Source of the DNA: Actinomycetes bacterium
GTDB taxonomy: Bacteria > Actinomycetota > Acidimicrobiia > Acidimicrobiales > JAMCPL01
NCBI GenBank assembly: GCA_021841005.1
Contig: JAKBVZ010000023.1
Coordinates: 26,903-90,902 of the forward strand
DNA: 64,000 nucleotides
Reading direction: 5' to 3'
Part shown: positions 1-64,000 of the stretch, one piece after another
Numbering within the stretch: the stretch's first letter is position 1
Layout: each line of letters begins with the position of its first letter
The notes under the pieces: model-generated
What the model saw: the letters and a program-made list of their open reading frames with translations, nothing else
The model's database searches: none
Told to the model about the DNA's origin: nothing
Made by a program: the position numbers and the translations under genes

Positions 1-521
1 TCTTCCCAGCGGTTGCCGGGTGGTGCCGTACATGGTCCATAGGCCATGCCACCAACTCTGAATGTGACGATCTGGGAATGACCGGTGCGCTCCGCCTTGC
101 TGCACGGAACGCCATCAAAGCACTTTCACCTCATCTGATGCCGTCGGCTCTCATCCTGGACGGGGCGGTGAATTTCCTTGCAGATGGGCCGCAACTAGCG
201 GGCATAGATGCACGTAGGGACGCAGGCGTCATGGACGCAAGCGTGGATGCGGGCATGTCGGTGGGCATTGGAGCCATGGAGGTGAAAGCGATGCCGCACG
301 CCGACTCCACCTGTGCATCAGTTGCCGCGGCATCGGTGCTGGCCAAGGTAACCAGAGACAGGATAATGCGTACCTTGGCCGAACTATATCCTGTCTACGA
401 CCTGGATCGTTGCAAGGGGTACCACTCTCCTGCACACGTAATGGGCTTGGCGAGCTACGGGCTGAGTGACATACACAGAAGGAGCTGGTCATTTGCCTCG
501 CGTTTCACTGGTTCCAGCTGA
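1..521 (+). CDS. rnhB: Ribonuclease HII, C-terminal part (truncated by the window edge)
   Basis: Reading frame continues upstream of the listed ATG to the window edge; ADSTCASVAAASVLAKVTRDRIM matches the RNase HII AAAS-AKVxRD motif. Confidence 0.85.
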   Translation, partial: FPAVAGWCRTWSIGHATNSECDDLGMTGALRLAARNAIKALSPHLMPSALILDGAVNFLADGPQLAGIDARRDAGVMDASVDAGMSVGIGAMEVKAMPHADSTCASVAAASVLAKVTRDRIMRTLAELYPVYDLDRCKGYHSPAHVMGLASYGLSDIHRRSWSFASRFTGSS

Positions 522-641
522 ATCCACCCGCGATGCCGCCAGAATGGTATATTGGATTCAAGGTAAAATCGCAATAAGCGGGCAACGCAACAGCGTAAGG
601 CTAGTGGAGCTTTGACTCAGCAGCGAGGAGGTCGGGTATAA

Positions 642-2333
642 GTGTCTCGTTCAGACGGGGTTGCAGTTGGTGTCAGTCATCCCGTATCGTTCTGGTCCGG
701 AGTTGCGGCAGTAACGATAGGGGTTCTCTTGCAACTGCCCATGTATTACGATGCGCGGCATAGGCACTTCGTACTCCGAGGGATGGCGATGGATCCAGAG
801 ATGCTGATTGGCATGGCCCTGATGGCGGTGGGCCTTGCCTGCGTTGTCCATGGCCTGGTGGCGCGCAGGTCGACCGAGGTCTCAGGCAAACCACTGGGAG
901 ATAGCATTGAGGTTCGGGCCCTAGACGGTGCCCGGATCGGTGCAGCGCACATTCGCCTGATGGTTGTCATTGCGTTGGCGATTGCCATCGACACACTGAA
1001 GCCGTATACCTTCACCTTTATCCTTCCCGGTGTTGCGAAAGAATATGACCTAAGTTCGCCGGCGAATCATGTAATTGGGCACCCACCGGTTGCACTCCTG
1101 CCATTCTTCGGCATTCTTGGCACGGCGCTCGGGTCCTTTATCTGGGGTTACCTGGGGGACAAGATGGGTCGCCGGGCTTCCATGCTTCTGGCATCCATGA
1201 TCTTTATCGCCTCGTCGGCCTGTGGCGCTATGCCCGCATTCTGGGAGAACCAGGCAATGTGCTTTATAATGGGACTTGCCGTTGGGGGGTTCCTTCCGAT
1301 AGCGTACTCGTTGCTGGTGGAAACTGTACCCTCAGCGCGCAGGGGTCAGGTTGTGGTACTTGTGGCCGGTATAGGAACCGCAGCCGGGTTCCTACTAGCA
1401 AGCGTGTCCGCGCACTGGTTGATACCTCTGTTCAATTGGCGGATTATGTGGTTTCTTGGCATTCCGACTGGCCTTGTGCTCATTGCCCTGAACCAGTTCA
1501 TTCCGGAGTCCCCGCGATTTCTGATGGCTAGGGGTCGTCTCGAGGAGGCACGAGCGATCATGCACATCTTCGGCGCCGCAGTGATCGAGGTGGCACCCGA
1601 TGCAGGCGTGACAGGATCATCGGTGGTGCATTGCCCTCCTGTGGCGAATGGCGATCACGGCCTCTTCCACCGCCCGTTTGTGTGGCTCACGTTCGCGCTG
1701 CTAGTATACGGGCTCGCTTGGGGAGTCGTGAACTTTGGCTTCATAGTCTGGCTGCCTATCGATATCGCCGGTGCACATACCGCAATTGACCAGACGCAAA
1801 TCACAGCTATCCTTTCGGAAGCAGCGGTGTTCTCGATCCCCGGTGCTGTCTTTGCCGCCTGGCTCTATGGCCGCAGTGCCAAGGCCGCCATGGTCTTTTT
1901 TGCTGCTACGTGCGCTGCAAGCCTGGCGCTCTTTGCTGTATTCGGTCGCCAGATTACCTCCTCTCCTTCCTTGCTGATAGTGCTGCTGGTAATCCTGCTC
2001 ATCTCTATGTGGGGGTCGATCTCTGTGCTGTGTCCCTATAGCGCTGAGGTGTACCCAACACGTATGCGGTCCAGCGGTGCAGGCGTTGCCGCCGGCGCCA
2101 GCAAACTTGGCGGCGTGCTCGCGCTTGTTCTCGCGGTACTCGCCATCTCGCCCCCCAGCCTAACTGGTGCCGCAGGACTCTCGGCTGCTCCCATGGTGTT
2201 GGCTGCCGTAGCGATTGCAACTGTAGGCGTTGAGACCGCCCGCAAGAGCCTGGAGGGCTTTCCCGTTCGAAGTGGCATCTTGAAACGATATCATAACCGT
2301 GACTTCATTGATCCTGAATTCACCTTGGAGTGA
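642..2333 (+). CDS. MFS transporter (sugar/metabolite:H+ symporter-like)
   Basis: 563 aa, about 12 TM; GxxxGxxxWGYLGDKMGRR and PESPRFL motifs; GTG start. Confidence 0.85.
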   Translation: MSRSDGVAVGVSHPVSFWSGVAAVTIGVLLQLPMYYDARHRHFVLRGMAMDPEMLIGMALMAVGLACVVHGLVARRSTEVSGKPLGDSIEVRALDGARIGAAHIRLMVVIALAIAIDTLKPYTFTFILPGVAKEYDLSSPANHVIGHPPVALLPFFGILGTALGSFIWGYLGDKMGRRASMLLASMIFIASSACGAMPAFWENQAMCFIMGLAVGGFLPIAYSLLVETVPSARRGQVVVLVAGIGTAAGFLLASVSAHWLIPLFNWRIMWFLGIPTGLVLIALNQFIPESPRFLMARGRLEEARAIMHIFGAAVIEVAPDAGVTGSSVVHCPPVANGDHGLFHRPFVWLTFALLVYGLAWGVVNFGFIVWLPIDIAGAHTAIDQTQITAILSEAAVFSIPGAVFAAWLYGRSAKAAMVFFAATCAASLALFAVFGRQITSSPSLLIVLLVILLISMWGSISVLCPYSAEVYPTRMRSSGAGVAAGASKLGGVLALVLAVLAISPPSLTGAAGLSAAPMVLAAVAIATVGVETARKSLEGFPVRSGILKRYHNRDFIDPEFTLE

Positions 2334-2553
2334 GAGACGGCGTATACATGGATATGCGTATACATGTATACGAGAGCCCGCGCCATGTCAGGATGATGTC
2401 TCTCATAGCACGATAACCCGGTTGCTACTGTCCCTGAGCTGTATGGCCGTAATGGACATCAATCGCTTTTTGTCAATGCAGGATGAGGAGTCACTCTCCT
2501 GCGGGCAGGTTTACGACGTGATCTGTTGTCGGGTGAAGAATGATACATGACGT

Positions 2554-4278
2554 TCAGATCAGCACCCCGGGATTGAGGATTCCTGCAGGATCCATAACCG
2601 CCTTTGCCTCTGCCAGGCTACGTGCAAAAAGATCAGGACGTTCTTTCTCGTAGTACGCCTTGTGTTCTCTGCCTATAGCATGATGATGGGTAATGGTTCC
2701 CCCGTTATCGCTGATTGCCTTCGATGCTGCCCCCTTTACCGTGTCCCAATCCACCAGCTCGTTACCTGGCCTTGCCTTGGCAATTATGGTAAAATACGGT
2801 GCTAGGCCGTCAGCGTATGCATGAGTAATCCTGCAGGTGACAACGAATGGCTGAGTTCCCAGTGTACGCAGTGCACTCCCTACCGATTCCCTGATCGAAG
2901 CGTATAGCTCAGGGAATCTATCCCATGTAGTGGCAGTCTCAAATGTTTCCAGCATCGTTCCCTTGCGTACCAGTGCGTCGCGCACGTAAGGAGCTCTTAT
3001 GAAGGAGCTTCGCCAAGCGGCGGCAGCACTCCGTCGGTCGTATTGCTGGTACCCGGAGTAGTGCTTACCAGTGCCGTTCTTATCCGGTATACTTCGATAG
3101 CTGCAGCTGTCGTTGGCAGGGATATCTTCGGATCTATACTCACGCGTACTGCTCGTATCAGCAAAGATCCACTCGCCGTCTTGATCTGGCGTGCCTCCGT
3201 GGTCCATGATGCATTCACCGGCCAGCTGAGCCCATGCGTTGACGGGGTGGTGCGCAGATTCGAATGCCACCATCATCATTGCGTGGGATCCATCGCCGGC
3301 TTCATTGATCAAGGCTTCCGTCGGATCGACTACCCTGCAATTTGATGGCTGCAACCCAGATTGGACAAGAACCCTCAGGGCTTGGTTGCCCTCCATGAAA
3401 TTCTTGAACAGGTAGGTACGGGAAGCTTTGAATCGAGGCCTTTGGTTCACCCGCATCCAAGCGCTCGCAATCACTCCCAGTATGCCCTCCGACCCGATGA
3501 CAAGCCTATCGGGAGATGGGCCGGCTCCAGATGCAGGCAGCCGTCTTGTCTCGAAAACACCGGAGGGAGTCAGCATCCGCACGCACTCCACAAGATCATC
3601 GATTTGGGTGGGACCCGTTGCGAAATGACCACCTGCCCTGGTGGCGATCCAGCCTCCGAGTGTAGATCTGGCAAAGCTCTGTGGAAAATGCCTAAGAGTC
3701 AATCCGTGAACCTTGAGCTGATCTTCTAGGTCCGGGCCCAGGCAGCCTGCTTGGATGAGTGCTGCGCGCGATACTGGGTCGACCTCGAGCACCTTGCTCA
3801 TCCTGGCCATGTCAAGTGAGACCACCCCCCTGTAATCACCTCCCACATCTGGCTCCACCCCGCCAACCACGCTACTGCCACCACCGTATGGGATAAGGGC
3901 AATGTGATTGGATGTACAGTAATCGAGCATCGCCACGACATCTGCCTCATTACGAGGAAAACATACCAGATCGGGAGGATTTTTTATCTCTCCGTGCAAT
4001 GAACGGACCACATCCTTGTAAGAGCATCCATAGGTATGCAGCAAGCGGGCAAAATTGTCCGAAACGGTAATGCTGGACAACGATTCAGGCACTTTGATCC
4101 TCGGACTTGTCAGATAGATGGATCCCGGTGACGGAGGATCCAGTGTGGGGGCATCCAGATGAAGGAGCGGCCCTGCCTTTCGAAGCAAGTCGGCGAATTC
4201 TTTGCCATTAATCTGTTCCGATTCGTATCCCCATCCCCACCATGATCTCTTTCTCCAGTTCTCTCGCATCGTTGTCAT
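2554..4278 (-). CDS. FAD-binding oxidase, alkyl-dihydroxyacetonephosphate synthase-like
   Basis: PP-loop IPYGGGSSVVGGVEP, GSEGILGVI, C-terminal MDPAGILNPGVLI typical of the FAD-linked oxidase (AGPS) family. Confidence 0.8.
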   Translation of the reverse strand: MTTMRENWRKRSWWGWGYESEQINGKEFADLLRKAGPLLHLDAPTLDPPSPGSIYLTSPRIKVPESLSSITVSDNFARLLHTYGCSYKDVVRSLHGEIKNPPDLVCFPRNEADVVAMLDYCTSNHIALIPYGGGSSVVGGVEPDVGGDYRGVVSLDMARMSKVLEVDPVSRAALIQAGCLGPDLEDQLKVHGLTLRHFPQSFARSTLGGWIATRAGGHFATGPTQIDDLVECVRMLTPSGVFETRRLPASGAGPSPDRLVIGSEGILGVIASAWMRVNQRPRFKASRTYLFKNFMEGNQALRVLVQSGLQPSNCRVVDPTEALINEAGDGSHAMMMVAFESAHHPVNAWAQLAGECIMDHGGTPDQDGEWIFADTSSTREYRSEDIPANDSCSYRSIPDKNGTGKHYSGYQQYDRRSAAAAWRSSFIRAPYVRDALVRKGTMLETFETATTWDRFPELYASIRESVGSALRTLGTQPFVVTCRITHAYADGLAPYFTIIAKARPGNELVDWDTVKGAASKAISDNGGTITHHHAIGREHKAYYEKERPDLFARSLAEAKAVMDPAGILNPGVLI

Positions 4279-4410
4279 AGTGGCGCTGCCTCTTCCATGG
4301 AGTGCAACGGTATCACTGAGCAGGTGTCATGCATATACCTGCAGAATGATTTTCTTCCGGGTTGGGGAGGTATGTCCATGTGTCCAATCTTATGCGTATA
4401 ACATAGGAAA

Positions 4411-5832
4411 ATGTCCGAGAAAAGACGACCAGGTATAATCACATCCCAGGCAGAGGACTATCCGCGTTGGTATCAGGACGTCATAGCCAAGGCCGAGTTG
4501 GCTGACAACGGTCCGGTACGGGGCACAATGGTCATACGCCCGTACGGTTATGCAATATGGGAACGTATCCAGAGCGAGATAGACAGGCGTATCAAGGCGG
4601 CCGGCGCCCTGAATGCCTACTTCCCGCTCCTCATACCGGAGTCCTACCTACATCGCGAGGCCGAACATGTGGAGGGATTTAGCCCGGAGCTAGCGGTGGT
4701 CACTTATGGTGGCGGGAAAGTTCTCGAGGAGCCTGCCGTTGTCCGGCCCACCAGCGAAACAATTGTCAACGCATACTTCGCAAAGTGGATACAAAGCCAT
4801 CGCGACCTCCCACTGCTCATCAACCAATGGGCAAACGTGGTGCGATGGGAACTCAGGCCGCGGTTGTTCCTTCGAACCACTGAGTTCCTCTGGCAAGAAG
4901 GGCATACGGCACATGCAACAGCCGAGGAGGCTCACCAGTACGCTCTCAAAATCTTGAGGGAAGTATATGAGGATTTCATGGTGAACGTGATGGCGGTGCC
5001 GGTCATCGCCGGGCGGAAAACAGCTGGAGAGAGATTCCCGGGAGCGGACCAGAGCTGGACATGCGAGGGAATGATGCGTGATCAGAAGGCCCTTCAGATG
5101 GGCACCAGCCACGAACTCGGTCAGCGCTTCTCGAAGATGTTCGGGACTAGATTCCAGTCTGGCGAAGGCGAGGTCTATGTGTGGCAGACATCATGGGGTG
5201 TGTCCACACGGCTCTTGGGGGCGCTTATCATGGCTCATGGTGATGACTCGGGGCTATGCCTGCCGCCCCTGCTCGCTCCGGTACAAGTGGTCGTAATCCC
5301 CGTTACATCTGATGACGAAGTTCGGTCAACAGCTGGCGCAATCCTGAGAGACCTGGCATCTGCGGGGCACAGGGCGGAGATGGACGCCCGGATCGGCAGC
5401 TCCTACGGGCGCAGGGTGACAGGTTGGGAGCTGAAAGGAGTTCCGTTAAGGATAGAGGTGGGTCCTCGGGAACTTGCTATGGGCAATGTGACAATCACCA
5501 CGCGCGACTCAGGGGAGAAGAAGGTTATACCAGTGCCGTCTGTGGCAGGTGAAGTGCAAGAGGCTCTTGTTGCAATCCAGAAAAGGATGTTTGATGGAGC
5601 AAGGTCGTTTCGCGAAGAAAATACCCATGAGTTCACTTCGCTTGACGATGCCATTGCGTACGTCGCGCAGGGCGGTTTCGCAACCTTGCCCTGGAGATCT
5701 GTTGGAATCGACGGTGAAGCGAGCATTGCTCGGGAAGGGTTGAGCGTCCGATGCCTGGTGGCCGCGGACGGATCGCTACCGGTAGGGATAGAAGACAACG
5801 ATACACTGGCTGTCATAGGCAAGGCATATTGA
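4411..5832 (+). CDS. proS: Prolyl-tRNA synthetase, short archaeal/eukaryotic-like type without INS editing domain
   Basis: 473 aa; RGTMVIRPYGYAIWERIQ, RPTSETI, LRTTEFLWQEGHTAHAT class II motifs. Confidence 0.92.
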   Translation: MSEKRRPGIITSQAEDYPRWYQDVIAKAELADNGPVRGTMVIRPYGYAIWERIQSEIDRRIKAAGALNAYFPLLIPESYLHREAEHVEGFSPELAVVTYGGGKVLEEPAVVRPTSETIVNAYFAKWIQSHRDLPLLINQWANVVRWELRPRLFLRTTEFLWQEGHTAHATAEEAHQYALKILREVYEDFMVNVMAVPVIAGRKTAGERFPGADQSWTCEGMMRDQKALQMGTSHELGQRFSKMFGTRFQSGEGEVYVWQTSWGVSTRLLGALIMAHGDDSGLCLPPLLAPVQVVVIPVTSDDEVRSTAGAILRDLASAGHRAEMDARIGSSYGRRVTGWELKGVPLRIEVGPRELAMGNVTITTRDSGEKKVIPVPSVAGEVQEALVAIQKRMFDGARSFREENTHEFTSLDDAIAYVAQGGFATLPWRSVGIDGEASIAREGLSVRCLVAADGSLPVGIEDNDTLAVIGKAY

Positions 5833-5958
5833 ACAGGCTTATCCCGGTCGCTACGTACGACTAAGACCATCGGATACCGTGGTAGATCCTGGAGACACGG
5901 TGCTGGTGGCCCCGAATAACCATACTTAAAACCCATAGTATGACCTGCATCTGTATGG

Positions 5959-6030
5959 AGCCTGGGGTGGGGATTGAACCCACGGCCTGCGCATTACGAG
6001 TGCGCTGCTCTACCACTGAGCTACCCAGGC
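5959..6030 (-). tRNA. tRNA-Thr (anticodon CGT)
   Basis: Reverse complement folds: acceptor GCCTGGG/CCCAGGC, D-arm GCTCAGTGGTAGAGC, anticodon stem GCGCA-CTCGTAA-TGCGC, T-arm GTGGG-TTCAATC-CCCAC; CCA encoded at 5956-5958. Confidence 0.95.
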
Positions 6031-6213
6031 AGGACAATCATTATAACGCTATATGCAATTCCTCTACGGCTTTGTCTAGCATATACCGGTGCTATCCTGT
6101 CGATTGAAAAATAATTCACAACCCATACAGCATACCTGTATCCAGCCATCTAGCTGTCTCGGTGCCACCACCACTCATGTCCATGTCCCATTGGTAGAGG
6201 AGTTGACAATGGC

Positions 6214-6285
6214 TAATCGGATAGTGGCGGTCATCTCTAATCGGATAGTGGCGGTCATCTCTAATCGGATAGTGGCGGTCATCTC
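6214..6285 (+). repeat. 3 x 24-bp perfect tandem repeat TAATCGGATAGTGGCGGTCATCTC upstream of parA
   Basis: Units 6214-6237, 6238-6261, 6262-6285; read as NRIVAVIS x3 in the frame starting at ATG 6209. Confidence 0.95.
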
Positions 6286-6427
6286 TGGACAAGGGATGGT
6301 AAGCAGGGGAGTACACCACCGATCCTGCTTCTCGCAGGCAGGTGCAACAGGCTAGTGCGCTTCAACTATTCCCATGTTATGGCCAGCCCGCGGGCGATCA
6401 GAGCGCTATGCTGTTGAAGTGGCGAGA

Positions 6428-7180
6428 ATGATAGCGGTTGCGAACCAGAAAGGTGGCGTGGCCAAGACCACCACCGTTCATAATCTGGGGTACGCGCTCG
6501 CAAAAAGTGATGCGAAGGTATTGCTCATCGATCTGGATCCCCAGGGCTGCCTGACATTCTCTGTTGGCATAGACCCGGACAAGCTGGAACAGACCATTCA
6601 CGATGTATTCGTGAGGCGCGCAAAGGCGGCGGATGTAAAGGTTGCTCTCGCAACAAATATGGTGCTGGATATCATTCCAGCCAACATTGATCTTGCTGGG
6701 TCGGAGGTATATCTCTTGACGAGGACTGGCAGGGAGCATGTGCTTTCCCGGGCACTGAAGCCACTGTCAGGGGAGTATGACTTCGTTCTGATCGACTGCC
6801 CTCCATCGCTTGGAGTGCTTACCATCAACGGCCTCAGCGCAGCTGATGAGGTTCTGGTGCCTTTACAGTGCGAGACTCTCAGCCACAGAGGCGTTGGGCA
6901 GTTGCTTGACATACTCGAGGATGTGAAGACCTTTGCCAATCCAACCCTGCGGGTGAGGGGAGTCATTGCGACGATGTATGACGGCAGGACAAGGCACGCC
7001 CGGCAAATGCTCTCCGATCTTACTACGCGTTACGGTCTTGAGGTGATAGACCCACCGGTTAACAAGTCGGTGCGCTTTGCTGAATCACCTTCACGGGGGA
7101 TGTCCATCTTCCAGCACGCCCCGTCGTCACCAGGAGCAAAAGCCTATAGCGCCATTGCAGAGCAGATCATGAAACGATGA
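6428..7180 (+). CDS. parA: ParA/Soj family ATPase (ORF open from 6374; start MIAVANQKGG more likely)
   Basis: Deviant Walker A NQKGGVAKTTT, LLIDLDPQG, DFVLIDCPPSLG. Confidence 0.9.
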   Translation: MIAVANQKGGVAKTTTVHNLGYALAKSDAKVLLIDLDPQGCLTFSVGIDPDKLEQTIHDVFVRRAKAADVKVALATNMVLDIIPANIDLAGSEVYLLTRTGREHVLSRALKPLSGEYDFVLIDCPPSLGVLTINGLSAADEVLVPLQCETLSHRGVGQLLDILEDVKTFANPTLRVRGVIATMYDGRTRHARQMLSDLTTRYGLEVIDPPVNKSVRFAESPSRGMSIFQHAPSSPGAKAYSAIAEQIMKR

Positions 7181-7341
7181 AGATGATATTGGATTATCTA
7201 CGGTTGGAAAGGGAATGCGTATTGGTGGATCACATTCTCACTGAGCGGGTGGCCGGCATGAATATTTTTGCCGGCGGGCTTACCATTGCGGTCGTGCCAG
7301 TTGGATCGATAATGTGGGAGGTGACGCATGGTAGGTCCTGA
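7177..7341 (+). CDS. Small ORF (54 aa) translationally coupled to parA
   Basis: ATGA overlap with parA stop at 7177-7180; MKMILDYLRLERECVLVDHILTERVAGMNIFAGGLTIAVVPVGSIMWEVTHGRS; overlaps the start of the next gene. Confidence 0.5.
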   Translation: MKMILDYLRLERECVLVDHILTERVAGMNIFAGGLTIAVVPVGSIMWEVTHGRS

Positions 7342-8020
7342 TCCACTGGGGAAGAGAGCTCTATTCTGGGTTACGCCGCAGGAGGACGGCAAGGATTCCA
7401 AACATCCGGCTTTCGACGAGGGACGCAGGGCATTTTATACCAATGCCACTGGCAGGTCGATGACGCAGGAAGGAACTGGACGACCCGTGGCAAGTAGGAC
7501 TGTAGGCGGGAAGCCCAAAGATGGTGGATCTACAGGCAGTGGATCTAAGGGCGGTTCTAGTGGATCGGGTTCAACGCACGCCAAGCGTAGGTCGGCTCAT
7601 GCGATATCTCGGGTGGGGGGTGGCATGCCTCGTGGTAACGGCCTCCTGCATGGTGCGGATGGGGCAACCGAGGCCGATGGGGCGACCGGTATTAGTAGGG
7701 GTAAACGATCCACCAGCCTGCCAGAGACAGCCAGGACAGCCTCCAGGTTGGCAGGTACCGGCCCAGGCACCAAGGCCAGTGGCACCAAGGATGCAAAAGA
7801 GTCCTGCACGTTCGGAGTTTTCTGCGTGGATATAACCTGCGGGTCCTGCAAGGCGGATACTACAGTGCGCATGGCGGAGTTCCTCCGGATGCATTGTCCT
7901 GTGTGGCTGTGGCTTCCTGGGAAGGGCAACACCCATCTGCTGGTGTGCCCGTCATGTCACAAGCGCACCTGGGTATCTGTATCGTGGCCATCCAGCGGTA
8001 CTGGGTCGCCTGCAAAGTAG
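7328..8020 (+). CDS. Hypothetical protein with Gly/Ser-rich linker and C-terminal Cys-pair (zinc-ribbon-like) domain
   Basis: GGAGG SD before ATG; N-terminal KRALFWVTP block, low-complexity linker, C-terminal CGSC...CPSC pairs. Confidence 0.6.
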   Translation: MVGPDPLGKRALFWVTPQEDGKDSKHPAFDEGRRAFYTNATGRSMTQEGTGRPVASRTVGGKPKDGGSTGSGSKGGSSGSGSTHAKRRSAHAISRVGGGMPRGNGLLHGADGATEADGATGISRGKRSTSLPETARTASRLAGTGPGTKASGTKDAKESCTFGVFCVDITCGSCKADTTVRMAEFLRMHCPVWLWLPGKGNTHLLVCPSCHKRTWVSVSWPSSGTGSPAK

Positions 8021-8174
8021 TGTCATGCCGGCGGTACGGCTGGATCACCAGCCGCCCAGACACGAAGTCAGTGAGATATTCGCAAAAACTGCGGGAAATG
8101 GTGATGCCGGATAGGCTGCGCCGGCGTATTGGAGCGCATGCTTTTTTTGTATCTGAAAGTCTAAGGTCTGTAAT

Positions 8175-8837
8175 GTGCTCACCCAGGTAGCTCGCGACAT
8201 ACTTTCCATTCATGGTCCCATTGCTTACCTTCTGATAGGGGTGCTGGTGTTTTCGGAGGATGCTATCATGGTAGGTTTTGTGCTGCCGGGTGAGACCGCA
8301 GCGACCGTCGGAGGCGCGCTTGCTGCACAGCACTATCCGCACCATTTGCAGCTTGTATTCGTGCTTATTGTGGTTGCGGCGGCAGCAATCGTAGGGGATT
8401 CCACTGGGTACGGACTCGGCAAGGTGGCTGGACCGTACTTATTGGAACACCGTCCGCTGAAAGATAAGCCTGCAGTAGGTAAGGCCAAGCAGCTTCTCAT
8501 TCGCTACGGGGGTGCGGCGGTGTTTCTCGGGCGCTGGGTGGCCGTGGGTCGTGCGATTATACCCGGTCTTGCGGGGATGGCGTGTATGCGTTACAGGACC
8601 TTTCTCATATACAACGTAGCGGGAGGTATACCGTGGAGCGTCACATACGTGCTAATAGGTTACGTGCTGGGTACATCGTTCGAGAAAGCGGCCTCTGTGA
8701 GTGCTTGGGCAACAGCTGGACTTGTTGCCGTCATAGTGGTGGGTGCAATAGCTTGGCACTACTATCGCAGGCGTTCGACAGAGGCCGCGTCAGGGCCAGT
8801 GGACGGTAATGGGGAGCAAGGTGCCGGTGACAAGTAG
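8175..8837 (+). CDS. DedA family membrane protein
   Basis: SEDAIMVGFVLPGETAATVGG, GRWVAVGRAIIPGLAGMACMRYRTFLIYNVAGGIPWS typical DedA/SNARE-associated. Confidence 0.88.
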   Translation: MLTQVARDILSIHGPIAYLLIGVLVFSEDAIMVGFVLPGETAATVGGALAAQHYPHHLQLVFVLIVVAAAAIVGDSTGYGLGKVAGPYLLEHRPLKDKPAVGKAKQLLIRYGGAAVFLGRWVAVGRAIIPGLAGMACMRYRTFLIYNVAGGIPWSVTYVLIGYVLGTSFEKAASVSAWATAGLVAVIVVGAIAWHYYRRRSTEAASGPVDGNGEQGAGDK

Positions 8838-8981
8838 GTGGCAACAGCACAGTGGAGTAGCCGCAAATGGTTGCCGGCCTGCTCGAATGCATGCGACTTG
8901 GCGACTCGGTCGCCTGGCCTGCATACCTGCCCTGTAGCCACATTTGTGGAAGGTCATGCATTCACGAGCTATCCTGGACAC

Positions 8982-10013
8982 ATGCGAGTTGTAAGATGTC
9001 CGGGCAGGGTCAATCTGATAGGGGACCATACCGACTACAACCAGGGCCTGGCGCTACCCATGGCTATAGACCTTTATACAGAAGTGGTCTACAAACCTGA
9101 TGCCGGATCCAGATCCATAGAATTATCGTCGGACGCGGAGCCGGGAGTCGCCTACGTGAGCATTGATATCCCGCTGAATCACGCCGTACTGGTAGAGGTG
9201 GAGCCGGCCTGGAGTCGGGCTGCCGCGGCCGTGGTTGCAATGATGAGGCCGCAGTGTGGCGGAACCCTTTCGTATACCGGCAATCTCCCTGTAGGGGCAG
9301 GGCTTTCATCATCGGCCGCTTTCGAGGTCGGTACCGCTCTTGCCCTTGGAATCGAAGGTGAGCACAGGGTCGTGGCCAAGTTGTGCAGGTACGCTGGCGA
9401 AGTGGCCACTGGCGTGCCTGCTGGGATCATGGATCAGTTGACGGTACTGGCGGGGCGGCAGGGATTTGCAATAATGATTGATTTTTCCGATCTGTCCTAT
9501 CAGTACGTCAAACTGCCTGTGCTGGCAGAGGTGGTGGTCATTCACTCTGGCTTACCGAGAGTACTTGCCGGTAGCGCATACGCGGCGAGGCGAGCGGAGT
9601 GCGATGCGGCCTCACTACATCTTGGTAGCTTGGGCCAGGTTACCGTCGACGCTGCAAGTGCCTTGCCTGATACCACGCTGAGACGGAGGGCCCGCCATGT
9701 TGCAAGCGAGTGTGAGCGGGTGCGGCGTTTTGCTGCTGCACTGGAGCAAGACGATCTGGAGACGGCAGGGACTTTGATGATCGAGAGCCACCGCAGCCTC
9801 GCCGAGGACTTTGAAGTATCTACCCCGGCGCTGGATGAGCTGGTGGACCATCTCACTGCGTTGGATGGAGTCTACGGCGCTAGGCTCACCGGAGCGGGAT
9901 TCGGTGGCTGTGTGGTCGCCCTCTGCGAACCTGGCAGTGTGGATACGAGCGCTTACCCAGCCGGAGCATGGGTGGTCAGACCAACAGGGGGCGCATACGT
10001 AGTCTCCGCTTGA
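8982..10013 (+). CDS. galK: Galactokinase (ORF open from 8838; start near MRVVRCPGRVNLIGDHTDYNQG)
   Basis: GRVNLIGDHTDYN signature, GHMP motif PVGAGLSSSAAFEVG, C-terminal LTGAGFGGCVVAL. Confidence 0.87.
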   Translation: MRVVRCPGRVNLIGDHTDYNQGLALPMAIDLYTEVVYKPDAGSRSIELSSDAEPGVAYVSIDIPLNHAVLVEVEPAWSRAAAAVVAMMRPQCGGTLSYTGNLPVGAGLSSSAAFEVGTALALGIEGEHRVVAKLCRYAGEVATGVPAGIMDQLTVLAGRQGFAIMIDFSDLSYQYVKLPVLAEVVVIHSGLPRVLAGSAYAARRAECDAASLHLGSLGQVTVDAASALPDTTLRRRARHVASECERVRRFAAALEQDDLETAGTLMIESHRSLAEDFEVSTPALDELVDHLTALDGVYGARLTGAGFGGCVVALCEPGSVDTSAYPAGAWVVRPTGGAYVVSA

Positions 10014-10034
10014 TGAAGTTGCTATACGATAGGG

Positions 10035-12347
10035 CTATCCGGTGGCCGGATGGGTCGGCGTCGTACCGTGAGGGCCTAGGATGTCGAATCCGTCAGGCAC
10101 GTTGAGATAGCCTACGGCACTGCCGGGCGTGTGGGTGATGCCGTACTGCCACACCAGGGCACCTGTGGATGGATCTATAGCGATCATCCTGTCGTTGTGG
10201 TCGTCGTTCATCATGAACACTCCACTGGGTAGCATTTCGACGAGCGATGGGTGATCCAGCATGTCTGGGCCGCTGGCAGGCTGGTACCTGTAAAGCGTCC
10301 TGCCGGCACGGTTGAACTCCAGTATGGCGCCGGGCTTTGTGTAGTCTGCTATGAGGTATCTGTTTGGGCCAAGGCGCTGGGGGTCCGACGGATAGGAGAT
10401 GGGGATCTGTGCTGACCACACCAGCTTTCCCTGCATCGTGTACTCGTCCACCCAGTGGCCGTTGATCTCGGAAATCAGTAGGTTGCCATTTGGCAATGGG
10501 GTGTCTCCGTTGGGGGAACCGAGCGCTACGGGGTGATCCTGGTCGTGTATGCACCGGCCCGTGGTGCCGATCTGGTGAACTATCCGGCCGGTACCAGGGT
10601 CGATGACTATAACCCTGCAATTTGCGATGTCGGCGGTGACCACATTGCCGCCTTTGAGCATGTATGCGTCGTCGGGTGTGTTCAAGTACCCGGGAGATGA
10701 CCCCGTAACTCCGAAGTGCCCGTAAGTCCAGAGAACCTTACCCGATGGGTAGCCGATCTCGGCCACGACATTTTCGTTCTCTTCATTGGTCACTATGACG
10801 CTTCCATGTTTGGCAAAGAATGCGTCGTCTGCCGAGAACCCACCAGGCGGTGCCGGGGCGGTAGGTGAGGGGTACTGCCATGTTATCCTTGACTGCGCGT
10901 CGAGCACGAGAAGGCGGTTGTTCCCCTCGTCGGCCACTAGGAGCTTCTCGCCGTAGTATGGGGAACCAGCACCGGGAAGCCCTGCGTAGCCAAACGAGGC
11001 GTTAGGCGTCATCATCTGTTCGGTATTGGAGGCCGTAACGGTTGGGGATTCCCCGCCGGCCAGCCATGCTGTAGCACCTATGACTGCCGTCCCGCTATGA
11101 GCTGTAGAGTTGCGAAGCTGGCCTGCTGGGAGAAGCTTACCCGTCGATGGCCGGAAAGCCCAGATTGTGCTGAGCACCGACCTTGCCGTCGATGATGACA
11201 CCTCGGGATCGACCACTGGGCTGTACGGTCCCGCAATGCCAGTGGCAGCAGATGGGTCATCGGTTATCCCGCCTGCGACATAGATGTGCCCGTTCAGTGT
11301 GACTGCGGATGCTCCTTCAATCGGAACAGGCATGTGGCCGGTTTCGGTTGCCTTATGCGTCGCCAGGTCTATTGCTTGGATGATCGAGGATGGTTTACCG
11401 GCCTTGGAGCCCGTGACATACAGACCGCCGAAGACATATATGGTGTGCCCGAGCGTTGCTATCGCCGGGTAGCGTACCGGTACAGGGAGGGTTGCAATGG
11501 TTGTGAATGTGGTGCCATTGGTCGTAGCCAGGACTGAACGGGAAGGGGAACCGTTATTATATCCACCAACGATATAAATATGATTTCCCGCGACAGTTGC
11601 TGACGCGTCCGCCCTTGGCTTGGGTAGGCGGCCCGTTACCGTGGCGGTGAGAAGCGTGCCCGGGGACCCCCCGGATGCTCTACTGGTAGAGTTACCCGCT
11701 GGACTTATGGTGATTACGTCCGAAGAGAACCCGCCAGCGGTCCCGCCCCCGAAGATAAACGAGCGGTTGCCGATGGTTGCCCCAGCGGCATCGTGCAACG
11801 CCATTGGCAGGTTGCCTGCCGGTCGGGACCTGCCCGAGGGCACCGCTACCAGTGACAGCGTGGTCAGAGATGTGCCGCTAGGTCCGATGCCTCCAGCTAT
11901 TAGGATTTGCCCTGCACCGAGTCCAGCCGGCGCCGGTAATCCAAGCGCACGCTGGATAGGTTGGGGTGTGGTCCAAGGGAGTTGACCTGCCTCTACCGCC
12001 GGTATCCTGGCGGAGGACGATCCCGGGACGCCGTTTGCTTGCAGGCTTGTATTGGCGGAGCTACGTCCCGTGTGCGTATGTGCGCTCTTAGGGGTTCCCG
12101 ACGCGACCAGTGATATACCCCATGCGACCACCACCAGCACCAAAGCTATGCTTGCGGCTCTGATCCGGCGGAAGGCAAGGGATCGCGCGTGGGTGCTGCG
12201 GGTGTCGCCTGTACCAGTCCTGGTGGAAGGACGATCCTGGACAGGTGAGGATGGACGTTTCAGGTGATCGTTCTTGTGTGATTCTTTTTCTTCCGGCACA
12301 GCGTTATACCTTACAGTAGGAATCCGGGATGTGTTGAGCACGGTCAA
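10035..12347 (-). CDS. Large membrane-anchored/secreted beta-propeller protein: kelch-like repeats followed by NHL/PQQ-like repeats
   Basis: N-terminal TM, repeated GHxIYVxGG kelch strands, then LLVADEGNNRLLVLD/WQYG repeats. Confidence 0.75.
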   Translation of the reverse strand: MTVLNTSRIPTVRYNAVPEEKESHKNDHLKRPSSPVQDRPSTRTGTGDTRSTHARSLAFRRIRAASIALVLVVVAWGISLVASGTPKSAHTHTGRSSANTSLQANGVPGSSSARIPAVEAGQLPWTTPQPIQRALGLPAPAGLGAGQILIAGGIGPSGTSLTTLSLVAVPSGRSRPAGNLPMALHDAAGATIGNRSFIFGGGTAGGFSSDVITISPAGNSTSRASGGSPGTLLTATVTGRLPKPRADASATVAGNHIYIVGGYNNGSPSRSVLATTNGTTFTTIATLPVPVRYPAIATLGHTIYVFGGLYVTGSKAGKPSSIIQAIDLATHKATETGHMPVPIEGASAVTLNGHIYVAGGITDDPSAATGIAGPYSPVVDPEVSSSTARSVLSTIWAFRPSTGKLLPAGQLRNSTAHSGTAVIGATAWLAGGESPTVTASNTEQMMTPNASFGYAGLPGAGSPYYGEKLLVADEGNNRLLVLDAQSRITWQYPSPTAPAPPGGFSADDAFFAKHGSVIVTNEENENVVAEIGYPSGKVLWTYGHFGVTGSSPGYLNTPDDAYMLKGGNVVTADIANCRVIVIDPGTGRIVHQIGTTGRCIHDQDHPVALGSPNGDTPLPNGNLLISEINGHWVDEYTMQGKLVWSAQIPISYPSDPQRLGPNRYLIADYTKPGAILEFNRAGRTLYRYQPASGPDMLDHPSLVEMLPSGVFMMNDDHNDRMIAIDPSTGALVWQYGITHTPGSAVGYLNVPDGFDILGPHGTTPTHPATG

Positions 12348-12381
12348 TGTTCAATGCAAATTGCAACCGGATTCCCTTACA

Positions 12382-13584
12382 TCACTTTGCTGGGTGGGTG
12401 GCGTAGAAGCGCAGTGGTTGGCCTCCCCGGCGGGCGATTTCCTTGCGTGTCTCCAGGACGACTATGTGAGCCATTGCTTCTCCCACGGCGGCCCTGCGCA
12501 TGTAGAGAGGCAGGTCGTCCAGGGGATGTGCCCAGTGTAGGTGATTGGTTACCTCCCATACAGTCGATCCCGGCATGATGCTGATGGTTTCTTGCACTTC
12601 CTTCAGGCGGCTTTCATGGTGTTCCAGCAACTCGTCGACACGTGTTGCAAGCGGGGTGAACCGGTATTCATGGGCAGGCATTACTTCATCTACCGCCAGA
12701 TTGCGGATCCTTGCCAACGATGACATGTAGTCTCCGAGCGGGTCCAATGCTTGCTGGGTATGCACGGTTACGATAGGGGTGATCCGCGGGAGCACGTGGT
12801 CCCCTGCAAATAGTATGCGCCGCTTTTCGCTGTAAAAGCAGAGATGGCCCGGGGAATGTCCCGGTGTCCACAACGCTTTCAGGTCCACACCGGGCAGTTT
12901 CACCATGTCGCCGTCTTCCAGCAGTACATCGGGCTCCACAGTGGATACAAACTGCCGGATGGCCATGGAAGCCATAGTGAACTCTTCGAGGGAACCCGCC
13001 GGCACTCCTGCTGCCTTCAACATGGTCTGCATCGTATCGAGAAGCTCCGTAGGGTCAGCATACCGGTTGGGTATGAGGGCCGCGTCGGCTGGGTGTAGGG
13101 CTATCCATGCCCCTGACGCCTCCTTGACCCTGCCTGCCAGCCCGTAATGATCTGGATGTATATGGGTTACCAGCACGGCACGTACGTCCCGAACCGATGC
13201 GCGAAAAGATTCCAAGCCGGCGGTGAGGGTTTGCCATGCCTCTTCGGTGTTCCAGCCGGCATCCACTATGGCCAACCCCCCGTCGATCTCCAGGGCATAT
13301 ACCAGTACGTAGCGCAGGGGATTGTCAGGCAATGGCACCGGGATTGACCATAATCCAGACCCGAGGTCCTCGACTGGAGGCATTATCCCGTTGGCCCAGG
13401 CCGTTTTCTGTAAGGTTCCGGTGACTTGTATCATGTTCTTCCAATCATAGGAGCAGCCACGCTGGATGCGCCAGCCGGTTCTTACTGGAGATTCAGAGGT
13501 CAGGAGGTCAGGCATTACCATCTTGCACCACCTGCCCGGATAGGCGGTTCCCTGCGCTAAGCTGCCTATCTCGCCTGCCTGCAT
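12382..13584 (-). CDS. MBL-fold metallo-hydrolase
   Basis: VTHIHPDHYGLAG (HxHxDH), TPGHSPGHLCFY, FAGDHVLP. Confidence 0.88.
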   Translation of the reverse strand: MQAGEIGSLAQGTAYPGRWCKMVMPDLLTSESPVRTGWRIQRGCSYDWKNMIQVTGTLQKTAWANGIMPPVEDLGSGLWSIPVPLPDNPLRYVLVYALEIDGGLAIVDAGWNTEEAWQTLTAGLESFRASVRDVRAVLVTHIHPDHYGLAGRVKEASGAWIALHPADAALIPNRYADPTELLDTMQTMLKAAGVPAGSLEEFTMASMAIRQFVSTVEPDVLLEDGDMVKLPGVDLKALWTPGHSPGHLCFYSEKRRILFAGDHVLPRITPIVTVHTQQALDPLGDYMSSLARIRNLAVDEVMPAHEYRFTPLATRVDELLEHHESRLKEVQETISIMPGSTVWEVTNHLHWAHPLDDLPLYMRRAAVGEAMAHIVVLETRKEIARRGGQPLRFYATHPAK

Positions 13585-13806
13585 TCTTGGCTGCCCACTA
13601 GGTGGACTATAATAATACTATAGTAATGCAACCTAAACCACTACTTACTATAGGGTAATAACTGCTTACAACGTCAATGATTTGTATGAAACATGGTTGC
13701 TTTTCGACCGAAGTGGTGCCAGAATAGGTACATCGTAATGGTAAACTAATGGAATAGATCGCACTGTCGGGAGCAGTGGAGGTGGTGTGGGCGGTACACA
13801 AGATTT

Positions 13807-15882
13807 GTGCTTCACCACGTATGCAGTTCCGATGACAGAGGGATGATACAGAGGATGGTTGAAACGAGTGGCAGGGTGCGCAATGGAGATCGCGATGATG
13901 AACGCGGTGGCCCACCAGGGAATACCGCCCCGAATACCATTTTTCATACGGACTCCGCCATCTCTACCAATCCGGGCAACCTAACTGGCGCTACCGCTTT
14001 CCTTGCCAACTACGGCGATCCAGCCGGTGTGAAGAATGGCGATCCCGTTTCCAGACTGCTGGATACTGCCATCGATGCTTTTGTGGAAGTGAATGACGAG
14101 GGCGTGGTGCTGGAGTGGAACAGTCACGCGGAGGAGTTGTTTGGATGGGAACGTGGTGAGGTACTGGGACATCATGTTCAGGGCCTAATCGTGCCTGCCA
14201 GGTATAGGAGCGCCTATAATGACGAGATCTTGGCTGATGCCGCGAAGATGGCGGACCGCGGGCGTGGTGAAATCGTGGAGCGCCGTCTCGTCCTCCGGAA
14301 AAAGGATGGTACCGAGATCGAAGTATTGACGAGATCCTACGCGACCAAGGATGGGGATGCAATCCGTATAGGTGGATTCATAAGGGATATGTCTTCCTTG
14401 CGTGCGATGGAGGAAAGGCTGGCCGCTGCCCATCTTCGTGACCAGCTTACCGGTCTTCCGAATCGGGCCTACCTGACCTACCAGCTCAATTATGCGCTCG
14501 CGAGGAACAGCACCAAGGCGCACGGTGACCCGGAGGCCGGCATGTCAGTAGCGGTCGTGGCAGTGGATATGGACGGGTTCACTGCTATCAATGATGCTTA
14601 CGGTCAGGAGGTCGGTGACGAAGTGCTCATTGCCGCCTCGAAGAGGCTTGCCACCATTGCAGGGAAAAATATTCTGTTGGGCAGGTTTGGTGCGGACGAG
14701 TTCGTTGCTTGCATCGACCGGGCGGGAGCAATCCAAGCGGCGGAGGATTTTGCACTTAAGGCTATAGAGGTGTTCGGTGAGCCTATCTCTACATCAATGG
14801 GGGATCTTTATGTGGGAGTGAGCGTGGGTATCGGCACAGCCACTGTAGACAACCTTTTTGGCTCCTCACGGAACGGTACAACTGTCACCGCCGTCAAGCC
14901 GGGGGCGTACGGATCTTTGGGGGAAAGCGAGGATTCCGGTGGTACCGGTCGAGATCATGCAGTGGATGCGAGCCTGCTTTTTTCATCCGCAGATGCGGCA
15001 ATGCAGAATGCGAAGAAGTCGAGTTTGAAATCGTACGTTGTCTTCGGCGAGAAGATGCGCGAAGAGGTCGTGGAACGCATGGATACTCAGATGGCGCTTC
15101 ACCGGGCTATCGAGATGGAGGAGTTGAGGCTCTTCTACCAGCCAGTGGTAGATGCAAGGGGACGGAAAGTGGTAGGAGTGGAGGCGCTCATCCGCTGGGA
15201 ACATCCAGTAAAGGGCATGGTCTCACCGGACAGATTCATCCCGGTGGCGGAGGAGAGCGGGCTCGTCATTCCTATTGGCAAGTGGGTCTTGGAAAAGGCG
15301 TGTGACAGCTTTGCACTGTGGGACAGTCCGCCTTGGCGGTGGAGTGGAGAATGCCAGGCCGTGAGCGTCAATCTGTCGGTACGGCAAATCAATTCTCATG
15401 GGTTGGTAGATGCCATCGAGGAGATACTGGACAGCTCCGGAGTCGCCCCTGGAAGAGTTACTCTCGAGATCACGGAGAGCGCACTCATGAAAGATGCAGA
15501 CGCGGCGCTCAGTGTGATACAAGCGCTTAAATCTCTGGGAGTTACGCTGTCGATAGACGATTTCGGCACCGGTTACTCGTCTCTCGCCTACCTGCAGAGA
15601 TTCCCGCTTGACGTGCTCAAGATTGATAAGTCGTTCATAGACGATCTGGGCACCAAGGAAGAGTCGGCCTATCTTGTCAAGGCCATTATCGATGTGGCGT
15701 GTGCCTTGAAGCTCGAAGTGGTCGCAGAAGGTGTCGAGACGGATATGCAACTCGAGATGTTGCAGGACCTTGGCTGCGATTTGATCCAGGGATTCCTTTT
15801 CTCGAAGCCGATGCCCGCGGAGCGCCTTGTGGAGGAGTTCAGCCTACCGGCTGCGGTGCCATCGGTTGTTGCAGTCACCTGA
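13807..15882 (+). CDS. PAS-GGDEF-EAL cyclic-di-GMP signalling protein
   Basis: PAS region [27 protein letters not shown] degenerate (GRFGADEF); EAL present ([10 protein letters not shown] ... [27 protein letters not shown] ... VAEGVET). Confidence 0.92.
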
Positions 15883-16000
15883 GACTGTCTTTTGATGGCC
15901 TAGTCGGCGGCTGCATCTCCGGTGGTGCATCAAGCCAACGATCCGCGGCATCTGTATCTTCAGTAGAGCGGTTGGGCGACATGCGCTATGATCGTGTCAG

Positions 16001-17467
16001 ATGGATGATCAGTTGAAAATATTCAAGGCATATGACGTAAGAGGCTTGGTCCCGGACGAGTTGGATGAGCGTAAAGCGAGGGCCATCGGGTGGTCTTTTG
16101 CCAGGCTCTGTATGGGTACTGGCGGCATAGGGCCAAGCGTGGCCTCTACCACTCCGGCGCAACCACTGCCACCGCCGCTGTCGCCGGCAGGCGTAGCGCC
16201 GGAAGATTCGCAATTTTCTCGATCCCTGGTGATTGCGCGCGACATGCGACAATCAGGAGATGGACTCGCGTCGCAATTTGCGGCGGGGGCGATGGCTGCC
16301 GGTATGAATGTTGTGGACATGGGTATGGCTTCCACTGACATGCTTTATTTTGTTTCGGGGCATCTCGACATGCCTGCAGCCATGTTTACCGCGTCTCACA
16401 ATCCCGCCGCCTACAATGGGATAAAGTTGTGCTACCGGGGTGCAAGGCCGGTCGGGCAGGAAACGGGGCTGGCGCTGGTGAAAGAGATGGCGCAAGAGGC
16501 GCTGGCACACGGGTCGGACGGCGGCAAGGAGACGCCGGGCACGCATCTGGAAAGAATCGATATGATGGCGGAATACGTCGATCATGTACTGTCGTTTGTG
16601 GATGTAGGTACCCTGCGAGAGCTTGTGGTGGTGGCGGATGTCGCAAACGGGATGGGGGGCATGGTGGTCCCGGAGGTGTTCTCCAAGCTTCCCTTGAAGC
16701 TGCACATGCTCTATCCGGAGTTGGATGGCAGCTTCCCCAATCATCCTGCGGATCCCATCCAAGAGGAGAATCTGGCTGATCTCAAAAGGGCGGTTATCAA
16801 TATGCACGCCGACATCGGTCTGGCTTTTGACGGTGATGCTGACAGGGTATTCTTGGTGGACGAGAATGCGCAGCCTGTATCAGGTTCCGTTACTACGGCG
16901 CTTGTGGCAACCCGTATGCTTTCGAAGTTTCCTGGATCCACGATCCTCTACAACATTATCTGTTCAAAAGCGGTTCCCGAAACAATTATTGCCATGGGTG
17001 GTGTACCCGTACGTACCAGGGTAGGCCATTCGTTCATCAAGAAAGTGATGGCAGAAACGGGAGCGGTCTTTGGTGGGGAACATTCCGGTCATTACTACTT
17101 TCGTGACAACTACAGGGCTGATTCAGGATTGATTGCCGCTCTGATCATCCTGGAGCTTATGTCGGTGTCGTCCTCATCACTTTCAGAGTTACTGGAGCCC
17201 TTCAGGCAGTACAAGTCCTCTGGCGAGATCAATACAAAGGTGGACAACCCTGCTGGAGTGGTGGCTGCTGTTGCTGCTAGGCTTTCAGATTCAGGCGTAC
17301 AGTGCGATCTGACAGATGGGCTTACAGTGGATTACGGTGGGTGGTGGTTCAATCTGAGGCCGTCCAATACCGAGCCATTGCTCAGGCTCAATGTGGAAAC
17401 GTCAGGTGAGCTGGAAATCGGCACCTGTGTCGATATGGTAAAGCATCTGATCGAGGAGGTCAGCTAA
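16001..17467 (+). CDS. manB: Phosphomannomutase/phosphoglucomutase
   Basis: FTASHNPAAYNGIK, AFDGDADRVFLVDE, GGEHSGHYYFRD, RPSNTEPLLR. Confidence 0.93.
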   Translation: MDDQLKIFKAYDVRGLVPDELDERKARAIGWSFARLCMGTGGIGPSVASTTPAQPLPPPLSPAGVAPEDSQFSRSLVIARDMRQSGDGLASQFAAGAMAAGMNVVDMGMASTDMLYFVSGHLDMPAAMFTASHNPAAYNGIKLCYRGARPVGQETGLALVKEMAQEALAHGSDGGKETPGTHLERIDMMAEYVDHVLSFVDVGTLRELVVVADVANGMGGMVVPEVFSKLPLKLHMLYPELDGSFPNHPADPIQEENLADLKRAVINMHADIGLAFDGDADRVFLVDENAQPVSGSVTTALVATRMLSKFPGSTILYNIICSKAVPETIIAMGGVPVRTRVGHSFIKKVMAETGAVFGGEHSGHYYFRDNYRADSGLIAALIILELMSVSSSSLSELLEPFRQYKSSGEINTKVDNPAGVVAAVAARLSDSGVQCDLTDGLTVDYGGWWFNLRPSNTEPLLRLNVETSGELEIGTCVDMVKHLIEEVS

Positions 17468-17472
17468 GGGTC

Positions 17473-17715
17473 ATGGCTTTGGACAAGCTTTTAGTGGAAG
17501 TGCTCGCTTGCCCGCAGGACAAGGGTTCGCTCCTGTATTTCGAGAGCGAGGATATACTGTACAATCCGCGCCTGAAGCGCGTGTACGAGATCCGCGACGG
17601 CATACCAGTTATGCTGATAGATGAATCACGTCAGGTGGATGACGAAGAGCATGATCGTCTCATGACCAAGGCTGCCGGTGGTGAAGCGGTGGAGACCCTT
17701 GCTGGTGCTGGCTGA
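17473..17715 (+). CDS. Trm112 family protein
   Basis: LLVEVLACPQDKGSLLYF ... YEIRDGIPVMLIDES. Confidence 0.88.
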   Translation: MALDKLLVEVLACPQDKGSLLYFESEDILYNPRLKRVYEIRDGIPVMLIDESRQVDDEEHDRLMTKAAGGEAVETLAGAG

Positions 17716-17729
17716 ACCGGCTGCAGGTC

Positions 17730-18791
17730 TTGGCATTATTGAGCATGATTGACTCTCTGGGCATGAGCGATGCGGCCTTGCGGCTGCCCGATCAGATGGC
17801 GGCAGCTCTCAATGGTACGCTGTCCGCGGGCATCGACATCCTACCTCACATTTCGGGTATATCAAATGTGTGTGTGGCCGGGATGGGTGGTAGCGGGATG
17901 GCCGGTGATCTTCTTGGTTCCCTGGTGGCAGATGAGTGTCCGGTTCCTGTCTCGGTGATCAAGTCGTACAGGCTGCCTCGATATGTGGATGAGCATACTT
18001 TTCTGATGGTGGTGTCGTTCTCGGGCAATACGGAAGAGACCTTGGAGGTGATGCATGCGGGCCGTGAGGCAGGAGCCAGGATGCTGGCTGTTTCCACCGG
18101 AGGCATGGTCTCCAAGCTGGCCTTGCAGTGGGGTGTCCCATGGGTGGAGGTGGACTCCGGTATACCTCAGCCCAGAGCGGCGATAGGGGCCTTGTCCGTC
18201 CCACTGGTTGTGGCCATGGAGCGCATCGGAATCGTTCAAGGTGCTGTGGACAAGTTGCGGGATGCCATTGCTCATCTGGAGCGCAGGCGGGAGCAGTTTC
18301 TTTCCGATCCTGCGCCCGTAGAGGTCATCGCAGGAAAACTTCTGGGGCACATTCCGCTGATCTGGGGTTCCGATGGGTTAGCTTCTGTCGCTGCCGTCCG
18401 GTTGCGGTCACAGCTGAACGAGAATGCCAAGGCAATGGCTATTTCCTCGGTGGTCCCGGAGCTATGTCACAACGAACTTGCTGGATGGGGTCAGCTTGGT
18501 GACATAACTCGCCAGCTTGTCACCGTGGTCGCGCTCAGGCATGCCGGTGAACATGAGCAGGTGAAGAGGCGATTCGAGTTTCTGATGGATGTCGTTTCGG
18601 AGTCGGTGAGCGATATGGTCGAGCTGTGGGCAGAAGGAGATACAGATATGTCCAGGCTGTTCGATCTGATCTTCACCGGTGATATGGTTTCACTGGCGGT
18701 GGCTCGTTTGGAGCAGATCGATCCAGGGCCTGTCCCCATCCTTGATCAGATGAAGGCGTTTCTCCAGGCGCCGCTGAGTAGACCGTCTTGA
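17730..18791 (+). CDS. Bifunctional phosphoglucose/phosphomannose isomerase-like SIS protein
   Basis: AGMGGSGMAGDLL, VSFSGNTEETL, context after manB-Trm112. Confidence 0.85.
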   Translation: MALLSMIDSLGMSDAALRLPDQMAAALNGTLSAGIDILPHISGISNVCVAGMGGSGMAGDLLGSLVADECPVPVSVIKSYRLPRYVDEHTFLMVVSFSGNTEETLEVMHAGREAGARMLAVSTGGMVSKLALQWGVPWVEVDSGIPQPRAAIGALSVPLVVAMERIGIVQGAVDKLRDAIAHLERRREQFLSDPAPVEVIAGKLLGHIPLIWGSDGLASVAAVRLRSQLNENAKAMAISSVVPELCHNELAGWGQLGDITRQLVTVVALRHAGEHEQVKRRFEFLMDVVSESVSDMVELWAEGDTDMSRLFDLIFTGDMVSLAVARLEQIDPGPVPILDQMKAFLQAPLSRPS

Positions 18792-18897
18792 CCAAGTGTC
18801 GGAAGTGTCGGCTCTGCACGTGGTACCCCTGCTGGCTGGGGCTCTGTGTATATTGATCCGTGTATATTGAATTGAGAAGATAAGGTAAGGAGTAGCA

Positions 18898-20238
18898 ATG
18901 ACTGAAGAATATGACGTAAAAGACCTGTCCTTGGCCGGGCTGGGCAAGCAGCGCATAGAGTGGGCCGATGCCAATATGCCGGTACTGGCTTCCATAAGGC
19001 AACGATTCGCCGCTGTTCGCCCGCTGGAGGGGGCCAGGGTGGCGGCCTGCCTGCACATCACCACCGAGACCGCCAACCTCCTTAGAACACTCTCGGCTGG
19101 CGGTGCCGAAGTGGTGGCTTGTGCATCCAACCCGCTTTCCACCCAGGATGATGTTGCGGCATCCCTCGTGCAGGACTTTGGCATACCTGTATACGCCGTG
19201 AGAGGGGAGGACGAGGCACTCTATTACAAGCATATCGATGCCTGCATCGATACCCGCCCAACGCTGACCATGGATGACGGTTGTGACCTGGTTTCCAGGT
19301 TGCATCGGGAGAGGCCGGAATTGGCGGCAGGAGTGACAGCCGGTACCGAGGAAACCACTACCGGCGTGATCAGGCTACGAGCCATGGAGTCGGCGGGGGC
19401 GCTTCGTTACCCGATCATTGCCGTGAATGACGCTTACACGAAACATCTGTTTGATAACCGCTACGGGACCGGGCAGTCCACTCTGGATGGTATCATCCGG
19501 GCTACCAACGTCCTTCTGGCAGGCAAGAAAATTGTGGTGGCCGGTTATGGAAACTGCGGCAGGGGAGTGGCTAGTCGCTCTAGGGGTATGGGTGCGCAGG
19601 TGATCGTGTGCGAGGTCGATCCACTACGGTCGTTGGAGGCCGTGATGGATGGCTTCAGGGTCGAAACCATGGAGCAGGCTGCACGAGAAGGAGATATCTT
19701 CATTACGGTTACCGGTGACCGCGACGTACTACGCGAGGAGCATTTTGCCGTTATGGCAGATGGTGCGATACTGGCCAATTCCGGTCACTTTGACATCGAG
19801 ATCGATCTCAAGGCGCTGGCCAAGATGGCCGGTGGCAACAGGAGAGAGGTACGACCCGGTGTGGAAGAGTTCCAGCTGGAAGGCTTTTCGGGTACTGGCG
19901 CCAGTGCCGGCTTGGCTGGCCATTCCGATGCAAGTGGTGGGATGGCCGGCGCGCGTGATACAAAGCGGATATACGTGATAGCGGAGGGCCGTCTAGTGAA
20001 TCTGGGCGCTGCTGAGGGCCATCCCGCAGCCGTGATGGATATGAGCTTTGCAAATCAGGCTCTTTGCAGCGAGTGGGCGCTATCCTCGGATGCTCATCTG
20101 GAATGCAAGGTTCATCCTGTGCCTACTCATATCGACGAGCAGGTGGCACGGTTGAAGTTGGAATCGCTCGGCGTAGAGATCGACATCCTTACCAGCGCAC
20201 AGATCGAGTATTTGCGCTCCTGGAACATTGGTACATGA
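18898..20238 (+). CDS. ahcY: Adenosylhomocysteinase
   Basis: [51 protein letters not shown]. Confidence 0.95.
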
Positions 20239-20340
20239 AGGTAGGTACATGTTGGTAGGTATGCTTTCCTGGTATTCTGGTCATATCCGTGAATCGATTA
20301 TCCGTGAATCGATGATGGTTCGGTATTTCCTGGAGATCAT

Positions 20341-23241
20341 GTGATCAACGTACTGGATCGGGTCCTTCGGGCTGGCGAGGGCAAGAAGGTCAAGCGCCTT
20401 GCTGAGCTGGTCGGCTATGTCAACGAACTCGAGCCGGAGATGGAGGCGTTGTCCGATGAGGAATTGTCCGGGAAAACGGTGGAGTTCCGGGAGCGCCTAG
20501 CCAATGGTGAGTCGCTGGACGACCTTCTTATCGAGGCTTACGCGGTTGTTCGTGAGGCTGCATGGAGGGTGCTGGGCCAGCGTCATTTCGACGTCCAGAT
20601 CATGGGTGGGATGGCCCTTCATTTTGGCTGGATAGCCGAGATGAAGACTGGAGAGGGAAAGACGCTCGCATCCACTCCTCCGGCGTACCTGAACGCGCTG
20701 GCCGGCAAGGGTGTGCACGTGGTTACGGTCAATGACTACCTTGCCAGGCGTGACTCCGAGTGGATGGGTCGGCTCTATAATTTTCTCGGCTTGAGTGTAG
20801 GAAGGGTCTCTCCCGATGTACAGGATTTTGATGACAAGAAGTCCGCGTATGCCTGTGACATCACTTATGGCACCAATACCGAACTCGGGTTCGATTACTT
20901 GCGTGACAATATGGCCAGGTCGCGAGAGACCATGGTGCAGCGGGGCTTTGCTTATGCAATCGTCGACGAAGTAGATTCCATCCTCATTGACGAGGCTCGA
21001 ACGCCGCTTATCATATCGGGACCCGCCATGGACTCCGCCAAGCTCTATTACCAGTTTGCGAACCTTGCTCGTACATTGAAAGCGGATGTCGATTATGAAG
21101 TTGACGAGGAGAAGCGCATTGTCGTGCCGACGGAGTCGGGCATAGAGAAGGTCGAAAAACAGGTCGGACTCGACAACCTTTACGATTCCATCGCAGTCAA
21201 TTACGTGCATCATCTTACCCAGGCACTGCGTGCCAAGGAACTTTATCACAGGGATAAGGATTACCTTGTAGCGGATGGGGAGGTGAAGATTGTCGACGAG
21301 TTCACCGGCAGGGTACTTGAAGGGAGACGCTGGTCAGATGGCCTTCATCAGGCCGTGGAGGCAAAGGAACGGGTGAGGATCAAGGAGGAGAATCATACCT
21401 GGGCCACAGTTACCCTGCAGAACTACTTCCGTATGTACGAAAAGCTTGCAGGGATGACCGGTACGGCATCGAGTGAGGCCGCAGAGTTTGCGAATACCTA
21501 CGGGATGCAGGTTGTATCCATCCCCACCAACGAGCCGATGGTACGAGTTGACCAGCCCGACATCATCTACAAGACCGAGGATGCCAAGTTTGCCGCCGTT
21601 GCCGACGATATAGCCATGCGACACGAGAAGGGACAGCCTGTGTTGGTGGGCACTGCTTCGGTTGCCAAGTCCGAGAAGCTTGCCAGAGTGCTGGAAAGCC
21701 GCGGAATCCCCCACCAGGTACTCAACGCAAAGCATCATGCCAGAGAGGCGGACATAGTGGTGCAGGCCGGGCGTCTCGCAAGCGTGACCGTGGCGACCAA
21801 CATGGCCGGTCGTGGGGTCGACATCCTACTGGGCGGGAATCCTGAAGGATTGGCCGCCCGTGAGGTCGCGGCACGGGGGATAAGCGTCGACAGTGACGAG
21901 TACGGCGCACTTTATGATGAGTATCTGAAGAAATACAAGGAGGCATGCACTGCCGAGGGTGACATCGTGCGCGAGGCCGGTGGGCTGTACGTGCTAGGCA
22001 GTGAGCGCCATGAGAGTCGCAGGATCGATGATCAGTTGCGTGGACGGTCCGGCCGGCAAGGTGATCCGGGAGAGAGCCGTTTCTACCTGTCGCTCGAGGA
22101 CGATCTGATGCGACTCTTTGCCACCGGAGCCATGCAGTGGGTGATGGAACGTGCGTTGCCGGAGGATGTGCCCATAGAGGCGAGGATGGTGACAAAAGCC
22201 ATAGAGAAGGCACAGCGTAACGTAGAGCAGCGTAATGCGGAGATCCGCAAGGATGTACTCAAATACGACGAGGTGCTGAACGAGCAACGCAAAGTGATAT
22301 ATGCCAGGCGTATACAGGTGATCGACAACGAAGATCTGAAGGAGTTCACCAGAGGCCTGCTGGAGGATACTATCCTGGCACTTGTGGAGAGGTACTGCCC
22401 GGGAGATTTCCAGGAGGAGTGGGACACAGAGGGTCTAGTGGCCGAACTCGGCCAGTACTATCCTACGGAGTTCCATCCTGACGATCTGGCCGCTGCCAGG
22501 CATAGTACACACTTGGCCGAGAGTCTCGTGGCTGAAGCTCTCCAATATTACGAATCGCGTGACAATATATTTCCAGGTGGTGCAGGAGATGCAAGGTCTG
22601 TGGAGCGGGAAGTCATGCTGCAGATGATCGACCAGCACTGGAAAGATCATCTCATGGAGATGGATTACCTAAGAGAGGGGATCAATCTCCGCGCGATGGG
22701 GCAGTTGGATCCGCTGGTGGCCTGGCAGGCTGACGGCTACGAGTTGTTCGGGCAGATGATGGACCGGATCAATGATGACTACCTGCGCTACGTTCTGCAC
22801 GTGGATGCCGTGGAAGGTATGGAGGAGGAGCCGGACCTGGCCCAGGTGAGCTACCAGGCGGCAGGTGGGCCGGCTCAGGAACTCGATTCGCTGTCACAAT
22901 CGCTCGCATATGTGAACCAGGGGACGCTTGCCGCGAATGTCACTGCGCCTTTTGCAGGCGCGTTGGACCAGCAGCCAGCGCGGGTGGGAGGAGATGTGGA
23001 AGGAGGGCTATGGGTGGATGGTGGGACAGAGGCTGGGTTGGCCCGCGGCGCAGTTGCCCGCGGCGGGGGGGTGCCGGGAGGTGCTCATGGCAGGACAGCC
23101 GGATCCGGCGAAGGCGCTCCTGCCGGCAGAGATGGCAGGGGAGGCGGCGGCGGGAAGGATGCTAAGGCCAAGCTGGGCCGGAACGACCCCTGCTGGTGCG
23201 GGAGCAACAAGAAGTACAAGTTCTGCCATGGGGCTGGATGA
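20341..23241 (+). CDS. secA: Preprotein translocase ATPase SecA with C-terminal zinc-binding SEC-C motif
   Basis: MKTGEGKTLAS, VDSILIDEARTPLIISG, TNMAGRGVDILLGG, C-terminal CWCGSNKKYKFCHG. Confidence 0.97.
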   Translation: MINVLDRVLRAGEGKKVKRLAELVGYVNELEPEMEALSDEELSGKTVEFRERLANGESLDDLLIEAYAVVREAAWRVLGQRHFDVQIMGGMALHFGWIAEMKTGEGKTLASTPPAYLNALAGKGVHVVTVNDYLARRDSEWMGRLYNFLGLSVGRVSPDVQDFDDKKSAYACDITYGTNTELGFDYLRDNMARSRETMVQRGFAYAIVDEVDSILIDEARTPLIISGPAMDSAKLYYQFANLARTLKADVDYEVDEEKRIVVPTESGIEKVEKQVGLDNLYDSIAVNYVHHLTQALRAKELYHRDKDYLVADGEVKIVDEFTGRVLEGRRWSDGLHQAVEAKERVRIKEENHTWATVTLQNYFRMYEKLAGMTGTASSEAAEFANTYGMQVVSIPTNEPMVRVDQPDIIYKTEDAKFAAVADDIAMRHEKGQPVLVGTASVAKSEKLARVLESRGIPHQVLNAKHHAREADIVVQAGRLASVTVATNMAGRGVDILLGGNPEGLAAREVAARGISVDSDEYGALYDEYLKKYKEACTAEGDIVREAGGLYVLGSERHESRRIDDQLRGRSGRQGDPGESRFYLSLEDDLMRLFATGAMQWVMERALPEDVPIEARMVTKAIEKAQRNVEQRNAEIRKDVLKYDEVLNEQRKVIYARRIQVIDNEDLKEFTRGLLEDTILALVERYCPGDFQEEWDTEGLVAELGQYYPTEFHPDDLAAARHSTHLAESLVAEALQYYESRDNIFPGGAGDARSVEREVMLQMIDQHWKDHLMEMDYLREGINLRAMGQLDPLVAWQADGYELFGQMMDRINDDYLRYVLHVDAVEGMEEEPDLAQVSYQAAGGPAQELDSLSQSLAYVNQGTLAANVTAPFAGALDQQPARVGGDVEGGLWVDGGTEAGLARGAVARGGGVPGGAHGRTAGSGEGAPAGRDGRGGGGGKDAKAKLGRNDPCWCGSNKKYKFCHGAG

Positions 23242-23286
23242 TGGTGGGTCGGGCGGCGGCAGGTCGTAGGGCGGCAGGTTGCAATC

Positions 23287-24399
23287 ATGAATCCGGCTGA
23301 AGCGAGCGCAGCTCTTGCTGGCTTGGCGGCCAGGCTGGGTGAGGCTGAAGTATATATGGGTCTGGACAGGTTGCGTGCCCGAAAGGAAGAGCTGGACAGG
23401 GCGGTATGTGATACACACCTGTGGGATGACCCCGATCATGCAAAAATGGTCACCAGTGATCTCGCCGGAGTCGAGGACGATATTGCTATCCTGGATGATC
23501 TGCGCAGGAGGCTGGAGGACTCGGAGACATTACTTGCACTGGTCCGGGAAACTGGTGACAACTGGATGGATCCGGAATTGCCTGCCGCCCTGGAGGATAT
23601 TGATCATCGGTTGGCCGAGTTGGAGATACGCTCCCTGCTCTCGGGTGAGCACGATGCGCTGGATGCCGTCGTAGAGCTTCACGCTGGGGCGGGCGGAACG
23701 GATGCTCAGGACTGGTGCGAGATGCTCATGAGAATATATATCCGGTGGGCTGAACGTAACGGTTTCGGGGTGGAGGTGGACGAGGTGACCGAGGGGCAGG
23801 AGGCCGGGCTTCTCTCGGCAACTTTCATCATAAAGGGACGCTATGCATATGGGATGCTCTCTGCAGAGAGGGGTGTGCACAGACTGGTCAGGATCTCTCC
23901 TTTTGATTCGCAGCACCGGAGGCACACCAGCTTTGCCTCCCTCGACGTAGTGCCTTTCCTAGAGGACATCCCGGAGGTGGAAATTGACGAGAAGGAGTTG
24001 CGGGTGGATACATACCGATCGGCCGGCGCAGGCGGGCAGCATGTCAACAAGACGGATTCTGCTGTCAGGCTGACCCACTTGCCCACCGGCCTGGTTGTGA
24101 CCTGCCAGAACCAGCGCAGCCAGCATCAGAACAAGGCGCGTGCCCTGCAGATCCTTGCAGCCCGGTTGGCGGAGCGCATCCGTGAAGAACGCCGCCGGGA
24201 GATGGATTCTCTGGCCGGTCCGAAAGAGGAGGTTGCCTGGGGGAGCCAGATACGGTCGTATACGCTGGCTCCATTCCAGCTTGTCAAGGATCACCGGACG
24301 CAGGAGGAGACCGGTAATGTCGAAGCTGTTCTGGATGGGGACATATCCAGGTTCATAGAGGCCGAATTGAGGCGCCGGCGATCTACCGCATCCGCTTGA
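23287..24399 (+). CDS. prfB: Peptide chain release factor 2
   Basis: GGQ motif (SAGAGGQHVNKTDSAVR), SPFDS recognition tripeptide; uninterrupted ORF (no programmed frameshift). Confidence 0.96.
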   Translation: MNPAEASAALAGLAARLGEAEVYMGLDRLRARKEELDRAVCDTHLWDDPDHAKMVTSDLAGVEDDIAILDDLRRRLEDSETLLALVRETGDNWMDPELPAALEDIDHRLAELEIRSLLSGEHDALDAVVELHAGAGGTDAQDWCEMLMRIYIRWAERNGFGVEVDEVTEGQEAGLLSATFIIKGRYAYGMLSAERGVHRLVRISPFDSQHRRHTSFASLDVVPFLEDIPEVEIDEKELRVDTYRSAGAGGQHVNKTDSAVRLTHLPTGLVVTCQNQRSQHQNKARALQILAARLAERIREERRREMDSLAGPKEEVAWGSQIRSYTLAPFQLVKDHRTQEETGNVEAVLDGDISRFIEAELRRRRSTASA

Positions 24400-24764
24400 C
24401 CGGCTCAGTTGCTTCGCGAGCGGCACTCGATTCCTGCTTGGCGGCTGGGTGCAGGTGCTTAGATGGTGATGCTGGGTTCAATCGCCTCACGACTGGCACC
24501 CAGTCTTCGCTGGTCGGCGCCATGGCGCTGCAACCCGCTGGGGGATTCCGGGTGGGGGATTCCGGAGATAAGCCCGAGGATGGAAATAAAAATAAATAAG
24601 CCGCCTATCCATGCACTGTTGTTGCGGGGCTGGTATACTGTGAACCGTTGCCCGGATGTACCCTTAACCGGCTGGTGGACGGCTAGGGTCAGGGTCGGCG
24701 GAGGCTATGCAATTGTTGGAGCCGATGGGGCTGCCAACGGTATGGCGGTGTAAATAAATCAATT

Positions 24765-25514
24765 ATGATTACCCTCGAAAACGTTACAAAGGTTTATAAG
24801 ACCGGCACGGTAGCAGTAAAGGACCTCACCTTTGAAATCACAAAAGGCGAGTTCGTCTTTATTGTGGGTGCTTCCGGTGCGGGCAAGAGCACCTTGATGT
24901 CGTTGATACTGCGGGAAGAGTTGCCCGATAAGGGGAGGATCTGGGTCGCGGGCAGGGATCTCGCCCGGTTGCCGCATTGGCGGGTGCCGTACTTGCGCCG
25001 CAATATCGGCTGCGTGTTCCAGGACTTCAGGTTGCTGTCCAATAAAACCGTCTTCGAGAATGTGGCCTTTGCGCTTCAGGTCATAGGCAGGCCGCGCCAT
25101 CAGATCGAAAGGCAGGTACCCCAAGTACTTGAGCTGGTAGGTCTCAGGAACAAGATGCGGGATTTGCCCGAAGAGCTGTCAGGCGGGGAACAGCAGCGGG
25201 TGGCGATCGCCCGGGCGTTCGTGAACAGGCCGCTCATTTTGATTGCCGACGAGCCGACGGGCAACCTTGATCCTACTACCAGTAAAGGCATCGTGCAGTT
25301 GCTGGACCGGGTCAATAAGACCGGCACCACCGTAGTGGTGGCAACTCATGACGCGAGCATAGTGAACACCATGAGGAAGAGGGTTCTGGAACTCGATAAT
25401 GGCGAGGTGGTGCGTGACCAGTCGAGAGGAGTCTACGATGTAGAGCTCGAGGATTCCTCAGTGCAACCGGTAGGCGCCCGGTCGAAGGGTAGGCGAGGGA
25501 CGGTACTCCGTTGA
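24765..25514 (+). CDS. ftsE: Cell division ATP-binding protein FtsE
   Basis: Walker [24 protein letters not shown]; followed by ftsX. Confidence 0.95.
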
Positions 25515-25593
25515 GGTTCCATGCCGCACCAGAGGAGACCGCAGATGAGACTGCGAAGGATGCCGGTGCCGGCAGTGCTCCCATGGCGTATGG

Positions 25594-25695
25594 GGTGTTG
25601 CCGAGGGTCAGTGCTAGGCCGGTGCGCAGCTGCGGGAATTGCGCTACCTGGTGCCGTAGGTGTTGCCGAGGGTCAGTGCTAGGCCGGTGCGCAGC
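25594..25695 (+). repeat. 37-bp perfect direct repeat (two copies) between ftsE and ftsX
   Basis: GGTGTTGCCGAGGGTCAGTGCTAGGCCGGTGCGCAGC at 25594-25630 and 25659-25695. Confidence 0.95.
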
Positions 25696-25736
25696 ATGAT
25701 CGGAAGGGAAGGGAGTGTAGCGGTCAGGAGGGGTAT

Positions 25737-26627
25737 GTGGCTGTACCTATGAACTTTGTGGCACGGGAAGCGGGCAGCAACCTCTGGCGGAATCGCTTGA
25801 TGACCGTGGCTGCAATATTGACCGTGGCTGTTTCGCTTTCGCTGGTAGGAGCGGCACTCTTCCTGCGCCAGGGTGTATCGAATGCCACTACCGAGTGGCA
25901 GCACGGAGTCAGCGTGATTGTATGGTTCCATCCTAGCTCCTCGATAACAGAGCAGCGTGCGGTCGGTGACGAGCTTACCCAGCTCTCTTACGTGAAGTCG
26001 TGCACCTATAGGACCCAGACTGACAACTACAACCAGGGTAAGAGGTACCTGAACGGCTTGCTGGGGTCGGCCAGCAGTGCAGTCACGCCGGCCGTCACGC
26101 CGGCTTCAGATAATTGTGTCCTGAAAAATCCGGATGAAGCCGGAGCCATTGCAGCCGCTTTCCGTAACCAGCCGGGCGTTCGCAATGTCAGCTATCCCAG
26201 CCAGGCCATACACAATATGGAGAATATTACCCGTACTGTCCAGCTTGCCTTCCTTATCGTTGCGCTTGTCCTGCTGGCATCTGCATCGGCGCTTATTGTC
26301 AATACGATAAGACTGGCTATCTTCTCGCGCCGCAAGGAGGTGTCGGTGATGAAGCTCGTAGGAGCCACCAACTGGTTCATCCGGATACCTTTTATGCTGG
26401 AGGGCCTAGTGCAAGGGGTAGCGGGAGCGGTGGTGGCTGGCTTGGTCGTGCTGGGACTCAACTGGAGGTTGAACGCCGCCAGCGCCGGGCACTTTACAAG
26501 CACCCTTTACAAGATGAGGCTGACGGGGGGAGAGGTGGTCTTGATAATCGTCGCCGTCGGTATCGTCGGGCTGCTGGTCGGGACATTGGGATCTGCATTT
26601 GCAATAAGGCGGTTCCTGGACACCTGA
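25737..26627 (+). CDS. ftsX: Cell division permease FtsX
   Basis: REAGSNLWRNRLMTVAAILTVAVSLSLVGAALF, RRKEVSVMKLVGATNWFIRIPFMLEG. Confidence 0.94.
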   Translation: MAVPMNFVAREAGSNLWRNRLMTVAAILTVAVSLSLVGAALFLRQGVSNATTEWQHGVSVIVWFHPSSSITEQRAVGDELTQLSYVKSCTYRTQTDNYNQGKRYLNGLLGSASSAVTPAVTPASDNCVLKNPDEAGAIAAAFRNQPGVRNVSYPSQAIHNMENITRTVQLAFLIVALVLLASASALIVNTIRLAIFSRRKEVSVMKLVGATNWFIRIPFMLEGLVQGVAGAVVAGLVVLGLNWRLNAASAGHFTSTLYKMRLTGGEVVLIIVAVGIVGLLVGTLGSAFAIRRFLDT

Positions 26628-26753
26628 ATCGCTGCGGCAGCTGACCAGCCTGCACCGGCAATCCACGAAACATCCTCGAAACATTCTCTTCACCTGAAGG
26701 TAACCTGCTGGCAATCCGCCCGAAACTTTCAAGTGCTTTAATGAAATCGACTC

Positions 26754-26885
26754 ACTGTAGAGGCGTGTCTAGGGTTCCGTTGCAGGGCATTTCCTGCAGG
26801 TCTGGTCCGAGAGGCACAGGTGATCGATGACTTTCCATCCTCACTCCACGGCGGGATAAAAGCCCGGGAGATCGCTGAGAACAGT
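26754..26885 (+). promoter_or_regulatory. Guanidine-I (ykkC) riboswitch
   Basis: Conserved core CTAGGGTTCCG ... GGTCTGGTCCGAGAGGCAC ... CACGGCGGGATAAAAGCCCGGGAGA; possible closing pairs ACTGT (26754-26758)/ACAGT (26881-26885). Confidence 0.93.
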
Positions 26886-26930
26886 TGCTGCTCGGCGAGA
26901 TGCCGGGCAGCCCGATTAGTGGAGGTTAGC

Positions 26931-28049
26931 ATGATGCCGGAATTATCATATGGAAGGTACGGACCGGAAGCGGCGAGAGCGGTTGAAGCGGAGAGCCATC
27001 TTCCTTCCACCCAGTATGAGCTGGAGGTGGCAAGAGGGCTGGAGCTGGGACTTCCAGGTGCAGACAGTATTGTGGACAGGAGGATACCCACCTTTTCCCG
27101 GGGAGAACTCCCTCACTTCGCCGGAATCAACACTTTTTTGAAGGCTCCATACCTGGAAGACGTGCGTTCCTGTGGTGAATATGATGTTGCCATACTGGGT
27201 GTGCCCTTTGATGGTGGCACAACTTACCGGTCGGGGACCCGTTTCGGACCCCAAGGCATACGTAAGATATCTGCATTGTATGGTCCTTACAGCTTCGAAC
27301 TCGGCGTGGATCTGAGAGAGTCGATCACCATGTGTGATCTCGGTGATGTATTCACCATACCGGCAAATATCGAGAAGACCTTCGACCAGATCACCAAGGC
27401 AATATCGCATGTCTATTCTTCGGGAACTTTCCCGGTGGTGCTGGGAGGTGATCATTCCATCGGGTTTCCGACGACCAGAGGGGTCGCCCGCCACCTGGAC
27501 GGAAATCTTGGGATCATCCATTTTGACAGGCATGTGGATACCCAGGACACGGATCTGGACGAGCGCATGCACACCACGCCGTGGTTTCACGCTACGGATA
27601 TTCCGAATGTGCCACCGAAGAACCTGGTCCAGTTGGGGATTGGAGGATGGCAGGCTCCGCGTCCGGGAGTGAAGATCGGTCGGGAACGGGGTACCACGAT
27701 TATGACGGTAAACGATTGCGTGGAGATGGGTATCGAGGCAGCGGCCGAGCGTGCCCTCGAGGTTGCCTGGGAGGGAGCGGAGGCGGTATGGCTGTCCTTT
27801 GACATTGACTGCCTGGATGCAGCTTTCGTGCCGGGGACCGGCTGGCCTGAGCCAGGAGGATTCCTTCCCCGAGAGGTGCTCAGATTGATCCAGCTGATTG
27901 CCCAAAAGCCGTTGGCGGGGATCGAGATTGTCGAGTGTTCCCCGCCTTACGACAACGCGGAAATCACCTCGCTCATGGCTACAAGAGTCATATGTGACAC
28001 CCTCGGTTGCTTGGTAAGGGCAGGGCACCTGCCGGGAAGGGGGAACTGA
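26931..28049 (+). CDS. Ureohydrolase (agmatinase/arginase family), candidate Ni-dependent guanidine hydrolase (GdmH-like)
   Basis: VLGGDHSIGFPTTRG, IIHFDRHVDTQDTDLDERMHT, SFDIDCLDAAFVPGTGWPEPGGF; SD GGAGG at 26921-26925; listed ORF start 26820 lies inside the riboswitch. Confidence 0.88.
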   Translation: MMPELSYGRYGPEAARAVEAESHLPSTQYELEVARGLELGLPGADSIVDRRIPTFSRGELPHFAGINTFLKAPYLEDVRSCGEYDVAILGVPFDGGTTYRSGTRFGPQGIRKISALYGPYSFELGVDLRESITMCDLGDVFTIPANIEKTFDQITKAISHVYSSGTFPVVLGGDHSIGFPTTRGVARHLDGNLGIIHFDRHVDTQDTDLDERMHTTPWFHATDIPNVPPKNLVQLGIGGWQAPRPGVKIGRERGTTIMTVNDCVEMGIEAAAERALEVAWEGAEAVWLSFDIDCLDAAFVPGTGWPEPGGFLPREVLRLIQLIAQKPLAGIEIVECSPPYDNAEITSLMATRVICDTLGCLVRAGHLPGRGN

Positions 28050-28052
28050 GCA

Positions 28053-29597
28053 ATGACAATGATCAGCGACAAGTTTCCTTCCCAAGTCGATGGAGCCAGT
28101 GTAGCGGTAGGAGAACAGCCCGACGATGCGCATGTGAGGTTGCATCGCAATAGGGCAGGACATGGACATGTGGTGGCACAAGGCATAATAGCCAATGGTC
28201 CCTTGCTCTGCATGGGGGCGGTACTGACATCTGCCGCCATCTATGCGCAGGGTGCGCTTCCTCTTGCTTACCTGCTCGGTGCAGGGCTGGTATGGTTGTG
28301 GGTCAATACTCCGATGCAGTACTCGAAGAAGCTGGCCAGCTCGGGAGGAATGTTCTATTTTGTCAGCAAGGGAGCCGGTACTTACCTGGGGTACCTCGCA
28401 GGATTGTGCTATGCGCTCTACTATACAGCGTTTCTGGCTGGTGGAGCAGTCTACTTTGCGGTGATGGTGCAGTCAATGCTGGCGCAGTTTGGGGTACATT
28501 CCGTACCAGGATGGCTCTGGGTGCCTTTGACGCTGGCTATAATTGTACCTCCCGGGATACTCGTATACAGAGGAGTGCTGCCCTCATTGCGGTATGGGAT
28601 AATTGCCGGCCTAGTGGAGATCCTGCTGATGCTGATTACCAGTATTGTCATCGTGGCATTGGCAGGGCATAACAACACGGCGAGCGTGTTTACGCCGGCC
28701 TTCGCAAAGACTGGCATGTCAGGGATAGGAGTGGGCTTGCTACTTGCAGCTTTCGGGATGTCCGGATCGACGGCGACCATCTTCCTGGGCCATGAGGCCA
28801 AGCTCCCTCATCATGCTGTACGCAGAGGGCTGGTGCTTTCCACCGCAGCGGTGGCGGTCATCATGGTCTTTGTTGCTTACGCTCTTACCATCGGATGGGG
28901 TCCCACTCATATGGCGACGTTTGCAAACTCCAGCATTCCTGGATTGCTCGTGATTCACAAGTATATGGGCAGCGGCGTGGAACTGGTGATCGCAGTGTTC
29001 ATGGCAAACAGTATCGCCAGCGCCATTATCGCATCTACGCTGGTGGTGAGCCGGGTAACGCATGTGATGTCCATGGCGGGCCTGTTCCCGAAACGCTTCA
29101 AGGAAGTGGACCAAAAGAGCGGCACGCCGAGGGCGGCCGTACTTGCCTGCCTGGGAACCGCTGCAGCTGGTGCAATTGTCGCAGGGATGATCTGGGGACC
29201 GGTGACGGCTTTTACCGTGCTGATACTTGTAGCTACAATGGGAGAATTTGTAGGGCATATCCTTGGCAATCTCGCACTGCCATTTTTTGCTCATAGCCGG
29301 CACATGGTACGTGTTGTGGTACATGTTGTATTGCCCATGTTTTCTCTCGTCACAATCGGAATCGGGATCTTTTATACCTTTTTCCCGGTGGTGGTACCGC
29401 TCATCTGGGGACCGGTCATATTTCTGATAGGACTTGGCCTGGGAACGGTATTTTACCTCTTCAAGCATATGTCTACGGATGCCGAAGGTCGTGCAGCGTT
29501 GAAGGCGCTCGTATCCAGGTTGGGCCTGGATACGGGGGACGGGATGGGTTCACCTGTTGTGCCGTCCTTACCGCACTGTGCCAGCGTACAGGAGTAG
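28053..29597 (+). CDS. APC family amino acid/amine permease, candidate guanidine importer
   Basis: About 12 TM; SSGGMFYFVSKGAGTYLGYLAG APC-like block; 3-nt gap to preceding ureohydrolase. Confidence 0.85.
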   Translation: MTMISDKFPSQVDGASVAVGEQPDDAHVRLHRNRAGHGHVVAQGIIANGPLLCMGAVLTSAAIYAQGALPLAYLLGAGLVWLWVNTPMQYSKKLASSGGMFYFVSKGAGTYLGYLAGLCYALYYTAFLAGGAVYFAVMVQSMLAQFGVHSVPGWLWVPLTLAIIVPPGILVYRGVLPSLRYGIIAGLVEILLMLITSIVIVALAGHNNTASVFTPAFAKTGMSGIGVGLLLAAFGMSGSTATIFLGHEAKLPHHAVRRGLVLSTAAVAVIMVFVAYALTIGWGPTHMATFANSSIPGLLVIHKYMGSGVELVIAVFMANSIASAIIASTLVVSRVTHVMSMAGLFPKRFKEVDQKSGTPRAAVLACLGTAAAGAIVAGMIWGPVTAFTVLILVATMGEFVGHILGNLALPFFAHSRHMVRVVVHVVLPMFSLVTIGIGIFYTFFPVVVPLIWGPVIFLIGLGLGTVFYLFKHMSTDAEGRAALKALVSRLGLDTGDGMGSPVVPSLPHCASVQE

Positions 29598-29621
29598 AAC
29601 CTCGATTGATGGATGTAAACT

Positions 29622-29924
29622 ATGAGGCTTAGCCCGCACGAACAAGAGCGGCTCATGATATACCTGGCTGCGATAGTTGCTCGTGATCGCCGCGAACGCG
29701 GCCTCGAGCTCAATTACCCTGAAGCAGTCGCCTTGCTCTCCTCTTTTGTACTCGAAGCGGCTCGTGACGGGCAGTCGGTGGCTGACTTGATGGAGCGAGG
29801 TAGGCATGTGCTGGGCCGCGAGGACGTAATGGAAGGTGTACCCGAGATGATACCCGAGATGCAGATCGAGGCAACTTTTCCAGATGGGACAAAGCTTGTG
29901 ACCCTGCACTGGCCGATACAATAG
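29622..29924 (+). CDS. ureA: Urease gamma subunit
   Basis: [40 protein letters not shown] ... [28 protein letters not shown]. Confidence 0.96.
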
Positions 29925-29926
29925 AT

Positions 29927-30319
29927 GTGCGGCGTAGAGCGTGCATGCCGGATGGAAGGTGGTGGAATGTGATACCTGGTGAGGTGCTGGTGGGCGATAC
30001 TCCCGTTACGATTAATTGTGGCTGTCCGAGCATCCGATTGACGGTGCGCAATAATGGTGACCGTCCTGTGCAGGTTGGTTCACACTACCATTTCAGCGAG
30101 GCAAATCCGGCCCTGGATTTTGATCGGGATGCTTCCTGGGGAAAGCGGCTCAATATACCTGCCGGCACTTCGGTCCGTTTCGAACCGGGGATATCCAGGG
30201 AGGTGGAACTCATTCCGCTGTCGGGTGGAAGGGTGGTTCCAGGACTCCGGGGGATGTGCGGCGGGCCTTTGGACGATCGAGTGGATACTCATACGAGCAA
30301 CCGAGGGTGGTCTGAGTGA
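29927..30319 (+). CDS. ureB: Urease beta subunit (true start probably internal at IPGEVLVGD)
   Basis: [52 protein letters not shown]. Confidence 0.95.
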
Positions 30320-30386
30320 TGCTCGAGAGACGGTACCGGCGTGGTGGCCATGCTGGCCACACGGTGCTGAAGGATGCCGGTGACCC

Positions 30387-32096
30387 ATGATCGAGATTGG
30401 CAGGGAGCGGTATCGAGCGCTTTACGGGCCTACGACTTGTGACAGGATCCGCCTTGCGGATACAGATCTGTTCATCGAGGTCACTGAGGACCTGTGCGGC
30501 AAAGGTGATGAGGCTGTTTTCGGGGGCGGTAAGGTGATCAGGGAATCCATGGGTCAGTCCATGGTAACCAGGGCTCAGGGAGCTCCAGACCTTGTGATTA
30601 CAGGAGCGATCATCCTTGATCACTGGGGTATCGTCAAGGCGGATGTAGGCGTGCGTGATGGTCGGATAAGCGCTATCGGTAAGGCAGGCAATCCTGACAT
30701 CATGGATGGGGTCGATCCTGCTCTCGCCATCGGGCCGTCCACCGAGATTCTTTCCGGCAATGGCAAGATCCTCACTGCCGGCGGCATCGATTGCCACGTA
30801 CACCTTGTCTGCCCTCAGCTGGTCGGAGAGGCGCTCGGAGCGGGGATCACGACCCTTATCGGGGGTGGTACCGGTCCTGCGGAGGGAACCAAAGCGACTA
30901 CCGTCACTCCGGGGGAGTGGAATGTCGCAAGGATGCTGGAAGCCATGGATTCCATGCCCGTAAACGTACTCTTGCTTGGCAAGGGCAATACGGTTTCCAC
31001 CGAAGCCCTGCGGGAACAATTGAGAGCAGGTGTGGGGGGATTCAAGGTCCATGAGGACTGGGGTGCCACTCCTGCAGCGTTGGACGCTTGTCTACAGGTG
31101 GCGGATGAATATGGCGTGCAGGTGGCGCTGCATTCCGATACGTTGAACGAGGCGGGATTTGTGGAAAGTACGATCTCGGCTATAGCGGGTCGGGCCATAC
31201 ATGCATACCATACCGAAGGCGCCGGAGGCGGCCACGCGCCGGATATAATCACTGTTGCCGGCTTACCCAACGTATTGCCATCGTCTACTGATCCTACCCG
31301 TCCCTATACGGTAAACACCATCGATGAACATTTGGACATGTTGATGGTGTGTCATCATTTGAATCCCGCAGTGCCCGAAGATCTGGCTTTTGCAGAGAGC
31401 AGGATAAGGCCATCGACCATCGCTGCTGAAGATGTACTGCATGATTTGGGGGCGATATCAATGATAGGTTCCGACTCGCAGGCCATGGGTCGTATCGGAG
31501 AGGTCCCCCTGAGGACCTGGCAGACCGCACATGCCAACAAGTTGCGCAGGGGATCACTGCCAGGAGATGGACATTCCGACAACAATAGGGCGAAGCGATA
31601 TATTGCGAAGTATACTATATGTCCTGCTATGGCGCATGGGCTGGAAGGCGAAGTCGGGTCAGTCGAGATCGGAAAGCTCGCTGACCTGGTCCTGTGGGAT
31701 CCGGCCTTCTTCGCGGTCAGGCCTCATGTTGTCCTGAAGGGCGGGATGGTTGTTTGGGCCGTCATGGGAGATCCAAACGCGTCGATACCGACGCCCCAGC
31801 CGGAATTGCCCCGCCCTATGTGGGGGGCGGCTCCTGGAGTGGCAGCTCACACCGGTGTGAATTTCGTAGCGCCTGCAGCCTCCGAAGTGGGACTTGGCGA
31901 GAGGCTTGGGCTGAGCAAGCCAGTGGTTGCTGTTGCGGATGTCAGGAAGCGGAGCAAGTCCAGCATGCCCAACAATGACGCATTACCCCGGATAGAGGTG
32001 GATCCGGATAGCTTTGCCGTGAGGATCGATGGGGAGCTTGTCGATGTAATGCCGATGGAGACATTGCCGATGACTCAAAGGTATTTCCTGTTTTGA
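30387..32096 (+). CDS. ureC: Urease alpha subunit
   Basis: [25 protein letters not shown] (carbamylated Lys), LMVCHHLNP flap Cys/His. Confidence 0.97.
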
Positions 32097-33091
32097 CTGA
32101 TTATCCTTCGCAAGTTGGGATGGAGCGGCTTGAGGATGGTGGCTGGCGTGACGATGGTGATATTTTGGGGTCCCCTACTGGCAGCCGGCATGCGGTATGC
32201 TCACCCTTGCCTGGCGCGTGCATCGGTCTTACTGGGCGGGATGGGGGTCATTACATCGGTCAGGATGGAGATCGTTACACGAGGAAGGGTATCGAGCTAT
32301 ATACCACCCAGGACGGGGACCAGCGCGGCACTGGCCACGTTGCACCTGCAATCCGGGGAACATCTGCAGCATTTCTCCTGGCTGACGGCAGGTTTCCGGC
32401 AGGCGGCCATGCTCACTCAGGGGGCGTGGAGGGGGCTGTAAATGATGGACTGCTGCGAGACCTGGTGTCTCTACGGGATTTCCTCGAGGGTCGGCTGCGG
32501 ACCGCAGGGCTGGTCTTTGCCGCCCTTTCTTCAGCATCCTGGATTATGGCCATGAGGTGCAAGCCGCAGAGATCAGCCGGCAGCATATCGTTGAAGCATA
32601 TATCATTCGAGGAATGGTCTTTGCTTGATGCCGAGGCGGATGCACGTCTTGTATCGCCTTCCTTGCGGCGCGTATCGAGAGCGCAAGGACGCCAGCTCTT
32701 GCGCAGTGCCGCCGTTGCATGGCCGTCGCCGTTGCTGGATGGGCTTGCCGGTGAAATTGACGGTGGCCCGCATCACTCGATTGCGATGGGTGCATGTGCT
32801 GCTGTTGCGGGCCTTACCATAGAGGAGTCTGCACTCGTGGCGGCATACGGATCTATTTCCGGCCCTGGGTTTGCGGCGCTCAGACTGCTCGGATTTGATC
32901 CGGCACAGGTATCCTCGGTAGTCGCGGATCTCACCGGCGCTGCCGATCAGGTGGCGATGTCGGCAATGAACGCCGCCAGAGATGCAGCTACGGTGGGGCA
33001 GTGGATCCGGCTTCCCGCTCCGGCGTCACCGTTGCTGGATTATTATGCTGAAAGCCATGCCGGGGAGGAGGTGCGTCTCTTTGCATCTTGA
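32093..33091 (+). CDS. ureF: Urease accessory protein UreF (N-terminal extension uncertain)
   Basis: [23 protein letters not shown]; overlaps ureC stop. Confidence 0.85.
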
Positions 33092-33107
33092 AGGGAGTCA
33101 ACCAGCG

Positions 33108-34043
33108 ATGGGAGAGCATGCAGATCATGCCAGCGGCACCGTAGGCGACGCGTACGAAGGTTGCTTTTACCAGACTAGCGATGCAGGCGGTGCGCGTAGT
33201 GCAAGCGATGCAGGCGGTGCGCGTAGTGCAAGCGATGCAGGCGGTGCAAGCAGTGCAGGCGGTGCAGGCGGTGCGCGCAGTGCAAGCGATGCAGGCGGTG
33301 CAAGCAGTGCAGGCGGTGCCTGCGTGGCCGAACCAGTGCTGCTCCACGACCACGACCACGACCATGACCATGACCATGACCACGACACGTACTCCCAGCG
33401 CAAGGGAGATGCGCAGCCCAGCCCAGTACGGGCGGGTAGCCGGCAAGGACCATTCCGTATTGGCATAGGCGGTCCCGTAGGCAGCGGCAAGACCGCATTG
33501 GTGGCATCCTTATGCCGTCAATTGGCCAGCAACTTGAATCTAGCTGTGGTGACCAACGATATCTACACCACCGAGGATGCGGACTTTCTGAAGCGCGCCG
33601 GCGTGCTTGCCGAAGAAAGGATCGTTGCAGTGGAAACCGGCTGTTGCCCGCATACGGCCATAAGAGATGACATTGCGGCCAACCTCGAGGCCATTGAATT
33701 CCTGGAGGACCGCTTTCCGGGTCTCGACCTCGTTCTTGTAGAGAGCGGTGGGGACAACCTGACAGCTACTTTCAGCTACGGCCTGATCGATGCCCAGATT
33801 TTTGTACTGGATGTATCGGGTGGAGATAAAGTGCCGCGTAAAGGAGGACCTGGTGTTACTATGTCCGATCTGCTGGTCATCAATAAGGTTGACTTGGCGG
33901 AGATGGTCGGCGCGGATCTCTCCGTGATGAGATCTGATGCAGTATCCAAGAGGGGAGATCGTCCTGTCATCATGTGCTCGCTGCGCAGTACGGGCGGCGG
34001 CCAGGAAGTGGCTTCCTGGGTGCGCGGGATTCTCCGGACATAA
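33108..34043 (+). CDS. ureG: Urease accessory GTPase UreG with repeat-rich and His/Asp-rich N-terminal extension
   Basis: [52 protein letters not shown]-term SDAGGARSA repeats and [14 protein letters not shown]. Confidence 0.95.
33176..33320 (+). repeat. Imperfect 27/15-bp repeats encoding (S)DAGGARSA / GGASSAGGA in ureG
   Basis: AGCGATGCAGGCGGTGCGCGTAGTGCA-type units repeated. Confidence 0.9.
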
Positions 34044-34082
34044 CGGCAATTTCCTGGCATAGAAGACTGGCATCCTGTAGCC

Positions 34083-34949
34083 ATGCAAGCGCATTCACGA
34101 GTCTCGGTGAGCATTTCAGCAGATGGAGTCCTTCGTTACGATAGGTTGCGGTCGCAAGTGCCATTGTTGCTGAGGCCCACTCCCTGGGGGCTGTACCTTG
34201 TTGGCGGAGCTGCCGGTCCGCTCGGTGGCGACGATCTTGCATTGGAGATTGAGGTGGGATGCGGTGCTTCACTTGTTGTCCGTTCAGCTGCCGCCAGCCT
34301 GGCGCGGCGAGGAGTCTCGCAAAGGGCTTCTGAATTTTCCGTAAATGTACATCTTGCCCCGGATGCTTCGCTGTACTGGATGCCCGAGCCTGCAGTGGCG
34401 TGTGCAGGTTGTAATCATCATGTAGAGGTGCGGGTAGAGATGGACGCCGGCGCTGGTCTCTACTGGAAAGAAGAACTCGTACTTGGTAGGTACGGCGAAG
34501 GTCCGGGAGTTTGGACTTCAGGGTTATCCGTGGATTATGGCGGCAAGCCTCTGGTTCGCCATATGCTGCCGGTAGGTACACCAGGATGGGATGGGCCCGC
34601 CGTAATCGGAGACGGTGGCTCGGTAGGTTCTCTCCTGGCAGCCGGCTCCATGGCGGTAGACTCCATCCCGGCGGCCGGCTATCCGGCGGCCGGTTACCCC
34701 ATTCCTGAGATGCGCTTGTCCGCGCTATCGGTGGAGAGTGGCGGTGATTACGGTAACAGCCCTGCCGGCGGCCCTGCCGACAAAGCCAATTACGTGCGCC
34801 TGGAAGATTCCTGTGGTGTGCTGGCAAGGGGAACGCTCATGCGTCTTGCCAGCCCGGGGACCATGATCAGCGCCATTGGGCGAGACCTGATGGCTGTGAG
34901 GCGTGTGATTGATATCTTGACCGTCATGGCGACCAGATCGTGTTCCTAG
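34083..34949 (+). CDS. ureD: Urease accessory protein UreD
   Basis: Position at end of ure cluster; YDRLRSQVPLLLRPTPWGLYLVGGAAGPLGGDDLALEIEVGCGASLVVRSAAAS. Confidence 0.9.
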   Translation: MQAHSRVSVSISADGVLRYDRLRSQVPLLLRPTPWGLYLVGGAAGPLGGDDLALEIEVGCGASLVVRSAAASLARRGVSQRASEFSVNVHLAPDASLYWMPEPAVACAGCNHHVEVRVEMDAGAGLYWKEELVLGRYGEGPGVWTSGLSVDYGGKPLVRHMLPVGTPGWDGPAVIGDGGSVGSLLAAGSMAVDSIPAAGYPAAGYPIPEMRLSALSVESGGDYGNSPAGGPADKANYVRLEDSCGVLARGTLMRLASPGTMISAIGRDLMAVRRVIDILTVMATRSCS

Positions 34950-35147
34950 GCTTCGGGTAAAGCTTTGGGAGGGATGTCAGGGCGACAAGTTTCCAGAGCA
35001 ATCCAAGAGATGTAGCCCAGTACGATGAGGAGTATACCAGGCGCTCCGCCGGCATGAGGCGAGCCATTCAGCGGCTATGAGCACGCGATGTGTACGTGAT
35101 GAGGCATTTGATGGATGTAGTAGCTGGAGGGTGGACGGCTGAGCCGA

Positions 35148-35390
35148 CTACGACCGGGCGGTGGTTAGGTATCTCATGGATGTAGTAGCTGGAGGGCTCG
35201 GTTTAGCTTTGTGCAGGTGCGAGATGAAATGGGAGATCGCCGCTCCATGCGTTACCAGGACCGCTATGGCTATGATGATGATCGCCACCAGGATGATCAG
35301 CACCATGCAGCCGGTGGCTAAAGCCCTACGCTGCTGCACCCGCTCCTCGTGTCTGAAAATTGCACGCATAAGACCCATGGGTAGATGATA
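35148..35390 (-). CDS. Putative small single-TM protein (ORF open to 35510; start uncertain)
   Basis: MGLMRAIFRHEERVQQRRALATGCMVLIILVAIIIIAIAVLVTHG. Confidence 0.4.
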   Translation of the reverse strand, partial: YHLPMGLMRAIFRHEERVQQRRALATGCMVLIILVAIIIIAIAVLVTHGAAISHFISHLHKAKPSPPATTSMRYLTTARS

Positions 35391-35493
35391 GTGCAAGCAG
35401 GGGCGTGGATGCCGACGTATCGAGCAGGCAAGGCATTGTCGACATGAGTTGAGATCACGTACCTGGCCAGGATAAAGCGGTAGTATTGCTGAG

Positions 35494-36690
35494 ATGCCCG
35501 CACGCTTCAAACTTGCTCGCCGTCACCGACAGGCTGCCTTTCCGTCAGATCAGTTCAGGTCCGGGAGACCGCGTATACGATTTGATCGTGATGAGCTGGC
35601 TTTCGGCTTGAAGAGCGCAATCGTGCCATGGCTGGTGACGAGGATGATCGTTATCCCAGTCATATTCATGGCCCGCGAGATCGCAACAAAGGGGCATCTG
35701 CCGCTTGCCATGGCTGATGTCGCCAAGGAAGGGCTTTTCAGCTGGGATGCCGGATGGTATGCGCTGATAGCCGCTCATGGCTACGGAGCGGCGGGACATT
35801 CGGCGTTACGATTCTTTCCCCTTGTTCCGCTCCTGGCAAGAGGGGTCAGCTATTTGCCGTTTATGAGTGTGCGTCTTTCCCTGCTGGCCGTTTCCAACCT
35901 GTCTGCCCTGCTCGGATTGGCACTTATGGTCGTCTTGGTAAAGCAGGAGACTGGGGATAGCGCAACGGCCGTCCGGAGCGCATGGCTGATGTCGCTTGCC
36001 CCAGCTGCATTTACTTATGTGATGGGGTATGCGGAGGCTACACTACTTGTTCTCACGGTGGCCACTTTTATTACGCTGAGAAACCGGAGATGGTGGTGGG
36101 CGATGGTCTTCGGGATCCTGGCGGGGCTCACTAGGCCAATCGGCATCCTGCTTGCGATACCGGCCATCATAGAGGGACTGCATGAGTTTCGGCAGGCGGC
36201 TTTTCGTGAACGGCTTGGCAGGTTGGCAGCGGTGGGCGGAGGACCGCTTGGCGTACTGTCCTATCTCGTATTTCTGGGGTTTTACTATCACCGCCCGCTG
36301 GCTCCAATTACCATAGAGCGGCGGCACCGGGGAGGGTTTACTGATCCGCTGGTCACGCTATACCATGAGGTGGCGCTGCTGGTCGGCGGCCATCATCTGG
36401 AAGAGGCGCTGCACCTGCCCTGGGCGTTACTTGCCATCGCACTGGTGGCTGTCGCTTTCTGGAAATTACCTGCAAGCTACGGTGCGTTTGGCGCAGCCGT
36501 CGTGCTGGTGGCGCTCTCCGGACGGAACATAGACTCCTTTGAACGTTATGCTATGTCGGCCTTTCCGCTGGTCATTGCCGGTGCCATGGTTACATCTGGC
36601 CCGAAGATGGAGAGGTACGTACTGGCTATGCTTACTGCCGGCCTCGTGGCGTATTCGACGCTTGGTTTCCTGCATCTTTACGTGCCATGA
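35494..36690 (+). CDS. Membrane glycosyltransferase, PIG-V/Gpi18-like mannosyltransferase
   Basis: FSWDAGWYALIAAHGY, RFFPLVPLLARG, multi-TM. Confidence 0.72.
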   Translation: MPARFKLARRHRQAAFPSDQFRSGRPRIRFDRDELAFGLKSAIVPWLVTRMIVIPVIFMAREIATKGHLPLAMADVAKEGLFSWDAGWYALIAAHGYGAAGHSALRFFPLVPLLARGVSYLPFMSVRLSLLAVSNLSALLGLALMVVLVKQETGDSATAVRSAWLMSLAPAAFTYVMGYAEATLLVLTVATFITLRNRRWWWAMVFGILAGLTRPIGILLAIPAIIEGLHEFRQAAFRERLGRLAAVGGGPLGVLSYLVFLGFYYHRPLAPITIERRHRGGFTDPLVTLYHEVALLVGGHHLEEALHLPWALLAIALVAVAFWKLPASYGAFGAAVVLVALSGRNIDSFERYAMSAFPLVIAGAMVTSGPKMERYVLAMLTAGLVAYSTLGFLHLYVP

Positions 36691-36842
36691 TGAGTCAGGT
36701 CGTTAAGGTTTACTTATCGTTCAGATTTACTTAGAGGCTCAGCGGATAGGGGCTCTGGATCAGGGAGGCGTAATCCAGCGCACGGGCTGCGGCTACCAGC
36801 TGTGGCTGGTGGGCTGGTGGGCTGGTGGGCTGGTGATATAGC

Positions 36843-37685
36843 GTGTTGGACATGGGATTACTGTCCGTACTGGAGATAGAACGCGATGAGCATATAGCTA
36901 CCCTGTGGCTGAACAGGCCGGAGGCGAGAAACGCCATGGCCCCGGAGTTCTTTGAAGAGTTGCCGCTTGCGATGGAGGAGCTTTCCTCTGACAGAGGTGT
37001 CAGGGTGGTGATAGTGGCTGCCAGGGGCGAGCATTTCAGTGTGGGGTTGGATCTCAAGGCGGCGATGTCTGGGGGATTGCCTGGGGGGCCGGTAGGCGTC
37101 AATGACACATCGATGGCTGCTCGTGCAGCTTCGACCAGGGGGACGGTTTTACGTCTGCAGGCAGCGATTACCAGTGTGGCGCACTGCCCCAAGCCGGTTA
37201 TAGCTGTCATCCATGGCTATTGCATTGGTGGGGGTCTTGATCTTGCCTGTGCCTGCGACATCCGTATCGCCAGCGAAGATGTTGTTATCTCGTTACGAGA
37301 GACTCGCATGGCAATGGTGGCGGATCTGGGCAGCCTCCAGCGTCTCCCGTACATAATAGGCAAGGGGCATCTGGCGGAGATGGCATTTACCGGAGAGGAT
37401 ATGCCGGCTGCGCGAGCAAGAGAGATCGGGCTGGTGAATTATGTATTTTCCGATGCTGGCGAGGCAATGTCGGGTGGCCGGAGGTTGGCCGTCAGGATAG
37501 CCGCCAACCCACCATTGGCCGTGCAGGGTGCAAAGGCGGTAATCTCCAGGCGCGAAACCGGCGAAGTGGCGGAAGGTCTTGACTATACAGCCACCTGGAA
37601 TGCCGGTCACCTGGCTTCAGATGACTTGACGGAAGCCATAACTGCCTTTATTGAAAAGCGCGATCCTCACTTTACCGGTACCTGA
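36843..37685 (+). CDS. Enoyl-CoA hydratase/isomerase family protein
   Basis: LNRPEARNAMAP, GEHFSVGLDLKA, HGYCIGGGLDLACACDIRIAS. Confidence 0.9.
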   Translation: MLDMGLLSVLEIERDEHIATLWLNRPEARNAMAPEFFEELPLAMEELSSDRGVRVVIVAARGEHFSVGLDLKAAMSGGLPGGPVGVNDTSMAARAASTRGTVLRLQAAITSVAHCPKPVIAVIHGYCIGGGLDLACACDIRIASEDVVISLRETRMAMVADLGSLQRLPYIIGKGHLAEMAFTGEDMPAARAREIGLVNYVFSDAGEAMSGGRRLAVRIAANPPLAVQGAKAVISRRETGEVAEGLDYTATWNAGHLASDDLTEAITAFIEKRDPHFTGT

Positions 37686-37757
37686 CCTACATCTTTACAC
37701 GATATTACGGATATTGCTGCTGGATATTGCCGCATATTCCCATGACTGCCAACGTTG

Positions 37758-39629
37758 CTATGACTGGCGAACCTGGCTGCCCTTACTACTTCTGTTTCCA
37801 TGACCGCCAACGTTGCAGTTCTCCTCTTCGACACTGCCGGCGGCACCGTTCCCGTGGTTGCACACCAGGCTCAAGGATTGCCTTACTGCAGTAGGCACGG
37901 GACATGCCTCCTTGGAGATCACGATTCGATCCCACCGTGCCGTGATGCCCGCCGTATCGTGCATCCGTTCGACGTCGCGCACCTGTGACGGCTCGACAAG
38001 GGCTACTACCGTACCGGATGCTCCTGCCCTGGCTGTACGTCCGGAACGGTGCAGGTAGTCCTTGTGGGTGCTGGGCGGATCAAAGTGTACTACGAGGCTG
38101 ACATCGTCCACATGTATACCTCGTGCTGCGACATCAGTTGCTACGAGGACGCGTGGCCGGCCTGCAGCAAAGCTCGACAGCGCGCGTTGACGCTGGTTCT
38201 GGCTGAGATTGCCGTGGATGGAGGTGGAGTCCACTCCCGCACGGGTAAGCTGCTTCGCCAATCTATCTGCTCCGTGTTTCGTCCGTACGAAGAACAGGGT
38301 CCGCTCCGGGCGTGCAGCGATTTCAGCCGCCAGTGTGACTTTGTCCTGTGCGGGCAGGACGAGTGCGCAGTGTTCTGCCGCTTCTACAGCTGAGTTAGCG
38401 GTCGCGACTGCGTGTATGGCAGGGTCAGAAAGGTAAGTGCGCATGAGCCGCTCCACATCTCGGTCCAGAGTGGCAGAGAAGAACATCCGCTGCCCGATTG
38501 CCGGCGTAGCATCCAGTATACGCGTGACTGACGGAAGAAAGCCAAGGTCGGCCATGTGGTCAGCCTCGTCGAGCACTGTAATTTCCACGGAATCAATCCT
38601 GCAGGCACGGCGTTCGAGCAGGTCAATGAGCCGGCCTGGCGTGGCGACAACTATGTCCGTTCCTCGCCGTAGGCGGTCCATCTGCCTGCCTATGGGCGCA
38701 CCGCCGTATACCGTGGTCACCCGGATGCCAACCTCGCTACCGAGCGGAGCGAGCACGTCAGCCACCTGTTGCGCCAATTCGCGGGTGGGAACGAGGACCA
38801 AGCCACGCGGTGTCCTTGCTTTCACCTCTCCTGCAGCGGCTAGGCGTGCAATCATCGGAAGGCCGAAGGCGAGGGTCTTGCCCGATCCGGTCTGTGCCCG
38901 GCCCAGCACATCCCGGCCTGAAAGGGCATCCGGCAGGGCGCTTGCCTGGATTGCGAAGGGCGCGTGGATACCGCTCCTTCCAAGGGCTGAAACGAGCGAT
39001 GGGGTAAGTCCGCACTCGGCGAATGTGGTTACGATCGGTGCTGTTGCGTCCAGTGCGTTGTCCAGGGAGTCTTCCAGGGAGCTGCCCAAAGGGTTTTCCC
39101 GAGCTACCGCTCCTGTATCTTGGTGTTTTACGGCGCTGCGGCGATCGGCGAACTGCCTTCCGGCATTGCCTGATGTCCTGCTCGTACCCGACCCTGTACC
39201 TGCAAATGCCGGCTTGGGTCCGTTGCGCCTGCCTGACCGTTCACCGGCGCTGCCTGACTGACTGCCTGCACCTGCGAATGCTGGCTTGGGTCCGTTGCGC
39301 CTGCCGGGCCGCCTGCTACTGGTACCGCCTGCTGTGCCTGTACCCGACCCTGCACCTGCGAATGCTGGCTTGGGTCCGTTGCGCCTGCCGGGCCGCCTGC
39401 TACTGGTACCGCCTGCTGTGCCTGTACCCGACCCTGTACCTGCGAATGCTGGCTTGGGTCCGTTGCGCCTGCCGGGCCGCCCGCTGGAGCTAGTGTCTTG
39501 TCCGCCATCTCCGAAAGCAGGTGTCGAGGAGCGGCGATTGGCGGACCGCTGGGATCTTATACGAAAGGACGCGCGCTCGCGCCCTGCAGTATCTGGCATG
39601 GTATTACTCCATAGTAGTTCGTTGGCCAC
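37758..39629 (-). CDS. DEAD-box RNA helicase with repetitive basic N-terminal tail
   Basis: AQTGSGKT, PTRELAQQ, VLDEADHMADLGF, SATLD, HRSGRTARAG; N-term GRRNGPKPAFAG repeats. Confidence 0.93.
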   Translation of the reverse strand: MANELLWSNTMPDTAGRERASFRIRSQRSANRRSSTPAFGDGGQDTSSSGRPGRRNGPKPAFAGTGSGTGTAGGTSSRRPGRRNGPKPAFAGAGSGTGTAGGTSSRRPGRRNGPKPAFAGAGSQSGSAGERSGRRNGPKPAFAGTGSGTSRTSGNAGRQFADRRSAVKHQDTGAVARENPLGSSLEDSLDNALDATAPIVTTFAECGLTPSLVSALGRSGIHAPFAIQASALPDALSGRDVLGRAQTGSGKTLAFGLPMIARLAAAGEVKARTPRGLVLVPTRELAQQVADVLAPLGSEVGIRVTTVYGGAPIGRQMDRLRRGTDIVVATPGRLIDLLERRACRIDSVEITVLDEADHMADLGFLPSVTRILDATPAIGQRMFFSATLDRDVERLMRTYLSDPAIHAVATANSAVEAAEHCALVLPAQDKVTLAAEIAARPERTLFFVRTKHGADRLAKQLTRAGVDSTSIHGNLSQNQRQRALSSFAAGRPRVLVATDVAARGIHVDDVSLVVHFDPPSTHKDYLHRSGRTARAGASGTVVALVEPSQVRDVERMHDTAGITARWDRIVISKEACPVPTAVRQSLSLVCNHGNGAAGSVEEENCNVGGHGNRSSKGSQVRQS

Positions 39630-40046
39630 ATCGTGCTGGAGATGTTTACGGGTAGCTGGATCCCAAATGTATGGGATCGCCAGGGAACGAAAGAACTACT
39701 TGCACAAGCGACCGCGTGGGCCACTCGCCCACTGAGTGATGGCAACGATTGCCATCAATGTAATTAGTATATCATATAACAGCGGCTGGTGCAGTGCGGG
39801 CTCTGGGATATTTATCGGGATGTGCCAAACATCGTAGAGTGCCTGGTGGGGCAGGGCAAGATCGGCGATAAGATCCATCCTGGACGGCCATGGGGGTCGG
39901 CAGCCTGAGTAAATCGCAGGAGAGGCATAGGATCGCTCGTGAATCTGCTCGGGTGACCAAGGCTGGTTGTAGAATGCAGGTTGCGTATGAACTGGATGCA
40001 TAAAGTGTCCGGTATGTATTTCTGTACGATATCAAGTGAGGTGAGT

Positions 40047-41183
40047 GTGAATTTTGCTGTAGACAAGATGAGTATTGGTGTTGTGTTCGGAGGTCCTTCC
40101 GATGAGCACGATGTGTCCGTACTGACTGGTCTGCAAGCTCTCCATGAGTTACATGGAGCCGTCCGGAAAGTGCTGGGCATTTACTGGTCGAAGCCAGGAG
40201 ATTTCTATCGTGTACCACCCGTGCTGGAAGCCATGGAGTTTCGGGATGGAGTGCCTCGTGTGGCAGAGCCGCTGGTGCTGGAGGTTGGACCGCGAGGAGG
40301 GTTTGCCCATCGTTCGAGGATGGCCAAGAAGCATATTCCACTGGATGTCGTAGTCAATTGCTGCCATGGTGGCCCTGGAGAAGACGGGACATTGCAGGCG
40401 ATGCTCGAAATGGCTGGACTCAGTTTTACGGGACAGGGCGTTGCCGGATCGGCACTGTCCATGGACAAGCTCGCATTCTATGGCGTTGCCGTGTCGGCAG
40501 GGATTCCAGTACTTCCACGTATACTGCTGAGTAGCGAATCGGAGGGATCCAGGTCAGAGGATGTTCCATTCGATCCTCCCTATATAGTGAAACCCAGGTT
40601 CGGCGGGTCGTCGATAGGGGTGGAGGTGGTTGCCGACCTTGTAACCGCGTACGCCCGCGCCAAGGTGAGCCCGTACCTACAACGTGGTGCTGTATTAGAG
40701 CCCTACAGGCCCGATCTCGCAGACCTGAACGTGGCAGTGCGATGCTTTCCGGCAATCGAGGTATCTGCCGTTGAGCGTCCTCTGAGGCAGAGCGATTCAG
40801 AGGAGATACTCAGCTATGAAGACAAGTATTCTGGACGGGAGGGTATGGCCAGCGCCCCGCGAGAACTACCGGCGAAAGTGGATGCAACCGTAATGGCAAA
40901 TATTGCCGACATATCAAGGTCGCTCATCGATCTGGTTGCATTGCGTGGAATCACGCGGGTGGATTTCCTCTGGGGTGAGGGGGAGCTTTACCTGAATGAG
41001 GTCAACTCGATTCCGGGGTCACTGGCCAGGTATCTCTGGATCGATCCCGAGAGGAGATTTATCGAGCTTCTTGATGGCATGATCTCCGAAGCGCTGGCGG
41101 GTCCAGCGGTGACTTACAGTGCACTTGGTGCGGACGGATCTGTTCTCGAAAAAGCATCGGACATGGCATCCAAGCTGGCATGA
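40047..41183 (+). CDS. ddl: D-alanine--D-alanine ligase (start uncertain; ORF open from 39981)
   Basis: GVVFGGPSDEHDVSVLTG, HGGPGEDGTLQ, YIVKPRFGGSSIGVEVV, YLNEVNSIPG. Confidence 0.93.
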   Translation: MNFAVDKMSIGVVFGGPSDEHDVSVLTGLQALHELHGAVRKVLGIYWSKPGDFYRVPPVLEAMEFRDGVPRVAEPLVLEVGPRGGFAHRSRMAKKHIPLDVVVNCCHGGPGEDGTLQAMLEMAGLSFTGQGVAGSALSMDKLAFYGVAVSAGIPVLPRILLSSESEGSRSEDVPFDPPYIVKPRFGGSSIGVEVVADLVTAYARAKVSPYLQRGAVLEPYRPDLADLNVAVRCFPAIEVSAVERPLRQSDSEEILSYEDKYSGREGMASAPRELPAKVDATVMANIADISRSLIDLVALRGITRVDFLWGEGELYLNEVNSIPGSLARYLWIDPERRFIELLDGMISEALAGPAVTYSALGADGSVLEKASDMASKLA

Positions 41184-41198
41184 TACGCCTCTGACTGG

Positions 41199-43082
41199 TC
41201 ATGCCAGGGTATGCCGTTGCCGGCCGCGTAGGCGTCCCCGTTCGGCATGGCTGAGTATGGCTTTGCGAAGCCGGATTGCATCAGGAGCGACCTCCACGTA
41301 TTCGTCCTCTTCGATGAACTCCAATGCCTGTTCCAGCGAGAGTTGGAGGTGTGGTGTCAGTCGTTCGAACTCTTCAGCAGTCGACGAACGCATGTTGGTG
41401 AGCTTCTTCTCCTTGGTGGGGTTGACGTCCATCTCGTCGGGACGAGAGTTCTCTCCCACTATCATGCCTTCGTAGACCTCTTCGGCAGGGCCGGTGAAGA
41501 GTGTTCCTCGTTCTTGCAGCGACATCAAAGCATAGGTGGTTGTCACTCCGCGCCGATCAGCCACCATCGAACCGTTGCGCCGGCTGCGCAGTTCTCCATG
41601 CCACGGTTCCCACCCATCGAAGATATGATGGATGATGCCGGTTCCTCTGGTGCCGGTCAGGAACTCGGTGCGGAAACCAACCAGCCCGCGTGCAGGTATA
41701 CGGTACTCCATGCGCACCCAGCCGGTGCCGTGGTTTACCATCTCTAGCAATTTTCCCTTGCGCAATGCCAGCAACTGCGTTGCCACCCCCAGGTAGTCTT
41801 CGGGAATGTCCACGGTCAGGTGTTCCATGGGTTCGTGGAGTTGGCCATCTATCTCTCTGGTAACGACCTGTGGCTTACCTATAGTAAGCTCGAAACCTTC
41901 GCGACGCATGGTCTCCACTAGGACGGCAAGCTGTAATTCCCCGCGACCCTGTACCACCCATGTATCTGGAGACGATGCAGGCAGTACTCGTAGAGACACG
42001 TTTCCTACCAGTTCGTTATCGAGACGTCCCTTGACAAGGCGTGCAGTCAGCTTGGTGCCACTGGTTCCCGCCAGAGGCGAGGTATTTATTCCAACGGTCA
42101 TCGATAAGGTTGGCTCGTCTACTGCGATGACATCCAAGGGGTGTGGGTCATTGAGGTCAGCTAGGGTTTCGCCTATGGAGATGTCACTCATCCCTGCTAC
42201 GGCGACAATCTCGCCAGGGCCGGCCTCGTCGAGATCGATCCGGGTCAGCGCCTCGGTGCCGTACATCTCGGTTATTTTCGTTCGCACGATGCTACCGTCG
42301 AGCCTGCACCATGCAACCTCTTCGCCTTTGCGCAGGTGGCCGTTGTGGATGCGGCAGATAGCCAGCCTGCCCACGTATGGTGAGGCGTCAAGATTGGTTA
42401 CGAGCGCTTGCAGAGCGTGGTCCGGCGTGAACGCTGGGGCAGGGATGTATTCCAGGATTGCCTCGAACAGGGGAACAAGGTCTCCTGATGGCTTAGCAGG
42501 GTTGCCGGTTGCCCATCCGGCGCGGGCGCAGGCGTAGAGTATAGGAAAATCGATCTGGTCCACATCGGCATCGAGGTCCAGGAACAATTCTTCTATATCA
42601 TGCACTACGTCTGTGATGCGTGCGTCAGGGCGGTCCACCTTGTTGATCACCACGACTACCGGTAAACGTGCCTGTAGTACCTTACGCAGGACAAACCTGG
42701 TCTGGGGAAGCGGACCTTCTGAGGCGTCCACCAGCAGTACCACGCCATCGACCATCGACAGTCCTCGCTCCACCTCACCTCCAAAGTCCGCATGTCCTGG
42801 AGTATCGACCACCGTGATCTTCACTCCTTTATATCGGACGGAGGTGTGCTTGGCAAGGATGGTGATCCCTTTTTCACGTTCAAGATCATTGGAGTCGAGG
42901 ATGCGATCCGCAACTTCGGCACCTGCCCTGAAGGCTCCAGTCTGGCGTAGCATGGCATCGACCAGCGTGGTCTTTCCATGATCTACGTGAGCCACTATCG
43001 CTACATTGCGAAGGTCACCGCGCCTTGCGGTAGTTTCCTGGCGATTAGGTGCATGGGACGGCGTAACGCGCGAAAGAGTCAT
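41199..43082 (-). CDS. typA: Translational GTPase TypA/BipA
   Basis: NVAIVAHVDHGKTTLVDAML, DTPGHADFGGEVER, C-terminal BipA domain. Confidence 0.95.
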   Translation of the reverse strand: MTLSRVTPSHAPNRQETTARRGDLRNVAIVAHVDHGKTTLVDAMLRQTGAFRAGAEVADRILDSNDLEREKGITILAKHTSVRYKGVKITVVDTPGHADFGGEVERGLSMVDGVVLLVDASEGPLPQTRFVLRKVLQARLPVVVVINKVDRPDARITDVVHDIEELFLDLDADVDQIDFPILYACARAGWATGNPAKPSGDLVPLFEAILEYIPAPAFTPDHALQALVTNLDASPYVGRLAICRIHNGHLRKGEEVAWCRLDGSIVRTKITEMYGTEALTRIDLDEAGPGEIVAVAGMSDISIGETLADLNDPHPLDVIAVDEPTLSMTVGINTSPLAGTSGTKLTARLVKGRLDNELVGNVSLRVLPASSPDTWVVQGRGELQLAVLVETMRREGFELTIGKPQVVTREIDGQLHEPMEHLTVDIPEDYLGVATQLLALRKGKLLEMVNHGTGWVRMEYRIPARGLVGFRTEFLTGTRGTGIIHHIFDGWEPWHGELRSRRNGSMVADRRGVTTTYALMSLQERGTLFTGPAEEVYEGMIVGENSRPDEMDVNPTKEKKLTNMRSSTAEEFERLTPHLQLSLEQALEFIEEDEYVEVAPDAIRLRKAILSHAERGRLRGRQRHTLA

Positions 43083-43139
43083 GAGGTGATCATGATAGCC
43101 GAGTTCGGGCCCCTGTATCTACTTGGCAATGGATTGGAG

Positions 43140-43161
43140 CGGTATACGAGTTCGTATACCG
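43140..43161. repeat. Inverted repeat CGGTATACGA-gt-TCGTATACCG between typA and menH
   Basis: Perfect 10-bp arms, 2-nt spacer; intergenic. Confidence 0.85.
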
Positions 43162-43218
43162 GGGAAATGAGTGGACCCGGATACGTATTTTGGCAGGCCC
43201 ATGCGATACCGTTACACG

Positions 43219-43965
43219 TTAGTCGCCGTCCACTTTGATGGCGCGTAGAAACGACGTTATGATCAGCGCTACTGTACCGGGGCGCTCCAGATGGCAGGCA
43301 TGGCCAGCGCCTGGTATGAGTGACACTCGAGCATTGTCACCTATGAGCCGGGCCATCCTATCTGCGGCGTATGCATAGCGGCTGTCCAGCATCCCTGCCA
43401 CGATCAGAACCGGCATTGCCAGCTCATGCAGGCGATCCCACAAGGGATCACAGGCAGCAGCGCCGCACATCCGTAGGCTGGATGCAAGCCCAACAGGTGT
43501 GTTCTGCATGCGTCGATCGATCATCCTGGCGTGCTGTGGCATGGTGGCGAAGAGGGGCTGTTCCGTCCAGTCATGTAAGAATGCTTCCAGATCCTTGCCT
43601 TCCTCCAGTTCCCTGGCCATAGCTTCGTCGGAGACGCGGCGCCTATTTCTCGCGACACCGTCCTCTATCCCGCCGTTTGCGGAGATGAGTACCAGTCTTT
43701 CTACGATATCGGGGTTGGATAGCGCCAGATGGAGGCAGATCCTGGCTCCCAGAGAATACCCTATGTATGTTCCTTTCCCAAAGCTGAGCCCGAGCATTTC
43801 AGCTGCGGCCCAAGGACCTGCAGAGATATCAGAGGAGTGGCCGTGCCCGGGCAGGTCCACCGTGTATATCTCGTTCGCCCTGCCGGCGGGATCCTGCAGG
43901 CGTTCGGCGAAAGCGCCGAAGCATCCAGCGTTCTGGGTGAATCCATGCACGAGTAACGTTCTCAT
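43219..43965 (-). CDS. menH: Alpha/beta hydrolase, likely MenH (SHCHC synthase)
   Basis: VHGFTQNAGCFGAFAERL, YIGYSLGARICLHLAL; divergent from menD. Confidence 0.8.
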   Translation of the reverse strand: MRTLLVHGFTQNAGCFGAFAERLQDPAGRANEIYTVDLPGHGHSSDISAGPWAAAEMLGLSFGKGTYIGYSLGARICLHLALSNPDIVERLVLISANGGIEDGVARNRRRVSDEAMARELEEGKDLEAFLHDWTEQPLFATMPQHARMIDRRMQNTPVGLASSLRMCGAAACDPLWDRLHELAMPVLIVAGMLDSRYAYAADRMARLIGDNARVSLIPGAGHACHLERPGTVALIITSFLRAIKVDGD

Positions 43966-44130
43966 TGTTATGCCTATTGTACTTGTATGCTTACCGATGC
44001 AATGCTTACCGATGCAATGTCAACGGCAACCTATGAGATGATGAGAGCACTAGAACTGATGATGCAGGGTGGCAGGCATCCTGGCAGTCTGGATACCACA
44101 GGAGTATGCTGAGCAGGCGATGGAGTCGAA

Positions 44131-46206
44131 GTGGTCATGAGCACGGAGGATGATGGAGGCGCAGGCGGCTTGCCTCTTCCCGAGGATGTACAGGCGACGT
44201 TCTGCGCAACGCTGGTTGACGAGTGGGTACGTGGGGGAATGGTGCATGCCGTCGTTTGCCCCGGATCACGCTCCACGCCGCTTGCTCTTGCACTGGTGCG
44301 TAACTCAAGCGTGACTGTACACGTGCGCTTGGACGAGAGATCGGCAGGCTTTTTCGCGCTGGGCCTGTCCGCAGCCAGTTCTCTCCCTGTGATCGTCTGC
44401 GTAACTAGCGGGACCGCTGCGGCTGAACTCCATGCTGCTGTGATCGAAGCTCATTATCAGGGGGTATCGCTATTGGTATGTACGGCCGACAGGCCTGCAG
44501 AACTCAGACTGGTGGGGGCGCCCCAGACAGTGGATCAAGTCGGGATTTATACATCGTCCACGAGATTTGCTGTCGATGTACCAGCTCCAGATTGGACGCT
44601 GCGCCACACGTGGCGCTCGCTGGCCGCCAGGTCGCTGAACGAATCGCTGTGCAGCCCTTACGGAGCTGGGCCCGTGCACCTGAATCTACAGTTTCGAGAG
44701 CCATTGATCGGTCGTGTTCTCGAACTGCCCGGTGGTAGGCCAGCGGGCAGGACATGGCATTCTACCGCTGGTACGAGATCAGCGCAGGATGCCGGCAGGC
44801 TACACGGCGTCTTGCCCGGGGGTGGTGATCGGACTGCCCTTTCGACAACAATTACCGGGATAGTTGATTCGGCCTTGCCCGGGGGTGGTGACCAGGTTGC
44901 AGGGTCACTCGAATCGCTGGTGCGTGGTGGCCTCGTCCAGGCAAAGGGCGTCATAGTCGCTGGCCAGCTCTCGCCGCAAGACAGGGAGCAGTCGAAACGG
45001 ATTGTGTCGCTTGCCAGGGCGCTCGAATGGCCATTGCTGGCGGACCCACTCTCTATGTGTCGGGTGGATCAGCCGGGTGTAATTGCAGGTGCTGACAGTA
45101 TTGTGGGCGATGGATATGCTCGCGAAGCACTACGGCCAGACATAGTGCTGAGATTTGGGCGACCATGGGCATCGAAGAGGGTGAACACCTGGTTGGCTGC
45201 TCTAGGGCGTGACGGTGTGGAGCAGGTCGTGGTCGACCCTTACTGGGGCTGGGTCGATCCGGATAGGACCGCTTCGGTCATGGTAAACCAGGGTGTCGAT
45301 GCGGTTTGCAACTATCTTGCCGGAGAGGCTGGACAGCACGCAACTGGCCGGGATTGGCTTGGGGCGTGGCAGGCCGCGGAGGATGCAGTTCAGGCTCGTA
45401 TCGATAGGTGGTGCACCGAGCATGGTGAAATTACCGGTCCAGGTGTGGCAAGGATGCTGGTATCGTATGCTGGAAATGGTGGGATTCTCGTGGTGTCCTC
45501 GTCGCTGCCTGTCAGGGATGTTGAACGATACGGTGCCAGAGTATCCGATCCACCAGTGGCGATTGCCAACAGGGGCGCCAATGGCATTGATGGCGTGGTT
45601 TCTACGGCCATGGGATCAGCGGCAGAGTCAGCTATGGACGTGACTCCTCGTAATGTAGTGGCCCTGGTTGGCGACTTGGCGTTCCTCCATGATCTGACTG
45701 CTCTCGTCAGGCCTGCTGATGCGGGTCGATCAGGGCGTCTTACCGTTGTCGTGCTTGACAATGGCGGCGGTGGTATATTCTCGTTACTTCCACAGGCTGC
45801 GCTGTTGGATCGTAATACGATGGAAAGACTCTTCACCACCCGCCAAAAACCCGGCATCGAAGAGGTGGCTCGCGGCATGGGAGTCCCTGCCGTTAAGGTG
45901 GAAACCATGGATGCACTTGCTGGCGCACTTGCGGAGATGGATGCCGGGGGTGAGCATACAGCGGGTGCCGGGAAAAAGAAGAAAGGGCGCCCGGCAAGTA
46001 CCGGAGGAGTAAGGGACTCAGGTGCAGGAACTTATGAGGTAAGGGACTCCAGGGTCAGCGGGGTCAGGATCATCCATGCCAAGGCGCCTGGAGTGACCAC
46101 CTCTGCCGAGATTTACGCCTCAATACAGAAAGAGCTGGAAGATGCCGCTTGTCATGGTATCGATGCCTACTTGCGCGACAGACCGCTTACTTCGTGGGAT
46201 GGGTGA
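44131..46206 (+). CDS. menD: SEPHCHC synthase MenD
   Basis: VCPGSRSTPLALAL, SGTAAAELHAAVIEAHYQGVSLLVCTADRPAELRLVGAPQTVDQVG. Confidence 0.95.
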   Translation: MVMSTEDDGGAGGLPLPEDVQATFCATLVDEWVRGGMVHAVVCPGSRSTPLALALVRNSSVTVHVRLDERSAGFFALGLSAASSLPVIVCVTSGTAAAELHAAVIEAHYQGVSLLVCTADRPAELRLVGAPQTVDQVGIYTSSTRFAVDVPAPDWTLRHTWRSLAARSLNESLCSPYGAGPVHLNLQFREPLIGRVLELPGGRPAGRTWHSTAGTRSAQDAGRLHGVLPGGGDRTALSTTITGIVDSALPGGGDQVAGSLESLVRGGLVQAKGVIVAGQLSPQDREQSKRIVSLARALEWPLLADPLSMCRVDQPGVIAGADSIVGDGYAREALRPDIVLRFGRPWASKRVNTWLAALGRDGVEQVVVDPYWGWVDPDRTASVMVNQGVDAVCNYLAGEAGQHATGRDWLGAWQAAEDAVQARIDRWCTEHGEITGPGVARMLVSYAGNGGILVVSSSLPVRDVERYGARVSDPPVAIANRGANGIDGVVSTAMGSAAESAMDVTPRNVVALVGDLAFLHDLTALVRPADAGRSGRLTVVVLDNGGGGIFSLLPQAALLDRNTMERLFTTRQKPGIEEVARGMGVPAVKVETMDALAGALAEMDAGGEHTAGAGKKKKGRPASTGGVRDSGAGTYEVRDSRVSGVRIIHAKAPGVTTSAEIYASIQKELEDAACHGIDAYLRDRPLTSWDG

Positions 46207-46690
46207 TCGTATTGTCCAGCGCAGATGCCCTGGAAAGCAACTGGATGCCTGACGATATTGACTTGGTGGATTCGGTCATCAGCTTATGGCTTGGCGGTGA
46301 GGATGCCCCCTTGTAACAGTCGAGCGAGGCGGTATACTCGTCCTTGTAGGCTGCGTGGAGGAGATTGGTGAGAGCCTGATCCGGAGTGGGCAGGTAGCTA
46401 TTTGCATGCCTGGCGTCGATTCCGAGCACTTCACAGGCTGTCCTGATGGCGTTGTTGTCATGTCCAGCCTGAAGCGTACTGATCCGCTGGTTGTCATTTT
46501 CAAGGGTGGTGCGTGCTTGAGAAAAGAGCGATCCTTTATTCCAGGCGGCCACCCTGTGCGGCAGCGAACCTGTCATATCCGCACCCGCACAACCAGCCAG
46601 GAACGTAGCGCAGGCAACAAGTATCGCGGCAGCTGCCATCAGCTGGAGTTTCGAATGCCTGAATATGCCATTAAGCATAGCAGTAAGCAT
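46187..46690 (-). CDS. Putative small lipoprotein
   Basis: Hydrophobic signal followed by lipobox FLAGC. Confidence 0.6.
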   Translation of the reverse strand: MLTAMLNGIFRHSKLQLMAAAAILVACATFLAGCAGADMTGSLPHRVAAWNKGSLFSQARTTLENDNQRISTLQAGHDNNAIRTACEVLGIDARHANSYLPTPDQALTNLLHAAYKDEYTASLDCYKGASSPPSHKLMTESTKSISSGIQLLSRASALDNTITHPTK

Positions 46691-46754
46691 AACGGCAAAT
46701 ACAACGATTGATCATGCGCGAGCGAGCACGTATTCTGACGATCTCGTCCGGTGC

Positions 46755-47180
46755 TTATACGATTGTACGATCTTCCTTTGTACGATCTTCTTCTATGACC
46801 CTTCTCGGAACATCGCCCCACAGGTCTTCTATGTCGTAAAAGGCTCGTGTTTCCCGGTCAAATATATGTACGATTACGTCACCGTAGTCCATCAGCACCC
46901 ACTTACAATCATCCAGCCCCTCCACCTGAACGGGATGGGACCCAGTGGCCTGCTTGACGCAACGTTCCACTTCGTCTGTTACAGCCCTCACCTGCCGGGC
47001 ATTCCTTGCGCTTGCAACGATGAACGTATCCGCCAGATACGAAACTTCTCCCATTTCCATTATAACCACGGAATCTTCAGTCTTCCCGGCTGCCGCATTC
47101 GCAGCAATCATGGCAGTACTCGCCACCTTCAAAAGGTCAGCCATCGTATAATCCTTTCTCCTTGATGAAACGCTCCACAC
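46755..47180 (-). CDS. rsfS: Ribosomal silencing factor RsfS (Iojap)
   Basis: KTEDSVVIMEMGEVSYLADTFIVASARNARQVRAV, WVLMDYGDVIVHIFDRETRAFYDIEDLWGD; next to nadD. Confidence 0.95.
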   Translation of the reverse strand: MWSVSSRRKDYTMADLLKVASTAMIAANAAAGKTEDSVVIMEMGEVSYLADTFIVASARNARQVRAVTDEVERCVKQATGSHPVQVEGLDDCKWVLMDYGDVIVHIFDRETRAFYDIEDLWGDVPRRVIEEDRTKEDRTIV

Positions 47181-47802
47181 TTCTCGGAACCATTCCGGTA
47201 ATGGGCAAACCGCCGGCCACTCGTTGCCTGATATTGCTACTTGATATGTCTACAAAAGGAATGAATACCTCGATGATGTCGAAACCCATCGATTCCAGCT
47301 CATCGAGCCGCCGCTTATCCCAAGTTGCTGTGGTAGGTCCACATCCTGGCTCGAGTGTGCGTTGCCTGGGCACTGCCTGAGTCCTCCTTGTCACTACAGC
47401 CAATCTGGCCAGCGATATCACCTTGTCCACATACTCCCACGTATGGATATCAGCCGCTACATCCGATCCGACCACCAGAACCAACTCCGCTTGCGGGAAC
47501 GCTCGACGCAAATCCGCCAAAGTATCGGCAGTGTAACTGGGACCTGCCCTGTCAATCTCCATACGATTCGCTTCCACGCAAGCAAGGGATGCGCCCCATT
47601 CTCCGTCCGCCAGTGCTGCTTCCAGCATGGCAAACCTGTCCTCGGCATCGGTCAATTTGTGGTGGTCAACCTTCTGCCAGGGTATACCAGCGACCACCAT
47701 GAGTAGCCTGTCCAACGACAACTGCCTGCTTACTTCCCTGGCTGCCACCAAGTGACCGTTGTGTACCGGATCGAAAGTTCCACCGAACACCCCTATCCTC
47801 AT
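47137..47802 (-). CDS. nadD: Nicotinate-nucleotide adenylyltransferase
   Basis: MRIGVFGGTFDPVHNGHLVAA, SSSNIRQRVAGGLPI. Confidence 0.95.
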   Translation of the reverse strand: MRIGVFGGTFDPVHNGHLVAAREVSRQLSLDRLLMVVAGIPWQKVDHHKLTDAEDRFAMLEAALADGEWGASLACVEANRMEIDRAGPSYTADTLADLRRAFPQAELVLVVGSDVAADIHTWEYVDKVISLARLAVVTRRTQAVPRQRTLEPGCGPTTATWDKRRLDELESMGFDIIEVFIPFVDISSSNIRQRVAGGLPITGMVPRSVERFIKEKGLYDG

Positions 47803-48071
47803 CTACTGCCGCTCCAAGTCATTGCTTTTCAGGGAGTGGTCCTTGACGGCTGCCTGGCAAGCCATTGACATCCAAGATGCCGGCTACGATGCCGGTGCCG
47901 CATTCGGACAACTGTATAGCCTTGATATATGCTTGGATATGTGCTTGCCCGCACGTATGGTTGTTCATTTCAGTACCAACACATGTCCTATTGGTGTCGA
48001 TCCCGAAATAGCCAAGGAAAAAATTATCCTGCAGTTGTCACTGGACGGAACCGATTGCAAGGAAAGCTGCA

Positions 48072-48510
48072 TTGTCCCAGTATAACGCATCTTGGCGCAT
48101 TTCTAATCCTTCTCACCACTTCCCAACCCAATTGTTTGCCAATGCCGGGCTTCTACTCAACTTTGCACTTGTAGAGAATCTCGGCCTCGAAGCCCTTGTC
48201 AACAGCTACGCGTTGCTGCCAGGTCGTGTTGGCGGTGCCATGCCCGGACGCAAGGTACTTACCCTTGTGAACATGATGCTTGTAGGGGGAACGCACATAG
48301 ATCATGCAAATATGCTGCCGAGCGGAGAACGGAGAAGATACTGCCCCATAAGGTGGTGGCGCCCTCCACACTCGATACCTTCCTCGGGTCCTTCACCTTC
48401 GGCAATGTCCGCCGGCTTGAGAAGGTGCCGGATACGATTCTTGAAAAGGTCTGGAGTCTCGGTGGCGGACCGGGAGGGGTGAGGAAGACCGCCTGTGCCG
48501 GCAAAGGAGG
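48072..48510 (+). pseudogene. IS1380-like transposase remnant, frameshifted
   Basis: FANAGLLLNFALVENLGLEALVNSY...GRKVLTLVNMMLVGGTHIDHAN in one frame, VAPSTLDTFLGSFTFGNVRRLEKV in another. Confidence 0.6.
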
Positions 48511-48813
48511 GGAGAGGAAGATTGCTCGTGCCGGCAAAGGTCGTCTCCATCAAGCGCCAGTGCGAGTCGTTGAAGCCGTCTCGCTCGGGGTTCCACTACC
48601 AGAAAACCCAGATCCCAGACGAGTGCCTGGATCTCATGGAAGATATGGACAGGCTGCACACCGACTTTCCGTTCATGGACTCACGCCAGAGCACAAGAGT
48701 CTTGCAGTGTAAAGGGTTTTGTGCACAGAGGCCGGATACAGAGGCTAATGAGCAAGATGGGGATTGCAGCCCTCCCGCTAGGAGCACATACTTCGAAGAA
48801 ACACCCCTTGGCG

Positions 48814-48863
48814 CATTCAGGATTCGCTGGTAGCATTAATTACAACATGTGGAGCTACACCTT
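48814..48863 (+). repeat. 50-bp repeat copy A (pair with 50538-50587)
   Basis: CATTCAGGATTCGCTGGTAGCATTAATTACAACATGTGGAGCTACACCTT; 4 mismatches to copy B. Confidence 0.9.
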
Positions 48864-49087
48864 AGCTAACCTTATTCCGTGTCCAAGTGAGTAGGGCCAT
48901 TATACCCGAGGTGTTCCTTACCGCCAAGGCCCAGAGGTGGGACCCGGCGGTGGTATTGATGAGGATACTGCTCTCGGCCGAGGTTGATGAGAGAGATACA
49001 TCAATTTGAAGAACAACCTGCACAAGCCACAGCAAAGACACTAGTATAAGAAATGTGTCCGGAAATATCGATGAAAGGATTACATAG

Positions 49088-50191
49088 ATGAGTAATACTG
49101 GTAAAATTAAATCGAAGGGAAGATTTACGAAAGTACCTGAATCTTATTTGAGCTTCTCTCCTATCTCCAATCTATTTTACATGTTTGCAGTTGTGCTCCT
49201 ATCCAGTGCAACAATGCTCTACATTGGAGGCGCCCAGCCGGCCAGTGCATCCAGCCCAACTTGGTCAGCACCTACTAAAATTATACCCACTGTCGGGAGT
49301 GGTTATCTCGCCTCAGTATCGTGTCCCACAACCACCTTTTGTGCAGCAGTTGATGATAGTGGCTATGCACTGACTTATAACGGAAGTACTTGGTCAACAC
49401 CTTTAAGTGTCGATGGGAATAACATTCTCTACTCAGTATCGTGTCCCACAACCATCTTTTGTATGGCAGTTGATGATAGTGGCAATTCACTTACTTATGG
49501 AGGTTCAATACAGGGGGGTCCAACGGCAACAGGCATTACTCCTGCTGTGGGTCCCAAGTTAGGCGGAACCAGCGTAACCATCTCTGGATCAGGCTTTACA
49601 GGTGCAACCGCTGTTGACTTTGGATCAAAGCCAGCCACCAGCTTTACGGTTGATTCAGATACTTCCATTACAGCAGTATCACCACCTGGAACCGGCACAG
49701 TGTCTGTAACAGTTACAACTGCAAACGGAACTTCAAATGGTGTAAATTATACCTACACAACAATAGGCTATACATCCGTGTCCCCTTACCGTATATGTGA
49801 TACCAGGGCGTCCAACGGCACTTCCATAAAGACGAACCAGTGCGATACAAAGGGTACTACACCCATTGGGACCAAAAGCGGTATCCAGGTACAAGTGGCA
49901 GGATATAACAGTCCTTATCTTGGTTCAGGTGAGACCCCTGTACCAGCTGGTGCGATTGCTGTTGTACTGAACGTCACAGCGATTGGAGGAACCAGCCCTA
50001 GCTACTTGAGTGTATGTCCAGGTGGAGAAGCATCTTCTACATGTTTAGCCTCTTCAAACTTGAACTTTGTGGCTGGCCAGAGCATAACCAACTTTGTCAC
50101 AGCAGGACTGAACTCTTCAGGCGATATAGAGGTATACAACTTCAGCGGTTCTGTCAATGTTGCAGTTGATGTAGTTGGTTGGTATGGATGA
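49088..50191 (+). CDS. Secreted surface protein: two SCPTTxFCxAVDDSG repeats, IPT/TIG domain, C-terminal P-R-DTR domain
   Basis: N-terminal hydrophobic signal; GPKLGGTSVTISGSGFTGATAVDFG; YTSVSPYRICDTRASNG...VNVAVDVVGWYG. Confidence 0.8.
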   Translation: MSNTGKIKSKGRFTKVPESYLSFSPISNLFYMFAVVLLSSATMLYIGGAQPASASSPTWSAPTKIIPTVGSGYLASVSCPTTTFCAAVDDSGYALTYNGSTWSTPLSVDGNNILYSVSCPTTIFCMAVDDSGNSLTYGGSIQGGPTATGITPAVGPKLGGTSVTISGSGFTGATAVDFGSKPATSFTVDSDTSITAVSPPGTGTVSVTVTTANGTSNGVNYTYTTIGYTSVSPYRICDTRASNGTSIKTNQCDTKGTTPIGTKSGIQVQVAGYNSPYLGSGETPVPAGAIAVVLNVTAIGGTSPSYLSVCPGGEASSTCLASSNLNFVAGQSITNFVTAGLNSSGDIEVYNFSGSVNVAVDVVGWYG

Positions 50192-50537
50192 TACCGTTAG
50201 AATACAAGTGAAGCAGGTGAAAAAACAGGCAAATTATACAACGGTAAAGCCTGGGCTTCCTGCTCCACAATCATATGCACCTATTCAGCTATGGAGTTTC
50301 CATCCAGCCCAAGACGAGTCTCAAGTATGGGCACACATACCTGAATCCGACAGACGATGGGATATCCCTCGAAAGGGGCATCAGGGAATACAGAGAGGGG
50401 ACGCTCGATACGTCCCCAAACGTCGCTTGGAGGCGGTGCACCCAACCAGATGCACGGAGGAGCTTCACGGTTGGCATGTGTGGCGTGACAAGTCATACCG
50501 GCTTCATAATGCACATATACACGACGAGTCCTGGACA

Positions 50538-50587
50538 CATTAAGGATTCGCCGGTAGCATTAATTGCAACATGTGGAGCCACACCTT
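50538..50587 (+). repeat. 50-bp repeat copy B
   Basis: CATTAAGGATTCGCCGGTAGCATTAATTGCAACATGTGGAGCCACACCTT. Confidence 0.9.
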
Positions 50588-50619
50588 CTCGGTTTCATAG
50601 GTTCGAAGGAACTGCCTGG

Positions 50620-50953
50620 CAACGTACAGGCAAAGCTGTGGGCGGCCCTGGATGATTCAGACATCTCGTACGTCGTCGATATCGTCGATATGAGTGCATC
50701 GTCTCAGGACTTTCTGGCGGCGGCGCGAGAGCATATGGAATGCCTGCGGATCGCCTAATTGGATGCATAGCCAATTTCAAGGGCTGCTCGTCATGGGATC
50801 ATAGATAATCCGGAGCTTTGGTTCGAGCTACTGCGAGCGCGCAACCTGACTGTTCATGCATACGTAGAGGCCGTGGCGAGCCAAGTCTACAAAACAATTG
50901 AGCGGAAGTGTGTTGGCGCACTGGCGACCCCCGTCCATCAAGATCAAGAGTAA
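50620..50953 (+). pseudogene. Decayed MNT nucleotidyltransferase-HEPN (HI0074-like) toxin-antitoxin module
   Basis: QAKLWAALDDSDISYVVDIVDMSASSQDFL (MNT C-term) then IDNPELWFELLRARNLTVHAYVEAVASQVYKTIER (HEPN RNxxxH) at 50801-50953. Confidence 0.55.
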
Positions 50954-51059
50954 TGCTATAGGTCATGTGCCTGGCGCGGAGTTGAGCGAGAGCGAAACGT
51001 GAGCTTGCCCGTGCCGCTTATACTTCACGCTCTGCAATTGCTTGATACGAAACCGGGAG

Positions 51060-51560
51060 TCAGCGTTCGAACGTACCGACTATCCGGTTCTGCTCAATAA
51101 TGTGATCGTCGATCAGCGCCAAAAGTTCGGTTCTAGATAGCCCCGCCGCAGCGTCGACCGGTGCATCCAAGGCGTAGACGTGGAAGAAATAGTGATGCCT
51201 GCCATGACCTGGAGGCGGTGCGGGTCCTCCGTATCCCTCCCGGCCGAAATCGGCGGTGCCCTGCTTGAAGTTCCCACCTCCATTTTCCGGGATGACCGTT
51301 GTTTGGGCGGGGATTCCGTAAAGCACCCAGTGAGTGAAACCATCGGTGAGGGGCGCATCTGGATCGTGGCAGATGATAGCGAGTTCTGCCGTACCAGACG
51401 GGACGTTTGCCAGTCGCAATTCCGGCGATATATCCGCACCTTCTGCGGTGTGATCCTTGGGAATGGGCCCGCCATGCTTGAACGCGGGAGAGGAGATCTC
51501 TATGTTGCCTAGATGAAATTTACCCATAAGCTGACTCCCTTGATTATCTGTTAACGTCAC
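51060..51560 (-). CDS. YbhB/YbcL family PEBP-like protein
   Basis: SPELRLANVPSGTAELAIICHDPDAP...FTHWVLYGIP...GYGGPAPPPGHGRHHYFFHVYALD. Confidence 0.93.
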   Translation of the reverse strand: MTLTDNQGSQLMGKFHLGNIEISSPAFKHGGPIPKDHTAEGADISPELRLANVPSGTAELAIICHDPDAPLTDGFTHWVLYGIPAQTTVIPENGGGNFKQGTADFGREGYGGPAPPPGHGRHHYFFHVYALDAPVDAAAGLSRTELLALIDDHIIEQNRIVGTFER

Positions 51561-51870
51561 TCAAATATTTTGAGACAACATCGTACCGTACGGACAGCCG
51601 TTACTTATGGGCACGGACCCAATAGCTATCCGGTCGGCTGGTTGTACCAGATTAAATACTAGCACCGAGGGTGCCCAATAGCAAGCTCTGATACGGCTGG
51701 TAACTGGTAGAACTGCCTCGTTACCACCGTATCCGGTTATGACATAGTCGCGGATGCTGCTGTTGACGATGGGTTTGGAGGGTTGATCATCGATTACTTT
51801 CGTGGATCTCGCAACCGAGTTGGTCTCACCAAACCCGACATCTCGACGACGACCGTGCTAAAATCATCTG

Positions 51871-52215
51871 GTGCCTGATTCTGACACGTCCAAAAGAGTG
51901 CACGCCGTGTTCCTGGTCGGCGCCATATGCTCAGTGACCCTACTGATGAATGCTGTCTTCCTGGCTATTGTTGTCTACCGCGGATCAGTCAATTGGTTAT
52001 CATTGTGGACGATAGTGGTGACAGGATTTGGTGCGCTTCTGCCGCTCCTTCTCCGGCGAAGACTCGACGTAATCGTGCTAGGCTCACTCTTGATTTTCGT
52101 TGGTGCGTTCCCGGCACTCATCGGAGGATTGGGGCTGTTCTTCATTCCGCTGGCAGGAGGTCTCCTTGTTGCAGGTCTGAGACTCAAGGTGGGCGCTAAG
52201 AGGTTCAGCGGATAG
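51871..52215 (+). CDS. Small multi-TM membrane protein, unknown
   Basis: GTG start; about 3 hydrophobic segments in 114 aa. Confidence 0.5.
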   Translation: MPDSDTSKRVHAVFLVGAICSVTLLMNAVFLAIVVYRGSVNWLSLWTIVVTGFGALLPLLLRRRLDVIVLGSLLIFVGAFPALIGGLGLFFIPLAGGLLVAGLRLKVGAKRFSG

Positions 52216-52219
52216 GCGA

Positions 52220-52420
52220 TGGGGCCGGTGACCAGCGGTTGCTCCAGTCAATGAGCTTGGCGACGAGGATAGAAATCACTGCCAGGGCGAACTGGGCGAG
52301 ACGATGAATCGTCTTACGATCAGTGATCCGGCGAAGCCGGCGGAGTTCTCCATCCACGAGTTGGTCCGTTCCACCGGCCGGCGCAGCCCTATTAGCTGGT
52401 TGACCTTGGCCACCCTGGAT
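52220..52420 (-). pseudogene. IS5-family transposase C-terminal remnant (frameshifted)
   Basis: PVERTNSWMENSAGFAG in one frame, LRRITDRKTIHRLAQFALAVISILVAKLIDW in the next. Confidence 0.6.
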
Positions 52421-53044
52421 CCGTCCTTCTCGCCGTTCCATCCTTCGATTAGCTGGTGCGAAGTTGCTGTTACACGATGGCGCATAGCCATTTTGACATT
52501 CTTAGGATAGGCTCCTCTTGATGCCTGTACGCTCGACGATCGAATCCACGAGCTGCTGAAAATCGTCATAACATTGCTGCACACTGGTCTGGCGCGCACC
52601 GATGGCGCCGTCCGAAGCACCCAGCAAGAACATAGGCTTGCGTACTTCCATGGCCATGGGCATCAGGCTGCGGTAGTGTTTGATGAGCTTAATCTGCTCG
52701 GGATCGGGATCGGGATCGGGTATCTCCTGGACCGTGGGCCCTCTCTGTCAGACTGGTTGTTGTGTCCTAATGTATGAATTAGAGGGCATGACAGGGGTAT
52801 GAAATGAATAAGTATCCAGCAAAAGTAAAAGCTGAGATTCTCGCCATGCCTCGCGCAAGCACTTGTTTTACGACGAAGCACGCCGGGTAACTGCGGAGAA
52901 CCTAGCCCAATCCGATTGGGTTAATATGGTGCTCGGCTGCCTACGGATAGGTTGCTGCCAGTTGCTACATCCAGGATCACATCTATGCAGGTCGGGTAGG
53001 GACAATCCATCATTCCGGAGGTGGTTGTTACTCCTCGAGTGGTG

Positions 53045-53070
53045 ACATATGTCACATATGTGACATATGT
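53045..53070. promoter_or_regulatory. 26-bp perfect palindrome ACATATGTCACATATGTGACATATGT, likely operator
   Basis: Three ACATATGT half-site palindromes at 9-bp spacing, 14 bp before an ATG reading MESAASIIRSARQRLGWTY (XRE-like N-terminus). Confidence 0.7.
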
Positions 53071-53446
53071 GGTACAGTAGTGCCATGGAGAGCGCTGCTT
53101 CGATAATTCGATCTGCCAGGCAGCGACTTGGGTGGACATACTGACGGTAATTCAGCATCCTGATCTCGATGTCCGGCAAGTGGATCACTGGGTTGAGATG
53201 GTCTGTGGAAAGAACAGCCGGCAATTTGCGCAGTGGGAGGCGATCGAGTCGATGGACACCCTAGCGTTCTTCCGGTAGGGCTTCCCGAATGGTGCCTACG
53301 TGTCCACCCAAAGTGGATGCGGGCGTGTAAGCCACCCAGTGGAGCGCGACGAGCCTGCTCAATACGTCGCCATTCTCAGCCAGAAGCACTTCGGTGTTCT
53401 CGCCGCGGGTAACAGCTACCGCCACATTACCTACCCAGGAATTCAT

Positions 53447-54862
53447 CTACAGGCGTTTCCCATCGCAGAGAGCGCGCAATCTCTCGAGGCCGACTGGCTG
53501 CAACATTTCGATGACCGCGTATATCATCTTGTCCGGCCCGACCACCCGGTTGAGCGCTTTGGCTCCAGCCCCCCGGTCAGGAGCATCGGTGGTAAGCAAC
53601 ACCAGAGGCGTCTTTCCAACCTCACGGAGAACCGCTGCCTTGCCAAGTGCTTTCCACAGTGTGTCCGTTCGCTTCAAGCCAGCTCGATGGCTGGTGAAAC
53701 TCCCAGTCACATCGAAGAACCACAGCCCTCCCTTGTTGTCACGGGCGGTGAAGTTGACCTCGACCCCCCCGGGTTGACGTTGGTCTTTCTGGATGTCTGT
53801 GAAACCGGCAGCCTCGATGACCGACCGGGCGATCTCCTTGGCGGCTCGACCCTCGCGCACCGCTCGGGCCTGGAAGTCCTCGTCCTCATCCGCAGGCGCC
53901 GGTACCGCGGGCAAGGTCACCTTCAACGCCGGCGTCGCTGTGGGGCGCAAAAGACGTTGTCGTTCGGTCTCCACCCGTTTCTCGGCCAACTCAATGTACG
54001 AGCGGTCAAGGTCGTAGCCCGCAAAATGCCGTTCCGCCCGCACCGCTGCCACTGCTGTGGTCCCCGATCCAACAAAGGGATCGAGAACCAGGTCGCCTCG
54101 ATAAGTGTACAGCTCGATCAGGCGTGCCGGAAGCTCGATCGGAAAAGGAGCCGGATGGCCGACCCTGGTAGCGCTCTCTGGCGGGATCTCCCACATATCC
54201 AATGTGTTCTCCATGAAGTCGTCACGGGTCATGGACGCCTCTGAAGGCAGCTCCTGGTAGGCCCTCTCTCTCGCCGAGAGAGCCCGGTCGAATCTGCCTT
54301 TGCTGGCCACGATGATCCGCTCGGTCAGATCTCGAAGCACCGGGTTACCTGGTCGCTGAAAGCTGCCCCAGGCGCATGAACCCGATGATCCTCGCTGCTT
54401 AACCCAGATGATCTCACCGCGGAGCAGCAGCCGAAGATCATCCTGTAAAATCCCGATCACGTCTGCCGAAAGCGAGCGGTACGGACGCCGACCCAGGTTT
54501 GCCACGTTTACCGCTATGCGACCACCGGGCTCCAGCTTATGGACACACTGGGAGAAGACCTCGCGCAAAAGATCCAGATAATCGAGATACGTTGCAGGGA
54601 CGCCGCTCTCTCCAAGCGTCCTCTCATACTCCTTACCGGCAAAATATGGCGGTGAGGTCACAACCAAGGCAACCGACGAGTCCAGTATCTCGTCCATCTG
54701 GCGGGCGTCACCCACTATCAGCTTGTCGACCGCCCTATCGTCGGCCACCTCGGACTCGTCCGATAGATCTGGCGACGTGAACCGGCTGTAGAAACCGCTC
54801 GCGTCGTGGCTCTCTCGCTTTGACACCCCAAAGGCCGAGGTGGAAGTTGCTCGCTTTACCAT
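53447..54862 (-). CDS. Site-specific DNA methyltransferase (TSPPY type) with extra C-terminal domain
   Basis: VTSPPYFAGKEY, DPFVGSGTTAVAAVRAERHFAGYDLDRSYIELAEKR; about 120-aa C-terminal domain GGVEVNFTARDNKGGLWFFDVTGSF. Confidence 0.88.
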   Translation of the reverse strand: MVKRATSTSAFGVSKRESHDASGFYSRFTSPDLSDESEVADDRAVDKLIVGDARQMDEILDSSVALVVTSPPYFAGKEYERTLGESGVPATYLDYLDLLREVFSQCVHKLEPGGRIAVNVANLGRRPYRSLSADVIGILQDDLRLLLRGEIIWVKQRGSSGSCAWGSFQRPGNPVLRDLTERIIVASKGRFDRALSARERAYQELPSEASMTRDDFMENTLDMWEIPPESATRVGHPAPFPIELPARLIELYTYRGDLVLDPFVGSGTTAVAAVRAERHFAGYDLDRSYIELAEKRVETERQRLLRPTATPALKVTLPAVPAPADEDEDFQARAVREGRAAKEIARSVIEAAGFTDIQKDQRQPGGVEVNFTARDNKGGLWFFDVTGSFTSHRAGLKRTDTLWKALGKAAVLREVGKTPLVLLTTDAPDRGAGAKALNRVVGPDKMIYAVIEMLQPVGLERLRALCDGKRL

Positions 54863-54909
54863 GATACATTTTGTCGGGATAGTACAGAGACGACCATATC
54901 AGCACAATC

Positions 54910-55134
54910 TTACCAGCCAGGTGTAACACTTACGTGGATGGTCGGAAGTGCCATCAGAGCCGCGACCTTGCCCGGCGGTGCAGTTTTCTGATATAGCCGT
55001 TGACAGTTTTTGGGCCGGCTTTTACCGAACAGCAGCTCTTTGATCTGGTTATCATCGAGCCCGTCATCTGCAGGCCAGCTGATTCCAGCCTCCTCGGCAC
55101 GCAACAGGTAGAAAGAGACGGTTGGACGAGACAC
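54910..55134 (-). pseudogene. IS21 IstA-like transposase fragment
   Basis: MSRPTVSFYLLRAEEAGISWPADDGLDDNQIKELLF. Confidence 0.6.
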
Positions 55135-55337
55135 GTTCAGGGTTGCCTCTTAACCGGCTAATGTTGCCGGACTCCCTGGTGGGAGGGGTATCACGAAATG
55201 GAGATTCTTGGGAATTCTCCGCTTTCGATGGTACGTTAGTGTTACACTTGTACCCATGGATGCTGATGAGCTCTCAGTAGAGAAAGTCTGCCATTCCCAC
55301 CAAGTGTCGGATCGCCCAGTAGGTCTCCAGTTAGGAG

Positions 55338-55398
55338 GGTGGCAGAAAACTATAGGAATCGGTGGCAGAAAACTATAGGAATCGGTGGCAGAAAACCG
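55338..55398. repeat. 23-bp tandem repeat (2.6 copies) GGTGGCAGAAAACTATAGGAATC
   Basis: Units 55338-55360, 55361-55383, partial 55384-55398. Confidence 0.9.
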
Positions 55399-55458
55399 TA
55401 ATAGCCGTCACCCAGTTGACAGACGTTGCCCTTACCCACAGTGCAGATTCTGGTCTGT

Positions 55459-55590
55459 TTATCCGAATAGCTCCTCCTCGATCTGAGATCTCGGTACTCC
55501 GAGATGGTGTGCCACGCCCGTAAGGATTGCAGCTAGCGTTCCGACGCGAAGCGGGCTGCCAGCAGGCAATGTGAGGAAATGTTCACCGCC
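55459..55590 (-). pseudogene. Possible HicA-like toxin C-terminal remnant
   Basis: GGEHFLTLPAGSPLRVGTLAAILTGVAHHLGVPRSQIEEELFG*. Confidence 0.35.
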
Positions 55591-55715
55591 TAAATCGCTA
55601 CGTAGCCGTAGATGACTGCCAGTCTGTCGGAGAATTCTGCGCCATAGTGGCGGTACAGCAGAGCGGCAAGCTGCCTGCCGCCCAGGTCTCGAGGCGGCAC
55701 GTCATTCCATGACAT

Positions 55716-55781
55716 CGGATGGAATGCTCTGGACCGTCTCCTAAACCGTGTGTCGCAGGTTCTAATCCTGCCGGGGGCGCA
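55716..55781 (+). pseudogene. Decayed tRNA-Arg (anticodon CCT) remnant
   Basis: CGGATGGAATGC...CTCCTAA...GTGTGTCGCAGGTTCTAATCCTGCCGGGGGCGCA; T-stem and 3' acceptor preserved, anticodon stem broken, 5' acceptor missing. Confidence 0.5.
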
Positions 55782-56082
55782 AGACAATAGCAGGTGGCGA
55801 TCACATATGCTTGGCTGGCATCGTGCGAGGGCATTTAGAGCCCTGAAGTTACTGGTAATATGTTCAGATGCTACGCGACTGCTCTTAAGCAATATGGAGA
55901 GTGTCGGTATGTCTACGGGCATTCCGGCTTGTAAACCAAGCGCGGAGCAACCACGACCGACCCAGAACGGAGGCTCTTTGTATATCTGGTATTTGCCGTA
56001 GTAACGCATCACTGCATCCTCATCTCTCCTGCCTAAGGTGGCAACCATGCCCTTATTATACGCCTCTGGCGCGAAGCGCCCA

Positions 56083-56944
56083 AATTAACGTGGCTCTACG
56101 GCGATTGTATGGGGAAGTTCTGAGCAGGTTCGGTCAATGGAAGCGCAACCGACCGATGCGAAACGCCCAAGAGAATAGGTTATGCTGTCGCAGAGAGACC
56201 TAGGCGGTCCTTGGCGACGACCATCTCGCCCTTGAGTTCCCCTACGTCTTCCCTGAGCTTGCCTATGTCCGTCACCACCTGATCCATCCTGGCGTTTTGC
56301 TGGTCCATCTTGATTTCCAGGCGGTCCATCCTGGTTTCCAGCTTGCCTATCTGCTGCTCCATCTTGGTTTCCAGCTTGCCTATCTGCTGCTCCATCTTGG
56401 TTTCCAGCTTGCCTATCTGCTGCTCCATCTTGGTTTCCAGCTTGCCTATCTGCTGCTCCATCTTGGTTTCCAGCTTGCCTATCTGCTGCTCCATCTTGGT
56501 TTCCATGCGGATGAGGAGCGTCACCGTAACAGTCAGCAAGGCTACGAACATCCCTAGTACCGGTCCTAGAATTGTCCATAACTGCGCTGTGGTCATAATG
56601 TAATTATAGCTGGTAGTACCTTGGTTGTCCAGTTATGACGCTTCCGGTGGATAACCCTGCACCGCTTTAATATCCAGTATGCCAGTACGAGCATATTTTG
56701 TCTCGTCGATGCTGAATGATGATGCCGGCTCATGATGGTTTTGCGTACAAGATGTAATCAACCGAGTAATACGTTCCGAGGCGGCCGCTAGCCCAACTTA
56801 TCGCGCTGATGACCGCAACGCCCCTGGTAGCGGTCTTGTAGGGTCTTAATTTGGCTCCCTTCAACCTTGCAACTATTCGGTGATTTCTCTTGGTGGTGTC
56901 CTTCACCTTCAAGGTGTCGTAGATCTCCTTGTGGCACGCTTCGG
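56083..56944. repeat. Segmental duplication copy 1 (pair with 58727-59486)
   Basis: AATTAACGTGGYTCTACGGCGATTGT ... GTGTCGTAGATCTCCTTGTGRCACGCTTCGGG shared at both ends. Confidence 0.9.
56180..56596 (-). CDS. Membrane-anchored hendecad-repeat coiled-coil protein
   Basis: N-terminal TM MTTAQLWTILGPVLGMFVALLTVTVTLLI then (TKMEQQIGKLE)5. Confidence 0.65.
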   Translation of the reverse strand: MTTAQLWTILGPVLGMFVALLTVTVTLLIRMETKMEQQIGKLETKMEQQIGKLETKMEQQIGKLETKMEQQIGKLETKMEQQIGKLETRMDRLEIKMDQQNARMDQVVTDIGKLREDVGELKGEMVVAKDRLGLSATA

Positions 56945-57165
56945 GAGTGGAGGAGACCCGCAAGCACGGCCTTTTCATAGTCGGGAATACAGGGCTACGG
57001 CCTGCGGTGTTGGAACTGGATTGGCGCGGCTCACTGCCGTTATAGATGTGTAGTGGATGAGAGATACGTGGTTCACATGGTTTTGGGGCCTTCCAGATCG
57101 CAGCTGAAACCCGCCAACTTGCCCGTCAGCCCGACATTATTCTCGACCTACTCGGCATCCCGCCC

Positions 57166-57741
57166 CTACTTTGCAAATGACCCTGCCACGCCTTCTGCGA
57201 GGATCTGCTTCTCGTTGTGTGCTACAAGCGCTTGGTGCCAGTTGTCCAGCACGTCCCACGCTTGCGCCCAGTGTTCTATGTAAGCATGATCAAGGTTGGG
57301 CTGAGCGGCCAGTATTGCGGCTACGTCATCCCGGTCCTGCGGCCTCCATGCCATCAGCTTGTAGACGATGATATCCTCGGGCGAGGCGACATTGTCCATG
57401 TGGCGCTCCAGCACGCTCTTCTCGAAGTCTGTGTGCGCCCCGTAGATGTCGAAGTGCATGCCATCAGGAGTGGTGCCTTGGAGCAGGTAGGGTGTGCCAT
57501 CTCGTTCCCGCAACACCCGGAATGTGAACGCGTTGTCTTCAAGCACGTCCATCAGTTCGGAGAGCCGGTCAGCAACGAAGTCGAGGTCAACGGTTGCACG
57601 AGGCTCTAAGCGATATTGCCGAGCACCCATACCTCCGATGACGGCCCATTGAAGACCCAGCTGGCTGAGAATCCGTCCAAACTCATCCAGCCATTGCTCT
57701 GGATGCTCGTAGTATGGTTTAGGACTCAATTGGCTGGTCAA
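57166..57741 (-). CDS. Nucleotidyltransferase-fold protein, putative TA toxin-like partner
   Basis: QWAVIGGMGARQYRLEPRATVDLDFVAD (GG...DLDF NTase motif), MDNVASPEDIIVYKLMAWRPQDRDDVAAI. Confidence 0.65.
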   Translation of the reverse strand: MTSQLSPKPYYEHPEQWLDEFGRILSQLGLQWAVIGGMGARQYRLEPRATVDLDFVADRLSELMDVLEDNAFTFRVLRERDGTPYLLQGTTPDGMHFDIYGAHTDFEKSVLERHMDNVASPEDIIVYKLMAWRPQDRDDVAAILAAQPNLDHAYIEHWAQAWDVLDNWHQALVAHNEKQILAEGVAGSFAK

Positions 57742-57958
57742 AGATACGGTAGCGGGCCTTCGGAGGGGCCTTGGGCCCGCTACTTACGTATTCAGGATGC
57801 TCAGCCTGCCACTTCGCCATTTCTCTGACAAGGCGCTCACTGAACCCAGGTATGATCTTTACCGGTTCGCGCCAATCATTCTTTGCCGCCTCGTCCCACA
57901 GCCGCTTGATCTCCCTGTAGCGCTCCCTCGAGGTCTCTGGCTTTGTATTGCTCATCAC
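57719..57958 (-). CDS. Small protein (79 aa) overlapping the NTase gene; putative antitoxin
   Basis: 23-bp overlap, same strand, upstream of NTase. Confidence 0.5.
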   Translation of the reverse strand: MMSNTKPETSRERYREIKRLWDEAAKNDWREPVKIIPGFSERLVREMAKWQAEHPEYVSSGPKAPPKARYRIFDQPIES

Positions 57959-58169
57959 CTTGATTCTATACCATCGCGATGGTGATGGTCACAATAGGGC
58001 GGCAGGTTCAGGAGCACCTAATCTGCTACCGAAAATACTGCGACGCTGTGTTCCTTGCGTGATCAGGTACCTTCCTGCTAAGAAGCAGTAGCCGGGGTCC
58101 ACTTGCGAGAAAACTGCTGCAGCCACAGCACCCGACTCCGTCGCCAGCTCTGCCGGCTAGTAAGACTAT

Positions 58170-58440
58170 GGGGTAGTTTCGATTGTGAGCATAATAGAGG
58201 GGTCATCCGCTTGATGTCTGACTCGTGTTTCGACTGGCCAGAGTGCCTTGGTATTGATCAATGCGCCGGCCGAGAGTTTCTGGTCATCGTTGAAACGAGA
58301 GCTTGCTGACCGTGCTCACTACTCCACCAAAGATGAAGCGAGACTCGCGATATTCGAGTGGATAAATTGGTACAATATAGAACGTCTTCACAGCTCCTTG
58401 ACTATATGCCACCCGAAGAGCTCGAGAAGTCGTGGTACGA
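58170..58440 (+). pseudogene. IS3-family transposase (integrase core) C-terminal remnant
   Basis: NAPAESFWSSLKRELADRAHYSTKDEARLAIFEWINWYNIERLHSSLTICHP. Confidence 0.75.
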
Positions 58441-58539
58441 TCAGAAGGTAGGATAGAAATGTGTCCTGTTTATGGGGGGAACTCCATACCAGGATTATCC
58501 CAAATCGAGATCGAGTCTCATTCCACAGGATCGGGCGGG

Positions 58540-58692
58540 AGCAGTATGTTCACATCGCAGACGTTCCGAGCAAAATGGAGTTCACAAGAAATCCGATCCC
58601 TACCGGATGGTCATGGCCTTGTGTTCTACCGGCGGTTGAAGCCGGTGGAGCTGAAACTGCTGCCCTGGTGGGAACGGGAGCAAAAAAAGTAG
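58540..58692 (+). pseudogene. Possible TraG/VirD4-like coupling protein C-terminal remnant
   Basis: FRAKWSSQEIRSLPDGHGLVFYRRLKPVELKLLPWWEREQKK. Confidence 0.35.
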
Positions 58693-58726
58693 ATTGTGGC
58701 AGGTATAATTCTATACCGGAAAAATT

Positions 58727-59486
58727 AACGTGGTTCTACGGCGATTGTGGGGGCAGGTTCTGAGCAGGTTTAGTCAATGGAACACAACCGGCCGATGCGA
58801 AACGCCCAAGCGAATAGGTTATGCTGTCGCAGAGAGACCTAGGCGGTCCTTGGCGACGACCATCTCGCCCTTGAGTTCCCCTACGTCTTCCCTGAGCTTG
58901 CCTATGTCCGTCACCACCTGATCCATCCTGGCGTTCTGCTGCTCCATCTTGGTTTCCAGCTTGCCTATTTGCTGCTCCATCCTGGTTTCCAGGTGGTCCA
59001 TCTTGGTTTCCAGCTTGCCTATCTGCTGGTCCATCCTGGTTTCCATGCGAATGAGGAGCGTCACCGTAACAGTCAACGAGGCTACGAACATCCCTAGTAC
59101 CGGTCCTAGAATTGTCCATAACTGCGCCGTAGTCATAATGTAATCATAGCCGGTAGTACCTTGGTTGTCCAGCTATGACGCTTCCGGTGGATAACCCTGC
59201 ATCGCTTTAATATCCAGTATGCCAGTACGAGCATATTTTGTCTCGTCGATGTCGAATGATGATGCCGGCTCATGATGGTTTTGCGTACAAGATGTAATCA
59301 ACCGAGTAATACGTTCCGAGGCGGCCGCTAGCCCAACTTATCGCGCTGATGACCGCAACGCCCCTGGTAGCGGTCTTGTAGGGTCTTGATTTGGCTCCCT
59401 TCAACCTTGCAACTATTCGGTGATTTCTCTTGGTGGTGTCCTTCACCTTCAAGGTGTCGTAGATCTCCTTGTGACACGCTTCGGGT
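58727..59486. repeat. Segmental duplication copy 2
   Basis: Near-identical to 56083-56944 apart from loss of about three 33-bp repeats. Confidence 0.9.
58819..59136 (-). CDS. Paralogous membrane-anchored hendecad coiled-coil protein (fewer repeats)
   Basis: MTTAQLWTILGPVLGMFVASLTVTVTLLIRMETRMDQQIGKLETKMDHLETRMEQQIGKLE. Confidence 0.65.
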   Translation of the reverse strand: MTTAQLWTILGPVLGMFVASLTVTVTLLIRMETRMDQQIGKLETKMDHLETRMEQQIGKLETKMEQQNARMDQVVTDIGKLREDVGELKGEMVVAKDRLGLSATA

Positions 59487-59544
59487 ACCTGTCAGGTTGG
59501 TTGTCGCCTTGCATCTTGATACTACAAAGTATATACTTAGTGGT

Positions 59545-59814
59545 ATGAACACCGTAATAAGCATCAAAGTGGACAAAGACGTGAAGGAAGCTGCTCAGGA
59601 AGTGGCAAAAAGCGCCGGGCTGACATTGAGCAGCCTGGTGAACGCGTACTTGCGGCAGGTGGTTGCAACGCGACGCATTGAACTGTATGCTCCCGAGCCC
59701 ATGACTCCGCATTTGGAGAAACTTGTTGCAGAGGTGGAATTTGAACTCAATGCCGGCAAGGCAAGCAAACCTTTCGAGAATGTGGATGACTTCTTGGCAG
59801 ACCTCAAGCAATAG
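59545..59814 (+). CDS. RelB/DinJ-family antitoxin
   Basis: MNTVISIKVDKDVKEAAQEVAKSAGLTLSSLVNAYLRQV RHH fold; overlaps the toxin by 1 nt. Confidence 0.85.
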   Translation: MNTVISIKVDKDVKEAAQEVAKSAGLTLSSLVNAYLRQVVATRRIELYAPEPMTPHLEKLVAEVEFELNAGKASKPFENVDDFLADLKQ

Positions 59815-60074
59815 TGATAATCCAGTATCTTCCCAGGTTCAAAAAGCAGTATGCGAAACTGCCCGCCCCATACCAGCGGCAATTTGATGAGCGTATCCGG
59901 CTGTTCGTTGCAGATCCAACAGATCCGAGACTGCGTGTTCATCCTCTTAAGGGCAAATTTGCCGGGTACTGGAGCATGAACATCAACGGCGACATCCGAG
60001 CGTTATATATCATGCAGGGCGATTCAATTGTGATATTTGCACTGGTCGGTACGCATGGCGACCTATACGGATAA
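59814..60074 (+). CDS. RelE/YafQ-family toxin
   Basis: YLPRFKKQYAKLPAPYQRQFDERIRLFVADPTDPRLRVHPLKGKFAGYWSMNINGDIRALY. Confidence 0.85.
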   Translation: MIIQYLPRFKKQYAKLPAPYQRQFDERIRLFVADPTDPRLRVHPLKGKFAGYWSMNINGDIRALYIMQGDSIVIFALVGTHGDLYG

Positions 60075-60220
60075 AGCACCCCATTTCGGTAACTTTAACG
60101 CTTATCTTTCCTTGTTGAAGAAACTATCGCGTCCCGGGACCCCGGCACTTCATGCCATTTTGGCGGCTATTTGCCCTGGTCAAACGAGTACGCCATAAAT
60201 AATTGGCTTTTCGAGCCAAT

Positions 60221-60290
60221 CCGTGGGGACTTTTGCTGGCCGTATCTGGGGAATTCTCATGGCTGCCTATGGGGATTTTAGCGTGTCCGC
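60221..60290. mobile_element. Possible IS21-like element end (multiple TGGGGANTT repeats)
   Basis: GTGGGGACTTTT, CTGGGGAATTC, ATGGGGATTTT spaced about 20-27 bp. Confidence 0.35.
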
Positions 60291-60292
60291 TG

Positions 60293-60721
60293 TCACCCAC
60301 CACGAATCATTGTCATGAAAATTGACGGTGTCCAAATAGGAGGGTCGGGATCAATGAGATCAAGCAGATCTCGATCCCCAGATATTAGACCGTCAGCATG
60401 AGCTTCACGAGCAAGAGCAACGAGATAATCATCGCCGGGATCCCTTGTGAGTTGCTTTTCTATAGGTGGCGGATCGTCCACGAGTTCGGCAACTGCACGT
60501 AATCCAAGAACGAACCGAGCGATTTCCTCATCGCTAAGCAGATTCCGAAACGCCGGTCTGGCGAGCACATCTTCTAACTCTTCAATGCGCTGGCCTGAAA
60601 TGACTGGTAGCCAGCGCCCTGTAAGCGCTTCATCAATAAGCCTGCCACATAGTCCTGTTGGCGTCCGGATAGCGGATACAAGCACGTTGACATCGGCCAC
60701 TACTCGAAGGGGATCACTCAA
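60293..60721 (-). CDS. PIN-domain toxin (VapC-like)
   Basis: RVVADVNVLVSAI...ELEDVLARPAF...RDPGDDYLVALAREAHADGLISGDRDLL. Confidence 0.88.
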   Translation of the reverse strand: MSDPLRVVADVNVLVSAIRTPTGLCGRLIDEALTGRWLPVISGQRIEELEDVLARPAFRNLLSDEEIARFVLGLRAVAELVDDPPPIEKQLTRDPGDDYLVALAREAHADGLISGDRDLLDLIDPDPPIWTPSIFMTMIRGG

Positions 60722-61011
60722 CCAGCGATGCGGCTTGATCGCCGCTCCTTGCGAGCAGCTTTCACTTCTTGGACTGCAAGTGCCATTGAAGATTCGTCAT
60801 CGAGATCGTTTAAGTCTGGGCGGTTCCGTAAGTCATCGAGCAGCGAGCGCAGGTTATTTCGAGCCGCTTCCACCCTGCCCTCGTCGATAAGATACACCCG
60901 GAGTGCATCTTCGACAAGCGTGCTTTCGCTTTGGTGCATCGCTGCAGCAGTCAACTTTGTTGCTGTGAGAACCCCTTCGTCGATGTAGTACGTCGTTTTA
61001 CGTTTTGCCAT
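60718..61011 (-). CDS. Antitoxin partner of PIN toxin (RHH-like)
   Basis: MAKRKTTYYIDEGVLTATKLTAAAMHQSESTLVEDALRVYL; 4-nt overlap with toxin. Confidence 0.8.
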   Translation of the reverse strand: MAKRKTTYYIDEGVLTATKLTAAAMHQSESTLVEDALRVYLIDEGRVEAARNNLRSLLDDLRNRPDLNDLDDESSMALAVQEVKAARKERRSSRIAG

Positions 61012-61189
61012 ACATCCATTATACACCAAGTGGCATCATACCGTCAAGATGCCATGGGTATCCCCCCATTGACCGGACACCTGAGCTAAGAGGCAGTATA
61101 TGAATGAAAACCAATTAAATGAGATTCTCGCTCAACCCGAGAAAGGTCGGAAAAGGGTTAATTGTCAATGGGCATGAAGACCAGATCAA

Positions 61190-61445
61190 GACCTGGGTGA
61201 GACGGCATTACCGTCTCCAAGATCCACGCCCTGCTTGCCCGCTTGGGCGTCAACGTTCCTCCTCGTACGCTTGCTCGCTTCGCGGTCCAGCGCTGTGGCG
61301 CGGAGCGCAAGAAGCCGACTGTAAGAGTGAACGATCCGGACCCCGGCCAGGAGCTGCAGGTGGACTTCGGAAAGCTCGGCCTCGTCCCCGACGGGGAGCG
61401 GTTTCGGGTGTGCCACGCTCTCGTCTTCACGTGTTGCTACAGCTG
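61190..61445 (+). pseudogene. IS21 IstA transposase remnant
   Basis: VSKIHALLARLGVNVPPRTLARFAVQRCG...PTVRVNDPDPGQELQVDFGKLGLV, truncated. Confidence 0.7.
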
Positions 61446-61587
61446 CTCGAAACGAAATAGAAACCGGCAATACCGTAAGCGGCGCCGAGCAACGCGCCGA
61501 GTTCGGCTTGTCTTGACGGATAATCGGTTCGAGATAGAAATCAGCTCGCCTGCACGGCGGTAGCTACATCGCCTTCCTACTCGTGTT

Positions 61588-61795
61588 GCAACGGCAATTG
61601 TGGAGTTCATTACCACGACACTGCCGGAAAGTTCCTTGCAGCTGAGTAAGTCGCTCGGTGGCAATCTCGATGGATTCCGCAGCCGCACGCCGGGGTGACT
61701 ACCGCGTCCTGTTCTGGATCGATAAGGCAAGATCTGTAATTGTCATAGTGCGCATAGCTCACCAATCCGATGTGTACCGCTCCAGGCCGGAATGA
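61588..61795 (+). pseudogene. RelE/ParE toxin remnant with internal frameshift
   Basis: ATAIVEFITTTLPESSLQLSKSLGGNLDGFRSR + (shift) ARRGDYRVLFWIDKARSVIVIVRIAHQSDVYRSRPE*. Confidence 0.65.
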
Positions 61796-61916
61796 GACAT
61801 TATATATAGACATCTCGGAGGGCTTGGGCGGCCACTGCATAGCAGCCACGCAGATGCAAGGCGGCCTCACAATCCTGGATCATAGCGCTACGACAGGAGA
61901 TTACACGTACAAACAG

Positions 61917-61943
61917 AAGAGCCAGGCATTTAGCCTGGCTCTT
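61917..61943 (-). terminator. Rho-independent-like terminator downstream of surface protein gene
   Basis: AAGAGCCAGGC-ATTTA-GCCTGGCTCTT perfect 11-bp stem, T-rich flank on minus strand (TCTGTTTGT). Confidence 0.75.
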
Positions 61944-61994
61944 CCTCATTCGGACGCCCATAATGGACGTAGGACACCCGAGACATCTATGGCG

Positions 61995-64000
61995 TTACGA
62001 CGTGGCCTTCGTGAACCATCCCGACACATCGACAACTACATTGATGTTGCCACTTCCGCCGCCATTGGCAATATTCACAGTACCACTTGATGTGAGCCCA
62101 CCGATGACCATGTTCGCATCAGTGGTACCGACACCGAAGTTGACATCTGAGGTGGTCGGAGCGGTACTGTTCGAGTACACCGTCAGGTAACCTCCACCGG
62201 TTCCACCAGTTGCAGTGACATTACCGACAAACGCAGTTGCGCTGCTCGGGATGTTGTCTATACCTGCCACCTGGGCGGCAATCGACTTGCCTGCAGACAC
62301 AGCCCCGAGCGTGGCATTTGCACTTGGCAGATTCTCCGAAGAGCAGTTGCTCGGCGGTGACGATACAGCGCACCTGGTATCCACGATCCTTGCCGGTGTG
62401 ACCGGATTGAACAGCGAACCGGTCTCGCTGGTGGACGATCCATCGGTGTAGTAGCCGCTTACGTCCACTATGAAATTGGCGGTGCCGGAATTGTTGTAGA
62501 GCGTGATTTCCCCATTGGCGCCGACCTTCACGATGACCCTGTTCGATACGGTATGGCCGGCAACCCAGTTGACAGTTGACACCATAGCTCTCGTGGCACC
62601 TGCCGGGTAGGCGGTGAAGTAACCGTTGGAAGAGGTATTTACTGCAGTGAGGTTCAACACCACCGCAGAGACTCCACCAGATGGAACATTACCTACACCA
62701 GTGACAGTGACGTTCTCGGTCATGCCTGCACCAAGAGTAGCAAGGTTACTGTTCGCACTCGGAACGGCCGAACAATAACTACTCGTTACGCCGGGCGATG
62801 GCGATGACTCGCTGCACCGCGTATCGGCCAATCTCGTGGGAGTGACTGCATTGTACAGACCGGCAGAAGTGCCACCAGGCGGTGCATAGTAGCCCTCGAT
62901 GTCGACAATGAAGTTCACAGTTCCGCTGAGGCCACCATTTTCAACAGTGATCTCGCCATTTGTGGTGTTTACAGGTACTGTCACCAGGTTGGTAACTACA
63001 CCGCTACTAGGTGTCCAGTTGAGACTGGAGACTACTGCCGGGGTAGAGTCTTCAGGATAGATGCTCAGGTAGCCACCGGCAGTCATATCCACAGCAGTCA
63101 CATTTATCACAACGGCCGTAGCTGTAAGTGGGATACCATCCACGCCGGTCACGGAGACATTCTCGGTCTTGCCCCCGGCTAGATCACCAAGAGTGGCATT
63201 TGCACTTGGCAGATTCTCGCCAGCACAAAAGTCCGGAGCAGGTGATGCACTACAACGTGTGTCAGCAAGTCTCATTGGATTGACCGGGGTGTATGCGTCA
63301 CCCGTGATCGGTGTCACAAAAGTGAACTGGTCAGCAGATGAGGTGGCCGAGGCGCCTCCAGGAGTGGTGACCGTCACATTTACCGTACCAGCAGACTCCG
63401 CAGGGGAAATGGCGACAATGGAGGTGGACGAGCTGACCGTCACAGCTGTCGCGGCCGTGCCTCCGAACATCACCGTTGCACCGGAAGCAAAATTGGTACC
63501 GGTGATGGTGACCGTAGTGCCACCAGAAGTGGAACCTGAGGTCGGGGATATGGAGGTGACCGAGGGTGCAGAAGGCGGAGAAGATGGGGCCAGATAGGTG
63601 AACTGGTCAGCGGAGTTGGTGGCGCTCGTACCTCCAGGAGTGGTGACCGTGATATTCACTGTACCGGCTGAGCCGGCAGGAGATACCGCAGTAATGGATG
63701 TAGATGAGTTGACAGTATAGCTTGTTGCTGCGGTGGACCCGAAGAACACATAGGCCGCACCGGAGAGGTCGGCGCCGGTGATGGTGACCGATGTGTCACC
63801 AGAAGTGGAACCTGAGGTCGGGGATATGGAGGTGACCGAGGGTGCAGGAGGCGGAGGCGGAGGTGGTGGGTTGGTCACGTCGGTGAGCGTCACCTCAGTA
63901 GAGGTGTAGCCCACACGGAGCAGCCTCCCCCCAGTGGAGGTGATTGTGGCCCCGTTCGAGGCATTGGCGAAGGCGCCGGTGATCCCGTCGCTGGTCACGA
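61995..64000 (-). CDS. Large surface protein: IPT/TIG domains followed by three P-R-DTR domains (N-terminus beyond window)
   Basis: Two SVTSISPTSGSTSGxTxVTITG TIG repeats and three TPxRxxDTRC...GYY/GWF domains. Confidence 0.82.
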   Translation of the reverse strand, partial: VTSDGITGAFANASNGATITSTGGRLLRVGYTSTEVTLTDVTNPPPPPPPPAPSVTSISPTSGSTSGDTSVTITGADLSGAAYVFFGSTAATSYTVNSSTSITAVSPAGSAGTVNITVTTPGGTSATNSADQFTYLAPSSPPSAPSVTSISPTSGSTSGGTTVTITGTNFASGATVMFGGTAATAVTVSSSTSIVAISPAESAGTVNVTVTTPGGASATSSADQFTFVTPITGDAYTPVNPMRLADTRCSASPAPDFCAGENLPSANATLGDLAGGKTENVSVTGVDGIPLTATAVVINVTAVDMTAGGYLSIYPEDSTPAVVSSLNWTPSSGVVTNLVTVPVNTTNGEITVENGGLSGTVNFIVDIEGYYAPPGGTSAGLYNAVTPTRLADTRCSESSPSPGVTSSYCSAVPSANSNLATLGAGMTENVTVTGVGNVPSGGVSAVVLNLTAVNTSSNGYFTAYPAGATRAMVSTVNWVAGHTVSNRVIVKVGANGEITLYNNSGTANFIVDVSGYYTDGSSTSETGSLFNPVTPARIVDTRCAVSSPPSNCSSENLPSANATLGAVSAGKSIAAQVAGIDNIPSSATAFVGNVTATGGTGGGYLTVYSNSTAPTTSDVNFGVGTTDANMVIGGLTSSGTVNIANGGGSGNINVVVDVSGWFTKATS

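Follow-up and report, generated by a model that had tools for sequence, protein, structure and literature searches.

We identified, in a 64,000-nucleotide stretch of actinobacterial DNA (the window), a riboswitch-led gene cluster whose first gene very likely encodes a nickel-type guanidine hydrolase, homologous to GdmH/Sll1077 and to the Nitrospira inopinata guanidinase, and whose downstream genes encode a permease and the only urease found in the genome. Following a guanidine-I riboswitch, the order is gdmH, a gene for an APC-superfamily permease, ureA, ureB, ureC, ureF, ureG and ureD, all co-directional and tightly packed (Table 1). Judging from this arrangement, the urease is probably also under riboswitch control.

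Table 1. Features of the gdmH–urease cluster in the window.
Feature	Coordinates	Strand	Basis or remark
Guanidine-I (ykkC) riboswitch aptamer	26758..26872	+	Rfam RF00442, 77 bits, gathering 63, E 6e-12
Candidate expression platform, hairpin sharing the aptamer 3' core	26845..26925	+	Fold z-score -3.3
gdmH, predicted guanidine hydrolase (guanidinase), 372 aa	26931..28049	+	9fek/7esr/7oi1 identity, tree, residues, Pfam PF00491
HFDRHVDTQDTDLDERMHT	27519..27575	+	Metal ligands D199, H201, D203; clade-specific R200 and Q205; H214
SFDIDCLDAAFVPGTGWPEPGG	27795..27860	+	Metal ligands D291, D293; guanidine-specificity W305
APC-superfamily permease, putative guanidinium importer	28053..29597	+	PF13520 78.9 bits, PF00324
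ureA, urease gamma	29622..29924	+	PRK13241, above cut-off
ureB, urease beta (start 29927 or 29969)	29927..30319	+	PRK13203, above cut-off
ureC, urease alpha	30387..32096	+	PRK13206 1080.8 bits; sole UreC found in genome
ureF, urease accessory (start uncertain, 4-nt overlap with ureC)	32093..33091	+	PF01730 69.7 bits
ureG, HypB/UreG-family nickel GTPase (start uncertain)	32982..34043	+	TIGR00101 272.8 bits, PF02492
ureD, urease accessory protein	34083..34949	+	PF01774 81.2 bits

The gdmH reading frame is open throughout, and its translation contains exactly the two motifs quoted in an earlier sequence-only reading of this DNA, HFDRHVDTQDTDLDERMHT at residues 197-215 and SFDIDCLDAAFVPGTGWPEPGG at residues 289-310. 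The protein matches the ureohydrolase fold family PF00491 (267.9 bits) and is the sole ureohydrolase found in the 2.45 Mb, 94% complete draft genome. Its top PDB match is the N. inopinata guanidinase (PDB 9fek; 703 bits, 81% identity over the alignment), followed by Synechocystis Sll1077/GdmH (7esr/7oi1; 570 bits, 68% identity over the alignment); the next match after these two guanidinases, proclavaminate amidinohydrolase (PAH), scored 184 bits. The sequence-only reading had proposed a guanidine hydrolase rather than an agmatinase, along with a phylogeny including GdmH, SpeB, guanidinobutyrase and arginase. We built a maximum-likelihood tree of 59 sequences, which included these enzymes as well as guanidinopropionase, PAH, HutG, the metformin hydrolase MefH and ureohydrolases from the same order. 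The gdmH product fell within a 36-member clade on a long stem (support 100/100, stem 1.93) that contains both characterized guanidinases, while SpeB, guanidinobutyrase, guanidinopropionase, PAH and arginase fell outside it. Outgroup branches are long, leaving the order among the outgroups unsure and the guanidinase clade itself unaffected. The suggested cyanobacterial enzyme shares this clade; the nearest characterized enzyme is that of the comammox organism N. inopinata.

Inspection of the active site led to the same assignment. The published classification rule for guanidinases, T105, H222 and W313 in N. inopinata numbering (PMC11410670), corresponds here to T98, H214 and W305, and E344 to E335; the tryptophan has been tied to guanidine specificity (PMC11410670). 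All six metal ligands (H175, D199, H201, D203, D291 and D293) are kept. Trp305 and Arg200, the arginine of the HFDRH motif, occurred in all members of the clade and in no other sequence compared; the agmatinase, guanidinobutyrase, guanidinopropionase and arginase sequences examined had neither. With both the clade and every diagnostic residue in agreement, we regard the enzyme as a typical representative of the guanidinase family described between 2021 and 2024, and its catalysis on guanidine is predicted from this kinship.

The guanidine riboswitch invoked in the sequence-only reading proved to be real: the aptamer upstream of gdmH exceeds the RF00442 gathering threshold (Table 1) and is the only guanidine-I riboswitch found in the genome. 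A GGAGG sequence lies ten bases 5' of the gdmH ATG at 26931, while an alternative, longer GTG start at 26820 would fall within the riboswitch. With sequence downstream, the 3' core of the aptamer could form a candidate hairpin in which GCCCGG (26862-26867) would pair with CCGGGC (26903-26908) and UCCAC (26845-26849) with GUGGA (26919-26923), the latter overlapping the GGAGG Shine-Dalgarno sequence (26921-26925). None of 200 shuffled sequences was equally stable, and weak covariation was seen, with two double-change pairs among only four related leaders, barely above shuffles. Part of the Shine-Dalgarno sequence is hidden in the unconstrained fold of the leader. Its release was not reproduced in the window when folding was constrained by forcing aptamer P3, the outcome varied among relatives, and no U-run terminator was found at the competing hairpin; riboswitch control may therefore fade before the urease genes.

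The intergenic distances from the gdmH stop through ureC are 3, 24, 2 and 67 nt, followed by the overlap of ureC with ureF, and neither terminator-like nor promoter-like patterns within the cassette were clearly above chance. The urease lies in the same cluster as gdmH, as had been noted, but does not directly adjoin it, because the permease gene sits between gdmH and ureA. The permease is 83-84% conserved across three related cassettes described below; it shares only 27% identity over 164 aa with the comammox APC permease, and a PDB search found no relative. We infer a putative role in guanidinium uptake. The N-terminal stretch of the ureG ORF is repeat- and His-rich, with the conserved core beginning at approximately 33447; its 5' part (33177-33386) comprises 27-bp repeats encoding SDAGGARSA-like units and, after them, an HD repeat. 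The His-rich stretch is shorter in one related cassette (L002) and absent from the other two (L003, L118), and might possibly act as a nickel store in place of UreE. An Rfam match to 5_ureB_sRNA on the opposite strand within ureC (30539-30831) was rejected as an sRNA; it probably reflects coding conservation, since the same antisense position within ureC is matched in four other loci (L002, L047, L119 and L127). Elsewhere in the window, a minus-strand ORF resembling a DEAD-box helicase gene carries 84-bp tandem repeats in its 5' portion (39265-39485).

The order riboswitch-gdmH-APC-ureABCFG recurs in three related records, L002, L003/L119 (genome G001) and G002/L118, the latter two from the same genus as the source of the window. 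Each carries a guanidine-I riboswitch above threshold; the ureD of L002 lies upstream and is divergently oriented. We found none of the genes that flank the window's cluster next to the other three copies, and the gdmH-APC-urease unit thus behaves as a cassette. Two further genomes of the genus (67% and 91% complete) and one from a sister genus (85% complete) yielded neither gdmH nor ureC. Variants of the arrangement occur more widely. Urease genes directly follow gdmH in a Dehalococcoidia locus (L047) and in L059, and a locus from the same order (L127) has the riboswitch, an ABC ATPase gene, gdmH and urease all in one direction. On a Rubrobacter indicoceani plasmid (L128, 7980-15397), the gene for a 65%-identical guanidinase is followed by genes for a sodium:solute symporter, a formamidase and urease. 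Six actinobacteria have urease ahead of gdmH on the same strand, and no urease was seen near gdmH in 67 of 80 loci, the examined flank being short in about 20. Within the order, UreG was present in all eight genomes with gdmH and in 5 of 51 without it (Fisher p ~6e-7, or 2e-5 by genus, uncorrected for relatedness). One genome of the order (G014) encodes two guanidinases, on different contigs (L104 and L089).

Comparison with characterized systems places the novelty in the arrangement of the genes. The N. inopinata enzyme (Palatinszky et al. 2024, PMC11410670) shares every diagnostic and metal-binding residue with the gdmH product, and its cluster likewise has a guanidine-I riboswitch, an APC-superfamily permease and no adjacent nickel chaperones. 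There, however, the permease gene precedes that of the guanidinase and encodes a distant APC member (the 27% identity given above was measured to a comammox relative), whose guanidine transport is itself only inferred in the literature, and urease is encoded elsewhere, outside riboswitch control. Synechocystis GdmH/Sll1077 (7esr, 7oi1; Wang et al. 2021, PMC8390497; Funck et al. 2022), which has the same residues and belongs to the same clade, is also controlled by a guanidine-I riboswitch, whereas its operon includes hypA/hypB-type nickel chaperone genes and an ABC transporter, with urease elsewhere. Actinobacterial loci of the kind found in Dactylosporangium (L004) and Phytohabitans (L012) encode guanidinases 85-89% identical to the one studied here, directly behind the riboswitch, but have an ABC-transporter ATPase gene downstream in place of the APC permease, and urease either upstream of the riboswitch or absent from the flank examined. 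MefH (PMC11399263) also belongs to the nickel-dependent ureohydrolase superfamily; unlike the gdmH product it is heteromeric, has other active-site residues, lies outside the guanidinase clade and has hypA/hypB in its operon.

Collectively, these data suggest a model in which the guanidine-I riboswitch would sense guanidine and switch on gdmH, with read-through very probably extending control to the permease and to the urease with its accessory proteins. The permease would import guanidinium, a GdmH-type reaction would hydrolyse it with water to urea and ammonia, and urease would complete the route, so that co-regulated genes would together carry guanidine through to CO2 and three molecules of ammonia. 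As the riboswitch-led cluster holds the only urease found in the genome, one switch could control the entire guanidine-to-ammonia route. The model predicts a single transcript across the cassette and induction of urease by guanidine.

Generic annotation would instead assign the gdmH product to the agmatinases (SpeB) or to another class of guanidino-acid ureohydrolase, for example guanidinobutyrase or guanidinopropionase. These enzymes share PF00491, the top NCBIfam scores of the protein are to agmatinase models, and the PDB itself lists both true guanidinases under the title 'agmatinase 2'. Those scores nevertheless miss the agmatinase cut-offs (161.3 versus 174.3 bits for TIGR01230 and 215.9 versus 302 for PRK02190), as the protein also does for arginase and formimidoylglutamase. 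Moreover, SpeB, guanidinobutyrase, guanidinopropionase and PAH have Thr and Ala at the positions of Trp305 and Arg200, the protein groups with none of them in the tree, and a guanidine riboswitch precedes the gene; we consider this assignment very improbable. If the enzyme is a guanidinase, urease could still be a mere neighbour, transcribed from its own promoter and indifferent to guanidine. That would be in keeping with the failure of constrained folding to yield a clean switch and with the many loci, most of the 80 relatives, in which urease is either not beside gdmH or upstream of the riboswitch. The 3- and 24-nt spacing across gdmH, the permease gene and ureA with no clear terminator, and an order preserved in three related cassettes with flanks unlike those of the window, argue for common control, and make an independent urease doubtful.

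An addition to the co-regulated route concerns nickel, and would have UreG, with UreF and UreD, load the guanidinase in place of the HypA/HypB-type chaperones of cyanobacteria. The absence from the window of dedicated HypA/HypB-type (GhaA/GhaB) genes, which the cyanobacterial-type gdmH operon does carry, had been pointed out in the sequence-only reading, and extends to the whole assembled genome, a 94% complete draft in which we found no HypA, no HypB over the cut-off, no UreE and no NicO-type nickel transporter. Matches to the HypB model in this genome were UreG and MeaB rather than true HypB. HypA was likewise not found above the cut-off in ten other genomes from the order and genus, and is missing from 16 of 36 guanidinase genomes, including the complete chromosome of Dactylosporangium fulvum. 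In the 12 genomes in which the HypA region was examined, HypA was encoded on a contig other than that of gdmH or 4 Mb away. UreG, a HypB-family GTPase encoded in the cassette itself, is present in 22 of 23 HypA-less guanidinase genomes, and the nickel-loading route of the comammox (N. inopinata-type) guanidinase has been stated to be unknown (PMC11410670). Against this, UreG is expected wherever urease is present and normally works in a urease-specific complex, and the N. inopinata enzyme gains some nickel in Escherichia coli with no co-expressed chaperone (PMC11410670). Since urea must be broken down, co-occurrence of gdmH and UreG is to be expected in any case, and is therefore compatible with, and not proof of, UreG serving the guanidinase. 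In addition, a Nitrospira metagenome-assembled genome (MAG; L077, G093) encodes a guanidinase with neither HypA nor UreG detected, and is either an exception to the co-occurrence or an incomplete genome. We treat a role for UreG in guanidinase maturation as no more than a hypothesis, with the odds against it, and consider rather unlikely the joint proposition that the riboswitch controls urease along with guanidinase and that both nickel enzymes are matured by UreG together with UreF/UreD. A lack of HypA/HypB beside the guanidinase gene has already been published for N. inopinata (PMC11410670), and comammox genomes have been described as having no obvious dedicated nickel-loading protein. That description is to be set against the HypA-family gene encoded elsewhere in several guanidinase-bearing Nitrospira genomes (L045, L046, L051, L060, L061, L065 and L067).

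In the published accounts consulted, urease genes lie outside guanidine-riboswitch control, and our search of mainly open-access literature found no report of urease within a guanidine-riboswitch operon. The cassette is thus a candidate exception to this separation, and the operon, with urease behind the gdmH riboswitch, a modest but useful variation. Genes of this kind are routinely named agmatinase; for an uncultured actinobacterial genus, the function assigned here turns the predicted metabolism away from the breakdown of polyamines or arginine and towards the use of guanidine. With a guanidinase next to UreFGD in a genome that yielded neither HypA nor HypB, the cassette also makes the question of nickel loading testable, and if both enzymes were indeed matured by UreG under the one riboswitch, this would explain the nickel supply of comammox and actinobacterial guanidinases that have no HypA/HypB.
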